Positions 1-64,000 of a DNA stretch of 64,000 bases are shown piece after piece. The stretch is from Acidobacteriota bacterium (lineage in GTDB: Bacteria > Acidobacteriota > Holophagae > Thermotomaculales > Thermotomaculaceae). Within the stretch, counting starts at the first letter, position 1. The number at the start of each line of letters is the position of its first letter. Both the position numbers and the translations under genes were made by a program. The DNA is taken from assembly GCA_013152385.1 (NCBI GenBank), contig JAADGL010000055.1, positions 1 to 64,000 of the forward strand. The letters run 5' to 3'. The notes under the pieces are model-generated. The model saw only the letters and a list, made by a program, of their open reading frames with translations. It searched no databases and was not told the DNA's origin.

Positions 1-122
1 AGGGATTTATCCGGGAAGCATACAGCCTCTTCGGGGGAACAATTATTCAGAAGAAGGGACGGGGAGCGTATACGGTGGGAACCGGCCCGGGCGTTTATTC
101 GCTGAGACGGCTGACCGGATGA
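1..122 (+). CDS. C-terminal fragment of an unrecognised protein
   Basis: Frame 3 is open from the left edge to a TGA at 120-122 and gives 39 residues, including GGTIIQKKGRGAYTVGTGPG. The regular protein-like composition, rich in Gly and basic residues near the end, favours real coding over chance. The start lies outside the window. I do not recognise a family. The other two forward frames give less protein-like sequence here. Confidence 0.5.
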   Translation, partial: GFIREAYSLFGGTIIQKKGRGAYTVGTGPGVYSLRRLTG

Positions 123-493
123 GTGCCGCGCTCTGCGCACGGGATGTCGGGTTTTAGATGAAAAGGTGTTAGATATTCAGAAAAATCAGGGAATTGTCCA
201 TTTTTCTGCCTTTTCAAACACTCCCACTTGAGCCAGAGAGGGGGCAGGCAAATAATAGGCAGAGGAGGTTTAACCGATATTTTGTGGTTGTCGGACGCGT
301 TTTCCCCTTTCGTTCCACAATGGTTTTCCGCGGTAAAGACAAGAGGTAAACGGTTCAGCGATCGCTGTTTGACGGGGCATTGGCTTTTCTGGAGTTGGTT
401 TGAAAAAATGGGGGGGATACCAGAATATGATTCTCCTTGACTGCTGAAAGATACGGGTGTATGTTAACTTAATATGAGGGGTGTTATGTAATT
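123..493. other. Gene-free stretch
   Basis: No convincing gene lies between the first fragment and the membrane protein at 494. A 70-codon open frame at 228-440 begins with TTG, has no Shine-Dalgarno sequence and resembles no protein I know. A perfect 12-bp palindrome, CAGCGATCGCTG, lies at 356-367. The right end holds the promoter listed next. Confidence 0.5.
437..465 (+). promoter_or_regulatory. Sigma-70-type promoter for the 494 gene
   Basis: TTGACT (437-442), a 17-base spacer and TATGTT (460-465). The predicted transcript start is near 472, just before a GAGGGG stretch that could serve as ribosome binding site. Confidence 0.45.
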
Positions 494-1477
494 ATGTTTT
501 CAAATCTAATTTGGGGTGGGCTGGCCGAAAGCACGAGGCCGTGTATTAATAGGGTATTTGTCATATTTGTATTCTTGTTATTAATCACTTACAGTGTATT
601 TGCTCAAACGGCTCACCGGTTCGGATCTCCTGTGCCATCCAAACTGTTGGATGGAAATAAGCTTGTACTTAAAAAAATGAACTGTTCAATAGAATCGCCG
701 TGGTCCAATTCAAAATGGTTTAAAATGAAAACGGAGCACTCGACAATGCAATCCTTCTATTGTCAAAATACAAAAACCGGTAAATTTTTTCTTTTTTCCA
801 TAAATACAACTCCAATTGCCCGATATAATAGTTATGACATGAAACGTTATTTTCTGGGTATTGAGGATTCTCTGAAAAAGTCAGCTTACAAACTTAAAGA
901 ACATTCATTCAAGATGTCCAGTGTACCGGTTCCCGATTCTTTTTCATATCGTTATTCAGTGGTAGGCCCTTCAGGAGATGAGATTTTCTTTCACGCGTAT
1001 TTGATTACGTCTCATTATCTTTATTTGATTCAGTCTGCATCAGCGGATCCGGCAATAGATCAGGACTTTCTGTCTTTTGTTAAATCCTTTGTTTTGCTGA
1101 AACCACAGGTTGACAACCGGACAGTTCCTTCTGTTGTTATGGAAATGAGCTCGTTTGTCAGTTTTTGTGTAATGATTCTCTATTTCATTGCTTTTTTTAT
1201 CATTTCCAAAATCGGAAGAAAACGCAAATCGGAGCAGAAAAAACCATTTGGAATAGGTGTGGTGGTCTTTTGTATTGTCATTCTCATTTTCTTGCTGCAC
1301 GTTTTATTTCAATCTTTGCTGATTTTTGGGTGCACCCCTATTACAGCAAGAGAGTTTGGCCAGTTAGTGGGTAGTGTGATCTGGGCTCTTGGAATTCCAT
1401 TATTCATTTATCTTATTGTACAAACACGACGGAAAAATCATTCAGGGGATAGCGGAGTTGCTGAAAAGAGTTTATGA
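494..1477 (+). CDS. Hypothetical membrane protein, AT-rich
   Basis: Encodes 327 residues of no recognised family. An N-terminal hydrophobic stretch around residues 21-38, ending ITYSVFAQ, looks like a signal peptide or first membrane anchor. A polar domain of about 180 residues follows, rich in Lys, Ser and aromatics. Three hydrophobic segments close the protein (about 217-238, 252-282 and 290-308). The probable topology is an extracytoplasmic domain followed by a C-terminal membrane bundle. The gene is visibly richer in A+T than serS and upp downstream and has no operon partner, which may reflect recent acquisition. The start is the first ATG after a GAGGGG stretch, at a rather long spacing, so the exact start is uncertain. 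Confidence 0.6.
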   Translation: MFSNLIWGGLAESTRPCINRVFVIFVFLLLITYSVFAQTAHRFGSPVPSKLLDGNKLVLKKMNCSIESPWSNSKWFKMKTEHSTMQSFYCQNTKTGKFFLFSINTTPIARYNSYDMKRYFLGIEDSLKKSAYKLKEHSFKMSSVPVPDSFSYRYSVVGPSGDEIFFHAYLITSHYLYLIQSASADPAIDQDFLSFVKSFVLLKPQVDNRTVPSVVMEMSSFVSFCVMILYFIAFFIISKIGRKRKSEQKKPFGIGVVVFCIVILIFLLHVLFQSLLIFGCTPITAREFGQLVGSVIWALGIPLFIYLIVQTRRKNHSGDSGVAEKSL

Positions 1478-1746
1478 AAAAACATTAGTATATTTTTGTG
1501 TTTCTGATGATTGTCTGTTGTAACCCCTACGGTAATTTTTACAAAAATTTCGGGCACAGTACTAAAATAATTACTACTAACTGCTTATAGAAAAGAAGGT
1601 TTGCCGTATAGAACCGGGAAAAAAAAGAATATCCAACAATGCCGAGAGAAGGTGGCAGGAGTTGAAGGGTACGTCGCCTTCGGCGGGACATTTTTCGCAC
1701 ATTTTCCGTTTGTGCAGGGGGGAATGGGTATTTGTGGCAAATGCGT

Positions 1747-1775
1747 TTGATTTTGGCGGGGGATTTCTCTACAAT
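1747..1775 (+). promoter_or_regulatory. Sigma-70-type promoter for serS
   Basis: TTGATT (1747-1752), 17 bases, TACAAT (1770-1775). The predicted start is about 1782 and gives a leader of about 27 bases. That leaves no room for a T-box. The rest of 1478-1746 shows only a short CGCC-TTC-GGCG hairpin at about 1673-1683 and no gene. Confidence 0.6.
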
Positions 1776-1778
1776 TAA

Positions 1779-3086
<1,308 letters not shown>

Positions 3087-3103
3087 ACCGGAGAGGGGGG
3101 TAA

Positions 3104-3742
3104 ATGGATAAAGGTTGTAAGTTTCAGGTAATTAACCATCCTCTGATTCGCCACAAGTTGACGTATATCCGGAACCGTTTGACCGGGAAGAAGGAGTTCA
3201 AGGAGCTTGTGGATGAGGTGGCGATGCTGATGGCGTTTGAAATTACCCGCGATTTCCCTCTGGTGAAGACGACGGTTGAAACTCCTTTGATGAAGGCGGA
3301 CTGCGAGGTTATGGGAGACCTTCAAGTTGTTCTGGTGCCGATTCTCCGTGCCGGAATCGGCATGGTGGACGGCATTATGCGGTTGATTCCTTCGGCGAGG
3401 GTCGGCCATGTGGGGCTTTTCCGGGATCATGATACGCTGAAACCTGTAACGTATTATTTTAAGATTCCCCCGTTGGCGGAGAATCATCAGTTTATCCTTA
3501 TTGACCCGATGCTGGCCACCGGCGGTTCCGCCATTGAGGCGGTGAATCTGCTGAAACGGGAAGGGGTGAAAAATATTAAGTTCATGTGTCTGATTGCCGC
3601 GCCGGAGGGGGTGCGGGCATTCTGTGATGCCCATCCGGAGATTGAGGTGTACGCGGCGGCTTTAGATGAAAAATTGAATGACAAGGCGTATATTCTGCCG
3701 GGTCTCGGCGATGCCGGCGACCGGCTGTTCGGAACGGTTTGA
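3104..3742 (+). CDS. upp: Uracil phosphoribosyltransferase
   Basis: 212 residues, standard length. Converts uracil and PRPP to UMP in pyrimidine salvage. Family features include the N-terminal [16 protein letters not shown] stretch, the [12 protein letters not shown] segment, the PRPP loop around residues 133-145 ([13 protein letters not shown]) and a C-terminal [12 protein letters not shown] uracil-binding segment. An AG-rich ribosome binding site lies just before the ATG. It follows serS directly on the same strand. Confidence 0.97.
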
Positions 3743-3790
3743 GATGGATTGCGTATGGTGTTTGAGTTTTGATTTAAGAAGGAGAGAGAG

Positions 3791-5095
3791 ATGAATTCAG
3801 AACATGGGATTTTTCACCCGAGCACGCGGCTCTACCGGTTTACCATTCTGCTTTTTGTCAGTCTGCTGACATACGGCAGTTATTTTGCCTATGATTCCGT
3901 GGGTGCCATTGCGCCGACGCTTTTGAAGGTGCTCCATGTGCCGAGAAGCGCAATCGGCACAATGTACACGGTGTACAGTATCGCGGCGATTCTGTCGGTT
4001 TTTCTCGGCGGTGTGCTGATTGATAAAATCGGTACCCGGGCGGCCAGTTTTATTTTTGCAACTCTGGTGGCTGTGGGAGCGGCTATTGTGGCGTTCGCGC
4101 CGAATATTTATGTGCTTTATGCCGGGCGCTTTATTTTCGGTGCCGGTTCCGAGTCGCTGGTTGTGGCACAGAGTGCAATTCTGGCCAGGTGGTTCAAGGG
4201 AAAGGAGCTGGCGCTTTCTTTCGGTATTGCGCTGACCATCAGCCGCCTCGGCACGCTTTTTTCTTTCAATACCGAAGAGTTGATTTCAAAGTATTTCAAT
4301 AATTACAAGGCTGCCCTGTGGGCGGCTGTGGGGTTTACGCTGGTGTCTCTGGGCGCCGCCGCCATTTACTGGCTTATGGATAAGCATGGGGAAAAGGTGC
4401 TGGCGCTGGAGGACGAGGGCGCGGAAGACAAGATTGTTCTTTCCGATATTAAGAAGTTTCCGAAATCTTTCTGGTATGTTGCGATTCTCTGTGTAACTTT
4501 TTATTCCGCTATTTTCCCCTTCACCGCGCTTTCAACCGATTTTTTCCATGACAAGTGGGGAATTCCGCTGACAGCGGGGGGAACCGGCGGTTTTTTCGGC
4601 CAGGTTTTCAATAATATTATCCATATGTTCTCCACAGCCGGCGGTACAACTACAATTATTATTTTTGCTTCCATGGTGCTGGCACCTTTTGCCGGGCAGC
4701 TTGTGGACAAAATCGGGAAACGCGCTTCTTTGATGACGGTGGGTTCCCTTTTGATGATTCCGAGCTTTCTCTTAATGGCATTCACGATGATTCAGCCCCG
4801 TTACCCGATGATGCTGCTGGGTGCCGCTTTCGTACTGGTTCCCGCCGCTATGTGGCCGGCGGTTCCGCTTATTGTCCGCAAGGAGATGGTGGGTTCCGCT
4901 TTCGGACTCATTACCATGATTCAGAATGTCGGGCTGGCGCTTTTCCCTTATCTCAACGGAAAACTTCGGGATGTAACCCACACGTATACGGCAAGTATGC
5001 TGATGTTTGCCTGTCTCGGCTTTGTCGGCCTCATTTTCGCCTGGCTGTTGAAGCGGTCGGACGCGAAGGAAGGCGGGGTCCTGGAGAGGCCGTAG
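3791..5095 (+). CDS. Major facilitator superfamily transporter
   Basis: 434 residues with about 12 hydrophobic segments in two halves joined by a charged cytoplasmic loop (around residues 195-225). MFS signature-like loops are GGVLIDKIGTR after segment 2 and GQLVDKIGKRAS after segment 8. Segment 4 carries AGRFIFGAGSESLVVAQ. The overall pattern recalls the MFSD1-like branch of MFS (putative peptide or organic-solute carriers), but substrate cannot be read from sequence. It has a good ribosome binding site (AAGGAGAG) and lies 48 bases after upp. The HAD gene follows 4 bases later. Confidence 0.85.
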   Translation: MNSEHGIFHPSTRLYRFTILLFVSLLTYGSYFAYDSVGAIAPTLLKVLHVPRSAIGTMYTVYSIAAILSVFLGGVLIDKIGTRAASFIFATLVAVGAAIVAFAPNIYVLYAGRFIFGAGSESLVVAQSAILARWFKGKELALSFGIALTISRLGTLFSFNTEELISKYFNNYKAALWAAVGFTLVSLGAAAIYWLMDKHGEKVLALEDEGAEDKIVLSDIKKFPKSFWYVAILCVTFYSAIFPFTALSTDFFHDKWGIPLTAGGTGGFFGQVFNNIIHMFSTAGGTTTIIIFASMVLAPFAGQLVDKIGKRASLMTVGSLLMIPSFLLMAFTMIQPRYPMMLLGAAFVLVPAAMWPAVPLIVRKEMVGSAFGLITMIQNVGLALFPYLNGKLRDVTHTYTASMLMFACLGFVGLIFAWLLKRSDAKEGGVLERP

Positions 5096-5099
5096 GGGG

Positions 5100-5873
5100 G
5101 TGTTGTTGCGTAAAAACGGGCCGGGTTTCAAGTCCGGTTTAAAGATTGTGACAAAGGGGGGCGCTTGCCCCCTTTCCGCTTTTCTGGTGGATATTGACAA
5201 TACGGTGATTGATGTAAAACGGCGGGATTATCAGTCTTTTCTGGATACAGCTTTGGAAATGGGGGTTTCGGCGCTGAATTTTGATGAATTTGTTGAGATG
5301 AGGCTTTCCGGCGCCTCTTCCCGTGAAATCGGAGAAGTTCTGTTGTCCCGCGGCGGGCAGCCGGAGAAGCTGGAAACTTTTCTTTTTCTCCGCCATTCAA
5401 AGCTGGACCGGCCGGAACTTTTTCAGCTGGATACACTGTTTCCCGGTGTCCGCCGTGCGCTGGCGCGGATGTTTGAAACCGGGTTGCCGGTGATTGCCGC
5501 GACTTTGCGCCGTGACAGCGGGCTGCTGGAACGGGAGTTTTTAAGGCTGGGAATCCGGGATTTCTTTTCCGGAATCTTAACGGCGGGGGATATTGAAGGG
5601 AAGGCGGACCGGCGGTATAAGCCTGAATACGATTGTTTGTGTTATTTCAAAGGCCTGGTGCTGAAAGAAGCACTGAACCGGTTTCAGCTGACGGCGGAAA
5701 GCACGGTTTTTATCAGCGATACGGAGTTTGATATTGAGGCGGGGGCGGCACTCGGCATTATTACCGCCGCGGTGGAAACCGGTTACGGCAGCAATGAAAA
5801 GCTCCGGGAGATGGCGGATGTGTGCCTGCCTTCGCTGGCGGCGCTTTCCGGAAGGTTAGTTTTCGGTGTTTAA
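5100..5873 (+). CDS. HAD-superfamily hydrolase
   Basis: About 257 residues. HAD motif I is seen as FLVDIDNTVID (nucleophile and acid/base Asp both present). A helical cap follows. Motif II may be the Thr of IAATLRRD. The Lys region precedes motif IV, ISDTEFDIEAG, so the fold and catalytic set look intact, consistent with a small-molecule phosphatase. The substrate is unknown. The GTG at 5100 sits almost on top of the AGGGGGG stretch; an in-frame GTG at 5148 just ahead of motif I is an alternative. The 3' end overlaps the convergent glycosyltransferase gene by 18 bases. Confidence 0.8.
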   Translation: MLLRKNGPGFKSGLKIVTKGGACPLSAFLVDIDNTVIDVKRRDYQSFLDTALEMGVSALNFDEFVEMRLSGASSREIGEVLLSRGGQPEKLETFLFLRHSKLDRPELFQLDTLFPGVRRALARMFETGLPVIAATLRRDSGLLEREFLRLGIRDFFSGILTAGDIEGKADRRYKPEYDCLCYFKGLVLKEALNRFQLTAESTVFISDTEFDIEAGAALGIITAAVETGYGSNEKLREMADVCLPSLAALSGRLVFGV

Positions 5874-7487
5874 TTCCGGCTTTGCTGCCTGTAACAGCGG
5901 TAAATTACTGAACATCATGTAGTCTTTTCCCTCCCATATTTTTGCCAGTTTCCCAGGGAGAGGGCGATGGTCCTGCTTTTCACGGATAAAAAGCATGGGA
6001 ACCCGGGCCCTGAACATCTGCCAGAGGTTCTTTTCGGAGAGGATGGTGGGGGATTTTTTCACTTCTTCCGGCAGTGTTTCATTGTCAATTTTTGTTTCCA
6101 GCGGATTGATGCCGGTGTAAAGGGTCAGGCTCCGGGCAATAAATCCGTCACAAACGACTGCGATCCCGCCATGAGACGGGTTTTCCAGCGCATTGACTGC
6201 TTTTGCCAGGGGTTTGGCGGTTTTGATGTATTTCAGCGGCTGAAGCCCCAGAAGGTGCAGCGCAAAGGCCATTACCACCAGTACTTTCACAGCTGTTGTC
6301 AAGACGGTTGCGACAGGATATTTCCGGACGAAGAGAAGTAAGAGGTTAAATGACAGTATGGCTGTGGCAATAAATAAAGCAAAACGGTTTTCAAGGGGGC
6401 CCAGCCCGTGCATCCAGAAGAGAAGGGTTGCGGCAACCAGCAGGGATTCCGCAGCAATGTAGGTTAACAGAGTGCCCCGGTAGGATGTGTGATAAACAAA
6501 CCGCGCTCCGAGGATGGCGGCGGGGGGAACGGAAAAAAGTACGTATAAAATCAGTTTACTGGACGGAACAGTAAAAAATATCAGGGGGAAGAGAAGCCAG
6601 GAGATCAGCAGAACCGTTTCAAAGGAGCGTTTGGAACGGACCGATTGAAACACCCCTTCCACAGCCGGGATAATCCAGGGGAATGTGGCAGCCGGGAACA
6701 GATAGAGGTAAAAGGCAACGGGCTGCGGGTGGCCGAAACCGTGGCGGGAAAACCGGCTCAGCATCTGCTCCACAACAAGATAATTAAACGCGCCCGGCAG
6801 TTTCAGCATAATGAAAACCGGCCACCAGAACGCCAGCAGCAGGAATACAAGAACCGGCAGGGGTTTCAGCAGTGTTTTAATGAATTTCCCTTCATGCTCA
6901 ATCCAGAGGAAAATGCCGATGACGCCGCCGGCCAGAATCAGCCCGATGGGGCCTTTTGCCATGCCGGAAAATCCGAGGGAAACCCAGAAAAGCCATACCC
7001 CGGATTTTTTCTGTTCCCGATATGCCATTAAAAAACCGTACATGGCAAGAAGCGTGAAAAAAAGGAGAAAAATATCTGTGGTGACAATGCGCCCGGCGCC
7101 GATTATCAACGGAGAGGTTTCAAAGATGATTGCGGCAAGAAAGGCTTCAATATCCCTGTCTACAAAAAAACGGGCAAGAAAAAATACCAGCAAGGCGCAC
7201 AGAAGGCCGAAAAGGCCGGAAAAGAAACGCCCGCCGAATTCATTTACTCCGAACACAGCATAACCGGCTGCCACAAACCAGTACACAAGGGGCGGTTTTG
7301 TGATGTGTGCCATCCGGTTTTGACGGGGAATCAGCCAGTTACCGAACCGGTAGGTTTCATAAGCGATTTCGCTGTATCTTGCGTCGGAAGTTTCCGCGAA
7401 TGGAATCCGGGATTCCTGAAAGAAGAATGAAAAAAATCCGAAAAGTACAATGACGGCCAGCAGCAAGGCCCGCTTATTCTGTTTCAT
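5856..7487 (-). CDS. ArnT/PMT-like polyprenyl-phosphate glycosyltransferase
   Basis: 543 residues with about 11-12 membrane segments. The first extracytoplasmic loop carries FAETSDARYSEIAYETY followed by NRMAHITKPPLVYW. This pattern is diagnostic of the GT83/PMT_2 family, which moves sugars from polyprenyl-phosphate donors to lipid A, proteins or other acceptors on the outer face of the inner membrane. The Asp and Glu of the first loop are the expected catalytic and metal residues. A soluble C-terminal domain follows (about 440-543). The ATG at 7487 gives MKQNKRALLLAVIV and overlaps the end of the upstream HNH gene by 14 bases. A longer open frame to 7574 would run through the HNH gene and is not used. 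The acceptor is unknown. Confidence 0.85.
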   Translation of the reverse strand: MKQNKRALLLAVIVLFGFFSFFFQESRIPFAETSDARYSEIAYETYRFGNWLIPRQNRMAHITKPPLVYWFVAAGYAVFGVNEFGGRFFSGLFGLLCALLVFFLARFFVDRDIEAFLAAIIFETSPLIIGAGRIVTTDIFLLFFTLLAMYGFLMAYREQKKSGVWLFWVSLGFSGMAKGPIGLILAGGVIGIFLWIEHEGKFIKTLLKPLPVLVFLLLAFWWPVFIMLKLPGAFNYLVVEQMLSRFSRHGFGHPQPVAFYLYLFPAATFPWIIPAVEGVFQSVRSKRSFETVLLISWLLFPLIFFTVPSSKLILYVLFSVPPAAILGARFVYHTSYRGTLLTYIAAESLLVAATLLFWMHGLGPLENRFALFIATAILSFNLLLLFVRKYPVATVLTTAVKVLVVMAFALHLLGLQPLKYIKTAKPLAKAVNALENPSHGGIAVVCDGFIARSLTLYTGINPLETKIDNETLPEEVKKSPTILSEKNLWQMFRARVPMLFIREKQDHRPLPGKLAKIWEGKDYMMFSNLPLLQAAKPELNTEN

Positions 7488-7797
7488 GGCGTATTGACTC
7501 CAAATATTCCTGCCATTCAATGGGCAGCAGGTATTTTTTACGGGAATTGCATTCTTTGCAACAGGGGACCACATTGCCTTTTGTGGTCCGCCCCCCCCTT
7601 GCCAGCGGCACGAGATGGTCCATTGTCAGCTCTTCCGGGGGGAACTTCCTGCCGCAGTAATAGCAGATGCCGGAACTTCGTTTCCGTTTCCACCACTGGC
7701 TTTTCCTGAGCTCTCTTGCCTTGTGTTTTTCCCGCCGGATATGGGACGGATCCGCTGTGCTGAAATAAACATCCTCCATAATCATAGAATAGCACAT
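7474..7797 (-). CDS. HNH endonuclease-family protein
   Basis: Up to 107 residues. A zinc-knuckle HNH core is clear: CYYCGRKF, then LTMDHLVPLARGG, then NVVPCCKECNSRKK. This is the compact HNH nuclease found free-standing in many bacteria, and its biological substrate is generally unknown. Three in-frame ATGs (7797, 7785, 7779) compete. GGGAG lies only 2 bases before the first and about 14 before the second, so the start is unsettled. Co-directional and overlapping with the glycosyltransferase, with no evident functional link. Confidence 0.8.
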   Translation of the reverse strand: MCYSMIMEDVYFSTADPSHIRREKHKARELRKSQWWKRKRSSGICYYCGRKFPPEELTMDHLVPLARGGRTTKGNVVPCCKECNSRKKYLLPIEWQEYLESIRHETE

Positions 7798-7995
7798 TTC
7801 TCCCGGATTTTAGAACTTGGGAAGCCTTGTTGGTTTTTGTGCTGCGGGGTTGCTCTGATATCCCCTGTTTTTCAGCTCTGAAGTAATATAAGGAGCGATA
7901 TAGCCGAACACGGTTCGCAGGTTTTCCCGAATACAGACACGGGTAAGGTTTTTGACGGTGATCTGAAAAAAGGGGGATACCGGAACGACGCCCCC

Positions 7996-8024
7996 TTGAC
8001 AGGGAAGGGTGGGAACCGGATAAT
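7996..8024 (+). promoter_or_regulatory. Sigma-70 promoter of the sulfur-carrier operon
   Basis: TTGACA (7996-8001), 17 bases, GATAAT (8019-8024). The predicted transcript start at about 8031 falls at the Shine-Dalgarno sequence AAGGAG (8031-8036), so the leader is only about 11 bases. Confidence 0.65.
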
Positions 8025-8041
8025 TCCGCTAAGGAGTTTAT

Positions 8042-8275
8042 ATGAGAATTGTATTGGAGTTCCCGGGTTTCTTACAAATTACCGGTGTAGACAGCGGCGG
8101 GACATCGGAAGTGGCGGAGGGAAAAACCGTTTCTCAACTTCTGGATGATTTTGGTATTGCTTACGACCACCAGAGATACATTATTCCGATTGTGAACCGT
8201 GAGGAAAAGCGTTTGGATTATGTGTTGCAGGATGGAGACCATCTTTTTTTGTACGTACCGGTTGGCGGTGGCTGA
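8042..8275 (+). CDS. MoaD/ThiS-like sulfur carrier protein
   Basis: 77 residues with the beta-grasp pattern of ubiquitin-like carriers, ending in the diagnostic Gly-Gly (VPVGGG). In this family the C-terminal Gly is adenylated by an E1-like enzyme and thiocarboxylated, then donates sulfur in thiamine, molybdopterin/tungstopterin or other sulfur chemistry. Its stop overlaps the start of the E1-like gene by one base (ATGG after TG), so the pair is translationally coupled. The segment EGKTVSQLLDDFGI matches the conserved helix of MoaD-like proteins. Which cofactor it serves cannot be decided: no thiazole synthase or MoaE lies nearby. Confidence 0.85.
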   Translation: MRIVLEFPGFLQITGVDSGGTSEVAEGKTVSQLLDDFGIAYDHQRYIIPIVNREEKRLDYVLQDGDHLFLYVPVGGG

Positions 8276-9108
8276 TGGGGGATGGAATTAAAATCCGGCT
8301 GAATGAGAAGACGATTCGGCTGGACAGCCCGGTGTGCCTTCGTTCTCTTCTGGAAGTTGAGTGTGCGGAGAAGATACCGGATGTCGTTGTTGTAAACGGA
8401 TTTCCCGTGGCTTCTGCTGATTGGGGAGGGGTTTTGATCAGGGACGGGGATGTTGTCGTATTGATCAGCCGGGGGGAAATGCCGTCTGATAATGAGTTTG
8501 TTTCCATGTTGACAGCCCGGAACAGTCCGGCGCTTCAGGGTTTTTTCTCCGATGGAACAGTTGGGGTTGCCGGGCTCGGCGGCCTGGGTTCACACGTTGC
8601 AACAGCGCTTGCGCGTACCGGGATAGGTGCCCTTGTACTTGTGGATTTTGATGTTGTGGAACCGTCAAATCTGAATCGCCAATGTTATGATGCTGCCGAT
8701 ATCGGCCGCTATAAAGTGGATGCGCTGGCGGAACGTATTTCCCGGTTTAATCCTTTTGTACAGCTTAATCTTCACCGTTTGAAGCTGGATGAGACTACGG
8801 TGTTTCCGGTGTTTTCCGATTGTGATGTGGTGGTGGAGGCCTTTGACAGCGTAGAAGCCAAAGCTATGATGGTTAAAAGTTTCAGCCATCCTTCATTTCG
8901 GTCGAAATTTCTGGTGACTGCGTCCGGCCTTGCGGGGATTGGCTCTCCAAATGAAATTCGTACCCGGCAATTAACACGCAATGTGTTTCTTTGCGGGGAT
9001 CTTGAGTCTGCCGCCGGGCCGGGGGAAGGCCTGATGGCTCCCCGGGTGATGGTGGCAGCCGGCCACCAGGCAACAGTTGTCTTGAGGCTCCTTGCCGGGA
9101 GGATATGA
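8275..9108 (+). CDS. ThiS-like domain fused to ThiF/MoeB-family E1-like enzyme
   Basis: 277 residues. The first 70 or so (IKIRLNEKTIRL to GDVVVLISRGEM) look like a second beta-grasp domain, but without a terminal Gly-Gly, so it is probably structural or regulatory. The rest is an E1-like adenylyltransferase: nucleotide-binding GVAGLGGLGSHVATALAR, the acidic VLVDFDVVEPSNLNRQ with the Arg finger, and Lys in GRYKVDAL. No CxxC zinc pairs are visible, unlike MoeB. This arrangement resembles ThiF family 2 proteins. The natural partner is the carrier encoded immediately upstream. It overlaps the aldo/keto reductase gene by ATGA. Confidence 0.85.
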   Translation: MGDGIKIRLNEKTIRLDSPVCLRSLLEVECAEKIPDVVVVNGFPVASADWGGVLIRDGDVVVLISRGEMPSDNEFVSMLTARNSPALQGFFSDGTVGVAGLGGLGSHVATALARTGIGALVLVDFDVVEPSNLNRQCYDAADIGRYKVDALAERISRFNPFVQLNLHRLKLDETTVFPVFSDCDVVVEAFDSVEAKAMMVKSFSHPSFRSKFLVTASGLAGIGSPNEIRTRQLTRNVFLCGDLESAAGPGEGLMAPRVMVAAGHQATVVLRLLAGRI

Positions 9109-10094
9109 AGATGGAATTTACCCGGATTCCCGGCCTGGATGTGCCGGTCTCCCGGATAGGGCTGGGCACATGGGCCATCGGCGGAGCATTCCGTGGCGGG
9201 TCTGACGAGTTGGATTTTATCCGGACAATGGGCAGGGCACTGGAAAGCGGTATTAATCTGATTGACACTGCCCCGGTGTACGGCTACGGTGCTTCGGAGG
9301 AGGTGCTGGGAAAAGCAATCCGTCGGTACCGGGCACGGGACAGGGTTGTTGTGGCGACAAAAGCAGGTTTGGAGTGGGGGGGTGGAAAGATTCGGCGGAA
9401 CGCGTCTCCCGGGCGGTTGAGGAGGGAGTTGGAAGACAGTTTGAAGCGGCTGAAAATAGATGTGATTGATATTTATCAACTCCACTGGCCGGATCCGAAA
9501 GTTTCCATGGAGGATGTTGCGGAAGCCATGCTCCGTTTCAGGGAAGAGGGGAAGGTCCGGTTAATCGGGGTGAGTAACTTTTCCGTTTCTGAATTGGCGT
9601 GTTTCAACAGGACGGTTCCGGTTCAGGTGCTGCAATCTCCGTACAATATTTTTGAGCGGGAAATTGAAAATGATACGGTGCCGTGGTGCAGGGAGAATAG
9701 AGCGGCGATTCTGGGGTACAGTGCCCTTTGCCGGGGGCTGTTGAGTGGAATGGTGGGCCCGGGCACGGTGTTTTCAAAGGGGGATGCCCGGAAGGTGGAC
9801 CCGAAATTTCAGCCGCCACGCCTGAACCGGTATCTGGAGGCGGTGAAGATGCTTGATTCTTTCGCCAGGGAGCGGTTTGGAAAGCGGGTCATTCACCTGT
9901 CTCTCCGCTTTGTGTTGGATATGCTGCCGGACGGTATTTCACTATGGGGAGCGTGGAAACCGGCCCATTTGGCGCCGCTGAATGATTGTTTCGGCTGGAA
10001 GCTGGGCCCCGGCGCACTGGATGAGATTGGCAGAATTGTGGCGGAGATGGTTCCGGATCCCATCGGCGCTGATTTTCTTGCTCCGCCAGAGTAG
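9105..10094 (+). CDS. Aldo/keto reductase
   Basis: 329 residues, TIM-barrel NADPH-dependent oxidoreductase. The catalytic tetrad is visible: Asp and Tyr in LIDTAPVYGYG, Lys in VATKAGLEW, His in IYQLHWPD. The N-terminus RIGLGTWAIGG is typical, and the C-terminal half carries GVSNFS. The start ATG overlaps the previous stop (ATGA) with GGGAGG upstream, so it is translated from the carrier/E1 operon. Its substrate is unknown, and the link to sulfur-carrier chemistry is only by operon. Confidence 0.92.
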   Translation: MKMEFTRIPGLDVPVSRIGLGTWAIGGAFRGGSDELDFIRTMGRALESGINLIDTAPVYGYGASEEVLGKAIRRYRARDRVVVATKAGLEWGGGKIRRNASPGRLRRELEDSLKRLKIDVIDIYQLHWPDPKVSMEDVAEAMLRFREEGKVRLIGVSNFSVSELACFNRTVPVQVLQSPYNIFEREIENDTVPWCRENRAAILGYSALCRGLLSGMVGPGTVFSKGDARKVDPKFQPPRLNRYLEAVKMLDSFARERFGKRVIHLSLRFVLDMLPDGISLWGAWKPAHLAPLNDCFGWKLGPGALDEIGRIVAEMVPDPIGADFLAPPE

Positions 10095-10173
10095 AAATTT
10101 AAGATGAACGGAACTTTTCAGTTTTTCAAAGCGTCCGAACTTATTGTGGAAGTTATTTTTTCAGGAGGAACAG

Positions 10174-11169
10174 ATGAAGTTTATGGTGACGGTTGTGATT
10201 GCAATTGTGATGTCATTTCCCGCTTTTGCCGGAGCGGAAATTCAGTTTGAGAAATTAAATGTGAATGCCGGGACACTTCACCCCAACAGCCGGGCGGAAA
10301 TTGTGTTCAAATTTAAAAATGCCGGCGATGCAACTCTGAAAATCAGTAAAGTCAATGCAGCCTGCGGCTGTACCGTTCCCAGGATTAACAAGCGGGAATT
10401 TGCGCCGGGAGAGTCCGGGGAACTGTTGCTGTGGTTTTATACTGCGGGCTATTATGGCAAGGTGAACAAAACAGCAACCATCATGTCCAACAGTCAGTCG
10501 AATCCCGTTGTGACGGTGTCGTTCAATGCTGTGGTGAAGGCGGAGCTGCTCCCGGATCAAACTAAAATTGAATTTCGGAATGTGGTTCCCGGAAAGGCGG
10601 TTGAAAAGGTCATCACAATCGGGAACCGGATGAATCGCCCGGCAAAACTCGGGAAAGGACGGGTTTTGTTCGGAAAGGAGCACATGGAGGAAACCGGGTT
10701 AAAATGGAAAGCCAGTCCACTTGCAAATGGTGATTTGGCTTTAAGATTTGAGCTTTGCTTGAAGCCGGGGATAAGGGCCGGCCGTCCGATTCACATGAAG
10801 GTGGCGTTTTCTACAAATTCAAAACTGGACCCTGAACTCATTTTTTATCTGACAATCCGCCCGATGCCTTCTATGGCGGCGACACCGTCTTCATTTTTTC
10901 TGCCCGGCCTGGTTCCCGGTGCGAAGCACGTGGCCGCAATTCACGTGAACAGTACCGGCGGGCAGAAACTGGTTGTTGACCGGGTACAGCTTCCGGGCAG
11001 GGTATTCAGCTATGAAATTGAGGTAAAATCCGAAACATCTTCGATTATCTGGCTCAATGTGAAGGATTCCGCAGAATCCGGCCGCTTGCAGGGGGGAATA
11101 CAGGTCGTTGCCACGGTTGCCGGCAGCCCCCGGATGCGGATAATTCCGGTGAAAGCTCAAATTCGATAA
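10174..11169 (+). CDS. DUF1573 secreted protein
   Basis: 331 residues. A signal peptide is clear (MKFMVTVVIAIVMSFPAFAGA). A DUF1573 domain follows, an immunoglobulin-like fold, with the signature FKFKNAGDATLKI and ACGCTVP. About 200 more residues form one or two further beta-rich Ig-like repeats. DUF1573 proteins are exported, often lipid- or surface-associated, and of unknown role. The ATG at 10174 is chosen because TCAGGAGGAAC lies directly before it and the signal peptide begins there; an in-frame extension to 10144 lacks both. It stands alone between the aldo/keto reductase and the nfeD operon. Confidence 0.85.
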   Translation: MKFMVTVVIAIVMSFPAFAGAEIQFEKLNVNAGTLHPNSRAEIVFKFKNAGDATLKISKVNAACGCTVPRINKREFAPGESGELLLWFYTAGYYGKVNKTATIMSNSQSNPVVTVSFNAVVKAELLPDQTKIEFRNVVPGKAVEKVITIGNRMNRPAKLGKGRVLFGKEHMEETGLKWKASPLANGDLALRFELCLKPGIRAGRPIHMKVAFSTNSKLDPELIFYLTIRPMPSMAATPSSFFLPGLVPGAKHVAAIHVNSTGGQKLVVDRVQLPGRVFSYEIEVKSETSSIIWLNVKDSAESGRLQGGIQVVATVAGSPRMRIIPVKAQIR

Positions 11170-11275
11170 TGATGAAAGATAGACGGAAAAAGAGCGCGCT
11201 GATCCATTCCTGACCGATTTTGAGGCATTGGGACAGTGGCCCGGCTCAATTGAAAGAAAGCGGCGGATCCTGTTC

Positions 11276-11303
11276 TTTACATTTTCGCAGGCTTCTTTAT
11301 AAT
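11276..11303 (+). promoter_or_regulatory. Promoter positioned for a leaderless nfeD transcript
   Basis: TTTACA (11276-11281), 16 bases, TATAAT (11298-11303). The expected transcript start, about 7 bases after the -10 element, coincides with the ATG at 11310. No Shine-Dalgarno sequence lies before that ATG. Confidence 0.6.
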
Positions 11304-11309
11304 AGATGT

Positions 11310-12617
11310 ATGTTTAGAAAGTTTCTCTTTGTCTTTTTTTGTACAGTCGGCCTGATGTTCTCAGGGCTTTCCCTTGCAGGGAGTCCCGCACCGGTGGCGG
11401 TAATTCATGTTCGGGATACGATTCAACCGGTTTCCGCTCAGTTTATTCTGGATGCGCTGAAGGATGCGAATGAAAATCCGGAAATTCGCCTGATTATCAT
11501 TATGCTGGACACTCCCGGGGGGCTGCTGTCTTCTACCCGGGACATCACCGGCGCGATTTTTGCTTCAGAAAAACCGGTTGCGGTTTATGTGCATCCTGCC
11601 GGAAGCCGGGCGGCTTCTGCGGGTTTTTTTATCCTTCTGTCTGCAAATTTTGCTGCCATGACACCGGGAACAAACGCAGGTGCCGCGCATCCTGTTTCCG
11701 CTATTCCATTGTTTAACAGCCCCTCTGAAAGCAAGGGAAAGAGCAGTGTAATGGCAGATAAGATGGTAGAAGACACCGCTGCTTTTATCCGGGCCATCGC
11801 GGAGAAGCGGGGCCGGGCAGTGGTGCCGGCGGAGCTGGCGGTTCGAAAAAGCCTGGCCTATTCTGCAAAGGAATGCAAAGAGAAAAATCTAATCAATTTT
11901 CTTGCATTGTCAACAGATGATCTGGTTCACCGGATTGCGGCGGCTAATCCGCAATTAAATCTGCCTGTGGCCGGTCCGGTAACGACTCTGGATTACCGCT
12001 ATTCTTTTCGGGAAAAACTGTTAAGCCGGCTGGCCTCTCCCGAACTGGTTTTTCTGCTGCTGATCGCCGGTGTGATCGGGATTTTCATTGAAATGAAAAC
12101 GCCGGGAGCAATTTTGCCGGGGCTTATCGGGGTGACTTCTCTGATTCTTTTTTTCTTTTCCATGCGGATACTTCCGATAAGTTTTGCCGGGATTCTGTTT
12201 ATTGTACTGGCAGTGGTGCTTTTTGTAATGGAAGTTAAAGTAGTCAGTTACGGATTTTTGACAATTGGAGGAATTATTTCTATGGTTATCGGTTCCATGA
12301 TGCTGTTTAAGCATGATCTTCCCGGGATGGGTATTCCCATGGGAACAATTGTCATCATTTCGCTTTCAGTGGCGCTGCTGGTTATTCTGTTGCTTCGGCT
12401 TGTGGTCAAGGCCCATCTGAAACAGGTGATTTCCGGGGAGGAGGGGATGATCGGCATGACCGGATTTGCGGTTCAGTCCTTTGAAAAGAAAGGAAAGGTT
12501 TTTGTAAACGGTGAATACTGGAATGCCGTTTCCACCGCACCGGTTGAAAAAAATCAGGAAATAGAGATTATTCAGGTTGAAAATATGGTTTTACATATCA
12601 AACCCAAGGAGGCGTAA
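11310..12617 (+). CDS. nfeD: NfeD-family membrane protein with ClpP-like serine protease domain
   Basis: 435 residues, the long NfeD form. Order: signal peptide (1-25), ClpP/SppA-like protease domain (about 30-235) with MLDTPGGLLSST for the oxyanion region and the nucleophile Ser in SRAASAGFFI, then four to five membrane segments (about 248-375). It ends in a soluble NfeD OB-fold (about 385-435, GMIGMTGFAVQSFEKKGKVF). Long NfeD proteins pair with slipins and cleave stomatin-type substrates at the membrane, and the slipin gene follows with zero spacing. The longer open frame from 11220 lacks a signal peptide at its start and is not used. The ATG sits where transcription should begin, so translation may be leaderless. 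Confidence 0.92.
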   Translation: MFRKFLFVFFCTVGLMFSGLSLAGSPAPVAVIHVRDTIQPVSAQFILDALKDANENPEIRLIIIMLDTPGGLLSSTRDITGAIFASEKPVAVYVHPAGSRAASAGFFILLSANFAAMTPGTNAGAAHPVSAIPLFNSPSESKGKSSVMADKMVEDTAAFIRAIAEKRGRAVVPAELAVRKSLAYSAKECKEKNLINFLALSTDDLVHRIAAANPQLNLPVAGPVTTLDYRYSFREKLLSRLASPELVFLLLIAGVIGIFIEMKTPGAILPGLIGVTSLILFFFSMRILPISFAGILFIVLAVVLFVMEVKVVSYGFLTIGGIISMVIGSMMLFKHDLPGMGIPMGTIVIISLSVALLVILLLRLVVKAHLKQVISGEEGMIGMTGFAVQSFEKKGKVFVNGEYWNAVSTAPVEKNQEIEIIQVENMVLHIKPKEA

Positions 12618-13376
12618 ATGGAACCCATTTTTGTCATTTTTATTGTTTTCGTATTGTACCTCTTCAGTTGTATTAAAATTCTTGCCGAATACGAGCGGGG
12701 AGTAATCTTTCGTCTGGGCCGTGTTCTGCACCATCCGAAAGGGCCAGGAATCATCTTTATTTTCAAGCCGTTTGACCGGATGGTCCGTATCAGTACCCGG
12801 ATTGTGGTGCTGGATGTTCCGCCTCAGGATACCATCACAAGGGACAATGTTTCCCTGAAAGTCAACGCGGTGGTTTATTTTCGGGTTCTGGACCCCATTA
12901 AAGCGGTGATTGAGGTGGAAAACTATCTCATGGCCACTTCCCAGCTTGCCCAGACGACCCTGCGCAGTGTGGTGGGGCAGGTGGAATTGGATGAACTCCT
13001 GTCTGACAGGGAAAAGTTGAATGTACATCTGCAGGATATTCTGGATAAACACACAGATCCGTGGGGTGTGAAGGTTACGGCTGTTGAAGTCAAGTATGTG
13101 GATCTGCCGGAGAATATGCAGCGGGCTATGGCAAAACAGGCGGAATCGGAGCGGGAAAAGCGGGCGAAGATTATTCATGCGGAAGGTGAATTTCAGGCGT
13201 CCAAACAGCTTGCGGCAGCTTCGGAAGTGATGGAAGTTTCCGGTATCGCTCTTCAATTGCGCTATCTCCAGACCCTGACTGAAATTGCCACGGAAAAAAA
13301 TTCCACCATTGTTTTTCCGCTCCCGCTGGAAATGCTGGACTTTTTTATGCAGAACCGGGATAGAGAAAAAGAGTAA
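12618..13376 (+). CDS. Slipin (stomatin/SPFH family)
   Basis: 252 residues. An N-terminal membrane hairpin (residues 2-20) is followed by [16 protein letters not shown] and an SPFH/band-7 domain with [25 protein letters not shown], the standard slipin signature. A helical tail rich in Ala/Glu/Lys ([21 protein letters not shown]) mediates oligomerisation in this family. The ATG directly abuts the nfeD stop, making a coupled nfeD-slipin pair thought to organise membrane microdomains and membrane-protein quality control. A terminator hairpin follows. Confidence 0.95.
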
Positions 13377-13406
13377 AGGGAAGTGATTTTCCATAGCAAC
13401 TCACAA

Positions 13407-13437
13407 GCGGGGCGTTATTCAGCGCCCCGTTCTTATT
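13407..13437 (+). terminator. Rho-independent terminator after the slipin gene
   Basis: CGGGGCG (13408-13414), an 8-base loop and CGCCCCG (13423-13429), followed by TTCTTATT. Closes the nfeD-slipin unit. Confidence 0.7.
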
Positions 13438-13452
13438 CAGGCGGAGTCTAAA

Positions 13453-14550
13453 ATGGAACGAAAAGGGGAATTCACAGGTCTTGATATTCCGATATTGATT
13501 CGGGCTGCGGGAGAAAACCGCATGGATTGTATTCTGGCCCTTAAAACCGGAAGCCGGACAGTTCGTCTGTTCTTTGAGAAGGGCAGGGTTGCCTTTATCT
13601 CTTCCGATGACCCGGACGAGCGTTTCGGGGAATACCTGCTCTACAAAGGCGCCATTACGCTGGAGCAATACCAGTCCACTTCGGGGATGCTTTCGGGGGC
13701 GGGGAAGAGAATGGGTGATCTTCTGGTGGAACAGGGGATTCTGACTTATGAAGAATCCATGGATGCCCTGACCCGCTACATTCTGGAGCTGGGGACATCA
13801 CTGTTCCGGGAAAAACGGGGGATTTACGCTTTTCTGAAACCGGGAGATGCCGGGAGTCTTCCCATGGAGCTTTTTATTGACTACCGGAAGCTGATTTATG
13901 ACGGTGTGCGGCGCTATCACTCTCTTTCCCTCGTGCTGAAGATGATACCGGATACCGGATGCCGTCCGGATTTTACAGACAGTTCCGAGCAGATACTTCG
14001 TTATCTTGAGACGGATGTGGAAGAACAATCCATTGTGGAATGGATTAACGGAAGAAACACGGTTGCTTCCATTTGCAGCTACTCTTCCCTGACAGAATTT
14101 GAAACACTGAAAATCCTGGCCGGCCTGGGTTATTGCGGTTTCATTCAGTTCCACCGGCAGTCTTCCCCCCATGTCAGCGCTCAGGAAATGGAATACAAAA
14201 TTGAAGACCTGGTCCGTGCGTATAATGAAGATTTTGAATTTATTTACCGCTTTCTCAACGGGAAAGGAGAATCCGCTTTCTCGTCGGTGCATGACCGCGC
14301 GTTTGATATTGTCCGGGAAGAATTCGAAGATAAATGCAATGACCTGGATTTGAACAATTACGGCTTTCTGGATGTGGATGCTTTTCTTAAAAACGTTTTT
14401 CCGGTTCCGCAGGACGAACGGGTTCGTTTTTCTGAAAAGCTGTTGAAAGCCATTCGGAAAGCGCTTATAGTGGAGACGGGAAAGGTGCTGGGAAAACCGG
14501 TGCAGCAGGAATTGAAAAAAGGACTTGAAAAACATGAAACAACGGATTGA
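13453..14550 (+). CDS. DUF4388/PATAN-like regulatory protein
   Basis: 365 residues. The N-terminus matches the DUF4388 (PATAN) pattern, with GEFTGLDIPILIRAAGENRMDCILAL followed by RLFFEKGRVAFI, then helical segments resembling type II/IV secretion ATPase N-domains (GEYLLYKGAITLEQY, GDLLVEQGILTYEE). The remainder is helical with no recognised motif. Such proteins act in signal transduction, often near two-component or motility genes. It begins a tight operon: its end overlaps the SPOR-domain gene by 17 bases. The role here is unknown. Confidence 0.65.
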   Translation: MERKGEFTGLDIPILIRAAGENRMDCILALKTGSRTVRLFFEKGRVAFISSDDPDERFGEYLLYKGAITLEQYQSTSGMLSGAGKRMGDLLVEQGILTYEESMDALTRYILELGTSLFREKRGIYAFLKPGDAGSLPMELFIDYRKLIYDGVRRYHSLSLVLKMIPDTGCRPDFTDSSEQILRYLETDVEEQSIVEWINGRNTVASICSYSSLTEFETLKILAGLGYCGFIQFHRQSSPHVSAQEMEYKIEDLVRAYNEDFEFIYRFLNGKGESAFSSVHDRAFDIVREEFEDKCNDLDLNNYGFLDVDAFLKNVFPVPQDERVRFSEKLLKAIRKALIVETGKVLGKPVQQELKKGLEKHETTD

Positions 14551-15178
14551 ACCACCTGTTTTTACATGGTTTCTTGTGGGAGCGCTCTTGTTTTCTGCAC
14601 TGACCTTTCTCCTCGGGATATGGGTCTGTTCCAATGCTCCCCGGGCCGGCTACAACGCCGGGGATGAGGTGCCTACCGTTGTGGAACAGAAAAATCATTC
14701 CATCGTTATCACACCGCCGGAAAAAGAAACGCTTCCGCCCCGGAATGCCCCGGCCCCTTTTCCGGTGGAATCCCCTTCTTTGAACAAAGTGGAACAAAAA
14801 CCGGCACCGGTGGTAAATAAGAAGAGCAAAAAAGCAGCCCCAAGCCAGGTAACAAAGAAGAAGAACCTTCGGAAAACACGAAAAAAAACGATAAAAACAA
14901 AAACAGTGAAAAAGACAGGCCGCATAACTTCGACCCGTCAAACCGGTAAAATTTACTATGTGCAGCTTACTGCCACAGTGAACCGGAAACTGGCGGAAAA
15001 AATGAAACAGAGCTATGCCGCCAGAGGCTACAACATGTACCTTGTTACAGAGAGAAAACACGGAAAAATCCTGTATAAGGTCCGAATCGGTGTATTCAAA
15101 GAATGGAAAAAAGCCAAAGCAATCGCGGAAAAAATCCGCAGAGAGGATAAGCTGAAACCATGGATAATCGCAATGTAA
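14534..15178 (+). CDS. Membrane-anchored SPOR-domain protein
   Basis: 214 residues. A single membrane segment (about 11-33, FTWFLVGALLFSALTFLLGIW) is followed by a Pro-rich then Lys-rich linker (35-135), extremely basic from about 95 to 130. The C-terminal SPOR-like domain (about 138-214) starts at YYVQLTAT and includes YNMYLVTE and LYKVRIGVFKEWKKAKAIAEKI. SPOR domains bind denuded peptidoglycan glycans at division sites, consistent with an inner-membrane protein facing the periplasm. The ATG at 14534 has AGGA 11 bases upstream and is preferred to an in-frame TTG at 14525. It overlaps lipA by 19 bases. Confidence 0.8.
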   Translation: MKQRIEPPVFTWFLVGALLFSALTFLLGIWVCSNAPRAGYNAGDEVPTVVEQKNHSIVITPPEKETLPPRNAPAPFPVESPSLNKVEQKPAPVVNKKSKKAAPSQVTKKKNLRKTRKKTIKTKTVKKTGRITSTRQTGKIYYVQLTATVNRKLAEKMKQSYAARGYNMYLVTERKHGKILYKVRIGVFKEWKKAKAIAEKIRREDKLKPWIIAM

Positions 15179-16035
15179 CCCGCCTGCCGGACTGGATTCG
15201 GAAAGAACGGATCAGTTTGAAAGAACTCCACGAAATGAAGGTTCTGCTCCGGGAACAGCGGCTCCATACCGTATGTGAATCCGCCATGTGCCCCAACCGG
15301 GGGGAATGTTTCAGGAGAGGAACTGCGACATTTCTCCTCCTCGGCGATATTTGCACAAGAAATTGCGGCTTTTGCAATATTGTTTCCGGCAGGCCCGGCC
15401 CGGTGGATTTTGAAGAGCCCCTGCGGGTGGCGGAAACGGTGAAGGAAATGGGAATAAAATATGCTGTATTGACCATGGTAAACCGGGATGATCTCACTGA
15501 CGGCGGAGCGGGAATTGTGGCGAAAACCGTTCGGAAAATCAAAGAAATAACCCCGGAAACACGGGTAGAAGCACTTGTGGGGGACTTTCAGGGAAAGCAA
15601 AGCGCCCTTCAAACGGTTATTGACAGCCCCATTGACGTATTCAATCACAACATTGAAATGGCGGAGCGGCTTTTTCCCCGGATTCGCCCCAGAGCGGACT
15701 ACCGGCAGTCTCTGCAAATTTTGAAACAGGCTTCCCGAAGGGCCGGGGTTCCGGTTAAATCCGGTTTCATGGTGGGGCTTGGGGAAAAAGAAGAAGAAAT
15801 ACAGGCACTGATGTCTGACCTTCTGGAAGCCGGGGTTCAGATTGTTACAATCGGGCAATACCTCCGCCCTTCTGCCCGCAATGTGAAGGTGGCAAAATAC
15901 TACTCACCGGAAGAATTCGATACCCTGGCGGCGAAGGGCAGAAAAATGGGCTTTACCCATGTGTTTGCCGGGCCTTTTGTCCGAAGCTCATACATGGCGG
16001 AAGAAGTTTTTGGAGTTGTCAGTTATGACGGATAA
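15160..16035 (+). CDS. lipA: Lipoyl synthase
   Basis: 291 residues. Radical-SAM enzyme that inserts two sulfurs into protein-bound octanoyl groups. Both cluster motifs are intact: auxiliary cluster CESAMCPNRGEC (CX4CX5C) and radical-SAM cluster CTRNCGFC (CX3CX2C). The C-terminal RSSYMAEE supplies the conserved Arg-Ser-Ser ligand. The central segment reads TMVNRDDLTDGGA, where most LipA have TSVDRDDLPDGGA. The gene overlaps SPOR and psd genes on both sides. No lipB or gcvH accompanies it; the H-like protein at 40593 lacks a lipoylatable lysine and is not an evident substrate. Confidence 0.96.
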   Translation: MDNRNVTRLPDWIRKERISLKELHEMKVLLREQRLHTVCESAMCPNRGECFRRGTATFLLLGDICTRNCGFCNIVSGRPGPVDFEEPLRVAETVKEMGIKYAVLTMVNRDDLTDGGAGIVAKTVRKIKEITPETRVEALVGDFQGKQSALQTVIDSPIDVFNHNIEMAERLFPRIRPRADYRQSLQILKQASRRAGVPVKSGFMVGLGEKEEEIQALMSDLLEAGVQIVTIGQYLRPSARNVKVAKYYSPEEFDTLAAKGRKMGFTHVFAGPFVRSSYMAEEVFGVVSYDG

Positions 16036-16888
16036 AAACAAGATGTCCCTTCGCAGCGGATTGAAAGCTTTCTTTATGCTGATGCTGTCCGCTCCTGTTT
16101 TTTCCCGGATTTTCGGGCGTCTGGCGGCGTGGAAACGTCCCCGCCGGCTGGCGGCCGCGTTAACCCGCCGCTTTATTGCAATGTACGGCATTGATACGAG
16201 TGAAGTGGAAAAACCGGTGGATGAATATCCCTCCCTTTCCGCCTTCTTTGTCCGGCGGCTGAAACCGGGGGTCCGGCCGGTGGACAGCGATCCGGCTGTT
16301 ATTGTTTCCCCGGTGGACGGGCTGGCCATGACAATGGGAACACTGACAGAAAAGCCGGAAGCATTTCAAATCAAAGGCAGAAGCTATGCACTTGAAAAAC
16401 TTGTGCCGGAAGGAACGGACCTGGCTCCTTACCGGGGCGGTTATTTTGTGCAGCTCTACCTTTCTCCGAAAGATTATCACCGGATTCATTTTCCCTTTGA
16501 CAGCCATGTTTCCCGCGCCAGCTACCGGAAAGGGCGGCTGCTGCCGGTGAACCCTTTCTCCCTTTCCCACTTTAAAAACGTATTTCCCGAAAACGAACGA
16601 ATCATACTTGAACTGGAACACCGGAGCCAAAAGGTGCTGATGGCGTTGGTGGGTGCCTTGAACGTGGGTCGGATCGGCCTGGTATTTTCTGATTTTGAAA
16701 CCAACTGTGGCAGACGAAGAGACCGGGAAATTCCGCTGAACCGGGAGCAGGGGGGAAAAGGGGAAGAACTGGGCTGGTTCATGATGGGCTCCACCGTTAT
16801 TCTCTTCTTTCCCGAAAAGGTGTTCGAACCGTTGATTCGGGAAGGCGAAAAAGTCCGTGTCGGCCAGTCCATTGGGAAATGGCGGTAA
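16025..16888 (+). CDS. psd: Phosphatidylserine decarboxylase proenzyme
   Basis: 287 residues. Makes phosphatidylethanolamine from phosphatidylserine at the inner membrane. Family features: SPVDGLAM (catalytic Asp region), LYLSPKDYHRIHFPFD (conserved His), and the self-cleavage site seen as MMGSTVILFF, where Gly-Ser is cut to form the pyruvoyl group; canonical proteins have LGST. The ATG at 16025 overlaps the lipA stop by 11 bases and gives a sensible N-terminus. A longer open frame to 15959 runs through lipA and is not used. It overlaps the next gene by 10 bases. Confidence 0.93.
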   Translation: MTDKNKMSLRSGLKAFFMLMLSAPVFSRIFGRLAAWKRPRRLAAALTRRFIAMYGIDTSEVEKPVDEYPSLSAFFVRRLKPGVRPVDSDPAVIVSPVDGLAMTMGTLTEKPEAFQIKGRSYALEKLVPEGTDLAPYRGGYFVQLYLSPKDYHRIHFPFDSHVSRASYRKGRLLPVNPFSLSHFKNVFPENERIILELEHRSQKVLMALVGALNVGRIGLVFSDFETNCGRRRDREIPLNREQGGKGEELGWFMMGSTVILFFPEKVFEPLIREGEKVRVGQSIGKWR

Positions 16889-17964
16889 ACTTCCGGAATC
16901 TGCGCAATGCCGGCACTTTCCGCAGACGGAAAACGTCCGGCCCCGAAAACCCGCTTCCGTTCAAAACGCAAACCCGGGTGAAACTGTCACCGGATGAGAT
17001 TCCCGTAACCGGAAACTTACGGATGTTGACCGGGCTTTCTGCGCCTCTGTCCCGGCTGTGTTTTTTTGATACGGAAACCACCGGCCTGTCCGGCGGTGCG
17101 GGGAGCATGATTTTTCAGGCCGGCGTCGGTTACTTTGAAGGAAACGGGCTGGTTGTTGATCAGTTTTTCATTTCATCCCCGGCGGATGAGCCGGCATTTT
17201 TGTCGGCATTGACTGAAATTCTCAAATTCAGGCCCGCCGTGGTCACCTATAACGGCAAAAGTTTTGATATTCCGCTTTTAAACACCCGTTTGATTCTGAA
17301 CCGGATGGAAGAACTCCGGCTGAACGTAATTGACCTGCTCCATGTATCCCGCTCTGTCTGGAAACATCACATGCCGTCCTTCCGTCTCATTGACGTGGAA
17401 CAGCGGGTGCTTGGGATTTTCAGGAAAAACGACCTGCCGGGCTCCATGGTTCCCGGTGTCTACCGCAACTACATCCTCGGCAGGGACAGCGGCGAAATAC
17501 GCGAAGTACTTCGCCACAACCGGCAGGATATCATTTCTCTTGCACGTCTCCTGTCATGCCTTGCCTCATCCTGCAAGGATGAAGATGACCCCCATGTCCT
17601 TCTGGCGCTTGCCGGAAAGCATCTTCAAAACAAAAATGCCGATGCCTGTATCAATGCCGCGTCCCGGTGCCTCTGCGGCCCGGTTCCGGAAAAGGTCCGG
17701 GCTGAGACACTGTGGCTGGCGTCACTGGCATTGAAACGGAGGGGGGAACTGGCCCGGGCGGCAAAAGTGTGGGCAAGGCTTTCTTCGCGGCAGGCAAAAA
17801 TTGAACTGGCAAAGTATCTGGAACACACTGCCGGAGACTACGAAGCTGCGCTGCGGGTGGTAAACCGCCTGCTGCGTGCGGACAACATGCCGCCCCGGAT
17901 TCGGCACCTTCTCCTCCACCGGAGAAACCGTCTCCGGAAAAAAAGCTGTAATTTCCGGACATAA
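16879..17964 (+). CDS. YprB-type RNase H-like exonuclease domain protein with helical repeats
   Basis: 361 residues. A DEDD-type 3'-5' exonuclease fold spans about 50-230. Exo I is seen as CFFDTETTGLSGG, exo II as VVTYNGKSFDIPLL (the Asn-Gly-Lys-x-Phe-Asp pattern of YprB/PF13482 proteins) and exo III around VLRHNRQDIISLARLL. A C-terminal helical region (about 235-345) looks like TPR-type repeats (ALAGKHLQNKNADACINAA, ALKRRGELARAAKVWARL). The substrate (DNA or RNA) is not known for this family. It is last in the operon starting at 13453. A weak terminator follows. Confidence 0.8.
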   Translation: MAVNFRNLRNAGTFRRRKTSGPENPLPFKTQTRVKLSPDEIPVTGNLRMLTGLSAPLSRLCFFDTETTGLSGGAGSMIFQAGVGYFEGNGLVVDQFFISSPADEPAFLSALTEILKFRPAVVTYNGKSFDIPLLNTRLILNRMEELRLNVIDLLHVSRSVWKHHMPSFRLIDVEQRVLGIFRKNDLPGSMVPGVYRNYILGRDSGEIREVLRHNRQDIISLARLLSCLASSCKDEDDPHVLLALAGKHLQNKNADACINAASRCLCGPVPEKVRAETLWLASLALKRRGELARAAKVWARLSSRQAKIELAKYLEHTAGDYEAALRVVNRLLRADNMPPRIRHLLLHRRNRLRKKSCNFRT

Positions 17965-17984
17965 GCAGCCAAAATATAAACTCA

Positions 17985-18018
17985 AGTTTACGTTGGGTAA
18001 ACTAATACGGTTTTTTTT
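17985..18018 (+). terminator. Possible terminator between convergent genes
   Basis: AGTTTAC (17985-17991), loop GTTGG, GTAAACT (17997-18003), then seven bases and a run of eight T (18011-18018). The stem is AT-rich and the T run is offset, so this is only plausible. Confidence 0.4.
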
Positions 18019-18081
18019 CCGAGCTTGCCGCATCTGTGTTGATGGTGGCAATGATTGTCAGTTTTTCTGTTCCGGTTCCGT

Positions 18082-18762
18082 TTACATTGCAAGGAAATTT
18101 TCAAAAATCCGGCCGGCCGGCTCAAGCTGTTGTTGTGCCGGAAGAGTGCCGATGAAATGTTTTTCCGCTCCTGGGTCACTTTTTCTGACCTGTTGAAAGA
18201 TGAATTCAGCTTCGGAAGGGCCGTATTCCGGATGAAACTGGATTCCCCAGGCCGGAAGGTTCCGATACCGGAAGAGGTGAACGGCACATTGGGGTGTTTT
18301 TGCAAAAATCCTGAAATCGGATTCAGGCAGGTTGCAGACTTCATCGTAATGGGAAACCATGGCGGTAATCTTCCGCAGGGTTCCGGCCAGTGCGCAGGGG
18401 GAGATTTCGATTTCAGCCCATCCGAATTCAGGGGTTTCTGCCCGGCGGACACAAGAGCGCCCGGCCAGAACCCGCGCCAGAAACTGGTGTCCGTAACAAA
18501 TTCCCAATACCGGTTTTTCTGCTTTTACCCAATCCCGGGTCAGAATTTCCAGCGGTGCAGTCCACGGATAGTCGTCCAGCGCGGAGGTTTCCGAGCCGGA
18601 GATAAGGAGATGGGAAAAGGGTGTAATACCGGTTCCGTTCTTCAGTTCAGTCATACGGAGTACCTGGATATCGGCTCCATCCAGTTTCCGGGTAATTGCC
18701 CTGTTAAAATCCTTCGCGTAATCGTCCCGCTTAAAACAGTTGATTACCAGTATCCGTTGCAT
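18082..18762 (-). CDS. Class I glutamine amidotransferase (GMP synthase-like)
   Basis: 226 residues. The triad residues are visible: Cys in VLGICYGHQFLA, His and Glu in GIQFHPEYG. This is the free-standing GATase1_GMPS-like group, in which some members are gamma-glutamyl hydrolases or transferases acting on small metabolites. No synthetase partner is adjacent, so whether it delivers ammonia or hydrolyses gamma-glutamyl compounds is unknown. It diverges from the FMN-binding gene at 18840 over a 77-base intergenic region. Confidence 0.88.
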   Translation of the reverse strand: MQRILVINCFKRDDYAKDFNRAITRKLDGADIQVLRMTELKNGTGITPFSHLLISGSETSALDDYPWTAPLEILTRDWVKAEKPVLGICYGHQFLARVLAGRSCVRRAETPEFGWAEIEISPCALAGTLRKITAMVSHYDEVCNLPESDFRIFAKTPQCAVHLFRYRNLPAWGIQFHPEYGPSEAEFIFQQVRKSDPGAEKHFIGTLPAQQQLEPAGRIFENFLAM

Positions 18763-18792
18763 GCCTGTTTCTCCTTTTCAGAACATTTTCCC

Positions 18793-18808
18793 CTGAATTC
18801 AGTATAAT
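18793..18808. promoter_or_regulatory. Palindrome and -10 element between divergent genes
   Basis: A perfect 10-bp palindrome CTGAATTCAG (18793-18802) touches TATAAT (18803-18808), placed to start the 18840 gene at about 18815. No good -35 element is seen, which would fit an activator-dependent promoter, but palindromes of this size also occur by chance. Confidence 0.35.
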
Positions 18809-18839
18809 AAATCATTATTCATCAATCCGGGAGGTAAAA

Positions 18840-19271
18840 ATGAATCAACTAAAAGAAAAAATCATGAAAATACTCACACCCCATCAGTTAATGTGCCTGG
18901 CAACCCTGACAAAAGAAGGGAAACCGTGGGTTCGTTATGTAACCGGTGAAGCCCCGGATGACGAAACAATCCGAATCGCTACTTTTTCAAATTCCAGGAA
19001 AGTAGCCCAGATTCAAAATAATCCCGAAGTTCACATCACCTGTGGGTTCACAATTCCGGAGCAAAGCCGCGGTTACCTCCAGATCGCCGGTACCGCACAG
19101 GTCAGCAATTCGGAGGAAGACCGGAATCTCTGCTGGCATGACGGGCTGAAAGAATATTTCAAAGGGCCTGACGACCCGCTTTATTCAGTGATTTTTGTTC
19201 ATCCGTACCGCATTGAGTATATGGGGCCCGGCGCAATGAAACCGGAAGTATGGGAACCAACGCGAAACTGA
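18840..19271 (+). CDS. Pyridoxamine 5'-phosphate oxidase-like FMN-binding protein
   Basis: 143 residues with the split-barrel flavin-binding fold of the PNPOx-like group (general stress protein 26 type): MCLATLTKEGKPWVRYV, then RIATFSNSRKVAQIQNNPEVHIT, then a barrel strand YLQIAGTAQV. These proteins bind FMN, F420 or heme. It is too short and lacks the C-terminal pyridoxal-phosphate site of true PdxH. A strong GGGAGG ribosome binding site precedes the ATG. It is convergent with glgA. Confidence 0.85.
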   Translation: MNQLKEKIMKILTPHQLMCLATLTKEGKPWVRYVTGEAPDDETIRIATFSNSRKVAQIQNNPEVHITCGFTIPEQSRGYLQIAGTAQVSNSEEDRNLCWHDGLKEYFKGPDDPLYSVIFVHPYRIEYMGPGAMKPEVWEPTRN

Positions 19272-19344
19272 TTACAGCTGGCACAGATTGCCGCCGCCGG
19301 TATCGGATACAGGCATAGATTCGGAAACCGGAGCAAGTCCGCCG

Positions 19345-20793
19345 CTATTCGGTACGGGGTTTTCTGTATATCTCCAGGTAGGCACGTACGGTTTCGGACC
19401 ATGAAAAGTTTTCAGCCATGCCGTTTCGGGCAATTTTATCAAAAGCATTCCGGTCTTCCCGGTACAGTTCCACCGCTTTTTTCAGGGTTTCATAGAGCAT
19501 GTACGGGGAGTAGTATTCAAATCCGAATCCGGTCGCGTTTTCCGGCCCGTGTTCGATTGTGGTAACAGTGTCCCGAAGGCCGCCCACCAGGCGAACCAGC
19601 GGTACATTTCCGTATTTCATGGCATAAAGTTGGCTTAAACCGCATGGCTCATAGCGGGACGGCATCAGGTAAATGTCCCCCCCTGCCTGAATCCGGTGGG
19701 CAACCGCCTCGTTGTAATCAAGATAACTGACCGCTTTGCCTTTGTACCGGTATTCGGCCCCCCGGAAGAAATCTTCAAATTCATTTTTTCCCGTTCCGAG
19801 AAGGATGAACTGAATATTCAACTCCATCATCATGTCAAAGACAGGCAGAATCAAATCAATCCCTTTTTGCTCGGTGAGCCGGGTAATAATGGTAACCAGA
19901 GGGGTGTTCCCGTTTACTTCCAGCCCCATTTCCCGTTGCAGTGCCAGTTTGTTTGTCTTTTTGCGGTCAAAGAATTTTGCGGAATATCTGGACTCAATGT
20001 GGCGGTCGAACCAGGGGTTCCAGAGCCGGTAGTCCACTCCGTTCAGAATGCCGGTCAAATGTCCGGCCCGGGAGCGGAGTACCCCGTCCAGTCCGAACCC
20101 GAATTCCGGAGTCTGAATTTCCCGGGCATAGGAAGGACTGACAGTTGTAATTTCATCCGCGTACACGATACCGGATTTCAGGTAGTTGATGTGATTGTAA
20201 AATTCAATCCCCTCCGGTGTAAAATATTCCCAGCCCATATTGAGAAGGTGCATGTCGTGGTGCCAGAAAAGCCCCTGATACCCCAGATTGTGGATGGTCA
20301 GAACGGATTTTGCACCGGTAAATTTTCCCAGTTTCCGGTAGTATTCTTTCAGATAGAAGAGGGCAATGGCGGTGTGCCAGTCGTTCATGTGGAAAACATC
20401 CACTTTTTCCAGCCTGTCCGCAAGTTCCAGTATGGCGCGGGAAAAGAATAAAAAGCGTTCGGCATTGTCGGCATAGCCGGTGTCCCCGGTGCCGAACAAA
20501 TGTTCCCGGTTGAAATAGTGTTCATTTTCTATCAGGTAAACTGTTAAATTTTCTGAAATATTTATCTTTGACACCGAAGCGGATACGGTTCTGGCGCCAA
20601 TGGGGATGTCAAATTGAATCCCGGCCGGTTCAACGGGAACCGCTGCCCGGTTAATGGCATTGTAGCCGGGCAGCACCACAGAGACAAGGTGCCCCCGTTT
20701 TGCCAGTTTTTCAGTGAAACTGCCGGCAAAGTCGGCCAGTCCACCCATTTTAATCAGGGGATAATACTCGGAAACGCCGAAAACAATGTGCAT
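19345..20793 (-). CDS. glgA: Glycogen/starch synthase
   Basis: 482 residues, GT5 family. Elongates alpha-1,4-glucan from ADP- or UDP-glucose. N-terminal donor-binding KMGGLADF (canonical KxGGL) and C-terminal SRYEPCGLSQLYAMKYGNVPLVRLVGGLRDTV (cut here as SRYEPCGLSQLY and PLVRLVGGLRDTV) are intact, as is the catalytic Glu of RYEPCG. Four bases separate it from galT upstream. It is the last gene of the glycogen operon that begins at the promoter near 23610. Confidence 0.95.
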   Translation of the reverse strand: MHIVFGVSEYYPLIKMGGLADFAGSFTEKLAKRGHLVSVVLPGYNAINRAAVPVEPAGIQFDIPIGARTVSASVSKINISENLTVYLIENEHYFNREHLFGTGDTGYADNAERFLFFSRAILELADRLEKVDVFHMNDWHTAIALFYLKEYYRKLGKFTGAKSVLTIHNLGYQGLFWHHDMHLLNMGWEYFTPEGIEFYNHINYLKSGIVYADEITTVSPSYAREIQTPEFGFGLDGVLRSRAGHLTGILNGVDYRLWNPWFDRHIESRYSAKFFDRKKTNKLALQREMGLEVNGNTPLVTIITRLTEQKGIDLILPVFDMMMELNIQFILLGTGKNEFEDFFRGAEYRYKGKAVSYLDYNEAVAHRIQAGGDIYLMPSRYEPCGLSQLYAMKYGNVPLVRLVGGLRDTVTTIEHGPENATGFGFEYYSPYMLYETLKKAVELYREDRNAFDKIARNGMAENFSWSETVRAYLEIYRKPRTE

Positions 20794-20797
20794 GGTT

Positions 20798-21802
20798 CTA
20801 TTCGCTTTCGCCTCTGAGGGCGGCGGCGGCCTGTTCCGGTGCCACCGGGTTGGTGTACAGTTGCCCGCCCATGGCCTGGCCGGGATAACAGGTCAAGACA
20901 GGGTATATTTCCAGATGCCAGTGAAAATACGGAAGGTTTTCTTCCTGGAGCGGCCCGTTGTGCATAACCATTGCGAAGGGGGCATTGCCCAGAACCCGAT
21001 ACAGTTTTTGAAAAGTTTCCGTATAAATTTCCGCAAGGTTGTACAGGTGATTTTTGGAAGAAGCTTCAAAGTGGCTCAAATGGTTCGTCGGAATAATCCA
21101 CGTTTCAAAGGGATAGCGGGAAGCATAAGGGCAGAATGAAATAAAATATTCGTTTTCCGCTACCATTCTGAGGCCGGCTTTCTTTTCCTGTTTTACCATA
21201 TCGCAGAAAACACAGCGTTCTTTTAAATCAAAATATTCTTCACCCCCCAGCAGCTCCTCTTCCACCGTTGCCGGAATAAAAGGGGTGCCGATCATCCGGG
21301 AATGGGGATGAACCACCACATCTCCCACCTGATGGCCGAAGTTTTTGAAATAAAACAGGTAATTGAGCCGGATGTCTTTTCTCAGATCCAGAATCCGATC
21401 ATGAATAGCCCAGAAAACCTGCTCTACCCGGTTGGGTTGGATCCGATGGGGCAGGTCGTTGTGGTAGGGGGATTCGATGAGGATTTCATCTGCTCCCACG
21501 CCGCTCATCCAGTCATAGATGCCGTCCGCTTCTTTCTCCGTTTGGGTTTCCACCCGTAAAACCGGTATCCGGTTGGGAATTACCCGGATATCCCAGTCAA
21601 TCCCTTCTTTGGGAATAAAATTATAGCGGAGAAGTTCCGGTCCGGCTGCAACTTCCTTTCCGGGGCAGAAGGGGCAGTCCGGGTCATGCGCGGGCAGATT
21701 GTCGGGTAAATCCACTTTGTACAGGCCGCTGTCGTCCAGAGGATAGTCCGGATCAATAATCACCCAGCGGTTTTGTACCGGGTCTTTCCGGAATTCAGAC
21801 AT
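20798..21802 (-). CDS. galT: GalT-family nucleotidyltransferase with altered active-site residue
   Basis: 334 residues, HIT-superfamily GalT. Zinc-type DCPFC lies at 42-46. The catalytic nucleophile loop reads VVVHPHSRM (His165-Pro-His167-Ser-Arg169), and the second histidine motif is YFHWHLEI. Known GalT enzymes have HPHxQ; here the Gln is Arg, read directly from the codon CGG. In human GalT the equivalent change (Q188R) nearly abolishes uridylyl transfer. Position between glgA and the branching enzyme suggests a sugar-1-phosphate nucleotidyl transfer or phosphorolysis step in glycogen metabolism rather than galactose use. It overlaps the upstream GH57 gene by 8 bases. Confidence 0.85.
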   Translation of the reverse strand: MSEFRKDPVQNRWVIIDPDYPLDDSGLYKVDLPDNLPAHDPDCPFCPGKEVAAGPELLRYNFIPKEGIDWDIRVIPNRIPVLRVETQTEKEADGIYDWMSGVGADEILIESPYHNDLPHRIQPNRVEQVFWAIHDRILDLRKDIRLNYLFYFKNFGHQVGDVVVHPHSRMIGTPFIPATVEEELLGGEEYFDLKERCVFCDMVKQEKKAGLRMVAENEYFISFCPYASRYPFETWIIPTNHLSHFEASSKNHLYNLAEIYTETFQKLYRVLGNAPFAMVMHNGPLQEENLPYFHWHLEIYPVLTCYPGQAMGGQLYTNPVAPEQAAAALRGESE

Positions 21803-23462
21803 CTTCGCACCACCACGTCAGGTCCAGGCTTTGAAAACAGTCATTTTTCATGTGGCAGCGTTCCAGAAATTTCTCGTCATCCGCTGTCAGTCTTTCTCTG
21901 CCGTTCAGGATATTGGCCATACCGAGAAAACGGGCGACCTCGCCAACATGGCCCCGGAAACGTTTTTCCACATAATCCAGTGCCGACTCTTTATGAATTA
22001 AGAATTGCCAATCCGATGCCTCGGCGAGAAGCAGAGATTTCGCCGCTTCGGTCAATACCGATTTCAATGTTGAATTCTTCTGCCATTTTCCCCGGTTTTG
22101 CTGTACAAAGGAAACAAAATTCCGTTCCACCGAGTACAGTTCCCGGAAAGTCCATTTTGTTTCGTCGTTGAGCCAAACGGAATGATCCGCGTTTTCCCCC
22201 CAGGAACCTTCCGGCAAATCAATGACTTCAGCTGTTTCGGATACCTCCGCCATCTCTCTGCAGGTTACCGGAACGACACTGTCGGTACTTTTAAGGAGAT
22301 GCAGAACTTCATACAGCCAACGGGGCCCTTCAAACCACCAGTGTCCGAAAAGTTCTGCGTCGAACGGCGCCACCAGTACACCGGGACACCCGTTTGTTTC
22401 TTTAAATTCTGCCATCAGGCGGTTTATCAGCCCGACAAAATGTGCCGAATTTTCTTTAATCCGGGCTTCCGCAATTTCCGGATCATAAGGCTGTTTGCCG
22501 CCGAGGTCCACATCGGTTCCGGTAATCCGCCAGAACTTGATGCCGCTGGTATCTTTCATTTTATGAAATTCCAGATAGTACGGGTCACCGGGATAACCGT
22601 GGTGCCGGCTCCAGACCTGATACCCGGTAACATGATCCCGGACAAAAAGCTGCAGGCCGCTTGAGAGTCTGTAAGGCAGATACGGAGTCCTGGAAAAATG
22701 TATTTTGGAAAAATCCGGTTCTTTTTCCGAATACATGCCCAGAAGATTGGCGTTGCCGAGGAGAGGGCTGTCAATTACTGTATATTCCAGCCCTTCTTCC
22801 ACCAGAATTTCATCTACGCCTTTCCGGACAAATCTCTCTTCCGGAACAATCGGATTAACCCACTCTCCGGCCGGACGGTACGCACATTCCGGCATCCAGA
22901 TTCCCTCGGGTTTTCTTCCGAACGCGTTTTCATATACTTGAATACCGGCTTTTATCTGAGCCCGGACACAGGCATCCCGGGACAAAAGGGGAAGATAGCC
23001 GTGGGTGGCCGCGGAGGTCAGAATTTCCACCAGTCCCTCATCCTGAAGTTTCCGGAATGCATCTACAATGTCCCCTCCGCAGAAATTCTGAAACGTGTCA
23101 ATGGAATCTCGATAAAAATCACGCCATCTTCCGGCCAGTGCCGCCATCCGGGAATCACCGGACTCTTCCAGCAGCGTCACGTCTTTTATTGCCAGATTCA
23201 GTTTTTCATTTAAAAATTCGCTGAACCGTTCCCGGAAACCGTCGGACTTCATCTGCTCCACCAGTACCGGTGTCATGCCGATACTGATGGCGGGCCTTTG
23301 CTTTTCGCTTTCGAAACGCCGGAGCGTTTTTAAAAGTGGGAGATAGGTCTCTGCCGCTGCTTCAAACAGCCAGTGTTCACCGTGGGGCCAGACACCGTGA
23401 TTCATTACATACGGAATATGCGAATGCAGCACAAACAGAAAGCGGCCGGTTATTTCATCCAT
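21795..23462 (-). CDS. GH57 alpha-1,4-glucan branching enzyme-like protein (DUF1957)
   Basis: 555 residues. GH57 barrel starting FLFVLHSHIPYV, with the nucleophile region GIWMPECAYRP (Glu) and the acid/base region VAPFDAELFGHWWFEGP (Asp). A C-terminal helical DUF1957 domain ends the protein. GH57 enzymes of this length form alpha-1,6 branches in glycogen. The ATG at 23462 has TGAGG nine bases upstream, better placed than the ATG at 23471, and the longer frame to 23579 lies within the predicted leader. It is first in the GH57-galT-glgA operon, a recurring arrangement in bacteria with GH57 branching enzymes. Confidence 0.9.
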   Translation of the reverse strand: MDEITGRFLFVLHSHIPYVMNHGVWPHGEHWLFEAAAETYLPLLKTLRRFESEKQRPAISIGMTPVLVEQMKSDGFRERFSEFLNEKLNLAIKDVTLLEESGDSRMAALAGRWRDFYRDSIDTFQNFCGGDIVDAFRKLQDEGLVEILTSAATHGYLPLLSRDACVRAQIKAGIQVYENAFGRKPEGIWMPECAYRPAGEWVNPIVPEERFVRKGVDEILVEEGLEYTVIDSPLLGNANLLGMYSEKEPDFSKIHFSRTPYLPYRLSSGLQLFVRDHVTGYQVWSRHHGYPGDPYYLEFHKMKDTSGIKFWRITGTDVDLGGKQPYDPEIAEARIKENSAHFVGLINRLMAEFKETNGCPGVLVAPFDAELFGHWWFEGPRWLYEVLHLLKSTDSVVPVTCREMAEVSETAEVIDLPEGSWGENADHSVWLNDETKWTFRELYSVERNFVSFVQQNRGKWQKNSTLKSVLTEAAKSLLLAEASDWQFLIHKESALDYVEKRFRGHVGEVARFLGMANILNGRERLTADDEKFLERCHMKNDCFQSLDLTWWCEDV

Positions 23463-23581
23463 TTTTTCCATCCTCAATTCCAAATTGCCGTTAATTAAAC
23501 TGAAGACCTCTGCGCAAGCGGTGAACCCACGGATTGACGGGGAACAAATTCCCACTGCACAAAGGCCTGAACTCAACACAC

Positions 23582-23610
23582 AATATAGAATCCCGCCCCC
23601 CCGATGTCAA
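23582..23610 (-). promoter_or_regulatory. Sigma-70 promoter of the glycogen operon
   Basis: On the reverse strand: TTGACA (23610-23605), 17 bases, TATATT (23587-23582). The predicted start is near 23575 and gives a leader of about 113 bases before the branching-enzyme gene. The leader shows no riboswitch I recognise. Confidence 0.7.
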
Positions 23611-23949
23611 CAAAAAGCACATGACTTCCCCCGCAGCCGGGCCTGCTCCCCGTCGCGGCGGCGAATGGAACCCCGGCCCCTTTCCGGTGGACTTGTCCCG
23701 GGTTTCGCTTTCGAACAAATTGTCTGCCGAAGAGACCTTGGCCTTTTTGCCGTGGTGTGGCGAGAGGGGCCCCCTGCAAAACGCCAAAGAAGAGAAGCTT
23801 GTTTTTATTCCCGAATGTTTGCCGGGGAAAGTCATCTCACTTTTCTCTGTTTATTTCCGGCCGTTACGGCCTTTTCTGACTGGGCCGGCTATGCTTTTCC
23901 GCGGAGGGGAAAGGGAAGGGCGGCGGATGAAAAAAGTGAAACAAATCAC
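23611..23949. other. Gene-free divergent intergenic stretch
   Basis: Between the glycogen promoter and the hydrogenase regulator. It is GC-rich and open in several frames over short distances without protein-like sequence or ribosome binding sites. A short GGCCG-TTA-CGGCC hairpin followed by TTTT (23859-23874) is the only structure seen. Confidence 0.45.
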
Positions 23950-23998
23950 TTGCAAGGCGGAGAAAATGTGTTAGGTTGTAAAGTGTAATCTTTCACAA
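23950..23998 (+). promoter_or_regulatory. Candidate promoter and operator of the hydrogenase operon
   Basis: TTGCAA (23950-23955), 16 bases, TAGGTT (23972-23977), a weak sigma-70-like match. An imperfect inverted repeat, TTGTAAAG to CTTTCACAA (23976-23998), with outer arms TTGT/ACAA, covers the predicted start. That is where an autoregulating ArsR-type repressor would bind. Confidence 0.4.
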
Positions 23999-24013
23999 TG
24001 AGGGTGAGGGAAC

Positions 24014-24319
24014 ATGAAAGAGCGTTTGATTCAGAAAATGAAAGCGTTATCCAATGAATGCAGGGTAGACCTTCTGCTGGAACTTGCAAGGGCGGATCAG
24101 CCGGTTCGTGTCGGTGAATTGGCAGCGGCTGTCGGAGTCGGAGAAGCCCGTGTTTCCAGAAGTCTCCAGATTTTATCTTATGCGGGCCTTGTGGTGGCCA
24201 GGCGGAAGGGTACCCGTGTGTTTTACGAGTTGAACAAGGGAGATTGTGTCGCGATTTCTTTAAGCGGCTGTCTTCTCGGTGCGTTGGAGTCTGAAAAAGA
24301 ACCGAAAACTGAGAAATAG
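24014..24319 (+). CDS. ArsR-family transcriptional regulator
   Basis: 101 residues. Winged helix-turn-helix of the ArsR/SmtB type: MKALSNECRVDLLLELARA, VGELAAAVGVGEARVSRSLQILSYAGLV, then the wing RRKGTRVFYEL. Three cysteines are present (in NECR, GDCVA and SGCLL) but not in the classical CxC metal site. It stands 18 bases before the hydrogenase genes and is surely co-transcribed with them, so it probably senses redox or metabolic state, or a metal, and controls hydrogenase expression. The ligand is unknown. Confidence 0.85.
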   Translation: MKERLIQKMKALSNECRVDLLLELARADQPVRVGELAAAVGVGEARVSRSLQILSYAGLVVARRKGTRVFYELNKGDCVAISLSGCLLGALESEKEPKTEK

Positions 24320-24337
24320 AGGAAAGGGGATGGTGAA

Positions 24338-24850
24338 ATGACCGCAGGAATTCGGGCGGCAACGGATGAGTTGCAGGATGTTCTTCGGAAGTTCGGGAAG
24401 AACCGGACGGATCTGCTGCCGATACTGGTTGAAATCAATCGTTATTTCGGGCATATTGACAGCAATTCGATTATTGAAGTGAGCCGGTACACAGGTGTTC
24501 CCATCGGGGAGATTCACGGTGTAATCACTTTTTATTCCTTTCTCGGCCAGAAGAAACGCGGACGGTTTGTGATTCGCCTCTGCCGTACAATCAGCTGTGA
24601 TATGGCGGGTAAAGATCAGATTGTTCGGGTGCTGGAGAAGGAATTGGGGATTTGTTTCGGGGAAACGACGGATGACGGGATGTTCAGCCTGGAGTATACC
24701 AACTGTATCGGGATGTGTAACAATCCGCCCGCGATGCTGATTAACGATAAGGCATACGGGGGCCTGACGCCGGAACGGGTTGTGGAAATTCTGGATTCGT
24801 TCAAGTTGTCGGAGTATCAGGATATGTTCGGGTACGGAGGGGTGGAATGA
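24338..24850 (+). CDS. hydC: NuoE-like [2Fe-2S] hydrogenase subunit (HydC type)
   Basis: 170 residues, thioredoxin-like [2Fe-2S] protein. N-terminal helices include LLPILVEINRYFGHI and GVPIGEIHGVITFYSFL. Ligands are Cys in RLCRTISCD and in NCIGMCNNPPAM. In trimeric [FeFe] hydrogenases this subunit passes electrons between the flavin subunit and HydA. It overlaps the NuoF-like gene by ATGA. The name hydC is given by analogy with Thermotoga-type HydABC. Confidence 0.93.
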   Translation: MTAGIRAATDELQDVLRKFGKNRTDLLPILVEINRYFGHIDSNSIIEVSRYTGVPIGEIHGVITFYSFLGQKKRGRFVIRLCRTISCDMAGKDQIVRVLEKELGICFGETTDDGMFSLEYTNCIGMCNNPPAMLINDKAYGGLTPERVVEILDSFKLSEYQDMFGYGGVE

Positions 24851-26016
24851 AGAATGAGAAGAAAAAAATACTCTTCGGGGAGTTCGTGACAGGAGCGGCG
24901 TTGACCCGGGCATTGGAGATGGGGCCTGAGGCGGTTGTGACGGAGGTGAAAGCATCGAATCTCCGGGGCCGCGGCGGAGCGGGGTTTCCAACGGGATTGA
25001 AATGGGAATTGACCGCGAAGCAGGAATCGGATGAAAAGTTTGTTATCTGCAATGCCGATGAGGGGGAACCCGGTACTTTTAAGGACAGGCTTCTTTTGAT
25101 GGAACAGCCGGAAAAGGTTCTGGAGGGTATGGCCATTGCCGGGGTGGCAATCGGCGCAAAGCAGGGGTTTATTTATCTTCGGGGTGAGTATGTTTATTTA
25201 AAGAAGGAGTTGGAAGAGGCAATTTCTTCCATGGAAGACCGGGGATTTCTCGGTTCCCGCATCAATGGAGGCGATTTTTCTTTTTCAGTTGAAATCCGGC
25301 TGGGTGCGGGGGCCTATGTATGCGGGGAGGAGTTCGCGCTGATTTCCTCCATGAACGGTTACCGCGGTGAGCCCCGGAATAAACCGCCGTATCCCAGTGA
25401 AGCGGGATACCGGGATAAACCGACGGTTGTCAATAATGTGGAAACACTTTGCTACATTCCCTATATTGTGACAAAAGGGGCACAGTGGTTTAAAGAGCAT
25501 GGAACCCGGGCATCCACCGGAACAAAGCTGTTTTCGGTTTCCGGAGATGTGAAGCATCCCGGTGTGTATGAACTGGAGCTGGGGATTACGGTCAATCAGC
25601 TGCTGGCGGAGGTTGGAGGCGAAGGGGCGAAATCTGTTCAGGTGGGCGGTGCTTCCGGGCTCAATGTGGCTGAAAAGGATTTTGATCAGCCCATTTGCTT
25701 TGAGGGGCTGCCCCCCGGCGGGTCTATTATTGTTTTTGGCCATCAACGGGATATGCTTCATGTTCTGAAAAATTTCATGGAGTTTTTTGTGGAAGAGTCC
25801 TGCGGCCAGTGCACGCCCTGCCGGGAAGGCAATTACCGTCTGCTGGAAGGGGTGAGGATGCTGGAGAAAGGGGAATGTTCGGTTCGTTATCTGAAAGAAC
25901 TGGAGGCTCTCTGTGATGTGATGAAGGATTCTTCAAAATGCGGGCTGGGACAGACGTCTCCCAATGCTTTTCTGTCCATTGTCGAAAATTTTAAAACCGA
26001 AATTCTGTATCGGTGA
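24847..26016 (+). CDS. hydB: NuoF-like NADH-binding flavoprotein subunit (HydB type, short)
   Basis: 389 residues. FMN/NADH site: NLRGRGGAGFPTGLKW, then NADEGEPGTFKDR and the GAYVCGEEFALISSMNG loop. The [4Fe-4S] ligands are ESCGQCTPCREG plus a downstream Cys in SSKCGLG. It is much shorter than Thermotoga HydB because it lacks the N-terminal thioredoxin-like domain and the C-terminal ferredoxin domain, so it is a plain NuoF core. With NuoE-like and HydA partners it should couple NADH oxidation or formation to hydrogen. Whether it bifurcates with ferredoxin cannot be told from sequence. Confidence 0.92.
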   Translation: MKNEKKKILFGEFVTGAALTRALEMGPEAVVTEVKASNLRGRGGAGFPTGLKWELTAKQESDEKFVICNADEGEPGTFKDRLLLMEQPEKVLEGMAIAGVAIGAKQGFIYLRGEYVYLKKELEEAISSMEDRGFLGSRINGGDFSFSVEIRLGAGAYVCGEEFALISSMNGYRGEPRNKPPYPSEAGYRDKPTVVNNVETLCYIPYIVTKGAQWFKEHGTRASTGTKLFSVSGDVKHPGVYELELGITVNQLLAEVGGEGAKSVQVGGASGLNVAEKDFDQPICFEGLPPGGSIIVFGHQRDMLHVLKNFMEFFVEESCGQCTPCREGNYRLLEGVRMLEKGECSVRYLKELEALCDVMKDSSKCGLGQTSPNAFLSIVENFKTEILYR

Positions 26017-26024
26017 GGATAGAC

Positions 26025-27824
26025 ATGAGTGAAATGATTTCTGTCCGGATTGATGATATCAGCTGTGAAGTTGAGAAGGGAACAACGATTCTGCAGGCGT
26101 GCAAGAGTGCGGGGCTGAGAATCCCCACCCTCTGTTATCATCCGGATCTTGAGGTGGCGGGGATTTGCAGGATTTGTGTGGTGGAAGTGGAAGGGATGAG
26201 CGGGCTGCAGGCGGCCTGCGCTTTTCCGATTCGTCAACCCATTACGGTACGGACCAATTCTCCCCGTATCCGCCGGGCGCGGCGGGTGAATCTTGATTTG
26301 ATTCTTTCCGAACATTACGGAGATTGCTATACCTGTGTCCGGAACGGAAGCTGTGAGCTGCAGGCACTGGCAAGGGAATATGGAGTGGACCGGTACCGGT
26401 ATCCCAGTACAACGGCTCCGAAATTCAGAATTGACCGGTCAACTGCCATTGTCAGGGATCAGAACAAGTGTATTTCCTGTAAGCGTTGTATTCGTACCTG
26501 TATTGATTTGCAGCAGGTTTCGGCTCTGGAAACCGCCAACAGGGGGCATGATGTTTTGATTCAAACTGCTTTTGACAAGCCGATTTCCGAAGTGGTCTGT
26601 ATCAACTGCGGCCAATGTATCAACCGCTGTCCCACCGGTGCGCTTCGCTCCAATATGCCCAATGAGCTGCTCTGGCATGTGATTGATGATCCTGAAAAGC
26701 ATGTGATTATTCAGACTGCGCCCAGCCCCCGGGCCGCAATCGGCGAAGAATTCGGTTATGAGCCCGGTACATCGGTAACCGGGAAGTTGAATGCCGCGCT
26801 CCGGCGTCTGGGGTTTGACAATGTGTTTGATACGAATTTCGCGGCGGATCTGACAATTATGGAAGAGGGGACGGAGCTGCTGACACGTTTAAAAAAAGTG
26901 CTGGTGGATGGAGATTCTTCTGTCAGGGTGCCGATGTTTACTTCATGCTCCCCCGGATGGGTAAAATATGTTGAACATTATTATCCCGAATATCTTGATT
27001 ATCTGTCCACCTGCAAGAGCCCGCAGCAGATGTTCGGAGCTCTTTTGAAAACGTATTACGCGAAAAAGACGGGAATTGACCCGGAGAAGATGGTGGTGGT
27101 GGCGCTGATGCCCTGTGTGGCGAAGAAGTTTGAGTGTAACCGCCCCGAGATGTCGGACAGCGGATATAAAGATGTGGATTTTGGCTTAACGACCCGGGAG
27201 ATGGCTGTGATGATCAAGGAGGCCGGAATTCATCTGAAGGATATGCCGGATGAGGATTTTGACCACCCTCTGGGCCTGGGTTCCGGCGCGGGGCTGATTT
27301 TCGGTGCTACCGGCGGGGTGATGGAGGCGGCTATCCGGAGTGTGTATGAGATTGTGACCGGGCGCCCGGTACCGTTCAAAGGGCTGGATGTTACTCCGGT
27401 CCGGGGAATGGAGGGAATTCGGGATGCGGCGCTGACGATTGAGAATCCGCTGCCGGAGTATCAGTGGCTGGACGGCGTTACACTGAAGGTGGCGGTGGCC
27501 CACGGAACAGCCAACGCAAAGATTTTGATGGAGAAGTTAAAGGAAGGCCGGTTGGATTATCATTTCATTGAGGTGATGGCCTGTCCCGGCGGCTGTCTCG
27601 GCGGTGGCGGCCAGCCGATTCCGACATCCCCGGAGATCCGTGCCGCCCGCGCACGGGCGATTTATTCGGAGGACCATGAACTTACGGTAAGAAAGTCACA
27701 TGAGAATCCTGAAATTAATCAGCTGTATGCGGAGTTTCTGGGGAAACCTCTGGGACAGTTGTCTCATAAGCTACTCCATACCCGTTACACCCCGAGGGGG
27801 CGCTTTTTTACGGAGGGATTTTGA
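26025..27824 (+). CDS. hydA: [FeFe]-hydrogenase catalytic subunit
   Basis: 599 residues. Order: N-terminal [2Fe-2S] domain (CYHPDLEVAGICRIC and a later Cys), His-Cys3 [4Fe-4S] region (HYGDCYTCVRNGSC), a two-cluster ferredoxin domain (CISCKRCIRTC and CINCGQCINRC) and the H-cluster domain. H-cluster motifs are TSCSPGW (306-312), LMPCVAKKFEC and MACPGGCLGGGGQP, with FGATGGVMEA. In the first motif the second Cys of the usual TSCCPGW is Ser. The ATG at 26025 follows GAGG and starts eight bases after the previous stop. HydG and HydF maturases follow in the same operon. Confidence 0.95.
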   Translation: MSEMISVRIDDISCEVEKGTTILQACKSAGLRIPTLCYHPDLEVAGICRICVVEVEGMSGLQAACAFPIRQPITVRTNSPRIRRARRVNLDLILSEHYGDCYTCVRNGSCELQALAREYGVDRYRYPSTTAPKFRIDRSTAIVRDQNKCISCKRCIRTCIDLQQVSALETANRGHDVLIQTAFDKPISEVVCINCGQCINRCPTGALRSNMPNELLWHVIDDPEKHVIIQTAPSPRAAIGEEFGYEPGTSVTGKLNAALRRLGFDNVFDTNFAADLTIMEEGTELLTRLKKVLVDGDSSVRVPMFTSCSPGWVKYVEHYYPEYLDYLSTCKSPQQMFGALLKTYYAKKTGIDPEKMVVVALMPCVAKKFECNRPEMSDSGYKDVDFGLTTREMAVMIKEAGIHLKDMPDEDFDHPLGLGSGAGLIFGATGGVMEAAIRSVYEIVTGRPVPFKGLDVTPVRGMEGIRDAALTIENPLPEYQWLDGVTLKVAVAHGTANAKILMEKLKEGRLDYHFIEVMACPGGCLGGGGQPIPTSPEIRAARARAIYSEDHELTVRKSHENPEINQLYAEFLGKPLGQLSHKLLHTRYTPRGRFFTEGF

Positions 27825-29212
27825 CGAACGCAGCTACCGGTTTTATTGACCATTCCCGGATTTTAGGTGTTCTGGAGAATTCTTGCCCTCCCGATAAGAG
27901 TGAGGTAGAGGAGATTTTATCCCATGCCCTTGAAATGAAAGGAATTTCTGCCGTGGAAACGGAGCGGCTGCTGATGGCGGAGGATGATGAGTTAATTGAT
28001 GAGATTTGCCGCGCCGCTCACCGGATTAAAACTGAAATTTACGGCCGGCGGCTGGTTCTTTTCGCACCGCTTTATGTGTCCAATCTATGCCGGAATGATT
28101 GTCTTTACTGCGCCTTCAGAAAAACAAATACGGCGATTACCCGGCGGACTCTAACCCAGGATGAAATTCGAAGGGAAACGGAAAATCTGGTTTCTCAGGG
28201 CCACAAACGGGTGCTTCTGGTTTCCGGGGAGGGGCTGGGAGAAGATGCGCTGGATTATTCCGTCCGGGCGATTGAGACGATCTACGATGTGAAAGTCGGA
28301 AACGGAGAAATCCGCAGGATTAATATTAATATTGCGCCGCTGCCGGTTGAAGGGTTCAGGCGTCTGAAAGCGGCAAAAATCGGAACATATCAGTTGTTTC
28401 AGGAAACGTATCACTATGATACGTACAAAAAAATGCACCGTTCAGGGCCCAAGTCCGATTATGTGAACCATTTGACGGCAATGGACCGGGCAATGGAGGC
28501 CGGAATTGATGATGTGGGGGTGGGGGTGCTGTTCGGCCTGGCGGATTACCGCTTTGAGATTATGGCGTTGCTTCAGCATGTCCGTCATCTTGAGGCGTCT
28601 TTCGGTGTGGGGCCCCATACGATTTCCATTCCGCGGCTTGAGCCTGCAGAGGGTTCGGATATTTCCAGAAATCCGCCCTTTGCCGTCGGGGACCGGGATT
28701 TTCGTAAAATAATTGCGATTTTAAGGGTTTCCGTTCCATACACCGGGATGATTCTCAGTACGCGGGAGACGGCGGAAATGCGGCGTGAGGCGTTTTCACT
28801 GGGGATTTCACAGATCAGTGCCGGTTCCAGGACTAACCCCGGCGGATATTCGGAGAATCATTCCGGTGCCCAGTTTTCACTTGGGGATCACCGCAGCCTG
28901 GATGAAGTGATTGCGGATATTGCTGCCCATGGTTATGTCCCTTCATTCTGTACCGGCTGTTACCGTCTGGGACGGACGGGGGCGGATTTTATGGATCTTG
29001 CGAAGCCGGGATTGATTCAACTCTATTGCCTGCCCAACGCGTTGACAACATTTAAAGAGTATCTTGAAGATTATGCGGCTTTGGACACAAAGGCTGCCGG
29101 CGAGGCGGTTATCCGGGCGCAGTTGGCAAATATCCCCTCCGATGAGGTAAGAAAAAAAACCATTCGGAATTTGAAAGAGATTGAATCGGGAAAGCGGGAT
29201 TTGTATTTGTAG
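27821..29212 (+). CDS. hydG: [FeFe]-hydrogenase maturase HydG
   Basis: 463 residues. Radical-SAM tyrosine lyase that makes the CO and CN ligands of the H-cluster. The SAM-cluster motif is NLCRNDCLYCAF (CX3CX2C), in the ThiH-like context RLVLFAPLYVSN. The C-terminal second cluster motif is seen as CTGCYRLGRTG. The start is a TTG that overlaps the hydA stop, preceded by a strong GGAGGG, so the two genes are translationally coupled. Confidence 0.93.
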   Translation: MTNAATGFIDHSRILGVLENSCPPDKSEVEEILSHALEMKGISAVETERLLMAEDDELIDEICRAAHRIKTEIYGRRLVLFAPLYVSNLCRNDCLYCAFRKTNTAITRRTLTQDEIRRETENLVSQGHKRVLLVSGEGLGEDALDYSVRAIETIYDVKVGNGEIRRININIAPLPVEGFRRLKAAKIGTYQLFQETYHYDTYKKMHRSGPKSDYVNHLTAMDRAMEAGIDDVGVGVLFGLADYRFEIMALLQHVRHLEASFGVGPHTISIPRLEPAEGSDISRNPPFAVGDRDFRKIIAILRVSVPYTGMILSTRETAEMRREAFSLGISQISAGSRTNPGGYSENHSGAQFSLGDHRSLDEVIADIAAHGYVPSFCTGCYRLGRTGADFMDLAKPGLIQLYCLPNALTTFKEYLEDYAALDTKAAGEAVIRAQLANIPSDEVRKKTIRNLKEIESGKRDLYL

Positions 29213-29221
29213 GGGGTGCGG

Positions 29222-30580
29222 ATGGCAATTGAAAACAAAGACGGCGAGAGCCTGATGGGAGATTTTTCCCGTCAGGCCCGGGAAAATTTTCCTCTGTCCC
29301 GGGGGAAACCGTTCCCTGAATTGATTCATGCGCTTTTTCAGGTAAAACTGGCTTGTCTTGAGACCAATTTCCATTTGGGCTTTTTGCCGGAATCTGTCTT
29401 CGGCCCGTGCCGTAATGCGATCGCGGACGGGCTGGATGGGAAACTGGACGAAAATTTTGATGTTACCCTTTATCAGGGCGGGGCGGGAACTTCTCTGAAT
29501 ATGATGGTGAATGAGGCGGTGGCAGGCCGTGCAGTACATCTTTACGGCGGCCGGGCGGAAGGGGAATCGGCGATTCATCCGATTCTCCATGTGAATCTTC
29601 ACCAGTCCACCAACGATGTGGTTCCCACCGCCGGGCGGGTGGCGGCGATTTTTCTGGTGTATCGGCTGGAAAAAGTGGTTTTGATGTTGCAGGAGGCGCT
29701 GCAGCGGAAGGAGCGTCAATTTGAAGAGGTTGTAAAACCCGGGCGGACGCAGTTCCAGGAAGCGTTTCCCATTACGCTGGGCCGGGAATTTTCCGCTTAT
29801 GCGTCTGCTGTCGCCCGGGACAGGTGGAGGGTCTCCAAGCTGGTGGAGCGGCTCCGGGAGGTGAATCTCGGGGGAACGGCAATTGGAACCGGTGCGCTGG
29901 CACCGGCGAAATATATTTTCCGTGTTGTGGAGAGCTTGAAACATATTACCGGTTTTCCCATTGCCCGCTGTGAAAATCTCGTGGATGGAACGCAGAATAC
30001 GGATGTGCTTGTGGAGGTTCATGGTATTTTAACCGCTTTTGCCGCAACTTTAATTAAAATTTCCGGAGATTTGCGTCTGATGTCTTCCGGGCCGGAACAC
30101 GGTTTCGGAGAGATTCGGTTAAAAAAAGTTCAGGCAGGGTCTTCCATTATGCCGGGGAAGGTGAACCCGGTGATTCCGGAGTTTGTGACAGCGTGTGCGC
30201 TGCGGGTTACAGCCAATCATCAGATGTTGACAACGGCGGCGTCAATGGGGAGTCTTGAACTGAATCCTTTCGGGCTGATAATGATTCACGGACTGCTGGA
30301 ATCCCTGACGTTTCTGCTGGCGGCGGCGGGACAGCTGGCCTTCTGTGTGGATACCGCCTCGGCAAACACTGAAAAACTTTCCGTTTCTTCCCGAAGCGAT
30401 TCGATTGTGATTCACGTTCTGGCCGGCAGGTTCGGTTATGAGAAGGCGGAAGAGATTCTTCATGATGCAGCTGTTGCGGGGGAGAAAGTGGCGGAGTATG
30501 TGGTTAAATCGGGTCTGGTTTCAAAAGGGGAACTGGATTATTTGTTGTCCCCTGAAAATATTCTGAAACTGGGGTTCTGA
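29222..30580 (+). CDS. Aspartase/fumarase-superfamily lyase of the hydrogenase operon
   Basis: 452 residues. Superfamily signature GSSIMPGKVNPVIPE and the conserved segments NVNLHQSTNDVVPTAG (cut as HQSTNDVVPTAG) and GRTQFQEAFPITLG. This suits an aspartate ammonia-lyase more than a fumarase. Its place between hydG and hydF is not random: an aspA-like gene also accompanies hydF in Desulfovibrio. Ammonia released from aspartate could feed the bridging amine of the H-cluster; that is inference. ATG 29222 is taken; an in-frame GTG lies at 29216. Confidence 0.85.
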   Translation: MAIENKDGESLMGDFSRQARENFPLSRGKPFPELIHALFQVKLACLETNFHLGFLPESVFGPCRNAIADGLDGKLDENFDVTLYQGGAGTSLNMMVNEAVAGRAVHLYGGRAEGESAIHPILHVNLHQSTNDVVPTAGRVAAIFLVYRLEKVVLMLQEALQRKERQFEEVVKPGRTQFQEAFPITLGREFSAYASAVARDRWRVSKLVERLREVNLGGTAIGTGALAPAKYIFRVVESLKHITGFPIARCENLVDGTQNTDVLVEVHGILTAFAATLIKISGDLRLMSSGPEHGFGEIRLKKVQAGSSIMPGKVNPVIPEFVTACALRVTANHQMLTTAASMGSLELNPFGLIMIHGLLESLTFLLAAAGQLAFCVDTASANTEKLSVSSRSDSIVIHVLAGRFGYEKAEEILHDAAVAGEKVAEYVVKSGLVSKGELDYLLSPENILKLGF

Positions 30581-30581
30581 T

Positions 30582-31769
30582 ATGGCCGGCACTCCGAAAT
30601 CCAATCGGCCGCATATTGCGGTTTTCGGCCGCCGGAATGTGGGCAAATCTTCACTTATCAATGCGATAACATCCCAGAATCTTTCCATTGTGTCCGATAC
30701 TCCGGGCACAACAACGGATCCGGTTGAAAAGGCAATGGAACTGCTGCCGTTCGGGCCGGTGGTTTTTATTGACACTGCGGGGCTGGATGATGAGGGAGAA
30801 TTGGGGAGCCTGCGGGTGAAGCGTTCCCGGGATGTGCTTCGGAGGACGGATATTGCCATTGTTGTGGCGGCGGGAGAGGTGGGCCCTGTTGAGCAGGGAT
30901 TGATTGAACGGCTCAATGCTATGGAAATTCCGTTTCAGCTTGTTTTTAATAAATCGGATGAAGAAGCGTTTTTTCCGGAAGAGAACGGTGACAGGCGGAA
31001 CTGGCTGGCGGTCAGTGCAAAGACAGGAGAAGGTGTGGAGGTGCTGAAAGCCCGCCTTATTGAAATTCTGCGTGACTGGGCGGAAGATTTGCCCTTTGCG
31101 TTGACGGCAGGGCTTATTCCCCCCGGCGGCCTTGCGGTACTGGTGGCCCCCATTGACAGTGAAACGCCGGCAGGCCGTTTGATTCTGCCGCAGGTTCAGG
31201 TGATCCGGGATATTCTGGATACAGACGCACTCTGTATGGTAATGAAGGAACGGGAGCTGGCCCACGGCCTTCGTCTGCTGAGCAGGCAGCCGGATATTGT
31301 TATTACGGATTCCCAGGCTTTTCTGAAAGTTGCAGGGGATGTTCCCGATGAAGTCCCCATGACTTCGTTTTCCATTCTCTTTGCCAGGCAGAAGGGGGAC
31401 CTGTCCTTACTGGCGGATGGAGCCCGGCAGATTGACAGGCTGCAAAACGGGGATACCGTACTGATTTCGGAGGCATGTACCCATCACACTGCGGGGGATG
31501 ATATCGGGACGGTTAAACTGCCCCGGCTGCTTCGGCAGTATACCGGGAAGCGGCTCCGGTTTATTCATTCCAGGGGCAGGGATTTTGAGTTGGATGACAG
31601 TGTGTCGCTGGTGATTCACTGCGGCGGCTGTATGCTGAACCGCCGGGCAATGGTTTCCAGAATGAATATGAGCGGCGGCAGGCGGATTCCCATAACCAAT
31701 TATGGTATGGCAATTGCTTTTACACTGGGTATTTTTGACCGGGCACTGCGGCCTTTCGGTTTGTTCTGA
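30582..31769 (+). CDS. hydF: [FeFe]-hydrogenase maturase HydF
   Basis: 395 residues. The N-terminal GTPase has G1 GRRNVGKSS, switch region DTPGTTTDP, G3 DTAG and G4 NKSD. The C-terminal iron-sulfur domain has CTHH and HCGGCM, the CxHx(n)HCxxC pattern of HydF. It is the scaffold that receives the precursor cluster and loads HydA. One base separates it from the lyase gene. It is the last gene of the operon and convergent with the sensor kinase. No hydE occurs in this window, so that maturase must be encoded elsewhere or replaced. Confidence 0.95.
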   Translation: MAGTPKSNRPHIAVFGRRNVGKSSLINAITSQNLSIVSDTPGTTTDPVEKAMELLPFGPVVFIDTAGLDDEGELGSLRVKRSRDVLRRTDIAIVVAAGEVGPVEQGLIERLNAMEIPFQLVFNKSDEEAFFPEENGDRRNWLAVSAKTGEGVEVLKARLIEILRDWAEDLPFALTAGLIPPGGLAVLVAPIDSETPAGRLILPQVQVIRDILDTDALCMVMKERELAHGLRLLSRQPDIVITDSQAFLKVAGDVPDEVPMTSFSILFARQKGDLSLLADGARQIDRLQNGDTVLISEACTHHTAGDDIGTVKLPRLLRQYTGKRLRFIHSRGRDFELDDSVSLVIHCGGCMLNRRAMVSRMNMSGGRRIPITNYGMAIAFTLGIFDRALRPFGLF

Positions 31770-31777
31770 TCTGTAAT

Positions 31778-34741
31778 TTATTTTTCAGATGACATGACCT
31801 GACGGATGGTTTCGGACAGTTCCTGCATTTGAAACGGTTTGTTTACCACTCCGTGGAATCCGTGTTCCCGGTATTGCGCCATTACCGGATCGTTGGCGTA
31901 TCCGCTTGATACAATGGCTTTAATGTCCGGTTTCAGTTTCAGTAGTTCCACGATGGTTTCTTTTCCGCTGAGGCCGCCGGGAACGGTGAGATCCAGAATT
32001 ACGAGGTCGAAGGGTTCTCCTTCGTCCATGGCTTTTCTGAATTGTTCGATTGCCTGCTTTCCGTCCAGTGTTTCCATGACGCGGTGTCCGAGGAAAGAGA
32101 GCATTTCACCCAGAATTTCAAGGATGGCGTCTTCGTCATCCATGATCAGGATTTTCAGAGGAGATACTGTGGCACTGATGGATGCCCCTTCCTCTTCTTC
32201 CTCAGGCAGAATGTTTTCATCCGCACTGCTGACGATTGCCGGCAGAAGAATTGTAAATGTGGTACCTGCCCCGGGTTTGGAACTGACATCAATGTAACCT
32301 TCGTGCCGGGTAATGATGGAATAAGCGGTGGAGAGCCCCAGTCCGTTTCCTTCTTCTTTTGTGGTGAAGTAGGGATCAAAGATTTTTGTTAGAAATTTTG
32401 CCGGGATACCTACACCGTAATCCCGGATAAAAATGCGGACATATGGGCCGTTTGGCAGGGTGGGGTGTCCCTGAAGTTCGGTATTTTCAGCAGCGATGTC
32501 AATGAGGCCGCCTTCCGGCATTGCCTGTTTCGCGTTGAGAACAATGTTTTGAATTACCTGGCTGATCTGGCCCTCGTCCGCACTCAATGTGTACAGGTCC
32601 GGCGCAATGAAGAAACGGGGGCTTACAGCCGCGCCGGCCAGAATAAAATTCGTGGTATCTTCCAGAAGATTTGCGATATCCATTCGTTTGCGAATGGGGG
32701 CCCCTCCCTTTGAGAAGGTCAGCAGTTGCCGGGCCAGGTCTCTTGCCCGAATTGCGGCGTTTTTGGCTTCCTGGATATTTCCCGAGCTTTTTGCGGTGTC
32801 GCATTTGATGCGGGCCATATCCAGGTTGCCCATAATCGCAGTCAGCAGATTGTTAAAATCATGGGCGATTCCCCCGGCCAGAAGCCCGATGGATTCCAGT
32901 TTCCGGGTTTTAAACAATTCTTCTTCCACCTGTTTTTTCTCGGTTTCATCCCGAAATACCAGAACAACACCGATGATTGTACCGGTTTTGTCCCGAATGG
33001 GGGCGCCGGAATCCGCAATAATATGTTCTTCTCCATTTTTCCCAATGAGGACGGTATGGTTGGAAAGGTTCACGATCCGGCCGCTTTTCATTACGGTTTC
33101 CACAGGGTTGTCAATGGGTTCACGGGTCAATTCGTGAATAATTGTAAACACCCTGTCCACAGGTTCTCCCACCGCTTCCGTTTCATCCCAGCCACACAGC
33201 TGGCTGGCAACCGGGTTTAACAGAAGGATTTTCCCGGTGTTATCCGTGGCAATCACAGCATCCCCGATGGACTGAAGGGTGATACGAAGCCGTTCCTTTT
33301 CTTCACGCAGAGCATCCTGGCTTGTAATTTTGTCAGTTATATCCATGGCGGTTCCCAATGAGCACCATTTCCCTTCATACAGAATCCGCTGTGCGGAGAA
33401 ATCAATCCATTTTGTTTTTCCGTTCTTTGTAATGATTTTAAACGTATAGTGATCCTGAATATTTTCACCTTTTATCCGAGCCATTCCCCGCTGTTTGACC
33501 AGTTCCCGATGGTCAGGGTGGACCAGATCCCAGAAATTTCTCTGATAAAATTCTTGTAAAGAATAACCGGAAAGTTTTTCGGATGCCGGATTGGCAAAAA
33601 TGAATTTATCATGGTAGATAAAAATAGCAGCTGTGGTGTGATCTGTCATGGCGCGGAATTTTTCTTCACTTTCCCGTAACGCCTGTTCCGCTTTTTCCCT
33701 TCGGGTAATGTCCCGGACAACAGCCATGATATATTTTTCATTGTTTAGTTCGATTCGTTTCAGCCTGACTTCGACCGGAAATTCGGTTCCATCTTTTCTC
33801 CGGGCCATCCAACGGAAATCTGCACCGCCGCGTTCCCAGGCGAGGAACAATTGTTCCCTTGCCATAGCCTCGGAATAGCCGTCGCCGCTGAGGTCGTCTG
33901 CCAGGGATAGATTCGGAATTTCATCTTTCTCATAGCCATACATCTCGGTGAATGTGTCATTTACCTGGAGGATTTCACCGGTTCGGGTATGGAGGAAAAA
34001 AGTGTCGGGGATGGCATTCATCAAAAACCGGTATCGGTTACTGATGGATGCAATTTCTTCTTCCCGTTTTCTGATTTGGTCAATCATGGCGTTGAATTCG
34101 CTGGCAATCCGTTCAAATTCCCGTTTCTGAATCAGTGACAGTTTTTTTGAGTATTCGCCGCCTTCGGCGATTTCTTTCATGCTTTCTCCCAATTCCCGTA
34201 GCGGATGTATAACAAAACGCCGGAGTTGAAGGATGGATGTAAACAGCACCGCGATAAAAAAAATCAGCGACATGAGCGCCATAATCATGACTGTATGGCG
34301 GGCCCTGGAATAGGCCTGGAAGATAGAAAATGTCATGGTTACGGTACCGATATTCATCTTGTTGAAATAAATGGGCCGTGTCATGGAGAATTGATTTTGT
34401 TGTTCCCTGGGGTGGGACATATGGTGTTTTTCCATGACAATCTGTCCCCGTTCATCACGGATCTGGACTCCGTTTACAAGGGAATTGTTCAGGAAGATTT
34501 CGGTATACTGGGCCAGTGTGTCTTTGTCAAAATTCCAAAGTGGCCGGGATAGAATGCCGGCAGCCTGTCCGATAATTCCTTTCCCTTCCTGCTGAAGCCG
34601 ATTGACACTGTTTTGGTAGGTTAGAGTATACCCGGCAACAATTGCGACAAGGACAATGAGAAAAAGTGCAATTCCCTGGTAGAGTGAGAAGCTGCCGACG
34701 ACAGATTTTGATGGTAAACGGGGATGTTTAGTTTTCCCCAT
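31778..34741 (-). CDS. Hybrid sensor histidine kinase with PAS domains and receiver
   Basis: 987 residues. Order: membrane segment (about 22-42), extracytoplasmic sensor (43-148), second membrane segment (150-172), HAMP linker, three PAS domains (about 240-350, 360-475, 490-610), phosphoacceptor helix with H-box GGIAHDFNNLL, ATPase domain with DYGVGI and GNGLGLSTAYSI, and a C-terminal receiver (ILIMDDED, VILDLTVPGG). It autophosphorylates and passes phosphate to its own receiver. It starts within the end of the upstream substrate-binding-protein gene (14-base overlap), so that protein is the likely signal input. No DNA-binding partner lies nearby. Confidence 0.92.
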   Translation of the reverse strand: MGKTKHPRLPSKSVVGSFSLYQGIALFLIVLVAIVAGYTLTYQNSVNRLQQEGKGIIGQAAGILSRPLWNFDKDTLAQYTEIFLNNSLVNGVQIRDERGQIVMEKHHMSHPREQQNQFSMTRPIYFNKMNIGTVTMTFSIFQAYSRARHTVMIMALMSLIFFIAVLFTSILQLRRFVIHPLRELGESMKEIAEGGEYSKKLSLIQKREFERIASEFNAMIDQIRKREEEIASISNRYRFLMNAIPDTFFLHTRTGEILQVNDTFTEMYGYEKDEIPNLSLADDLSGDGYSEAMAREQLFLAWERGGADFRWMARRKDGTEFPVEVRLKRIELNNEKYIMAVVRDITRREKAEQALRESEEKFRAMTDHTTAAIFIYHDKFIFANPASEKLSGYSLQEFYQRNFWDLVHPDHRELVKQRGMARIKGENIQDHYTFKIITKNGKTKWIDFSAQRILYEGKWCSLGTAMDITDKITSQDALREEKERLRITLQSIGDAVIATDNTGKILLLNPVASQLCGWDETEAVGEPVDRVFTIIHELTREPIDNPVETVMKSGRIVNLSNHTVLIGKNGEEHIIADSGAPIRDKTGTIIGVVLVFRDETEKKQVEEELFKTRKLESIGLLAGGIAHDFNNLLTAIMGNLDMARIKCDTAKSSGNIQEAKNAAIRARDLARQLLTFSKGGAPIRKRMDIANLLEDTTNFILAGAAVSPRFFIAPDLYTLSADEGQISQVIQNIVLNAKQAMPEGGLIDIAAENTELQGHPTLPNGPYVRIFIRDYGVGIPAKFLTKIFDPYFTTKEEGNGLGLSTAYSIITRHEGYIDVSSKPGAGTTFTILLPAIVSSADENILPEEEEEGASISATVSPLKILIMDDEDAILEILGEMLSFLGHRVMETLDGKQAIEQFRKAMDEGEPFDLVILDLTVPGGLSGKETIVELLKLKPDIKAIVSSGYANDPVMAQYREHGFHGVVNKPFQMQELSETIRQVMSSEK

Positions 34742-35558
34742 TGATCAAATCCTTTCTTAATTTGTCCAGCAGTTTGCTGAACATGATATTCTGGATTTCG
34801 CCGCTGGTTCCCAGTCTTTCCAGAATCCGATCTATCTGTGTCCTGACACTTTCCGGAACAGCCGGACTATACCCAATGAAGGCTTTGGATGCGGGAAGGC
34901 AGGTGAGGCAGAATTCAATCCGGTTTTCCACCCCCATTTGGAGAACGACGGTTCCGGTACTGCTCAGGGGGTCTACGATGGCGTCCAGCCGTCCGTGAAG
35001 CAGTTTATTTACATTGATGGCCGGGGTCATGGCACTTCTGTCCAATGTCAGCATTTTTTCAAATTTCGGTTGAATCAGAATCGGTTTTCCGCATACGGTT
35101 CCGATTCGTTTTCCCTTCAGAGAAGACAAACCTTTGTAGGGAAAAGCATTTTTCTTCAGCATCCACAGTACGTTCGGAACGGTGTAAAGCGGAACCCGAC
35201 TGTACAGGATGCCCTTTTTTTTTCGTTCGGGAGAGATTCCGAGGCCGAGATAAGCCTGATAGCGGTTTTGAGCCAGTTCGTCAATACAACGGCCGATGGG
35301 AAGCTCTCCCTGCCGGGTGATGCGGTAGCAGAGTTTGATACCCAGGGGCTTTAAATTCCGATTTAATACCTGCAGCAGGTGGACACGGACTCCCCGAAGA
35401 TGGCCGGTGGAATCCAGCCATAGCTGTCCGACGGAACGATGGACCGGCATGTAAAGAACAATCATCCGGGGATGAGAAGCTGATTCTGGATTTGAGGCAG
35501 GTGCCGGGAAAGAGATGAAACTCACAATAAGAAGAAAAGATACAAATACTCTATTCAT
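34728..35558 (-). CDS. Periplasmic substrate-binding-protein-like sensor partner
   Basis: 276 residues with a signal peptide (MNRVFVSFLLIVSFISFPAPA). The rest resembles family 3 solute-binding proteins: GVRVHLLQVLNRNL, AYLGLGISPERKKKGILYS, SSLKGKRIGTVCGK and LLHGRLDAIVDP. No transporter genes accompany it. The overlap with the kinase gene suggests it binds a ligand and signals to the kinase rather than feeding an importer. The ATG at 35558 is chosen because GGAGG lies nine bases upstream; the ATG at 35567 abuts that sequence. Confidence 0.82.
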   Translation of the reverse strand: MNRVFVSFLLIVSFISFPAPASNPESASHPRMIVLYMPVHRSVGQLWLDSTGHLRGVRVHLLQVLNRNLKPLGIKLCYRITRQGELPIGRCIDELAQNRYQAYLGLGISPERKKKGILYSRVPLYTVPNVLWMLKKNAFPYKGLSSLKGKRIGTVCGKPILIQPKFEKMLTLDRSAMTPAINVNKLLHGRLDAIVDPLSSTGTVVLQMGVENRIEFCLTCLPASKAFIGYSPAVPESVRTQIDRILERLGTSGEIQNIMFSKLLDKLRKDLINGEN

Positions 35559-35580
35559 GCTTCTCATCCTCCCGGTTATG

Positions 35581-35606
35581 TGAGTGACTCATTCCATTTC
35601 ATTATA
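35581..35606 (-). promoter_or_regulatory. Candidate promoter of the binding-protein/kinase operon
   Basis: A perfect -10 TATAAT on the reverse strand (35606-35601) with no clear -35. A perfect 11-bp palindrome TGAGTGACTCA (35581-35591) lies at the predicted start, a possible operator. Confidence 0.4.
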
Positions 35607-35740
35607 CCGCATTTGAATTTGAAATAAAGGCTTTTCCTCCGGGAGCCGGATTATTATTAAAGTATAAAAAATATACAAAAATGTAGAAAAGTCTTCTTTG
35701 CCCATACAAAACGGCGGAAGGTTTATTGTGGGAGAGCTTT

Positions 35741-35756
35741 TGTGACATCGGTCACT
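35741..35756. promoter_or_regulatory. CRP/FNR-family binding site upstream of nrdD
   Basis: TGTGACATCGGTCACT matches the TGTGA-N6-TCACA pattern of CRP/HcpR-type regulators with one mismatch. Its centre (35748.5) is 61.5 bases upstream of the predicted nrdD start at about 35810, the canonical class I activation spacing. Confidence 0.6.
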
Positions 35757-35774
35757 TTTGTACAAGATATTGTG

Positions 35775-35803
35775 TTGACAAGCCGTGTATTCCACCATAT
35801 AAT
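35775..35803 (+). promoter_or_regulatory. Perfect sigma-70 promoter of nrdDG
   Basis: TTGACA (35775-35780), exactly 17 bases, TATAAT (35798-35803). The predicted start at about 35810 rules out any coding start at 35742 upstream and supports the ATG at 35838. Confidence 0.85.
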
Positions 35804-35837
35804 GAATTTTAATGAGAATAAGAAATTGGAGGCACAG

Positions 35838-37988
35838 ATGGGGCCTGAAGAGAAAAGCGAATTGTCTTTAAACACCTTGGTGACTGTCAAAAATGTCATT
35901 CGAAGGAATAATGAGCCGGTTGAATTCGATGAGCAGCGGATTTTCAGTGCTATTCTCCGTGCGGGAGAAACCAGCGGTGAATTTCGCGATGTGGAAGCGG
36001 CCAAGCTGACTACCATGGTTCGGAGAATTCTGACCCACCGTTTTTCCGGCCGGGATATTCATATTGAAGAGATTCAGGATATGGTGGAAGAAGCCCTGAT
36101 TATGTCCGGTTACATTAAAACCGCCCGGGCGTATATCCGGTACCGGGAAAAACACCGGGAACTTCGCCAGGACAGAAAAGCGGCGATTGAGGCAATTTCC
36201 ACGGTAAACGAATATCTGGATCGGATGGACTGGCGGGTGAATGCCAATGCCAATCAGGGATATTCACTTGGTGGATTGATTTTGAATTCGGCAGGGAAGA
36301 TTATTGCGAATTACTGGTTGTCACATGTTTATACGGAAGAAATCGGGCAGGCGCACCGGGAAGGAGATTTTCATATTCATGATCTGGATATGCTTTCCGG
36401 ATACTGTGCCGGCTGGTCGCTCCGGATGCTTCTCGAAGAAGGTTTCAACGGAGTGCCGGGAAAAATAGAAGCAAATCCGCCGAAACACCTGTCCTCCGCT
36501 TTGGGGCAGATGGTAAATTTTCTGGGGACATTGCAGAACGAGTGGGCAGGCGCCCAGGCTTTCAGTTCTTTTGATACCTATCTTGCTCCCTTTGTCCGAA
36601 TTGATCGAATGTCCGAGAGGGAGGTTGAGCAGGCAATTCAGGAGTTTGTATATAACCTGAATGTGCCGTCCAGGTGGGGAACCCAGACGCCGTTTACCAA
36701 TCTGACGTTTGATTGGGTCTGTCCGGAAGACCTTGCCGGGAAATCACCTTTGATCGGTGGCCGGCCTCTGCCTTTTACTTACGGAGAGCTGCAGTCTGAA
36801 ATGAATATGATAAATCGGGCTTTCATTAAAGTGATGCTTGAGGGAGACCGGAGAGGGCGGGTTTTTACTTTTCCCATTCCCACTTACAATATTACGGAGG
36901 ATTTTAACTGGGATCATCCCAATACGGAGCTGCTGTTTGAAATGACGGCCAAATACGGACTGCCGTATTTTCAGAATTTCCTGAACTCCGAACTGAATCC
37001 CGGTATGATTCGCTCCATGTGCTGCAGGCTGCAGCTGGATTTACGGGAACTTCTGAAGCGGGGAAACGGTTTGTTCGGTTCTGCTGAACAGACCGGCTCA
37101 ATCGGTGTCGTAACAATAAATCTTCCCCGTCTGGGATATGTGTTCAGAGGTGATTTTGGCGGGCTGTTGAAGCGTTTGGATCAATTGATGGATATGGCAA
37201 AGGAGAGTCTGGAAACCAAACGGAAAGTTGTCTCCCGATTGATGGAAAACGGGCTTTTTCCATTTTCAAAACATTTTCTCGGGTCTTTCAGGAATCATTT
37301 TTCCACAATCGGAATTAACGGAATGAACGAGTGTGTGCGCAATTTTACCGATGACCGGCATGATTTGACAGAGCGCTGGGGGATTGATTTTGCCGAACGG
37401 ATTCTCCGGCACATGCGGGAAAAACTTGTGGAATATCAGGAGGAAACCGGGCACCTTTATAATCTGGAAGCGACTCCCGCGGAAGGAACAACTTACCGCC
37501 TTGCAAAAGAAGACCGGAAACGGTATCCCGATATCCTTCAGGCGGGAACGGATGAAGGGCCGTATTATACCAATTCCAGCCAGCTTCCGGCGGGGTTTAC
37601 CGATGACCCCTTCCTTGCGCTGACGTTGCAGGACAGATTGCAAACCCTGTATACCGGTGGTACGGTTCTCCATCTTTACATGGCGGAACGGCTGTCGTCA
37701 GCCGATGTCTGTAAACGGATTGTCAGGAACGCGCTGACAAAATTTCGTTTGCCCTACATTACCATTACGCCTACTTTTTCCACCTGTCCGAAACATGGAT
37801 ATCTGCAGGGTGAGCAGGAGATGTGTCCCAAATGCGCGGAGGAAGGAAAAGAACAGGTTTGTGAAATCTGGACCCGTGTCATGGGGTATCACCGGCCGGT
37901 TTCGCAGTTTAACAGGGGAAAGAAATCGGAATATCGGGAGCGGGTATGCTTTACGGAACAAACCGTGCGGCAGCGGGGGCAGCTGTAG
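35838..37988 (+). CDS. nrdD: Anaerobic (class III) ribonucleoside-triphosphate reductase
   Basis: 716 residues. An ATP-cone allosteric domain opens the protein (about 12-105, RNNEPVEFDEQRIFSAIL to ARAYIRYREKHRE). The catalytic barrel follows. A zinc-binding Cys set near the end reads FSTCPKHGYL and CPKCAEEG, and the glycyl-radical motif is TRVMGYHRPV. It makes dNTPs without oxygen. The ATG at 35838 follows TTGGAGG and lies downstream of the promoter; an in-frame extension to 35742 would include the promoter itself. It overlaps nrdG by 43 bases. Confidence 0.95.
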   Translation: MGPEEKSELSLNTLVTVKNVIRRNNEPVEFDEQRIFSAILRAGETSGEFRDVEAAKLTTMVRRILTHRFSGRDIHIEEIQDMVEEALIMSGYIKTARAYIRYREKHRELRQDRKAAIEAISTVNEYLDRMDWRVNANANQGYSLGGLILNSAGKIIANYWLSHVYTEEIGQAHREGDFHIHDLDMLSGYCAGWSLRMLLEEGFNGVPGKIEANPPKHLSSALGQMVNFLGTLQNEWAGAQAFSSFDTYLAPFVRIDRMSEREVEQAIQEFVYNLNVPSRWGTQTPFTNLTFDWVCPEDLAGKSPLIGGRPLPFTYGELQSEMNMINRAFIKVMLEGDRRGRVFTFPIPTYNITEDFNWDHPNTELLFEMTAKYGLPYFQNFLNSELNPGMIRSMCCRLQLDLRELLKRGNGLFGSAEQTGSIGVVTINLPRLGYVFRGDFGGLLKRLDQLMDMAKESLETKRKVVSRLMENGLFPFSKHFLGSFRNHFSTIGINGMNECVRNFTDDRHDLTERWGIDFAERILRHMREKLVEYQEETGHLYNLEATPAEGTTYRLAKEDRKRYPDILQAGTDEGPYYTNSSQLPAGFTDDPFLALTLQDRLQTLYTGGTVLHLYMAERLSSADVCKRIVRNALTKFRLPYITITPTFSTCPKHGYLQGEQEMCPKCAEEGKEQVCEIWTRVMGYHRPVSQFNRGKKSEYRERVCFTEQTVRQRGQL

Positions 37989-38659
37989 TCCCCATTGGCG
38001 GGGTAACCCCTTTTTCCACTCTGGATTGTCCCGGCCGGATTTCTGCGGTTTTCTATTTTCAGGGGTGTCCGTTCCGTTGTCCGTATTGCCACAATGCGGA
38101 ATTTCAGCCTGTAAATCCGCCGGCATATCCGATGTCGGATTTTACCGATTTTCTCCGGGAGCGGAAAGGTTTTCTGGAAACGATTGTGTTCAGCGGCGGG
38201 GAACCGCTTCTTTTCCCGGAAGCATTGGATGAACTGACCGGGTTGGTGCTGCACAATGGGTTTGAGGCGGCATTGCACACGTCCGGTTTCAGGCCCGGAG
38301 TACTGAAAAATTATGCGGCGGATTTTCCGTTGAAATGGGTGGGGATTGATTTGAAAGCTGCACCGGAAGATTATCCTGCGGCAACCGGAATAGAGGGAAA
38401 TTATTTTGAGAAAACGGCGGAGAGTATTCGGATTTTAAAGGATGCCGGGATTCCTTTTGAAGTTCGAACCACAATTTTTCCCGCTCTGCTGGAAAGGGAA
38501 AAGCTGGAATCGCTGGTGGAAAGTGCCCGGAATCTCGGAATTAATCAGACTGTCTGGCAGGTGTACTCTCTGGGTGGAAGGCCGGATCCCCGGGTGAAAG
38601 CCGGGATCATTGAGTTTATCCGGGATGGAAAACTTGAACCCTTTATTCAGGTGCGATAG
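37946..38659 (+). CDS. nrdG: Anaerobic ribonucleotide reductase-activating radical-SAM protein
   Basis: 237 residues. Radical-SAM motif GCPFRCPYCHN (CX3CX2C) and SGGEPLL. It generates the glycyl radical on NrdD. The N-terminus GGVTPFSTLDCPGRISAVFYFQ is typical of the NrdG2 type. The start lies inside the nrdD 3' end. The overlap is unusually long for this window, and a later start would remove conserved sequence, so the call is comfortable though not certain at the first residues. Confidence 0.92.
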   Translation: MLYGTNRAAAGAAVVPIGGVTPFSTLDCPGRISAVFYFQGCPFRCPYCHNAEFQPVNPPAYPMSDFTDFLRERKGFLETIVFSGGEPLLFPEALDELTGLVLHNGFEAALHTSGFRPGVLKNYAADFPLKWVGIDLKAAPEDYPAATGIEGNYFEKTAESIRILKDAGIPFEVRTTIFPALLEREKLESLVESARNLGINQTVWQVYSLGGRPDPRVKAGIIEFIRDGKLEPFIQVR

Positions 38660-38699
38660 ACTGTCTCTCCGGCGAAGGGTTTGATGACGGGAGGCGGAA

Positions 38700-39521
38700 T
38701 TGATAGAGTTTATCGGAAGCGATATCGGTGGTACATTGACGGATCAAAACGGTGATATCAGCCGGAGAACCCGGGAAATCATTACCAGTTTGCCGATTCC
38801 ATTCTGTCTGGTGACAGGATTTAACCGCTATGTGGCATTCCATTACCGGGATCAGTTTGAATCCGATGACCTGTATCTCATTGCCCAAAACGGCAGCTTT
38901 GCGTATCGCGGGAAAGAGCATTTGTTTTCCAGCCTGCTGGATGGAGCTCTTGTGGAGGATATTGTAACGTTTATTCTCAGTGCAGGTTGTGTCGCGCGGA
39001 TATTTTGTACAGACAACAATGTGTACTGTCTGGTACCGGACGGATATGACAGGAAAATTCTCCGCTGGGATGAACCGGTTTACCGGGTTTTTGACCGCTC
39101 CTTATCCGAACTTCCGGATAAAGTGATTCAGGTGGGGGTGTTTGAGCCTGTTTCATTGATTCGCCGGCTGATGGAACCGGCTGAGGAAATTTTCGGTAAC
39201 ATCTGTATGCAGGGCCCGCTTCTTTATGGGACACACCAGTGGCTGGAGTTTAATCATCCGGATGCAAAAAAGGAAATTGCATTTCCCCGTTTACTGGACA
39301 TGCTGGACATTCCGTTAAAAAATGCCATGTATTGCGGGGATAATTACAATGACCTGGCGTTATTGGAAAAAGTTGGATACCCGGTGGCGGTGGAAGATGC
39401 GGTGCCGGAGGTCCGTGCGGTGGCGAAGACTGTTACCGGTCCCGGTTTTGAAGACGGAATTGCCGGATTTCTTGCCCGGGAATTTGCTCTGGAATCAGGA
39501 GGTGCCCATGGATCGCATTGA
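38700..39521 (+). CDS. HAD-superfamily (Cof-type) protein with altered DxD motif
   Basis: 273 residues. Motif I reads SDIGGTLT: the nucleophile Asp is kept, but the second Asp of DxDGT is Gly (codon GGT). Other Cof-type features are present: VTGFNR for motif II and YCGDNYNDLALLEKVGYPVAVEDA for motif IV. Loss of the acid/base Asp should slow phosphomonoester hydrolysis, so it may act on a different substrate or be non-catalytic. It starts at TTG with GGGAGG upstream and overlaps the PHP gene by 14 bases. Confidence 0.8.
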   Translation: MIEFIGSDIGGTLTDQNGDISRRTREIITSLPIPFCLVTGFNRYVAFHYRDQFESDDLYLIAQNGSFAYRGKEHLFSSLLDGALVEDIVTFILSAGCVARIFCTDNNVYCLVPDGYDRKILRWDEPVYRVFDRSLSELPDKVIQVGVFEPVSLIRRLMEPAEEIFGNICMQGPLLYGTHQWLEFNHPDAKKEIAFPRLLDMLDIPLKNAMYCGDNYNDLALLEKVGYPVAVEDAVPEVRAVAKTVTGPGFEDGIAGFLAREFALESGGAHGSH

Positions 39522-40362
39522 CCTGCATACTCATTCTACAGCTTCCGACGGTTCAAACACTCCTGAAAAATTACCGTTTCTGGCAAAGGATGCGGGGCTT
39601 TCGGCGGTCGCATTAACGGACCATGATACTGTGGCCGGGCTGGATGCTTTCCTTTCCGCTTGTCAAAAGGTGGAAATAGAGGGGGTGTCCGGTATTGAAA
39701 TCAGCAGCCGCTGGCATTTTCCCGGTGAGGTTCACGTATTGGGCTATTTTGTGAATCCGGCAGACAGAGGTTTTCTCAAACGGCTGGAATTTCTCCAGAA
39801 TGCCAGATCGGACCGCAACGGTGAAATGATTCGGAAGCTCCAATCATTGGGGATAGACATTACATTGGCGGAATGGCAGCGGGAAGCCGGCGGCGAGATT
39901 GTCGGGCGGCCCCATCTGGCGCGTCTTCTCATCGAAAAAGGCGTGTGCAGAGACATGGGGGAGGCTTTCGGCAAATATATCGGAACGGACGGGGTTGCTT
40001 TTGTGCCGAAAGAAAAACTGACAACGGTTGAAGCGGTACGGTTTATCCGTGAGTTTTCGGCTGCCCCGGTGCTGGCCCACCCCGGGCTTCTGAAGCTGGA
40101 TACCGGGACACTGCGGGATTTTCTCGTGGAACTGAAAGACAACGGGTTGGCCGGTGTTGAATGCATACATTCCGACCATAATGAAAAAATGACGGTGAAA
40201 CTGCTGGAACTGGCTGTTCGCCTGGGGTTGGCGCCAACCGGCGGCTCCGACTTTCATGGCACACCCAAACCCCGTGTCCGTCTCGGAATTCCTGAAGTTC
40301 CCGGGCGGTATCTTGAGGGCCTGAAACAGTCGTTTTCCGGGCAGCTTGAAAGGGGATTCTGA
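39508..40362 (+). CDS. PHP-domain phosphoesterase (RNase AM/TrpH-like)
   Basis: 284 residues. PHP metal ligands: DLHTHSTASDG, LTDHDTVAGL, GIEIS, LAHPGLL, CIHSDHN and GGSDFHG. This matches the YciV/TrpH group, which includes nucleoside 3',5'-bisphosphate phosphatases and 5'-3' exoribonuclease RNase AM. The ATG at 39508 follows GGAGG and gives the canonical N-terminus; the longer frame to 39322 runs through the HAD gene. It is last in the unit before the sigma-54 region. Confidence 0.88.
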   Translation: MDRIDLHTHSTASDGSNTPEKLPFLAKDAGLSAVALTDHDTVAGLDAFLSACQKVEIEGVSGIEISSRWHFPGEVHVLGYFVNPADRGFLKRLEFLQNARSDRNGEMIRKLQSLGIDITLAEWQREAGGEIVGRPHLARLLIEKGVCRDMGEAFGKYIGTDGVAFVPKEKLTTVEAVRFIREFSAAPVLAHPGLLKLDTGTLRDFLVELKDNGLAGVECIHSDHNEKMTVKLLELAVRLGLAPTGGSDFHGTPKPRVRLGIPEVPGRYLEGLKQSFSGQLERGF

Positions 40363-40382
40363 CTTTTCCCTCCGCAGGCTGT

Positions 40383-40413
40383 TGGAATTTACTACGAATG
40401 ATGTAAAATTCCA
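40383..40413. repeat. Inverted repeat upstream of sigma-54 promoter 1
   Basis: TGGAATTT (40383-40390) and AAATTCCA (40406-40413) with 15 bases between, about 180 bases upstream of the predicted start. It could be an enhancer for the NtrC-type activator or a weak terminator for the PHP gene; there is no T run. Confidence 0.4.
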
Positions 40414-40492
40414 CATATCATGTAACTGATAGATAAATAGATAGAATTTAATATAAAGTAGCTATTGTGATGGAAAATACAGCAATATCGGA

Positions 40493-40503
40493 TTGGAATC
40501 CAA
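40493..40503. promoter_or_regulatory. Palindrome, candidate activator site
   Basis: TTGGAATCCAA, a perfect palindrome about a central base, centred about 81 bases upstream of the predicted sigma-54 start. It shares TGGAA with the repeat at 40383. The distance is normal for an enhancer-binding site. Confidence 0.4.
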
Positions 40504-40552
40504 AAGCCTGAACTCAGTATAATCTCATTTAGAATATGTTAGTTATATCTTC

Positions 40553-40568
40553 TGGCACGTTCCTTGCT
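40553..40568 (+). promoter_or_regulatory. Sigma-54 promoter 1
   Basis: TGGCACGTTCCTTGCT: the -24 GG (40554-40555) and -12 GC (40566-40567) are separated by exactly ten bases, and the flanks TGGCACG and TTGCT match the full consensus. The predicted start is about 40579, immediately before the AGGAGGTG ribosome binding site of the H-like gene. Confidence 0.88.
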
Positions 40569-40592
40569 TACTAAGTTGGCAGGAGGTGTGAG

Positions 40593-41426
40593 ATGACGAG
40601 CTTACTGATGGCGTTTACATTTCTGGGTTGTTTTCTGATGATTCGGGAAACAGGCCATCATGGAACAAGCCGCAACCTGGATGGGGTTCCGGGGGATTTC
40701 CCGGAAGCGGAAGGGCTGAAAGAAGTTTTCCCCGACCTGCCTCCTGATCGCCGGATTTGCCGGTATTATTTCGGGAATCAGGCTGGAGCGCCGGTTTACT
40801 GTGAAAATGAGTACGAGTGTGTGTCCTGTCATGTTCATCGGAAAATGATGGCTGCAGGGCCGGGGCAGCCGGATGAGTTGCGGTGCGGGTTGAAAGTGGC
40901 CGGAGTGCCGTTTCCCCTTGAGAGGTATTACCATCGGGGCCACGTGTGGGCAAGGCCGGAACGAAACGGTTACGTGCGTATCGGGCTGGACAGCCTTGCG
41001 GTTCAGATGGCCGGAGCGGCTGTAAAGGTACGGTTACCGGATATTGGAGAGATGCTGGACCAGGGGGAATGTTCTTTTTCCGTGACCCGTTCCGGCGGGG
41101 AAACGCTGCCGTTTCTTGCGCCGATGTCAGGAGAAGTGGTGGCGGTGAATCAATTTTTGCGGGAAGATCTCAAGGATTCTCAAAAAAGAAATGAGAGCTG
41201 GGTGCTGGTAATTAAGCCGTTCTCTATGAGCCGGGAGCTGCAGAACCTTTTGTTCGGCACGGAGGCGGCAAAGTGGTTTCGGTATGAAATGGATTCTCTG
41301 GTGAAGTTGGCTGCCGGTGAAATGGGAGAAGATGAATTTGCAGCTGACGGCGGAACATTGGATGTGGAAACACTTACCGGGTTTCCGTGGGGGAAATTCA
41401 TTACAAATTTCTTATTGTCGGCTTGA
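40593..41426 (+). CDS. Membrane-anchored glycine-cleavage H-protein homologue lacking the lipoyl-lysine
   Basis: 277 residues. The N-terminal hydrophobic segment (1-17, MTSLLMAFTFLGCFLMI) resembles those of the small proteins encoded downstream. A Cys/His-rich insert (56-82) includes CVSCH (76-80). An H-protein-like barrel spans about 112-208: YYHRGHVWARPERNGYVRIG corresponds to the H-protein start, and LAPMSGEVVAVN plus WVLVIKP to its end. In true H proteins a lysine in SVKA carries lipoate; here the segment is SVTRSGGETL and no lysine occurs between residues 146 and 193. A C-terminal extension (210-277) is unrecognised. AGGAGGTG precedes the ATG. It cannot serve as a lipoyl carrier; an electron-transfer or assembly role is inferred from its neighbours. 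Confidence 0.8.
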   Translation: MTSLLMAFTFLGCFLMIRETGHHGTSRNLDGVPGDFPEAEGLKEVFPDLPPDRRICRYYFGNQAGAPVYCENEYECVSCHVHRKMMAAGPGQPDELRCGLKVAGVPFPLERYYHRGHVWARPERNGYVRIGLDSLAVQMAGAAVKVRLPDIGEMLDQGECSFSVTRSGGETLPFLAPMSGEVVAVNQFLREDLKDSQKRNESWVLVIKPFSMSRELQNLLFGTEAAKWFRYEMDSLVKLAAGEMGEDEFAADGGTLDVETLTGFPWGKFITNFLLSA

Positions 41427-41444
41427 GGCCGGAGGGAGGATGAT

Positions 41445-41636
41445 ATGGTTGTTTTACTGGTTATTTTAACTTTTGCGGTGCTGTTCGCGGCGGGAATGAT
41501 GGTGGAACGGCGGGAAAAACGGGAACGGTCTGCGGCCAGGGAACTGCACCGCCTGGCGCAGCAGGCGGTATTTGCCCAGGATGGCGGTGAGCCGTTGAAA
41601 AAAGAAACGGAGGATTCACCGGAGAAAAATTCCTGA
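41445..41636 (+). CDS. Small membrane protein with VFAQDGG motif (copy 1)
   Basis: 63 residues. A membrane segment at 1-20 with no preceding charge, then a very basic stretch (ERREKRERSAARELHR), predicts N-out/C-in orientation. VFAQDGGEPLKKE lies at 42-54, followed by a short acidic tail ending KNS. The motif and its position match the proteins at 42172 and 42382. GGAGG precedes the ATG. It lies 18 bases after the H-like gene in the same sigma-54 unit. No known family is recognised. Confidence 0.75.
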   Translation: MVVLLVILTFAVLFAAGMMVERREKRERSAARELHRLAQQAVFAQDGGEPLKKETEDSPEKNS

Positions 41637-41671
41637 AAGAGACGGCAATATTTTCTGAAAGAGGAGGTGGG

Positions 41672-41728
41672 ATGAGGAATAAAAAATATGGAAACAATCA
41701 ATTGACGGAAATTTTTCCGCCGGCATGA
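41672..41728 (+). CDS. 18-codon micro-ORF with strong ribosome binding site
   Basis: MRNKKYGNNQLTEIFPPA, preceded by GAGGAGG (41661-41667) at good spacing, and ending two bases before the terminator hairpin of the sigma-54 unit. The ribosome binding site is as strong as any in the window. No homologue is known to me, and such short frames can arise by chance. Confidence 0.35.
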   Translation: MRNKKYGNNQLTEIFPPA

Positions 41729-41729
41729 G

Positions 41730-41763
41730 GGCCGGATACCCGCAAACGGTATCCGGCCTTTAT
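41730..41763 (+). terminator. Terminator of sigma-54 unit 1
   Basis: A perfect 11-bp stem, GGCCGGATACC (41730-41740) and GGTATCCGGCC (41748-41758), with loop CGCAAAC and a following TTTATT. Confidence 0.85.
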
Positions 41764-42084
41764 TGTCGGAACAGTTGATGGCAGCGGAAGTTTAGAAAGG
41801 CGGAAAGGGGCAATTTTTGTTTTATCCAAACATAAGATGTGATAAAATGTTTCAAATTGCCGGTGCTTTCCGGCTCCGGCATTTCCGGAACTTCAATTAC
41901 ACAAAAACAATATGTTGAAAAATTCAACAATTGCATGAAAACACAACACTCTTTATAACTATTGAAAACAAAGATGATAGCTTGAATATGGAACGTTGGT
42001 GTAGAAAATCGCAACAATTGCGTCCCGTGCTTCTGGCCAGCCGTAAACAATATAACTAACTGAAAAAACAATTAGATATCATTT
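41764..42084. other. AT-rich regulatory region with palindromes
   Basis: No gene. It is markedly AT-rich compared with its surroundings. It contains TGTTGAA-AAA-TTCAACA (41913-41929), a perfect inverted repeat, and CGCAACAATTGCG (42010-42022), another palindrome, about 190 and 95 bases upstream of the predicted start of sigma-54 unit 2. Both distances suit enhancer sites or bending DNA. Confidence 0.45.
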
Positions 42085-42100
42085 TGGCATGGCAATTGCA
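42085..42100 (+). promoter_or_regulatory. Sigma-54 promoter 2
   Basis: TGGCATGGCAATTGCA: GG (42086-42087) and GC (42098-42099) are exactly ten bases apart, with TGGCA and TTGCA flanks. The predicted start is about 42111. A TATAAT lies at 42102-42107 but has no -35 partner at usable spacing. Confidence 0.78.
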
Positions 42101-42171
42101 ATATAATCGGGTGTCGGGCGGTAGCCCGGGGTCCTTGAAATAAAACGGCGGAAGCCGATGGGAGGCACAAA

Positions 42172-42369
42172 ATGGTTGCTTTGTTAGTCCTTTTTACAAT
42201 TGTCGGATGTTTACTTGCGGATTCGATTGTTCTGTCGGTGCGGCAGCGGAAAGCCGTTATGGCTGGTGAGCGGAGATTAACCGGTGCTGAAAGTCTGGTG
42301 TTTGCCCAGGATGGCGGTAAGCCGGTCAAAAAAGAAACCGAGGCCGACTCGGCTGGCAAAGATTCGTAA
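42172..42369 (+). CDS. Small membrane protein with VFAQDGG motif (copy 2)
   Basis: 65 residues. Membrane segment 1-23 (MVALLVLFTIVGCLLADSIV), then basic RQRK, predicting N-out/C-in. VFAQDGGKPVKKE lies at 43-55 and an acidic-polar tail ends KDS. GGGAGG precedes the ATG. It is first in sigma-54 unit 2; the next copy begins 12 bases later. The close DNA likeness to the 42382 gene indicates tandem duplication. The function is unknown. A small subunit or regulator of the neighbouring ferredoxin/NrfD complex is the best inference. Confidence 0.78.
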   Translation: MVALLVLFTIVGCLLADSIVLSVRQRKAVMAGERRLTGAESLVFAQDGGKPVKKETEADSAGKDS

Positions 42370-42381
42370 AGGAGGACTGAA

Positions 42382-42615
42382 ATGGTTGCTTTACTGGTTT
42401 TGTTTGCAATTCTCGCATGTCTTCTTGCGGATGCAATTCTTCTTTCGGTGCGTGAACATCGGGCAGCCACAGCCGGCAGTTTGGCCAAAACTCCGGCCGG
42501 TTCCATGGTGTTTGCTCAGGATGGCGGCAAACCGGTGAAAAAAGATGAAAACGGCATTGGTGAGGTGCACTGGAAAGAAGATATGAAATCTGATGACGGG
42601 AATGAGAATCAATGA
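42382..42615 (+). CDS. Small membrane protein with VFAQDGG motif (copy 3)
   Basis: 77 residues. Membrane segment 1-23 (MVALLVLFAILACLLADAIL), basic turn VREHR, VFAQDGGKPVKKD at 43-55, and a longer acidic tail ending DDGNENQ. AAAGGAGG precedes the ATG. It is the last gene before the terminator at 42674. Copies 2 and 3 share about the first 26 residues almost completely, differ in the linker, and converge again at the motif, which suggests selection on the anchor and the motif rather than on the linker. Confidence 0.78.
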   Translation: MVALLVLFAILACLLADAILLSVREHRAATAGSLAKTPAGSMVFAQDGGKPVKKDENGIGEVHWKEDMKSDDGNENQ

Positions 42616-42673
42616 ACGGGATGTATAGATAATTTATGGAGTGCCGCAAGGTATTTTCGGGAAATTTGAATTT

Positions 42674-42722
42674 CGGAACCGGTGTTGAAGGGAATGACAA
42701 TGGACACCGGCTCCGCTTTTGT
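42674..42722 (+). terminator. Terminator of sigma-54 unit 2
   Basis: A 12-bp stem with one mismatch, CGGAACCGGTGT (42674-42685) and ACACCGGCTCCG (42704-42715), an 18-base loop and a following CTTTTGT. Confidence 0.7.
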
Positions 42723-42729
42723 GTATAGT
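42701..42729 (+). promoter_or_regulatory. Weak sigma-70-like promoter before the ferredoxin gene
   Basis: TGGACA (42701-42706), 17 bases, TATAGT (42724-42729). The -35 overlaps the terminator arm. It could give the ferredoxin/NrfD genes constitutive expression independent of the sigma-54 units. No sigma-54 site is seen between 42616 and 42875. Confidence 0.35.
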
Positions 42730-42875
42730 AAAGATAGTGCGTATTCGGGATAACAAAATAACAATCATCAACAAACCTTTCATCTCCCGGCTTCCGGAGG
42801 GGGGAAACAGGGTGAGCCGATGCTATTGGTTTAACTGTTCGGAAGATGAATCAAGTATGAAATAAGGAGTGTTCG

Positions 42876-43667
42876 ATGCCCAAAGCCATGCTGGTGGACA
42901 TTACAGAATGCGTTGGGTGCGGGATCTGTGCCAAGGCCTGTAAAAAGGAACAGAAGCTTCCCGGGCCGGTTGGAAAGAAACGGGATTGGGCCAATTATAC
43001 GGTACTTCGCCCGGAAGGGGATGATGTCTATGTCCGGGAACTGTGTATGCACTGTACGGATCCGACCTGTGCCTCGGTTTGCCCGGTCAGTGCACTGCAT
43101 AAAACCCCGGAAGGCCCGGTGGTGTATGATTTTGACCTTTGTATTGGCTGCCGCTACTGTATGATGGCCTGCCCCTTCGGTGTTCCGAAATATGAGTGGC
43201 AGAAACCGATTCCGAGAATCCGCAAATGTATTATGTGCTATGACACAAGGATAAAAAAAGGCTTGCCGACAGCCTGCAGCCAGGCATGCCAGGAAGATGG
43301 CGGCGGCGCCACTTATTTTGGCGAACGGGCGGATTTGCTGGCGGAAGCGCACCGCCGCATTAAAGAAAACCCGGATACCTATGACAATCATGTGTATGGA
43401 GAACATGAAGTTGGCGGTACCAATGTGTTGTTTCTTGCACCCAAGAACAAGCCTTTTAAATCATTGCAGTTTAATACAAAACTTCCGGACGAGGCACTGC
43501 CTGAGTTGACGTGGCAGGTGCTGAACAAGATTCCGGTCATTATCCCTGTCTGGGCAACTTTTCTCACCGGAATGTGGTGGCTGAATAATCGGAAGGTTGA
43601 AGTGGAGGAGAATCAGGGTTCCAAAAAAATCCGTGACGAGAAGCTGGAAGGGGGCGATGATGAGTAA
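42876..43667 (+). CDS. HybA/DsrO-like ferredoxin with four [4Fe-4S] clusters and C-terminal anchor
   Basis: 263 residues. Four Cys sets: CVGCGICAKAC, CMHCTDPTCASVCP, CIGCRYCMMACP and CIMCYDTRIKKGLPTACSQAC (cut as CIMC and CSQAC). This is the electron-transfer subunit of the molybdopterin/hydrogenase/NrfD modules. Unlike HybA or DsrO it has no Tat signal; the protein starts directly with MPKAMLVDITECVGCG. A membrane segment (about 218-238, IPVIIPVWATFLTGMWWL) anchors the C-terminus. The clusters are therefore predicted on the cytoplasmic side. It overlaps the NrfD-type gene by 8 bases. Confidence 0.92.
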   Translation: MPKAMLVDITECVGCGICAKACKKEQKLPGPVGKKRDWANYTVLRPEGDDVYVRELCMHCTDPTCASVCPVSALHKTPEGPVVYDFDLCIGCRYCMMACPFGVPKYEWQKPIPRIRKCIMCYDTRIKKGLPTACSQACQEDGGGATYFGERADLLAEAHRRIKENPDTYDNHVYGEHEVGGTNVLFLAPKNKPFKSLQFNTKLPDEALPELTWQVLNKIPVIIPVWATFLTGMWWLNNRKVEVEENQGSKKIRDEKLEGGDDE

Positions 43668-44823
43668 GCCGAAATTCAAGTTCACATTCTGGCGGGTTGT
43701 GGCGGCGCTGATATTGATTGCCGGTGCGGTGGCAACTTATCAGCGTTTTGTGTACGGATTGGGATATGCGACTCATCTGTCCGATGATTTCCCCTGGGGA
43801 ATCTGGATCGGGTTTGACGTGATTTCCGGTGTGGGACTGGCGGCCGGCGGTTTTACCATTACCGCAATTGTTTATATTTTTAACCTGAAAAAATATCATT
43901 GTATTGTAAAGCCGACAGTGCTGACCGCTTTCATGGGATACGTACTGGTTGGAACCGCTCTGTTGTGGGACCTTGGTAAATACTATGATATCTGGCACCC
44001 GCTGGTGTTCGGAAACCACCATTCGGCTATGTTTGAGCTTGCGGTCTGTGTAATGAGTTATACCGGTGTTCTGGCACTGGAATTTTCTTCCATTGCGCTG
44101 GGTAAATTCAAATGGTTCCGCAAACCGGTGAATTTTCTGAAAAGTACTTATATTGTGCTGGTCATTCTCGGTGTACTGATTTCCACTTTGCATCAGTCTT
44201 CCCTTGGAACACTCTATGTAATTGTTCCTGAAAAGCTGCATCCCCTCTGGTATAGCCGTCTTCTGCCGATTTATTTCTTTTTTACGGCAGTAGGGGCCGG
44301 GTTGAGCATGACGGTTGTGGAATCTTATCTCAGCTGGCGGGGAATGGGCCACGAAGCGCCTCTGCCGGTACTGGCAAATCTGGTGCGGGGGATGGTTGTA
44401 ATTCAGTTAACCTATTTTGTCGCCATGTTTGAGGGCCTGATTGTTAATCATAAACTTGGCTATCTGGTGGACGGCTCGTTTGAATCCGGGATGTGGTGGC
44501 TGGAAATTACACTGTGGGTATTTATTCCGACCATTATTGCGTTTCGCAAGAAATGGCTGGCGACCCGTTTCGGTGTGTTTGCCGCCGGTTTTTCCGGAGT
44601 TCTGGGTTTTCTGATGAATCGTCTGAACGTTTCGATGACGGCATTTCAATGGTCTGCAAAGGTGAAATACATGCCGTCCTGGCAGGAAGTGGCGGTGTCG
44701 GCGTCTTTTGTGGTTGTTTCCTTTATTATTTTCGGCTTTGCCGTGAAATACTTTGATTTGTTCGAAGAAGAGGACCACGAGGGGCATGAATCCATAGAAG
44801 AATCCGCTGTCAAAGCGGTTTAA
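43660..44823 (+). CDS. NrfD/HybB-type quinone-reactive membrane subunit
   Basis: 387 residues with about 10 membrane segments. HybB-like features: FVYGLGYATHLSDDFPWGIW in the first loop, GVGLAAGGFTITA, LWDLGKYYDIWHPLVF, LSTLHQSSLGTLYVI (here ISTLHQSSLGTLY) and GMWWLEITLWVFIP. These proteins exchange electrons between an iron-sulfur subunit and menaquinone. The C-terminus is acidic and His-rich (FEEEDHEGHESIEES). The start is ATG at 43660 (another ATG at 43657), just inside the ferredoxin gene, with GGAAGGGGG upstream. No catalytic molybdopterin or hydrogenase subunit is adjacent, so the redox partner is unknown. Confidence 0.92.
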   Translation: MSKPKFKFTFWRVVAALILIAGAVATYQRFVYGLGYATHLSDDFPWGIWIGFDVISGVGLAAGGFTITAIVYIFNLKKYHCIVKPTVLTAFMGYVLVGTALLWDLGKYYDIWHPLVFGNHHSAMFELAVCVMSYTGVLALEFSSIALGKFKWFRKPVNFLKSTYIVLVILGVLISTLHQSSLGTLYVIVPEKLHPLWYSRLLPIYFFFTAVGAGLSMTVVESYLSWRGMGHEAPLPVLANLVRGMVVIQLTYFVAMFEGLIVNHKLGYLVDGSFESGMWWLEITLWVFIPTIIAFRKKWLATRFGVFAAGFSGVLGFLMNRLNVSMTAFQWSAKVKYMPSWQEVAVSASFVVVSFIIFGFAVKYFDLFEEEDHEGHESIEESAVKAV

Positions 44824-44833
44824 AAAAAGTTGC

Positions 44834-44863
44834 GGGCGCTCCGGTTCGGGGCGCCCTTTTTTT
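44834..44863 (+). terminator. Terminator after the ferredoxin/NrfD genes
   Basis: GGGCGCTCC (44834-44842), loop GGTTC, GGGGCGCCC (44848-44856), then seven T. Strong hairpin with one G-T pair. Confidence 0.9.
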
Positions 44864-44877
44864 GAAGGGGGGTTCCC

Positions 44878-46464
44878 ATGAACCCATTGCAGAACATTAC
44901 ATCAATCCGGCTGAAAATATTTATTATTATTGCGGTTTCCATTACCTTTGCCTTTCTTGCATTCGATCTGATTATGTTGAAGCACCAGCAGAATATTTAT
45001 ATTGAAGATTTGATGTTTAATACACATTCCGTTGCGGATACAATTCTGAAATCATTGGAACAGGATATGATGGCGGACAATACAACCAGTATCAACAAAA
45101 CCCTCTTTGCAATCGGAAAACAGGAAATTATCAAGGAATTGAGAATTTACAATCACAAAGGCGAAGTTCGTTCTTCCATGATTCCGGATGAAGTGGGGCA
45201 TGTGCAATTTTCCAGAGCCAAATCCCGTCAATGTACCATTTGTCACAAGAATGGAAACGGGCCGAACCGCGACAAAAATATGCTGACTTACAATGTTGAT
45301 TTTAAAGATACCTGTATAACGTATGTAATTGTTCCCATTCAAAACCAGGGGAGGTGTTCCAGTGCGGCATGTCATGCCCACAGCCCGTCCCAGAAAATTC
45401 TGGGATTTCTCAATATGGGAGTTTGCAGGAAACGCCTTCAGGCTTCCATTCACAAAAGCCAGGTTCAAATTCTTCTGGTTTCTCTTCTTTTTATTCTTCT
45501 TCTTCCGGGATTGATAATGCTGTTCCTGAAAAAGCATGTGTCTCAGCCGTTGCGTCAGCTTCTGAAGAGTACCCGGCAGATTACAAAAGGAGATCTCGAC
45601 TGCAAAGTAAACATTGTCAGCCGGGATGAGGTGGGACAGCTGGCCCTTTCCTTTAATAAAATGCTGGAACGCCTTGTTGCTTTCAAAACAGAGATTGAGG
45701 GGTGGAATGAAGAGTTGGAAGAACGGGTGAACCGGAAAACGGCACAGTTGAAAGAGGCTCAGAAACAGATTATTCAGGCAGAAAAGATGTCATCCCTCGG
45801 ACGGCTGGCGGCTGTAATTGCCCATGAAATCAATAATCCGATATCCGGTTTAATTGTTTTTATCAATCTGTTGCAAAAAACGATGGACAAAGAATCATTC
45901 AGCGAGGCAGACCGGATGAAGGTAATAAAAAGGCTGGGTATAATGGAAACGGAAGCAAAACGCTGCGGGCATATTGTATCCGAGCTCCTGTCTTTTTCCA
46001 GGGCGGAACATAAAATGGTGGACTGCAATATTTCTGAAATTATTGTTCGTTCGGTTTCAATTCTGAAATTCAAAACCAAAGATAAACAGATTGGCCTGAA
46101 CCTCGAAATTGAACCGGACATTCCGGTGATCCGGTGTGATCCGGGGAAAGTTCAGCAACTTATTATGAATTTGGTTCAAAATGCCATTGATGCGTTGCCT
46201 CAGGGGGGAGAAATTGACATTTCTGCCAGCTATTTGAAAGAAAAAGAGCAGTTGAAACTGGTGGTTCATGACAATGGGATAGGAATACCGTCAGAGTTTC
46301 TGCCGCATATTTTTGAGCCTTTTTATTCATCCAAAGACAACGGTCAGAGTGTGGGAATCGGCTTGTTTGTGGTGTATGGGGTCGTTCATCAGCACAATGG
46401 CGTTATTGATGTTCAAAGTACCGAGGGGGAAGGGACAACTTTTACCATTTTGCTCCCTGCGTAG
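44878..46464 (+). CDS. Sensor histidine kinase with putative diheme-type periplasmic domain
   Basis: 528 residues. Membrane segments at about 12-33 and 197-217 enclose an extracytoplasmic domain with CTICH (119-123, CxxCH) and CSSAACH (160-166, CxxxxCH), the two heme-c attachment patterns found together in cytochrome c3-type proteins. HAMP (about 218-270), coiled coil, phosphoacceptor His316 in VIAHEINNP, and an ATPase domain with MNLVQNAIDALP, DNGIGIP and VGIGLFVVYGV follow. It probably senses redox state at the membrane and phosphorylates the NtrC-type protein encoded next. Heme binding is inferred from motifs only; zinc or disulfide use is possible. The ATG follows GAAGGGGGG. Confidence 0.9.
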   Translation: MNPLQNITSIRLKIFIIIAVSITFAFLAFDLIMLKHQQNIYIEDLMFNTHSVADTILKSLEQDMMADNTTSINKTLFAIGKQEIIKELRIYNHKGEVRSSMIPDEVGHVQFSRAKSRQCTICHKNGNGPNRDKNMLTYNVDFKDTCITYVIVPIQNQGRCSSAACHAHSPSQKILGFLNMGVCRKRLQASIHKSQVQILLVSLLFILLLPGLIMLFLKKHVSQPLRQLLKSTRQITKGDLDCKVNIVSRDEVGQLALSFNKMLERLVAFKTEIEGWNEELEERVNRKTAQLKEAQKQIIQAEKMSSLGRLAAVIAHEINNPISGLIVFINLLQKTMDKESFSEADRMKVIKRLGIMETEAKRCGHIVSELLSFSRAEHKMVDCNISEIIVRSVSILKFKTKDKQIGLNLEIEPDIPVIRCDPGKVQQLIMNLVQNAIDALPQGGEIDISASYLKEKEQLKLVVHDNGIGIPSEFLPHIFEPFYSSKDNGQSVGIGLFVVYGVVHQHNGVIDVQSTEGEGTTFTILLPA

Positions 46465-46559
46465 GGAATCCTGGAAGGAGGGGACAGGAATTTATGATAG
46501 ACTTTTCGGGAGAATGCCGGACCGGGAGCTGAAACGATACGTCTAAATCGGAGGCCTGA

Positions 46560-47906
46560 ATGAATGAAAATGTAAAAATACTGATTGTGGATGATGAACT
46601 GATTGTCCGGGAATCCATGAAGGGCTGGCTGGAAGAAGACGGCTATCACGTGGAAGTGGCGGAAACGGCGGAGGCTGCCCTGGGAATGATTGGCGAAAAA
46701 GAATTTGATATGGCTTTTGTGGATATCAAAATGCCGGGTATTGATGGAATTGAGCTGCTGAAACGTTTGAAAGATCAATATTCCACCATTGATGTGGTGA
46801 TGATGACGGCTTATGCTTCAGTGGACAATGCTGTGGAGGCAATGAAAGTCGGAGCATACGACTATCTGACAAAGCCTTTTGATCCGGATTATGTTTCCAT
46901 GATGGTGAGAAAGATTATCGCACGGCGCCAGCTTGAGCAGGAAAATGTAAGGTTGAAAGAAAATATCGAGACCGCTTTGAAGCATGTGCATATTATCGGA
47001 GAAAGCCCGGCAATCAAGGCAATTCTGAAACAGGTGGAAGAAGTGGCGGTTTCCGATACTTCTGTTCTTATTGGTGGCGAAAGCGGTACCGGTAAAGAAA
47101 TGGTAGCCCGGGCGATTCACTATGCCAGTCCCAGGCGCTTTGAGCCGCTGGTTGTGGTCAGTTGCGGTGCTTTGCCTGAAGGGCTGGTGGAAAGCGAACT
47201 TTTCGGCTATGAGCGGGGTGCCTTTACCGGTGCTTTTTATAAGAAAAAAGGAAAATTCGAGGCGGCGAACGGAGGCACATTGTTCCTTGATGAAATCGGG
47301 GAGTTAAATGCCAAAATGCAGGTGGATCTGCTTCGGGTTCTTCAGGAACGCGAAATTACCCGGATCGGCAGCAACAAGAGTATTAAAGTTGATTTCCGGG
47401 TTCTGGCTGCGTCCAACCGGAATCTCAAAGAGATGGTGGAAGAGGGGACATTCAGAGAGGATTTGTTTTATCGCCTGAATGTTTTTAATATTCATGTGCC
47501 GCCTCTTCGGGAACGAGTGGAAGATATCCCGTTGCTTGTGGAATATTTTATTTCCATGCTTCGGAGACAAACCGGCAAACAGGTAGAAGGAATTACGGCC
47601 CAGGCATTGAATAAGTTGAAGCAGCATGGCTGGCCCGGGAATGTCAGGGAGCTTCAAAACGCGGTGGAACGGGCTTTTGTGACGGCAAAGGGGAAGCTTA
47701 TTACCACGGAAGAGCTGGCCTTCCTTGCGCCTGAAAAAATACCGGTTGTTACTTCTCCGTCCCTTTCACTGGCTGAGATTGAGAAAATGCACATTGAGAA
47801 TGTGTTGAAGGAATGCGATTACAACATCTCCATGGGGGCAAAGGTACTTGGAATTGACCGTACCACCCTCTACAACAAGATGAAGAAGTATGGCATCGAA
47901 AAGTGA
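46560..47906 (+). CDS. NtrC-family sigma-54-dependent response regulator
   Basis: 448 residues. Receiver (1-120; acidic ILIVDDE, phospho-Asp in AFVDIKMPG, Lys in YLTKPFD), AAA+ domain (about 140-370; Walker A GGESGTGKE, the sigma-54 contact loop GAFTGA, Walker B GTLFLDEIGE, and GNVRELQNAVERA) and a Fis-type helix-turn-helix at the end (NISMGAKVLGIDRTTLYNKM). It must act through sigma-54 and is the natural activator of the promoters at 40553 and 42085. The upstream gap of 95 bases after the kinase holds no terminator. It overlaps the archaemetzincin gene by 17 bases. Confidence 0.95.
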   Translation: MNENVKILIVDDELIVRESMKGWLEEDGYHVEVAETAEAALGMIGEKEFDMAFVDIKMPGIDGIELLKRLKDQYSTIDVVMMTAYASVDNAVEAMKVGAYDYLTKPFDPDYVSMMVRKIIARRQLEQENVRLKENIETALKHVHIIGESPAIKAILKQVEEVAVSDTSVLIGGESGTGKEMVARAIHYASPRRFEPLVVVSCGALPEGLVESELFGYERGAFTGAFYKKKGKFEAANGGTLFLDEIGELNAKMQVDLLRVLQEREITRIGSNKSIKVDFRVLAASNRNLKEMVEEGTFREDLFYRLNVFNIHVPPLRERVEDIPLLVEYFISMLRRQTGKQVEGITAQALNKLKQHGWPGNVRELQNAVERAFVTAKGKLITTEELAFLAPEKIPVVTSPSLSLAEIEKMHIENVLKECDYNISMGAKVLGIDRTTLYNKMKKYGIEK

Positions 47907-48435
47907 AGAGAAGATTATTCTTGCGCCTGTACATTTTCCCAAAGAGATTCTGAGTCGGCATCTTTTTGAAACGTTGGAGACGATCTTTAAACGTCCGGTG
48001 TATATTGCATCTCCAAAACTGGATTTGCATCCGTTTTTTGACCCGGCCCGGGACCAGTATCAATCCACTGCCATTTTAAAACACTTCATCAAGACCACAC
48101 CCCGGGGAGAGAGCAAGATTTGTCTATTGGTTAAAGAAGACCTTTTTATTCCCGTTCTGACATTTGTTTTCGGGGAAGCACACATGTACGGGCAATTTGC
48201 CATTGTCTCCTCCCACCGCCTGCGGGAACAATTCTACATGCGGGAAGAGAATCTGAAACTCCTGGAACAGCGTTTGTTGAAAGAAATTGTTCACGAATTG
48301 GGCCACACATTCGGTCTGGTTCACTGCATGGATGACAGATGTGTTATGCACAATTCATACACGGTTGAAGATACCGACCATAAAAACGTTTATCCCTGTG
48401 AAGTTTGTTTTGCAAAACTGGACGAAGTCCTCTGA
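47890..48435 (+). CDS. amzA: Archaemetzincin-family zinc metalloprotease
   Basis: 181 residues. Active site HELGHTFGLVHC, then CVMHNS and a distal CEVC, the HEXXHXXGXXHCX4CXM...CXXC signature of archaemetzincins, which bind a catalytic and a structural zinc. Physiological substrates are unknown. The ATG lies within the end of the response-regulator gene, so the two are translationally coupled; whether this metalloprotease belongs to the sigma-54 system is an open question. Confidence 0.92.
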   Translation: MASKSEEKIILAPVHFPKEILSRHLFETLETIFKRPVYIASPKLDLHPFFDPARDQYQSTAILKHFIKTTPRGESKICLLVKEDLFIPVLTFVFGEAHMYGQFAIVSSHRLREQFYMREENLKLLEQRLLKEIVHELGHTFGLVHCMDDRCVMHNSYTVEDTDHKNVYPCEVCFAKLDEVL

Positions 48436-48648
48436 ATCGGGGGTGTCCTGTTATTGATCGTTATAGCCGTTGACGTATGATGGATATTGTATGGTTTTGC
48501 GTCCGCAGGGATACCGTCTGTGTTTTAATCATATTTTTTTATGAGGGAGGTAGGAATTACAGTAAACGATTTTTTTCGGTTTAACGGTTCCTGGGGGCCA
48601 GGCGCCTGCTATGGGTTTGAAACAGCTTCAAAGGGGGTGGGTGCAAAC

Positions 48649-48677
48649 TTGACGGAAGGCGGATCCTGGGGTATTCT
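48649..48677 (+). promoter_or_regulatory. Sigma-70-type promoter of the HD-GYP gene
   Basis: TTGACG (48649-48654), 17 bases, TATTCT (48672-48677). The predicted start is at about 48684, at the AAGGTGG ribosome binding site. The rest of 48436-48648 holds only a 10-bp palindrome CAGGCGCCTG (48599-48608). Confidence 0.5.
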
Positions 48678-48695
48678 CTTGATAAAGGTGGCAAT

Positions 48696-50234
48696 ATGAG
48701 TGAATTGAAAATGGAAGGTTATGTCAAGGATTTTAAGCGGGTGCTTCTCTCCTGCATGGAATTGAACCATTCCACAAAGGCGTTGTTGTATGTTTTGGAC
48801 TTACAGACCGGGGATTATCGTCTGGCAGCCTATTACGGGTACTTGAAGCAGACTCCGGAGATGGCAGTTTATGAACTGGACCATCCGCTGATTCATCTGT
48901 TGATGCGAAAAAGGAATCCGTTTATTGTCAATGACTTAACAAACTTTTCGGAATTGGAGAAGCATTTCAGTACTTTTGATCTGAAGAATGCGCAGGTTAC
49001 GCCTATTTACATGATGGACCGGATTATTGCATTTATTGAAGAGCGAAATCGGGCGGGTGGCGAAGATTATGATGAGGCCACGATGCGGAATGCCATGCGG
49101 GTGGCAGCCGATATGGAAGTACATCTGGAGGCTTTTTTCGGAAAATCGAAAAAAAAGCCGGGGCATGGGCCGGAAGAAGAAATGGGCAGGTCATATCAGT
49201 ATTTTTTAGTAAAGTTTGCTTCGTTCCGGCGTTATCTTCCGATTATCAGCAGCCATTTTCAGGATTCGGTGGTTTTTTTGAAACCCAGTGTGAAATTCGA
49301 CGCCATTGTGTTGAATGTTACCATTAACGAAAAAAGTATTAATTTTGTGTACAGTGTGCATCCTCTGGCGGAAAAAAGCAGAAAGATGCTGTCCGATTCA
49401 TTGGCGGATTTTTTCCCTTTTCTGGGTTCGGGAGACAACATCACTTCTCACTTTTTTGTGGAAAAAATGTCATCCGAAGAGGCGTATGAGGGACAGGCGG
49501 AAACGTATTACACGATGAATGTGCTGGAACGGGACAGCTTCTCCGCTTATCTTTGTGCGATTCGCTTTTCTCCCGATTATTTTGAGGGGGAAGAGGTGGC
49601 GGCACTTTCCCGTTTCAGCCGGATTTTTTCAACCTTCCTTTCCCAGATTATCCGGGAATACCGCTGTTTTGACACCTATATCGGATTGATTCTGAATCTG
49701 CTGGAGCTCTCCAAATCATCCGGATATAATTTCCGCATTCATGCTCTGAATACGGCAAAATACGCAAGAGCCATCGCGGAGGCGTTTACCGATGATCTGG
49801 ACCTGGTGGACGCGATTACGGTGGCGGCACTGCTTCACGATATCGGAATACTTTTGATTGATCCGGAATTGTTTGAGAAAGATTCCGTGATCAACATTAC
49901 CGATTTTGAGAAGGTAAAGACACATACCCAGGTTTGTATGTCGTTTCTTGAGAAAATCAGAGTCCCCAAAGATATTCGGAAGATGATAAAATTCCATCAT
50001 GAGCGGGTGGACGGAACCGGCTATCCGGAAGGACTGGAAGGCGAGGAAATTCCTCTCGGTTCCCGGATTATCGCGGTGGCGGAAGCTTTTGAGGTGATGA
50101 CCGGGAAAACCGGTTACCGGAAGTCCATGCCGGTTGAGGACGCCGTTAAAGAAATTGTGGCACAGCAGGACAAGCAGTTTGATCGGAAGATTGTGGAGAC
50201 GCTGGAGAAGATTCTCGGCAAGAAAAAAAAGTAA
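48696..50234 (+). CDS. HD-GYP-domain protein with GAF-like N-terminus
   Basis: 512 residues. The N-terminal 150 residues look GAF-like (ALLYVLDLQTGDYRLAAYYG, then FIVNDLT). A middle region (150-320) is unrecognised. The C-terminal HD-GYP domain (about 345-510) has ALLHDIGILLID for the HD pair and HHERVDGTGYPEGLEGEEIP for the HHE and GYP motifs. HD-GYP proteins hydrolyse cyclic di-GMP. It stands just upstream of smpB with 16 bases between. The input signal is unknown. Confidence 0.9.
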   Translation: MSELKMEGYVKDFKRVLLSCMELNHSTKALLYVLDLQTGDYRLAAYYGYLKQTPEMAVYELDHPLIHLLMRKRNPFIVNDLTNFSELEKHFSTFDLKNAQVTPIYMMDRIIAFIEERNRAGGEDYDEATMRNAMRVAADMEVHLEAFFGKSKKKPGHGPEEEMGRSYQYFLVKFASFRRYLPIISSHFQDSVVFLKPSVKFDAIVLNVTINEKSINFVYSVHPLAEKSRKMLSDSLADFFPFLGSGDNITSHFFVEKMSSEEAYEGQAETYYTMNVLERDSFSAYLCAIRFSPDYFEGEEVAALSRFSRIFSTFLSQIIREYRCFDTYIGLILNLLELSKSSGYNFRIHALNTAKYARAIAEAFTDDLDLVDAITVAALLHDIGILLIDPELFEKDSVINITDFEKVKTHTQVCMSFLEKIRVPKDIRKMIKFHHERVDGTGYPEGLEGEEIPLGSRIIAVAEAFEVMTGKTGYRKSMPVEDAVKEIVAQQDKQFDRKIVETLEKILGKKKK

Positions 50235-50250
50235 GCAGTGAGAAAATTAA

Positions 50251-50712
50251 ATGGGTACAACGATTGCAAGAAATAAGAAAGCACGACACGACTATTTTAT
50301 TGAAGACACCATGGAGGCGGGTATCGTTCTTGTGGGAACTGAGGTAAAATCCTGCCGGGAGGGCAGGGCCAGTTTCAAAGATGCGTACTGTGACTTTATC
50401 GGCGGGGAACTTTATCTTCTGCAAATGCATATTTCTCCTTATACCCATGCTTCTCCCCAGTTGAATCATGACCCGGAACGGCCCCGGAAGTTGTTGCTTC
50501 ATAAACGGGAACTGCGGCATCTTCTGGGAAAAATCAAGGAGAAAGGGCTGACGGTGGTTCCTCTTGCCATTTATTTGAAAAATAACAAGATTAAAGTGGA
50601 AATTGCTCTGGCGAAGGGTAAGAAACAGTACGATAAACGGGAAACAATTAAAAAACGGGATGTGGACCGGCAGCTTAGGGCGGCTGTAAAAAACCGTTTT
50701 TCCGGCCATTGA
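50251..50712 (+). CDS. smpB: SsrA-binding protein SmpB
   Basis: 153 residues. Partner of tmRNA in ribosome rescue. Family features: [38 protein letters not shown] and the basic C-terminal tail [16 protein letters not shown], which enters the mRNA channel. No tmRNA gene is seen in this window. Confidence 0.97.
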
Positions 50713-50732
50713 TTCGCAGCCGGGAGATTCTC

Positions 50733-51632
50733 ATGGTGAAATTCTTTTATAAAAATCAGATTCGCACGGATGACCGCTTCCGTTTTCACAGGGGAGATGT
50801 GCCGGGAAACCTTGTCCGTTCCGTTGAGCGGGAGGGGATTTTACTTCCGCTGATTGCCGTAGCGGGAGAACAGCCGCTCCTTGTGGACGGATACCGCCGC
50901 TTTGATCTTCTTTCGGAAGGGGATTCGGTTCCGGTCCGGCAGATGCGGGATGAGGATGCGGCTGTCCGGGCCGCAGTTGAATTGAATATGCTGGCCTCCC
51001 CGTATTCTGAAATGGAAAAGGCCGGAATCGTTGCCGTTGTCCATGAAAACGCATGGATGCCGGAGAGAGAAATTCTGGATAAACTGCTGCCCCGTCTCGG
51101 CCTCAAAGGCTGTCAGTCTGTCCTGGAAAACTGTATCAACGTGGTAGATGGGCTGTCCTCCGTTCTTTTAAATGTTCTGATGGCGAAGAAAGCACCTCTG
51201 AAATTTGCGGCCCGTCTGGCAGGGGAATTTCCGGAGGAACAGGCGGCACTGGCAGGTTTTTTCTCCGGCCGGCGCTTCAGTTTATCGCAGATGATTCAGG
51301 CCTATGACTTGCTGGTTCCGATACGGAAACGGGACGGAGCGACAATTTCCGTCATTATTGAAAAGCTGAAAGAAACAAAGGGGGATGTAATAGATGCGCT
51401 GCAGCGGATGCGGTTTCCCAAAACAACCGGAATTCGGATGAAACTGGGCGCATTGTTGCTTCCGTATCGGGAGAAATTGTCTTTTCCGCCGGATTTTGAG
51501 GGGGACGCATTCCGTTTTTCATGCCGCTTGAAGAGTCCGGAACAGGCTGTCGATTGTGCCCGGCTTTTGCATGAAATTTCGCAGGATTCTTCACTGTTCC
51601 GCTTTCTTTCGGAGTATCTTGATAATGATTGA
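50733..51632 (+). CDS. ParB-like protein coupled to the photoproduct-lyase-like gene
   Basis: 299 residues. The N-terminal segment carries a ParB/Srx-type motif (LVDGYRRFDLLSEGDSVPVRQM) followed by a helical region like the ParB helix-turn-helix (VELNMLASPYSEMEKAGIV). The C-terminal half is helical and unrecognised. It is not a chromosome-partitioning ParB: there is no ParA and the N-terminal Arg motif is weak. The ATG at 50733 follows GGGAGA. It overlaps the next gene by 8 bases, implying coupled production. Role unknown. Confidence 0.7.
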   Translation: MVKFFYKNQIRTDDRFRFHRGDVPGNLVRSVEREGILLPLIAVAGEQPLLVDGYRRFDLLSEGDSVPVRQMRDEDAAVRAAVELNMLASPYSEMEKAGIVAVVHENAWMPEREILDKLLPRLGLKGCQSVLENCINVVDGLSSVLLNVLMAKKAPLKFAARLAGEFPEEQAALAGFFSGRRFSLSQMIQAYDLLVPIRKRDGATISVIIEKLKETKGDVIDALQRMRFPKTTGIRMKLGALLLPYREKLSFPPDFEGDAFRFSCRLKSPEQAVDCARLLHEISQDSSLFRFLSEYLDND

Positions 51633-52716
51633 GAAGATTTTTGTAACAGAGGCGGCAGCGAAGTATGATTATACGAAAGAAATCTGTGACAGAGCTGGCC
51701 TGGAACCGGAATTTATCCGGGATGACACTGCCTATCGGAAAGAGGTGGAACGCTTTCTTTCTGACCCGGTGGGGCAGGGGAAGCGCCATTTGCTTCTGGA
51801 TGTGTTCAAAGGGGAGTTCTTCCGGAAATGTCCCGGTACAAAGGGAAAGGTTTGCTGCAATTATTATGTGATTGACCAGACCACGAATTGTCCCTTTGAT
51901 TGTTCCTATTGTTTTTTGCAAAGTTATTTAAACCTCCGTGCGATCCGGTTTGCGGTGAATGTCGGAGACCTTTTCCGGGAGTTGGAAGCTGTATTCAAAA
52001 AACACCGTTTTGTACGTCTCGGCACCGGTGAGCTTGCCGACTCACTGGCGCTGGAGCCCCTGACCGGATTCGGTTCAAAATTAATGAATTTCGCAGTTGA
52101 ATTTCCTGGGGTTGTGCTGGAATTGAAAACCAAAAGCGCTTATGTGGAAAATCTTCCGGATGTTCACGGGAAGCCCGGCCGGGGTGTTATCGGATGGACA
52201 ATGGAACCGTCCCATGTGGTAGCCCTTGAGGAAAGGGGCACGGCGACTCTTGACGAACGTCTGGAAGCATCGGCTATTGCGGCGGAAAAGGGCTATGGAA
52301 TCGCGTTTCATCTGGATCCGGTGGTGTTTTTCCCCGGGTTTGAGGCGGCATATCTGGAACTGGTGGAGGAGATGTTTTCCCGTCATCGGACACTGGACTG
52401 GATGTCTCTGGCCGGTTTTCGCTATGAACCGTCTCTGAAAGGCTATGTGGAGGAGCGGTTTCCCGGATCAGAATTGCTGGACGGTGAATTTCTGCGGTGC
52501 AGTGATGGTAAATACCGCTACCTTTTTCCGGAGAGAATCCGTTTTTTCAGGCGGCTGGTAAAGAAAGTGAAACAGTTATCACCGAAGACTCCGGTGTATT
52601 TCTGTATGGAGGATGCCCGGACATGGGATTTGGTTATGGGGGAAAACGCCTTGGCGGATCCGGTTCTGGAGCCGATTTTTTCAAGGGAGGGGAATGATGA
52701 AAAACAGGGTATGTGA
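51625..52716 (+). CDS. Spore photoproduct lyase-like radical-SAM protein
   Basis: 363 residues. Radical-SAM motif TTNCPFDCSYCFLQ (CX3CX2C) preceded by CNYYVIDQ, and GELADSLALEPLTG further on, as in the SplB family. SplB repairs the spore-specific thymine dimer; homologues occur in many non-spore-formers, where the substrate is unclear. No sporulation genes are seen here. The ATG at 51625 lies inside the ParB-like gene; the frame to 51556 is an overlap artefact. It overlaps the next gene by 20 bases. Confidence 0.88.
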   Translation: MIEKIFVTEAAAKYDYTKEICDRAGLEPEFIRDDTAYRKEVERFLSDPVGQGKRHLLLDVFKGEFFRKCPGTKGKVCCNYYVIDQTTNCPFDCSYCFLQSYLNLRAIRFAVNVGDLFRELEAVFKKHRFVRLGTGELADSLALEPLTGFGSKLMNFAVEFPGVVLELKTKSAYVENLPDVHGKPGRGVIGWTMEPSHVVALEERGTATLDERLEASAIAAEKGYGIAFHLDPVVFFPGFEAAYLELVEEMFSRHRTLDWMSLAGFRYEPSLKGYVEERFPGSELLDGEFLRCSDGKYRYLFPERIRFFRRLVKKVKQLSPKTPVYFCMEDARTWDLVMGENALADPVLEPIFSREGNDEKQGM

Positions 52717-53668
52717 GCTGTTTAAGATTCGGTATCCGATTATTCAGGGAGGAATGGTTTGGGTTTCCGGTGCGAAACTGGCTGCTGCGGTATCCAATGC
52801 CGGAGGGCTCGGACTGATTGGCGCGGGCTCCATGAAACCCGAATTGCTGAGACAGCATATCCGGAAAGCAAAATCATTGACCACTGCTCCCTTTGGGGTG
52901 AATATCCCGATTTTTTCAAGGTATGCAGAAGAACAGGTCAATACAGCGTTGGAGGAAGGGGTATCTGTCTTTTTCATGTCAGCCGGTTCCCCGAAACGGT
53001 TCACGCCGGATTTGAAAGCGGCCGGTTGTACTGTTGTTCATGTGGCATCGTCGCCCACTCTGGCAAAAAAATGTGAAGATGCAGGTGTGGATGCGGTGGT
53101 GGTGGAAGGGTTTGAAGCCGGAGGCCATAACGGAAGGGAAGAGCTGACAAGCTTTGTGCTGATTCCCCAGGCAAGGGACAGGGTGAAAATTCCGTTGATT
53201 GCGGCCGGCGGGATTGCGGACGGAAGAGGGATTGCCGCCGCTTTCGCACTCGGTGCCGAGGGGGTTCAGATCGGGACCCGTTTTGCGGTTACGGTGGAGT
53301 CTTCCGCTTCACCGGCGTATAAGGAATATCTGGTATCATCGGGAGATTCCGCCACGAAACTCATGTTGAAATCATTGATTCCGGTTCGCCTGGTTCGGAA
53401 TACGCTGTCGGAGGAGCTGGAGGAGTTGGAACGCCGCTGCGTTCCGGCAGCCGAACTGGAGAAAAAGTTGGGCCCGGCGGCTGCCCGGCGGGCGATTTTT
53501 GACGGAGATGTGGATTCAGGCGAAGTGGAGGCCGGTGAAGTTACGGGAATGATCGAAGACATTCCTTCCGTCTCGCTTTTGATGGCCCGCCTTGTTTCGG
53601 AGGCGGCATCAGTATTATCCGATTTTCCGCCGTGTGAGGTATTTCGAGAGGAAAATGGTTTTTCTTGA
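52697..53668 (+). CDS. FMN-dependent 2-nitropropane dioxygenase/FabK-family oxidoreductase
   Basis: 323 residues. TIM-barrel flavoprotein: RYPIIQGGMVWVSGAKLAAAVSNAGGLGLIG at the start (cut as IIQGGMVWVSG and AVSNAGGLGLIG), GFEAGGHNG and the phosphate-binding AAGGIADGRGIAAAFALGA and GVQIGTRFAVT. This family includes enoyl-ACP reductase FabK and nitronate monooxygenase; in an anaerobe the reductase role is more natural, but no fatty-acid genes adjoin it. ATG 52697 is chosen for its spacing from GGAGG; ATG 52694 is possible. Confidence 0.88.
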   Translation: MKNRVCELFKIRYPIIQGGMVWVSGAKLAAAVSNAGGLGLIGAGSMKPELLRQHIRKAKSLTTAPFGVNIPIFSRYAEEQVNTALEEGVSVFFMSAGSPKRFTPDLKAAGCTVVHVASSPTLAKKCEDAGVDAVVVEGFEAGGHNGREELTSFVLIPQARDRVKIPLIAAGGIADGRGIAAAFALGAEGVQIGTRFAVTVESSASPAYKEYLVSSGDSATKLMLKSLIPVRLVRNTLSEELEELERRCVPAAELEKKLGPAAARRAIFDGDVDSGEVEAGEVTGMIEDIPSVSLLMARLVSEAASVLSDFPPCEVFREENGFS

Positions 53669-53694
53669 ATTATTCCCGGCAAGAGTAGTAGAAT
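53665..53694 (+). promoter_or_regulatory. Promoter positioned for a nearly leaderless kinase mRNA
   Basis: TTGAAT (53665-53670), 18 bases, TAGAAT (53689-53694). The predicted start at about 53701 lies three bases before the ATG at 53704, and no Shine-Dalgarno sequence precedes that ATG. The -35 overlaps the end of the upstream gene. Confidence 0.45.
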
Positions 53695-53703
53695 GTAATT
53701 GAA

Positions 53704-54990
53704 ATGCTAAAGAAACACTTTTCTGCAAAAAGTTTTTACATCTCGATTTTGTTTGCCGCAATGTTTTTTCTGGTATTGCAGATTTATGCCCTTCACCGTT
53801 TTCGGATTCAATGCAGTGCAGAGATTACTTCTGTTATTGTGGAGATGCACAGCGGAGAAATGCCGGATGACGTGCTGGGGATGGGGGTGCTGAAAGACGG
53901 TTATATCCACGCGCAATGGGGGATTTTGCCGAAAATTGATGCAAAAAACAGGAAAGACCGGATTGTTTCAGACGGGGCGGGGATTCTGGTTGTGTCCGGG
54001 AAGAATGCGGTTTATTTTGCAAATACCAGTCATTTTGCTGCAATTCAAAAATCTTATCGCTTTCAGATTCTCCTTTCCATTCTTTTTTGCCTTGTGGTGA
54101 TGTGGTTCAGTTTGCTCTTTTATTTCTTCGTTTATCGTAGTGTACAGAAACTGGAAGGTTGGGTCAAAGGCTACACCGGGAAGAAATTTCGGAAGAAAAA
54201 AATCAGTGCCAGTCAGATTCCCATTCATGGATTTACTCAGATTATTTCGGGAATTGAAAAAATCTATTCCGACCTTATTAATACAGAGAAGGCTGTGGAG
54301 CGAAAGACCAAACTGGAAGCATTGGGGGTGTTGTTTGCGAAAGTCCTCCATGATATCAAGAACGGCCTGGCCAGCATTAAGATTTACCAGTATCTTCTCC
54401 GGGAGACCCGGGATGAGAGTAAACGGAGAGAATTAATGATGAAGATGGATGCTGGCATGAGTGACGTTACTGTCATGATTCAGGATTTGCTGGATTTTGT
54501 CCGGGGCAGCAAATCCACCCTGAAGGAAGCGGTTCGAACCAAAGATCTCTATAACGGGTTGAAAACTGAATATCAGGCAAAAGCCAGGGTGGAGGGCGTC
54601 AAATTTGAAATATCAATGGATGACGCCATTGCGGAAAAAAGTATTCATGTGGAGTTGGTACGTATCGTTACTGCTGTTAAGCATTTGATTCAAAATGCGT
54701 TCGAGGAAGTAAAGGCTGCCGCTTTAACAGATCCTGAAGTGCGTGTTTCTCTGAAGTCCGAGGGGGCAAACCTGTTGATTGAAATTGCAGACAACGGGCG
54801 GGGAATTCCCGATGAGTTTGTAGATGACATTTTTACGCCTTTTGCTACAAATGGAAAGAAGAATGGAAATGGAATCGGAGCAGCGGTGGCAAAGGAATAT
54901 ATTGAGGCCCAGAGAGGCCATGTGGAGTTCAGAACTTCTCCCGCAGGAACAGTCTTCCGTATAACGATTCCCTTTTCAGTTTCAAATTAA
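53704..54990 (+). CDS. Membrane sensor histidine kinase
   Basis: 428 residues. Two membrane segments (about 10-30 and 119-142) enclose a small extracytoplasmic domain. A basic juxtamembrane stretch (KKFRKKKIS) follows, then a phosphoacceptor helix with KVLHDIKNGLASIKIYQ and an ATPase domain with IQNAFEEVK, DNGRGIPDEF and NGNGIGAAVAKEYI. The H-box HDIKN is the form seen in kinases of chemosensory or AtoS-like type. No response regulator adjoins directly; the nearest are at 57006 and 58268. It may be translated from a nearly leaderless mRNA. Confidence 0.9.
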   Translation: MLKKHFSAKSFYISILFAAMFFLVLQIYALHRFRIQCSAEITSVIVEMHSGEMPDDVLGMGVLKDGYIHAQWGILPKIDAKNRKDRIVSDGAGILVVSGKNAVYFANTSHFAAIQKSYRFQILLSILFCLVVMWFSLLFYFFVYRSVQKLEGWVKGYTGKKFRKKKISASQIPIHGFTQIISGIEKIYSDLINTEKAVERKTKLEALGVLFAKVLHDIKNGLASIKIYQYLLRETRDESKRRELMMKMDAGMSDVTVMIQDLLDFVRGSKSTLKEAVRTKDLYNGLKTEYQAKARVEGVKFEISMDDAIAEKSIHVELVRIVTAVKHLIQNAFEEVKAAALTDPEVRVSLKSEGANLLIEIADNGRGIPDEFVDDIFTPFATNGKKNGNGIGAAVAKEYIEAQRGHVEFRTSPAGTVFRITIPFSVSN

Positions 54991-55052
54991 AAGGTGGCGG
55001 CTGCCGGATTCCTGACAGGCGGACTGTAGGGATATATTTTTTGGAGGTCTGA

Positions 55053-56594
55053 ATGGAAGCTGTATTAACGGCAGATCAAATGAGAAAAGCGGATTCGATT
55101 ACCATTGAGCGCCTGGCTGGGAATGGATTGCTGCTTATGGAACATGCCAGTGCCGCGTGTGTTCGGGAACTGCTCCGGCGTTTTGGTTCTTCTTTGAATG
55201 AAATGGATGTTCTGGTTCTCGCCGGGCGGGGAAATAACGGCGGTGACGGAATGGCAATTGCCCGTCAACTCCGTTCAAAAGGAATTGACGTCTCAGTGAT
55301 TGTTTTCGGAAATCTTGAAAAAATTTCGACAGACGCAGCTTTTCAGTTGAAGCTGTTAAAAAATTTTGACTTATCAATTGAAAATCCGGTGGAAGGGTTT
55401 TCCAATGAAATAATATCGAAAATAAAAAATTCAAATTTGATTGTAGACGCCATGCTGGGTACCGGGCTAAAAAGTGCCCCCCGGGGGATTGTTGCAAATG
55501 CAATCGGGCTTTTGGACGATTCCAGAGGCTTTGTTTTTGCTGTGGATGTTCCGTCCGGCCTGGACAGCGATACCGGGTTCATTCCCGGTCAGGCGGTTCA
55601 TGCAGATGTTACGGTGACGTTCGGGAAAATGAAACGTTGTCATGTGCTTTCTCCTTCATGCCTGTATTGCGGTGAAGTGATTGTGGACGATATTACGATA
55701 CCGGAAGATGTTTTCGGGCAAGTCGGCCCGGACTGTTTTCTCGTGGAGAGGGATGATATTGTTTCCCGTATGGGGGTTCCGCAGGCGGACGCCCACAAAG
55801 GGGCATTCGGCCATGTACTGGTAGCAGGCGGCACCCCCGGGAAACTCGGCGCTTCGGTGATGGCGGGCAGGGCGGCCTTGTTAAGCGGGTCCGGCCTCGT
55901 TTCTGTTCTTTTGACTCCGGAGTGTTACACGGTTGCCGGGCCGATGGCTCCCGAATTGATGGCCTCTCTCTACGATGATCCCTACGATGAGGTGTCTCTT
56001 GTTCAAGCCTTAAACGGGAAGAATGTGATATTGGCCGGGCCGGGTTTCGGAACTGCGGGGCCTGCCCGTGGAAAGATGGAAAAGCTCTTGTCTGTTTCCC
56101 GGACTAAAGTTTTATTGGATGCGGATGTTTTCAGGCTTTTTAACATCAATGAACTGGCTGAAATTCTGAATGGACGTCCGGCAATTTTAACACCCCATCC
56201 GGGTGAAATGGCGGCATTTCATGGGATTTCAACTGCCGAAGTGCAGCGGGACCGGATAAAGTTTGCGGTGGAAACCGCTGTTCAAACCGGAGCGGTAACG
56301 GTTCTGAAGGGATATCGGACCGTGATCGGATGCCCCGATGGAACAGCGTTTGTAAACCCAACAGGAAATGCCGGGCTGGCAACAGCGGGAAGCGGAGATG
56401 TCCTGTCGGGAATTGCGGCATCGTTTCTCGGCCAGGGGATGCCGCCTCTGGATGCCGCTATATGTGCAGTATATCTTCATGGGCTTGCGGGGGATTTGGC
56501 ATCCGATGAGCTGACTTTGAGGGGAGTGACGGCACCGGCAATTCTGAACGGAATTTCCACCGCATTGAAATCGCTGGCGGGGGCATATCCATGA
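55053..56594 (+). CDS. nnr: Bifunctional NAD(P)H-hydrate epimerase/dehydratase
   Basis: 513 residues. The N-terminal YjeF_N epimerase (1-220) has VLVLAGRGNNGGDGMAIAR and the VDVPSGLDSDTG loop. The C-terminal ADP-dependent dehydratase (225-513) has HKGAFGHVLVAGGTPGKLGA, LTPHPGEMAAF and NPTGNAGLATAGSGDVLSG. Repairs damaged NAD(P)H. TTGGAGG precedes the ATG. It overlaps tsaE by ATGA, the usual nnr-tsaE arrangement. Confidence 0.96.
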   Translation: MEAVLTADQMRKADSITIERLAGNGLLLMEHASAACVRELLRRFGSSLNEMDVLVLAGRGNNGGDGMAIARQLRSKGIDVSVIVFGNLEKISTDAAFQLKLLKNFDLSIENPVEGFSNEIISKIKNSNLIVDAMLGTGLKSAPRGIVANAIGLLDDSRGFVFAVDVPSGLDSDTGFIPGQAVHADVTVTFGKMKRCHVLSPSCLYCGEVIVDDITIPEDVFGQVGPDCFLVERDDIVSRMGVPQADAHKGAFGHVLVAGGTPGKLGASVMAGRAALLSGSGLVSVLLTPECYTVAGPMAPELMASLYDDPYDEVSLVQALNGKNVILAGPGFGTAGPARGKMEKLLSVSRTKVLLDADVFRLFNINELAEILNGRPAILTPHPGEMAAFHGISTAEVQRDRIKFAVETAVQTGAVTVLKGYRTVIGCPDGTAFVNPTGNAGLATAGSGDVLSGIAASFLGQGMPPLDAAICAVYLHGLAGDLASDELTLRGVTAPAILNGISTALKSLAGAYP

Positions 56595-57028
56595 TTGTGC
56601 AAACCGGAAGTGCCTTTGAAACGGAAAAAGCGGCAGCCGGTTTCGGAAAAAAACTTGTTCCCGGGGATGTACTGGTTTTGACTGGAGATCTCGGTTCGGG
56701 AAAGACAACTTTTACCCGGGGGCTGGCTTTAGCCATGGGAATGAATCCCGATATTGTGTCCAGCCCGACTTTTACATTGATGAACATTTATCCGGGAACT
56801 CCGGCGCTGGTTCATGTTGATTTTTACCGTATTCCGGACGGCGGTGATATTTTTTTTGAAGAATTGGATGATGCATTGAACGGAAATGCCATTGTTGTAA
56901 TAGAATGGGGAGACCGTTTTCTCGAACAGTTGCGGGAAATGGTTTCAGGAAGACTGTTTGTGGCTTGTTTTCGTGTGACGGGAGAAGACTTACGGGAGAT
57001 TGTGATTGAAGAAGATTCTCATCATTGA
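56591..57028 (+). CDS. tsaE: tRNA threonylcarbamoyladenosine biosynthesis ATPase TsaE
   Basis: 145 residues. P-loop GDLGSGKTT at 32-40, SPTFTLMNIY and VHVDFYRI, and VVIEWGDRF, all diagnostic of TsaE. Works with TsaBCD to make t6A37 on tRNAs. Its end overlaps the receiver-kinase gene by 23 bases. Confidence 0.96.
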   Translation: MIVQTGSAFETEKAAAGFGKKLVPGDVLVLTGDLGSGKTTFTRGLALAMGMNPDIVSSPTFTLMNIYPGTPALVHVDFYRIPDGGDIFFEELDDALNGNAIVVIEWGDRFLEQLREMVSGRLFVACFRVTGEDLREIVIEEDSHH

Positions 57029-58271
57029 TGATTCGGATGTCATGCGGGAGCAATTGAGTGAAATGCTCCGGCATATGGTTGCCGGTGGTGTTCAGATCCA
57101 CGAGGCAGCAGATGGAATTTCCGGTATCAAAGCGGCCATTGAGCTGGTTCCGAATCTCATTTTCATGGACATTGTTCTGCCGTATCTCAGCGGCTACGCG
57201 GCATCGGTGCGGCTGAAAAACATTCCCGGCCTGAAAGGTACAAAGATTGTGGGCATGACTTCGGATGTCGGGGAAGACACCCAGGGAAAAGTTCTCAGCT
57301 GGTGCGATGATTTTCTGCCCAAACCCATTGAAGAGGAAAGCCTGAAACAAATCCTTGAGCGGCATTTCAACTGTGTTACAGCGGCAAAACGGATCAGGGA
57401 CGGCAGCCGTGCTTCTTCTTTGAAGCGCGTTACGGAAGAAATTGTCCGGCAGCTGGAGGAGCAAGTCGGGGAATTGACCCGGGCGAACCAAAAGCTGGAA
57501 AAACAAACCGGGGTGATTCGGCATTTGTACCGGGCGACAAAAAAAGCAAAGTCCAGACTAAAACGGCTCAATCAGCTTCGGGCCGATTTTACCGATCTTT
57601 TGTCCCATGAAATTAAAACTCCCCTGACAGCTGTTGCCGGATATGCGGAATGCCTGCAGATTCAGGCGGAAGATCGTCTAACGGAAGATGAGCAGGATAT
57701 GCTGAAAAAGATTATGGCAGGTTCGCAACGGATTTCGATGCTGGTAAATGAAATCAGCCGGTTGAACCAGTTAAAATTTAACCTTCGTTCCGGCCACACC
57801 GCTATTTTAGCGGATGTATTACGTGATGTTGTGAAAAGCCGGGAAGCATTTATTCGGGAAAAATCCATTCAAGTGAGTATGCATTGTGAGCCGGAGCTGA
57901 TTATTGCCCTGGATGGAGCATATTTGAAAGAGATGGTGGATCATGTGGTAAAAAATGCCATCATTTTTAATATTCCCGGAGGAAGCCTGGAGATTGTATG
58001 CAGGCGGACGAAAGGAAATGTGGAAATTGAAATTACAGACAGTGGAATTGGGATTGATTCGGCTTATCTCAATGATATTTATAATCCTTTGACGCAACTT
58101 GTGGATATTGAGCATTATCAGAGCCATCCCCTTCGGGGCCTGGGGATGGGCTTGACCGTATGCAGGGAAATGGCAAAAAATGTCGGTGGCACCATGGCGG
58201 TGGAAAGTGACGGTCCCGGAAAAGGAACCCGGGTCAGGATTCAACTTCCCACAGGGGAGGATGTTTCGTGA
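57006..58271 (+). CDS. Receiver-histidine kinase fusion
   Basis: 421 residues. An N-terminal receiver (1-120; ILIIDDSD, phospho-Asp in IFMDIVLP, Lys in FLPKPIEE), a long coiled coil (about 130-190), phosphoacceptor helix with DLLSHEIKTPLTAVAGY and an ATPase domain with VKNAIIFN, DSGIGID and GLGMGLTVCREMAKNVGG. No membrane segment, so cytoplasmic. The receiver probably controls kinase activity. The start is TTG at 57006 with GGGAG seven bases upstream, deep in tsaE. It overlaps the next response regulator by GTGA, its probable target. Confidence 0.88.
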   Translation: MKKILIIDDSDVMREQLSEMLRHMVAGGVQIHEAADGISGIKAAIELVPNLIFMDIVLPYLSGYAASVRLKNIPGLKGTKIVGMTSDVGEDTQGKVLSWCDDFLPKPIEEESLKQILERHFNCVTAAKRIRDGSRASSLKRVTEEIVRQLEEQVGELTRANQKLEKQTGVIRHLYRATKKAKSRLKRLNQLRADFTDLLSHEIKTPLTAVAGYAECLQIQAEDRLTEDEQDMLKKIMAGSQRISMLVNEISRLNQLKFNLRSGHTAILADVLRDVVKSREAFIREKSIQVSMHCEPELIIALDGAYLKEMVDHVVKNAIIFNIPGGSLEIVCRRTKGNVEIEITDSGIGIDSAYLNDIYNPLTQLVDIEHYQSHPLRGLGMGLTVCREMAKNVGGTMAVESDGPGKGTRVRIQLPTGEDVS

Positions 58272-59020
58272 AATCTCTGAAAAAGGCATTGGCGGTTTTT
58301 CTTGATGAAGCCTACAAAGGCACAGAAATTCCGGAACCGGTTCGGGCCCTTTCAGACAAAATTTCCGGTCTTAATAATTTTTCAGAACTTCTTGCCATTC
58401 CCGATTTGGAATCCCCGGCAGACGGAGTGGTTGCAATTCGTTTGGGCAACCATTTGTATCCCCATATGAAACTGGTTGTCCGCAAAGAAGGCGGACAGCT
58501 TTGTTTTGCTGTGGATACCCATGACGGGCCGGACAGAATTCCGCCAAGTTTGCCGGGTTATGAGCGATTCAGAGAGGTGATTCGGGAGAATGCCAGAATC
58601 CGGGATGCGATTCACAGTCGCTTGGCAGGCCATATGAAACAACCCGGAGCTGATAACACCCAACCCTCCAGGGGGCGCATATTAGTGGTGGACGACGAAA
58701 GTTTTGTCCGGGACATTTTGTCCCGCCTTCTCCATTCCTTCGGATTTGATACAGTGACGGCAGACAGTGCAGATCAGGCACTTGAGCAGGTTCGCAAGAA
58801 TCGTTTTTCCTGTTGTTTCCTAGACATTATGATGCCTGGGAAAAGTGGCTATCAATTCATTGAAGGACTGGAGGCGGAAGGGTTAAAAACCTTTCCCATT
58901 GTTCTGGTAACCGGAATGAATCCGAAACATATCCGGATGGATGTTGCAGAAGGGTTGATTCTGAAGCCGTTTACCGCATCAATGTTAAAAGAGCATCTTT
59001 CAGCTTTTGGCTTATTCTGA
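58268..59020 (+). CDS. Response regulator with unrecognised N-terminal domain
   Basis: 250 residues. The first 120 form a mixed domain I do not recognise (LNNFSELLAIPDLESPADGV, then LVVRKEGGQLCFAV). A receiver occupies about 135-250, with ILVVDDESFVRDIL, phospho-Asp in CFLDIMMPGKSGY, Thr in VLVTGMN and Lys in LILKPF. There is no DNA-binding or enzymatic output domain. GTG start overlapping the kinase stop. Likely partner of the kinase just upstream. The 3' end overlaps the convergent PilZ gene by 9 bases. Confidence 0.85.
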   Translation: MKSLKKALAVFLDEAYKGTEIPEPVRALSDKISGLNNFSELLAIPDLESPADGVVAIRLGNHLYPHMKLVVRKEGGQLCFAVDTHDGPDRIPPSLPGYERFREVIRENARIRDAIHSRLAGHMKQPGADNTQPSRGRILVVDDESFVRDILSRLLHSFGFDTVTADSADQALEQVRKNRFSCCFLDIMMPGKSGYQFIEGLEAEGLKTFPIVLVTGMNPKHIRMDVAEGLILKPFTASMLKEHLSAFGLF

Positions 59021-59395
59021 TCGGTTCAGCCAGCCGGTCACAAATTTTGAAATTCCTTCTTTCTGAGTTTCTGAAATATCAATGAAGCGGCAGCCGGCAA
59101 GAATATGTTCCATTCCCGGTTCATTGATTGTGTGCCGCACCTGCAACCGGATATTGTGAAGAAAATGAAGTTCTTCCGGCTCAAATACCCGCACAAGCAA
59201 AATTTCGTGCCCTGCTTTCACATCTTCCAGTGCTTCTTTCTGGCCGATAAAGCTGATCCCTCCGGCACTGAGGCTGAGAACATTGGTGGACATGGAAAAC
59301 TTTTCCGGTTCCGGAAGCTGAAATACGGCAAAAATGCTGTCCCTTACAGTAAAATATGCCCGGGGGTGTTTTCTTCTCTCAATTCCCTGTACCAT
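59012..59395 (-). CDS. PilZ-domain protein
   Basis: 127 residues. The PilZ pattern is visible: ERRKHPRAYF (RxxxR-like) and LSLSAGGISFIG (the D/NxSxxG-like element, here with Ser in place of Asp). PilZ domains bind cyclic di-GMP, and the HD-GYP protein at 48696 belongs to the same signalling system. It is the last gene of the reverse operon, 15 bases after the beta-lactamase-fold gene. Confidence 0.85.
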   Translation of the reverse strand: MVQGIERRKHPRAYFTVRDSIFAVFQLPEPEKFSMSTNVLSLSAGGISFIGQKEALEDVKAGHEILLVRVFEPEELHFLHNIRLQVRHTINEPGMEHILAGCRFIDISETQKEGISKFVTGWLNRSE

Positions 59396-59410
59396 GTTTC
59401 CTCCTTAGGT

Positions 59411-60040
59411 TTATGAAATTTGAATAAACGGATTGAATTTTTTCTCATGTCCGATTGTGCTTTCCGGGCCGTGTCCGGGAAAAACCCGTGTGTCATCAGG
59501 CAGGGAAAGCAGTTTTTCTCTGATGGAAGAAAGCAGCAGGCCCGTGTCTCCCCCCGGCAGGTCGGTTCTCCCGATACTTTCCCTGAAAAGCGCATCTCCG
59601 GTAAAAACACCGGTTCCGGGGATATGAAAACTGACGCTTCCCGGCGTGTGCCCCGGGGTATGCAAAATATGAATCGGGGTTTCATTCAACTTAATGGTGT
59701 CTCTGTCTGCCAGCCATTCATCCGGTTCAGGGGGGATGTGAGCATGAAGAATCTCCTGATACGGATTTCCCGCCACATGATTCAGAAAACCCCGGTCTTT
59801 TTCGTGCATCCGTACCGGACAGTTGAGTTTCTGTTTCAAAGGAGCCAGCGCGGCAATATGGTCAATATGGCCATGGGTAAGGAGAATCGCTTTTGCCCGG
59901 AACCCGCTTTTCAGCAGTTTATCGAAAACCGGAGATATGGCCGGGGTGTCAATAACGATGAACTCCATCATTTCAGTATCCTTCAAAATGAAACAGTTCA
60001 CTTGAAAGGCACCCAGCGGAATGGTTTTTACCTCAATCAT
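59411..60040 (-). CDS. Metallo-beta-lactamase-fold hydrolase (glyoxalase II-like)
   Basis: 209 residues. Metal ligands are LTHGHIDHIA (HxHxDH), His in HTPGHTPGS, Asp in FTGDALF and His in FPGHGPES. It has the compact form common in anaerobes, annotated as hydroxyacylglutathione hydrolase, but it lacks the C-terminal glutathione-binding domain of GloB. The substrate is therefore a thioester or similar ester, not specified. It overlaps the zinc-ribbon gene by 8 bases. Confidence 0.9.
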   Translation of the reverse strand: MIEVKTIPLGAFQVNCFILKDTEMMEFIVIDTPAISPVFDKLLKSGFRAKAILLTHGHIDHIAALAPLKQKLNCPVRMHEKDRGFLNHVAGNPYQEILHAHIPPEPDEWLADRDTIKLNETPIHILHTPGHTPGSVSFHIPGTGVFTGDALFRESIGRTDLPGGDTGLLLSSIREKLLSLPDDTRVFPGHGPESTIGHEKKFNPFIQIS

Positions 60041-60260
60041 TGCCTAACTCCATTTCCTTTTTCAGTTTCTGACGGTGGCCGCATGACGGGCAACGTACAA
60101 ATCTGTACCTGAACCGATAAGGAATGAACAGAAAAAAGCCGCTGAATTTCCGGATGGACACAGGCGATTGAATGATGTTCCCGCATTTTCTGCACCGAAC
60201 CATAACCATTTCGGATTTCTGTATCTCATCTTTTACCTGGTGCCAGAAAAGAAAAAACAT
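60033..60260 (-). CDS. Small zinc-ribbon protein
   Basis: About 75 residues with two CxxC knuckles (RCRKCGN and RCPSCGH) separated by a hydrophobic-aromatic stretch (FSGFFLFIPYRFRYRF), and a Lys-rich tail. It is probably a zinc-binding protein of unknown role. The ATG at 60260 overlaps the pcrA stop with AAGGA upstream; an in-frame TTG lies at 60263 and a later ATG before MVRCRKCGN is possible. Confidence 0.65.
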   Translation of the reverse strand: MFFLFWHQVKDEIQKSEMVMVRCRKCGNIIQSPVSIRKFSGFFLFIPYRFRYRFVRCPSCGHRQKLKKEMELGND

Positions 60261-62383
60261 CAATCCTTCTTCAGCTGAACCGCACGGCTATTCAATACCT
60301 TGATTCCTATTCTATTAAATTTTACCACTATCCGGTTACCATTGACAACATTCAGTACAATTCCTTCACCGTAGGTATGATGGAAAACCCGGCTGCCTTT
60401 GTGAACCCCGGATTGAGTATCCGTTCTGTTCTTATTCAAATCATCCGATGTTCTGCCGGGGGAAGAATGGGATGCCGTGAGCAGTCCGGATTGTATGTTC
60501 GCCATTGCCGGGCGATTGACAGTCAGCAATTCCATTGGGATTTCCCGGATAAACCGGGACATTTTTTTTCGGTTCATTTCCCATTTCCATCCCCGTTCTC
60601 TGGAGAATGTCAGGTACAAATTCTGCTTGGCACGGGTAATGGCCACATACATCAGACGGCGTTCCTCCTCCAGTTCCCTGCTGGATCCCATTGTCCGCTG
60701 GTTGGGAAAGGTTCCTTCCTCCAGCCCGCACACAAAAACAGAATGGAATTCCAGCCCTTTGGCACAGTGGATTGTCATCAGATTAACCCTGTCGTCATCT
60801 TCAATTTCATCCGTGTCGGACAGGAGGGAGACATTGTCCAGAAACCCGTTCAGAGAGGGAGATTCTTCGACAGCGATGTAATCTCCTACCACTGTAATCA
60901 GTTCTGACAGGTTTTCCATGCGGGTTTCCGCTTCCAGTGCATCCTCTTCGGTTTTCAGCATTTCAATATATCCGATTCTTTCAATCAAATCCCGCAAAAA
61001 ATCCGGGTCAAACCGGTCTTTTCTTTTGCGGAAATCTTCAATGATATGATGTAATTCATCCAATTCCCGTTTTCTCGGAAACCGGTCCGGAAGATGTTCA
61101 ATAGCTGTGTACAGAACCGGGTTGACATTTTCCAGTTTTTCTATGGTTGCCGGCCCGATTTTTCGCCGGGGTACATTTACAATCCGTTGAAAAGAAAGGT
61201 TGTCTGAGGGATTCCGAATAACCCGCAGGTAGCCCAGAATGTCTTTAATTTCTTTTCGTTCGTAAAACTTGTATCCGCCGACAATTCTGTAGGGGATATT
61301 TCTTTTGCGAAAGGCATCTTCCATGGCCCGGGAGAGGTAGTTTGCCCGGTACAGCACGGCAATGGAGCGATACGCGATGCCCTGCTGATGTAGAGCGGAC
61401 ACCTGTTTTGCGATAAAATTTCCTTCTTCCCGGGGAAAGGGCGCTTCATACAATACAAAGTCTCCTTCCGTATGAATGTCGGAGCGGAGAACTTTGGGGT
61501 TTCTCATGGAATTATGAGAAATAACGGCATTTGCAATATCCAGAATTCGACTTGTTGACCTGTAGTTTTCTTCAAGTTTGATAATTCGGCAGTTTTCAAA
61601 GTCCCGGGGAAATTTCAGGATATTTTCGAAATCCGCTCCCCGCCACCCGTAGATGGACTGGTCTTCATCACCAACCGCACAGATATGGACAGTTTTGTCG
61701 GCAAGAAGCCGGATGAGACGGTACTGAATTGCATTGGTGTCCTGAAATTCATCCACCAGGATGTAGGGAAACCTTTCCTGATAGTGGGCGAGAATGCCGG
61801 GATTCTGCTCAAAAACCGCTACTGTGTTCAACAGAAGGTCGTCGAAATCCATCAAATCATTTTCCCGGAGAGCAGCGTCGTAGTGGTCCAGAATTTCATC
61901 AATACCGGGAAGCTGTTCCAGTTTCCTGTCACTGGCACTTTTGTTTTTTACGGAGGAAATCAGGGCCTGCACTTTTTTCGGAGCGTATTCTTTGCGGTTC
62001 TTTCTGCCACTTTCGGACAGAATCCGTTTAATCAGCGACAGTGCGTCAGCGGAGTCGCAGACAGAAAAATCATTGCTGTATCCCAGCATTACCGCTTCCC
62101 GCCTCAGAATTCTGAGGCAGAGGGAATGAAAAGTGGAAATGGTTGTGCCGATCTGCGGCCGGTCCAGCATCTCCATTGCCCGATGTTTCATTTCGCCTGC
62201 GGCTTTGTTGGTAAACGTCACGGCGAGAATCTGACTTTCCGGAACAAACTCTTCCCGGACAAGGTGAGTGATTTTACAGGTGATAACCCGTGTTTTTCCG
62301 CTTCCCGCGCCGGCAATGACCAGAAGCGGCCCTTTTGTGCAGGAAACAGCTTCCCGCTGGTCCCGGTTCAGTTTTACATTCAT
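60260..62383 (-). CDS. pcrA: UvrD/PcrA-type superfamily 1 DNA helicase
   Basis: 707 residues. 3'-5' helicase in excision repair and replication-fork maintenance. Motifs in order: AGAGSGKTRVIT (Walker A), TFTNKAAGEM, LVDEFQDTNAIQY, GDEDQSIYGWRGAD, NYRST, VNLMTIHCAKGLEF and MYVAITRAKQNLYL. The C-terminal Tudor-like region (HTYGEGIVLNVVNGNRIVVKF) that binds RNA polymerase in PcrA is present. The ATG at 62383 has GGAG nine bases upstream, better than an in-frame TTG at 62398. Confidence 0.95.
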   Translation of the reverse strand: MNVKLNRDQREAVSCTKGPLLVIAGAGSGKTRVITCKITHLVREEFVPESQILAVTFTNKAAGEMKHRAMEMLDRPQIGTTISTFHSLCLRILRREAVMLGYSNDFSVCDSADALSLIKRILSESGRKNRKEYAPKKVQALISSVKNKSASDRKLEQLPGIDEILDHYDAALRENDLMDFDDLLLNTVAVFEQNPGILAHYQERFPYILVDEFQDTNAIQYRLIRLLADKTVHICAVGDEDQSIYGWRGADFENILKFPRDFENCRIIKLEENYRSTSRILDIANAVISHNSMRNPKVLRSDIHTEGDFVLYEAPFPREEGNFIAKQVSALHQQGIAYRSIAVLYRANYLSRAMEDAFRKRNIPYRIVGGYKFYERKEIKDILGYLRVIRNPSDNLSFQRIVNVPRRKIGPATIEKLENVNPVLYTAIEHLPDRFPRKRELDELHHIIEDFRKRKDRFDPDFLRDLIERIGYIEMLKTEEDALEAETRMENLSELITVVGDYIAVEESPSLNGFLDNVSLLSDTDEIEDDDRVNLMTIHCAKGLEFHSVFVCGLEEGTFPNQRTMGSSRELEEERRLMYVAITRAKQNLYLTFSRERGWKWEMNRKKMSRFIREIPMELLTVNRPAMANIQSGLLTASHSSPGRTSDDLNKNRTDTQSGVHKGSRVFHHTYGEGIVLNVVNGNRIVVKFNRIGIKVLNSRAVQLKKD

Positions 62384-62426
62384 TTTTCTATTCTCCAAAA
62401 GGCGCAGGGGGCCGCCCCGCCCGGGG

Positions 62427-62993
62427 TCAATTCGTGTCTGTGTTTGTTTCCTGTCCGACGGTAAATTCTTTGTTTAAGTCAAAATAGTACCATTTCTCTG
62501 TGCCGTTGGGGAGCTGTTCCCGTCTTTCGGGAAAACCGTATTTCCGAAGAATTTTATAGCGCCGGGAAGATGGGTTCAATGCTTTCAGGACAATTTGAAG
62601 GTCACTCCACAGAGGATTGGTTTTCAATACCCGGTTTACAATAATTTCCGTTCCTTTTTTGACCTGTTTTGTGATATTTTCCGGTTCCGGGCGGAGGAAT
62701 TGGGCGAAATCAAACCCGTCTCCATGAAAATAAAGGTAGAATCGGTTAAAATAATGATCTACATTGAGGGAGAGTTGATAGAGGCCGTGGGCGTCTGTTT
62801 TTGTGCTGACGGTTTTGCTTTCCACTTCCTGATATTTCAGGTTCCGGAAATTGAAAACCACCCGCTTCATCACCAGATAAACCGGAGAGTCTGCAACGGG
62901 ATTTCCCGCCTCATCGGAAACATTCCCTTTTATTTCAATCGCCGTTGCGGAAATACTGACCAATAAAAAAATCAGAAGAACAGCTTGCTTCAT
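62427..62993 (-). CDS. Secreted protein with carboxypeptidase-regulatory-like domain
   Basis: 188 residues. Signal peptide MKQAVLLIFLLVSISATA, then a beta-sandwich typical of CarboxypepD_reg/transthyretin-like modules (IKGNVSDEAGNPVADSPVYL and TKTDAHGLYQLSL). The tail LRKYGFPERREQLPNGTEKW recalls the BamE/SmpA-type closing segment. Exported, role unknown. It overlaps the LolA-like gene by 4 bases. Confidence 0.75.
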   Translation of the reverse strand: MKQAVLLIFLLVSISATAIEIKGNVSDEAGNPVADSPVYLVMKRVVFNFRNLKYQEVESKTVSTKTDAHGLYQLSLNVDHYFNRFYLYFHGDGFDFAQFLRPEPENITKQVKKGTEIIVNRVLKTNPLWSDLQIVLKALNPSSRRYKILRKYGFPERREQLPNGTEKWYYFDLNKEFTVGQETNTDTN

Positions 62994-63547
62994 TTTACTC
63001 CCTCCGGATTAAAAAGTTGTGGCGACAGATGAATTCCGGCGCGGAAATCGGAAAACTTGTAGGTGATCACCTGGTCGCTTTCGTCAATAATTTCAATTTT
63101 TACCGGCCTTGAGCCGCTTTTATCCAGCGTTAGTTTCAACATGGTAAAGGGTGTGTCCGGTGCCTGTTTTCGCGGGACCAGGCGGTAGGTGAGGGGAGAG
63201 TCCGAGAGTTTTTTCATCACAAACGCTGTTTTAATTGCGTCCCGGTTAATCAGCAGCTGAAGAAAGGGATTGGATTTAATCTCATCCCATTTGAATACCA
63301 GCGGCTGGGCTTCCCCTTCGGAAAATTGATAGATGTTCCGGCAATCCCCGATGGTGATTCTTTTTTCGTTTGTTGTGTATTCAAAACGGAATTTACAGCC
63401 TTGAACCGACAGAATTCCGGAATCTGTGATTTCCGGAAACAGCGGGCTGACAGTTTTCTGTTCAAAATGGACCTGGAAACTGTCCAGCTTGATAAAGGAA
63501 GCGGGGAACTGCATCAGAAGGAACGGGAGTAAAAAAAGAATTTTCAT
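62990..63547 (-). CDS. LolA-like periplasmic protein
   Basis: 185 residues. Signal peptide-like start MKILFLLPFLLMQFPAS. The rest fits the LolA/LolB half-barrel: FQVHFEQKTVSPLFPEITDSG (cut as FQVHFEQKTVSPLF), a CKFRFEYTT strand, GDCRNIYQFSEGE and the C-terminal QVITYKFSDFRAGIHLSPQLF. LolA carries lipoproteins from inner to outer membrane. Sequence identity looks low, so the family call is by pattern. It overlaps genes on both sides. Confidence 0.7.
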   Translation of the reverse strand: MKILFLLPFLLMQFPASFIKLDSFQVHFEQKTVSPLFPEITDSGILSVQGCKFRFEYTTNEKRITIGDCRNIYQFSEGEAQPLVFKWDEIKSNPFLQLLINRDAIKTAFVMKKLSDSPLTYRLVPRKQAPDTPFTMLKLTLDKSGSRPVKIEIIDESDQVITYKFSDFRAGIHLSPQLFNPEGVK

Positions 63548-64000
63548 GACTCCAAATCAATTAACAGTTTCATCAGTGCCTTCCGGGTGCTGCCTTTTTT
63601 CTGCAGCTGAGTGGTAAATTGCTGCATGTCGATTACTTCTCCCGATTCGTCTTTGAATTCAATGATAATGTTGGCTTTGCTGATTTCTTTGAATTCTTCG
63701 GGTTTATAGGAAAACTTCATCTTTTTGATAAATGTCTGTTTGGATGGAACCAGCCCGTTCAGCAGTTCATCCACATCCATGGAAGTTTTGATTTTCTTTT
63801 TCTTTTTCGGTGCTGCCGGTTCATCCATCAGGTCATCCATTGTCAGTTGAGGAGCGTCATGGACAGGAGCCGGTTTCGGTTTTATTTCGGATTTTTCAGC
63901 TTCCAAGGTGACGGGATGAATCCCCGCACCGCTTTTGGAACTTTCCTGAAGGTAAGTGGCACTGACTTCCCGAATGGGGGGTTCCGTTTTTTCTGCGGCC
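63544..64000 (-). CDS. Partial gene, charged protein running off the right edge
   Basis: The frame is open from the stop near 63544 to the window end, about 152 codons; the true start lies beyond 64000. The visible part has a Pro/Glu/Lys-rich low-complexity linker (including KTEPPIREVSATYLQESSKS), a basic KKKKKIKTS patch, and a C-terminal domain of about 80 residues (MKFSYKPEEFKEISKANII and QFTTQLQKKGSTRKALM). No family recognised. An internal TTG at 63906 is not needed as a start. It overlaps the LolA-like gene by 4 bases and belongs to the same operon. Confidence 0.7.
   Translation of the reverse strand, partial: AAEKTEPPIREVSATYLQESSKSGAGIHPVTLEAEKSEIKPKPAPVHDAPQLTMDDLMDEPAAPKKKKKIKTSMDVDELLNGLVPSKQTFIKKMKFSYKPEEFKEISKANIIIEFKDESGEVIDMQQFTTQLQKKGSTRKALMKLLIDLES

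Follow-up and report, generated by a model that had tools for sequence, protein, structure and literature searches.

The window analysed here, a stretch of 64,000 nucleotides, corresponds to contig C19 of an Acidobacteriota genome (G000) with a size of 2.57 Mb. On its forward strand lie genes which encode, in this order, a GcvH-like protein, three small proteins (A, B1 and B2, hereafter the minis), an Fe–S subunit, an NrfD subunit, a haem-type kinase, a sigma-54 regulator and an archaemetzincin. An earlier reading of the same DNA from the letters alone (the sequence-only reading) had singled out three small membrane proteins with a common motif. That reading did not include the sigma-54 promoters, the operon context or a fourth, unlinked copy.

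The small proteins, their neighbours and their promoters

The three proteins are confirmed. A (41445..41636, + strand) has 63 residues, B1 (42172..42369, +) has 65 and B2 (42382..42615, +) has 77. All three reading frames are intact, with an ATG start and a Shine–Dalgarno sequence each. The layout is common to them: hydrophobic residues 2-20, predicted to form a single N-terminal membrane helix, a basic linker, the motif VFAQDGG[KE]P and a charged tail. A carries VFAQDGGEPLKK and has Gly17 in its anchor. Both B1 and B2 carry VFAQDGGKPVKK and B1 has Asp17; in B2 a longer acidic tail with VHWKED is added. The valine of the motif is residue 42 in A and residue 43 in both B1 and B2, as the sequence-only reading had placed it.

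The fourth mini, a B-subtype protein of 70 residues, is encoded on another contig of the same genome (C29:4526-4738, or L002:1501-1713) and is apparently monocistronic. It is preceded by a perfect sigma-54 site and followed by a strong terminator hairpin, and it is conserved in genomes G001-G003. No NrfD genes were seen in the 3 kb examined beside it. Sequence divides the minis into two paralogous subtypes, A with the protein at 41445, and B with those at 42172 and 42382 and the unlinked copy. In some copies only (42382, the C29 copy, L031:4212 and L032:3646), the tail has a further conserved patch of roughly the form [EN][VI]xW[EK][DE].

Directly upstream of A, the gene at 40593..41426 (+) encodes a membrane-anchored GcvH-like protein of 277 residues. 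It comprises an N-terminal hydrophobic anchor, a cysteine cluster, an H domain without the lipoyl-lysine and a C-terminal EFAADGG. Downstream of B2, the Fe–S electron-transfer subunit (42876..43667, +) is HmcB/HybA-like; it has a hydrophobic segment in its C-terminal part, and no Tat signal was seen. The NrfD-family membrane subunit (43660..44823, +) is HmcC/HybB-like. Their NCBIfam scores stay below the curated Hmc cut-offs (HmcB, 235.5 bits for a cut-off of 420; HmcC, 303.8 bits for a cut-off of 550). The sensor histidine kinase (44878..46464, +) has two c-haem-like motifs, CTICH and the variant CSSAACH, between its N-terminal membrane segments, which suggests c-type haem sensing. It is followed by a sigma-54-dependent response regulator of the AtoC/NtrC type (46560..47906, +) and by an archaemetzincin-family protein (47890..48435, +; NCBIfam NF033823, 162 bits, above the cut-off of 145). 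In several families (L110, L111, L112, L096 and L159), an archaemetzincin gene is again a neighbour of kinase, sigma-54 regulator and GcvH-like genes. Elsewhere in the window, at 24847-31769, a cluster with HydG-like and HydF-like genes resembles, on inspection only, an electron-bifurcating [FeFe] hydrogenase.

Sigma-54 (-24/-12) promoter-like sites precede these units. The site CTGGCACGTTCCTTGCT (40552..40568, +) lies 41 nt before the GcvH-like gene. In G002 and G003 a site of the same kind stands at -41, and G112 has one at -44, which gives a distance of 41-44 nt in four species. A perfect site, TTGGCATGGCAATTGCA (42084..42100, +), lies 88 nt before B1 and is conserved at -89/-90 in G002 and G003 (88-90 nt in three species). 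It is also conserved before the unlinked copy, at 88-91 nt in three species, with a one-mismatch site in a fourth. Furthermore, near-consensus sites stand before A in G004 and G008. Genome-wide, 52 sites with up to one mismatch were counted against 34 for a reversed control pattern, so single sites alone are weak evidence. The positional conservation of the sites across species is strong: a conserved -24/-12 site at constant upstream distance, the mark of a sigma-54 regulon, is present in several species.

B1 and the unlinked copy have in common a 5′ leader (42105..42171, +, before B1) which holds the Shine–Dalgarno sequence and two short hairpins, each with a tetraloop (42115-42128 and 42146-42157). 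It matches no Rfam family and no known riboswitch, and support for the fold from pair counts is weak because few positions vary. The GcvH-like/A unit is closed by an intrinsic-terminator-like hairpin (41730..41765, +) with a fold of -31.2 kcal/mol and a z of -5.7, which the pattern scan did not list.

Conservation, selection and genomic context

Besides the window genome, homologues of the minis were found in G001-G004 and G008, which belong to the same family, and in G112 and G133 from another family of the phylum. Each of the eight genomes with the system, from two families in total, holds both an A and a B orthologue. Among 25 aligned minis every reading frame is intact, and the string FAQDGG is invariant together with M1, L4, L5 and V6. 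The NG86 dN/dS ratios are 0.11-0.38 for all orthologue pairs except one at 0.52, and from the values of most pairs we conclude that the minis are real, selected proteins. The sequence-only reading had expected real short proteins under selection and named a dN/dS near 1 as the result which would speak against it; the calculation was run and the ratios bear the expectation out.

Two further statements of that reading hold in part. It had described a linker that varies while anchor and motif stay. Anchor and motif are indeed the most conserved segments, but the fastest-evolving part, with the lowest identity, is the C-terminal tail and not the linker. Between the A and B subtypes the linker is unrelated (identity 0.09) and the motif is conserved (0.84). 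It had also described a fixed distance between membrane and motif. The window's genus has 22-23 residues from residue 20 to the motif phenylalanine, the other lineages 20-21; the distance is thus near-constant and clade-specific but not fixed.

Beyond Acidobacteriota, the search consisted of a scan for the exact peptide patterns over contigs of one genome per GTDB species; it gave matches only in Acidobacteria, and the named carriers are all MAGs. In Pfam no convincing match was obtained for any of the 25 minis, and no GCV_H match among them. In NCBIfam the two B proteins had no match and A had matches at chance level only, and a PDB sequence search with the minis returned chance-level matches, for example to the SecG helix. 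The minis match no curated models of TatA, CydX, CcoQ and other known small-protein families, and the FAQDGG string was not found in the literature searched. The minis are a new, lineage-restricted family of small proteins under purifying selection, absent from the curated libraries searched. Chance or spurious reading frames are ruled out by the homologues and the dN/dS ratios. A phage or mobile origin was likewise rejected: no relative was found in viral contigs, and only a chance match in phages.

The same set of genes (GcvH-like, A, B, Fe–S, NrfD, kinase and sigma-54 regulator) is found in the two families. Its arrangement changes between genomes. In G004 and G112, tatA/tatB/tatC-like genes recognised by inspection stand ahead of the set; A and B precede the GcvH-like gene in G004 and follow it in G112. 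In G002, a gene for a sensor of 957 residues lies on the opposite strand between the GcvH-like/A and B1/B2 units. The minis and an HmcC/HybB-like NrfD gene are both present in G000-G004, G008, G112 and G133 and both absent from G005-G007, although this joint absence rests mainly on G005 (97% complete), because the other two genomes are only 83-89% complete. Synteny and co-occurrence show that the minis are part of a membrane electron-transfer module together with the HmcB/HybA-like Fe–S subunit, the HmcC/HybB-like NrfD subunit and the GcvH-like protein. When a profile of the 25 minis was searched over 396 Acidobacteriota genomes, most of those with GcvH-like/NrfD modules had no A/B mini; the minis are therefore not needed by the module in general.

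Other small proteins were encountered at related loci. In Holophagaceae, proteins of 54-61 residues with the same anchor and Asp17 and without DGG are encoded beside Fe–S/NrfD genes (L151:2605-2790, L152:1753-1923, L153:1708-1872 and L155:2122-2307). Other families (G087, G118, G266 and G277) have Qrc-like operons in which a GcvH-like gene is preceded by a mini of a second kind, with a single helix and a tail of the LxxTMADGGEK type. Examples are L113:2005-2253, L114:2793-3044, L115:2758-2973 and L173:1495-1860, and the tail is degenerate in L174. These proteins may be analogous rather than homologous to the A/B minis. At L098/L157, a GcvH-like gene occurs without NrfD nearby.

Relation to the membrane-anchored GcvH-like proteins

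The protein at 40593 matches Pfam GCV_H (PF01597) with 8.7e-15 over residues 111-227 and is homologous to the H domain. However, the lipoylated lysine of the E-S-V-K turn is missing: the protein reads FSVTRSGGETLPFLAP, without lysine, where the canonical GcvH of the same genome, encoded elsewhere on contig C51, reads SIESVKAVADVFSP. In one distant relative (L043) a lysine is present near the lipoylation turn. When the phylum was searched with the 40593 protein, 92 of 247 genomes yielded GcvH-like proteins. Ordinary GcvH will account for part of these; many of them have the architecture of anchor, H domain and [QA]DGG. Of the 52 non-redundant GcvH-like proteins, 40 have the tripeptide DGG within their last 70 residues, against 1.4 expected from shuffling. 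Typically, it is located 26-35 residues from the C-terminus and has [AQ] before it.

Asp17 is found in all 26 GcvH-like anchors listed (one counted from the second methionine) and in all B-type minis; A-type minis have Gly17. The adjacent protein 40593 lacks Asp17, and the B anchors are for this reason closer to other GcvH-like anchors than to that of their neighbour. After its own family, the next-best matches of the mini profile (E from 3e-6 upward) are the N-termini of longer GcvH-like reading frames. All 17 reading frames recovered from these loci are GcvH-like with E < 1e-38, and 7 further loci gave no reading frame by the automatic rule.

From the profile matches, the DGG counts and the adjacent protein with EFAADGG, we conclude that the minis are GcvH-like proteins without the H domain. 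In their sequences they hold both ends of these proteins, the membrane anchor and the AQDGG motif, with no H domain between. They may have arisen by internal deletion or by separate assembly. The sequence-only reading had assigned the motif to no recognised family. This no longer stands, as anchor and motif correspond to the two termini of the membrane-anchored GcvH-like family, one member of which is the adjacent protein. The minis have the anchor M-[TV]-x-[LI]-x-V...Asp17 (aspartate in B, glycine in A) and the [QA]DGG motif, and they are encoded in the same operons as the large proteins. In contrast to the latter, they lack the H domain (PF01597), the cysteine cluster and the C-terminal helix which is found after DGG in the large proteins. 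Because none of the 25 minis gives a GCV_H match, we do not file them as members of the GcvH-like family.

An AlphaFold model of the GcvH-like protein (mean pLDDT 46.7, below 50 in the motif region) reaches moderate confidence for the H domain only and does not place the DGG. We found no established name for the membrane-anchored GcvH-like family of Acidobacteriota NrfD/Qrc-like operons, and literature searches returned no described GcvH-like proteins in NrfD or Qrc operons. Some members sit behind a membrane anchor and are fused to a receiver-like segment (L097:853-1962, L101:1390-2577 and reading frames of 366-375 residues in Holophagaceae, L137-L148). These are mostly without DGG, and the L101 copy lies beside kinase and NrfD genes. 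Tandem pairs of GcvH-like genes occur in relatives (L087, L090, L093 and L094).

Proposed role and comparison with known systems

The relation to the GcvH-like proteins suggests that the minis dock on the same complex as small switchable parts. With moderate confidence, we propose that they are single-helix accessory or exchangeable subunits docked on the cytoplasmic face of the NrfD complex, either alongside the GcvH-like subunit or in its place. The basic linker, the motif and the charged tail would lie on the cytoplasmic side, because the basic linker falls under the positive-inside rule. The anchor, common with the GcvH-like protein, would pack against the NrfD subunit, since, in the loci long enough to read, it is found again in proteins whose genes adjoin those for NrfD. 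The DGG motif would dock at the site used by the tail of the GcvH-like subunit, and the minis would set the amount of GcvH-like protein on the NrfD complex. Their supply would be set by the sigma-54 promoters, for which the haem-type kinase and sigma-54 regulator encoded nearby are the probable switch. A bolder version, in which the minis are microprotein regulators that are sigma-54-induced via the haem kinase, displace the full-length GcvH-like protein and re-route or throttle electron flow, appears rather unlikely to us.

The minis could also be constitutive structural subunits, stoichiometric and with a single helix, or assembly factors of the Fe–S/NrfD complex, like CydX or CcoQ in oxidases, with A and B as a fixed pair and no competition with the GcvH-like protein. 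The presence of A and B together in all eight genomes, the contiguity of the mini genes with Fe–S/NrfD and the anchor-only small proteins beside Fe–S/NrfD genes in Holophagaceae all fit this possibility. We regard it as conceivable but doubtful: the DGG tail common with the GcvH-like proteins, the separate sigma-54 control of each unit and the existence of a free-standing B copy that has a promoter and a terminator to itself are left unexplained. The sigma-54 sites before the GcvH-like and mini units, together with the kinase, sigma-54 regulator and archaemetzincin genes recurrent beside these loci, would suit a function in signalling. In such a scheme, the tails present DGG to the kinase, the regulator or the archaemetzincin, with feedback on sigma-54 transcription. 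Several GcvH-like proteins are indeed fused to a receiver-like segment (L097 and L101), but as these are mostly the ones without DGG, the motif does not track with a signalling domain, and we judge a signalling role improbable.

The match of the minis to both ends of GcvH-like proteins and the tandem gene pairs of relatives would also be compatible with decaying leftovers of tandem GcvH-like genes that persist by chance after loss of the H domain. Such an origin is very improbable: dN/dS is 0.11-0.38 across species, all 25 sequences have intact frames, promoters as well as ribosome-binding sites are conserved, and two bacterial families have retained the minis. Export of a peptide is the least credible proposal. 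V-F-A before Q resembles a cleavage site of the A-X-A type, and signal peptidase I could in principle cut between VFA and QD and release the C-terminal part outside. Signal-peptidase sites lie directly after the hydrophobic core. However, the motif is situated 20-23 residues past the hydrophobic stretch, across the basic linker, and does not qualify as such a site; in GcvH-like proteins the same motif follows a folded domain and lies close to the C-terminus. Our order of preference is accessory or exchangeable subunits, then plain structural subunits, then signalling proteins.

A hitherto unexplained motif thus yields a definite hypothesis, namely that the anchor and DGG of respiratory-operon GcvH-like proteins also exist as free-standing minis. 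It offers a handle on the docking surfaces of GcvH-like proteins, for whose membrane-anchored forms in respiratory operons we found no described function, and on the tuning of NrfD complexes by small subunits.

Among known systems, the Fe–S and NrfD genes of the window recall Hmc and hydrogenase-2 (HybA–HybB): their closest NCBIfam models are HmcB and HmcC, with scores below both cut-offs. Literature searches found no DGG minis described for Hmc or Hyb. GcvH-like proteins with a role outside glycine cleavage are known, as exemplified by LbpA (PMC6067878). The neighbour 40593 has the same H domain as GcvH, judged by sequence, but it lacks the lipoyl-lysine and is membrane-anchored, while the minis are without the H domain altogether. 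No Hdr-like sulfur-oxidation genes were seen beside 40593. CydX and CcoQ resemble the minis in size, in their one membrane helix and in their location in respiratory operons. The minis differ from them in that no Pfam family was detected, that their DGG motif is conserved and probably cytoplasmic, and that they are under sigma-54 control. Small single-helix parts are known from respiratory operons; headless copies of GcvH-like proteins under sigma-54 control are, as far as tested, a new variant.
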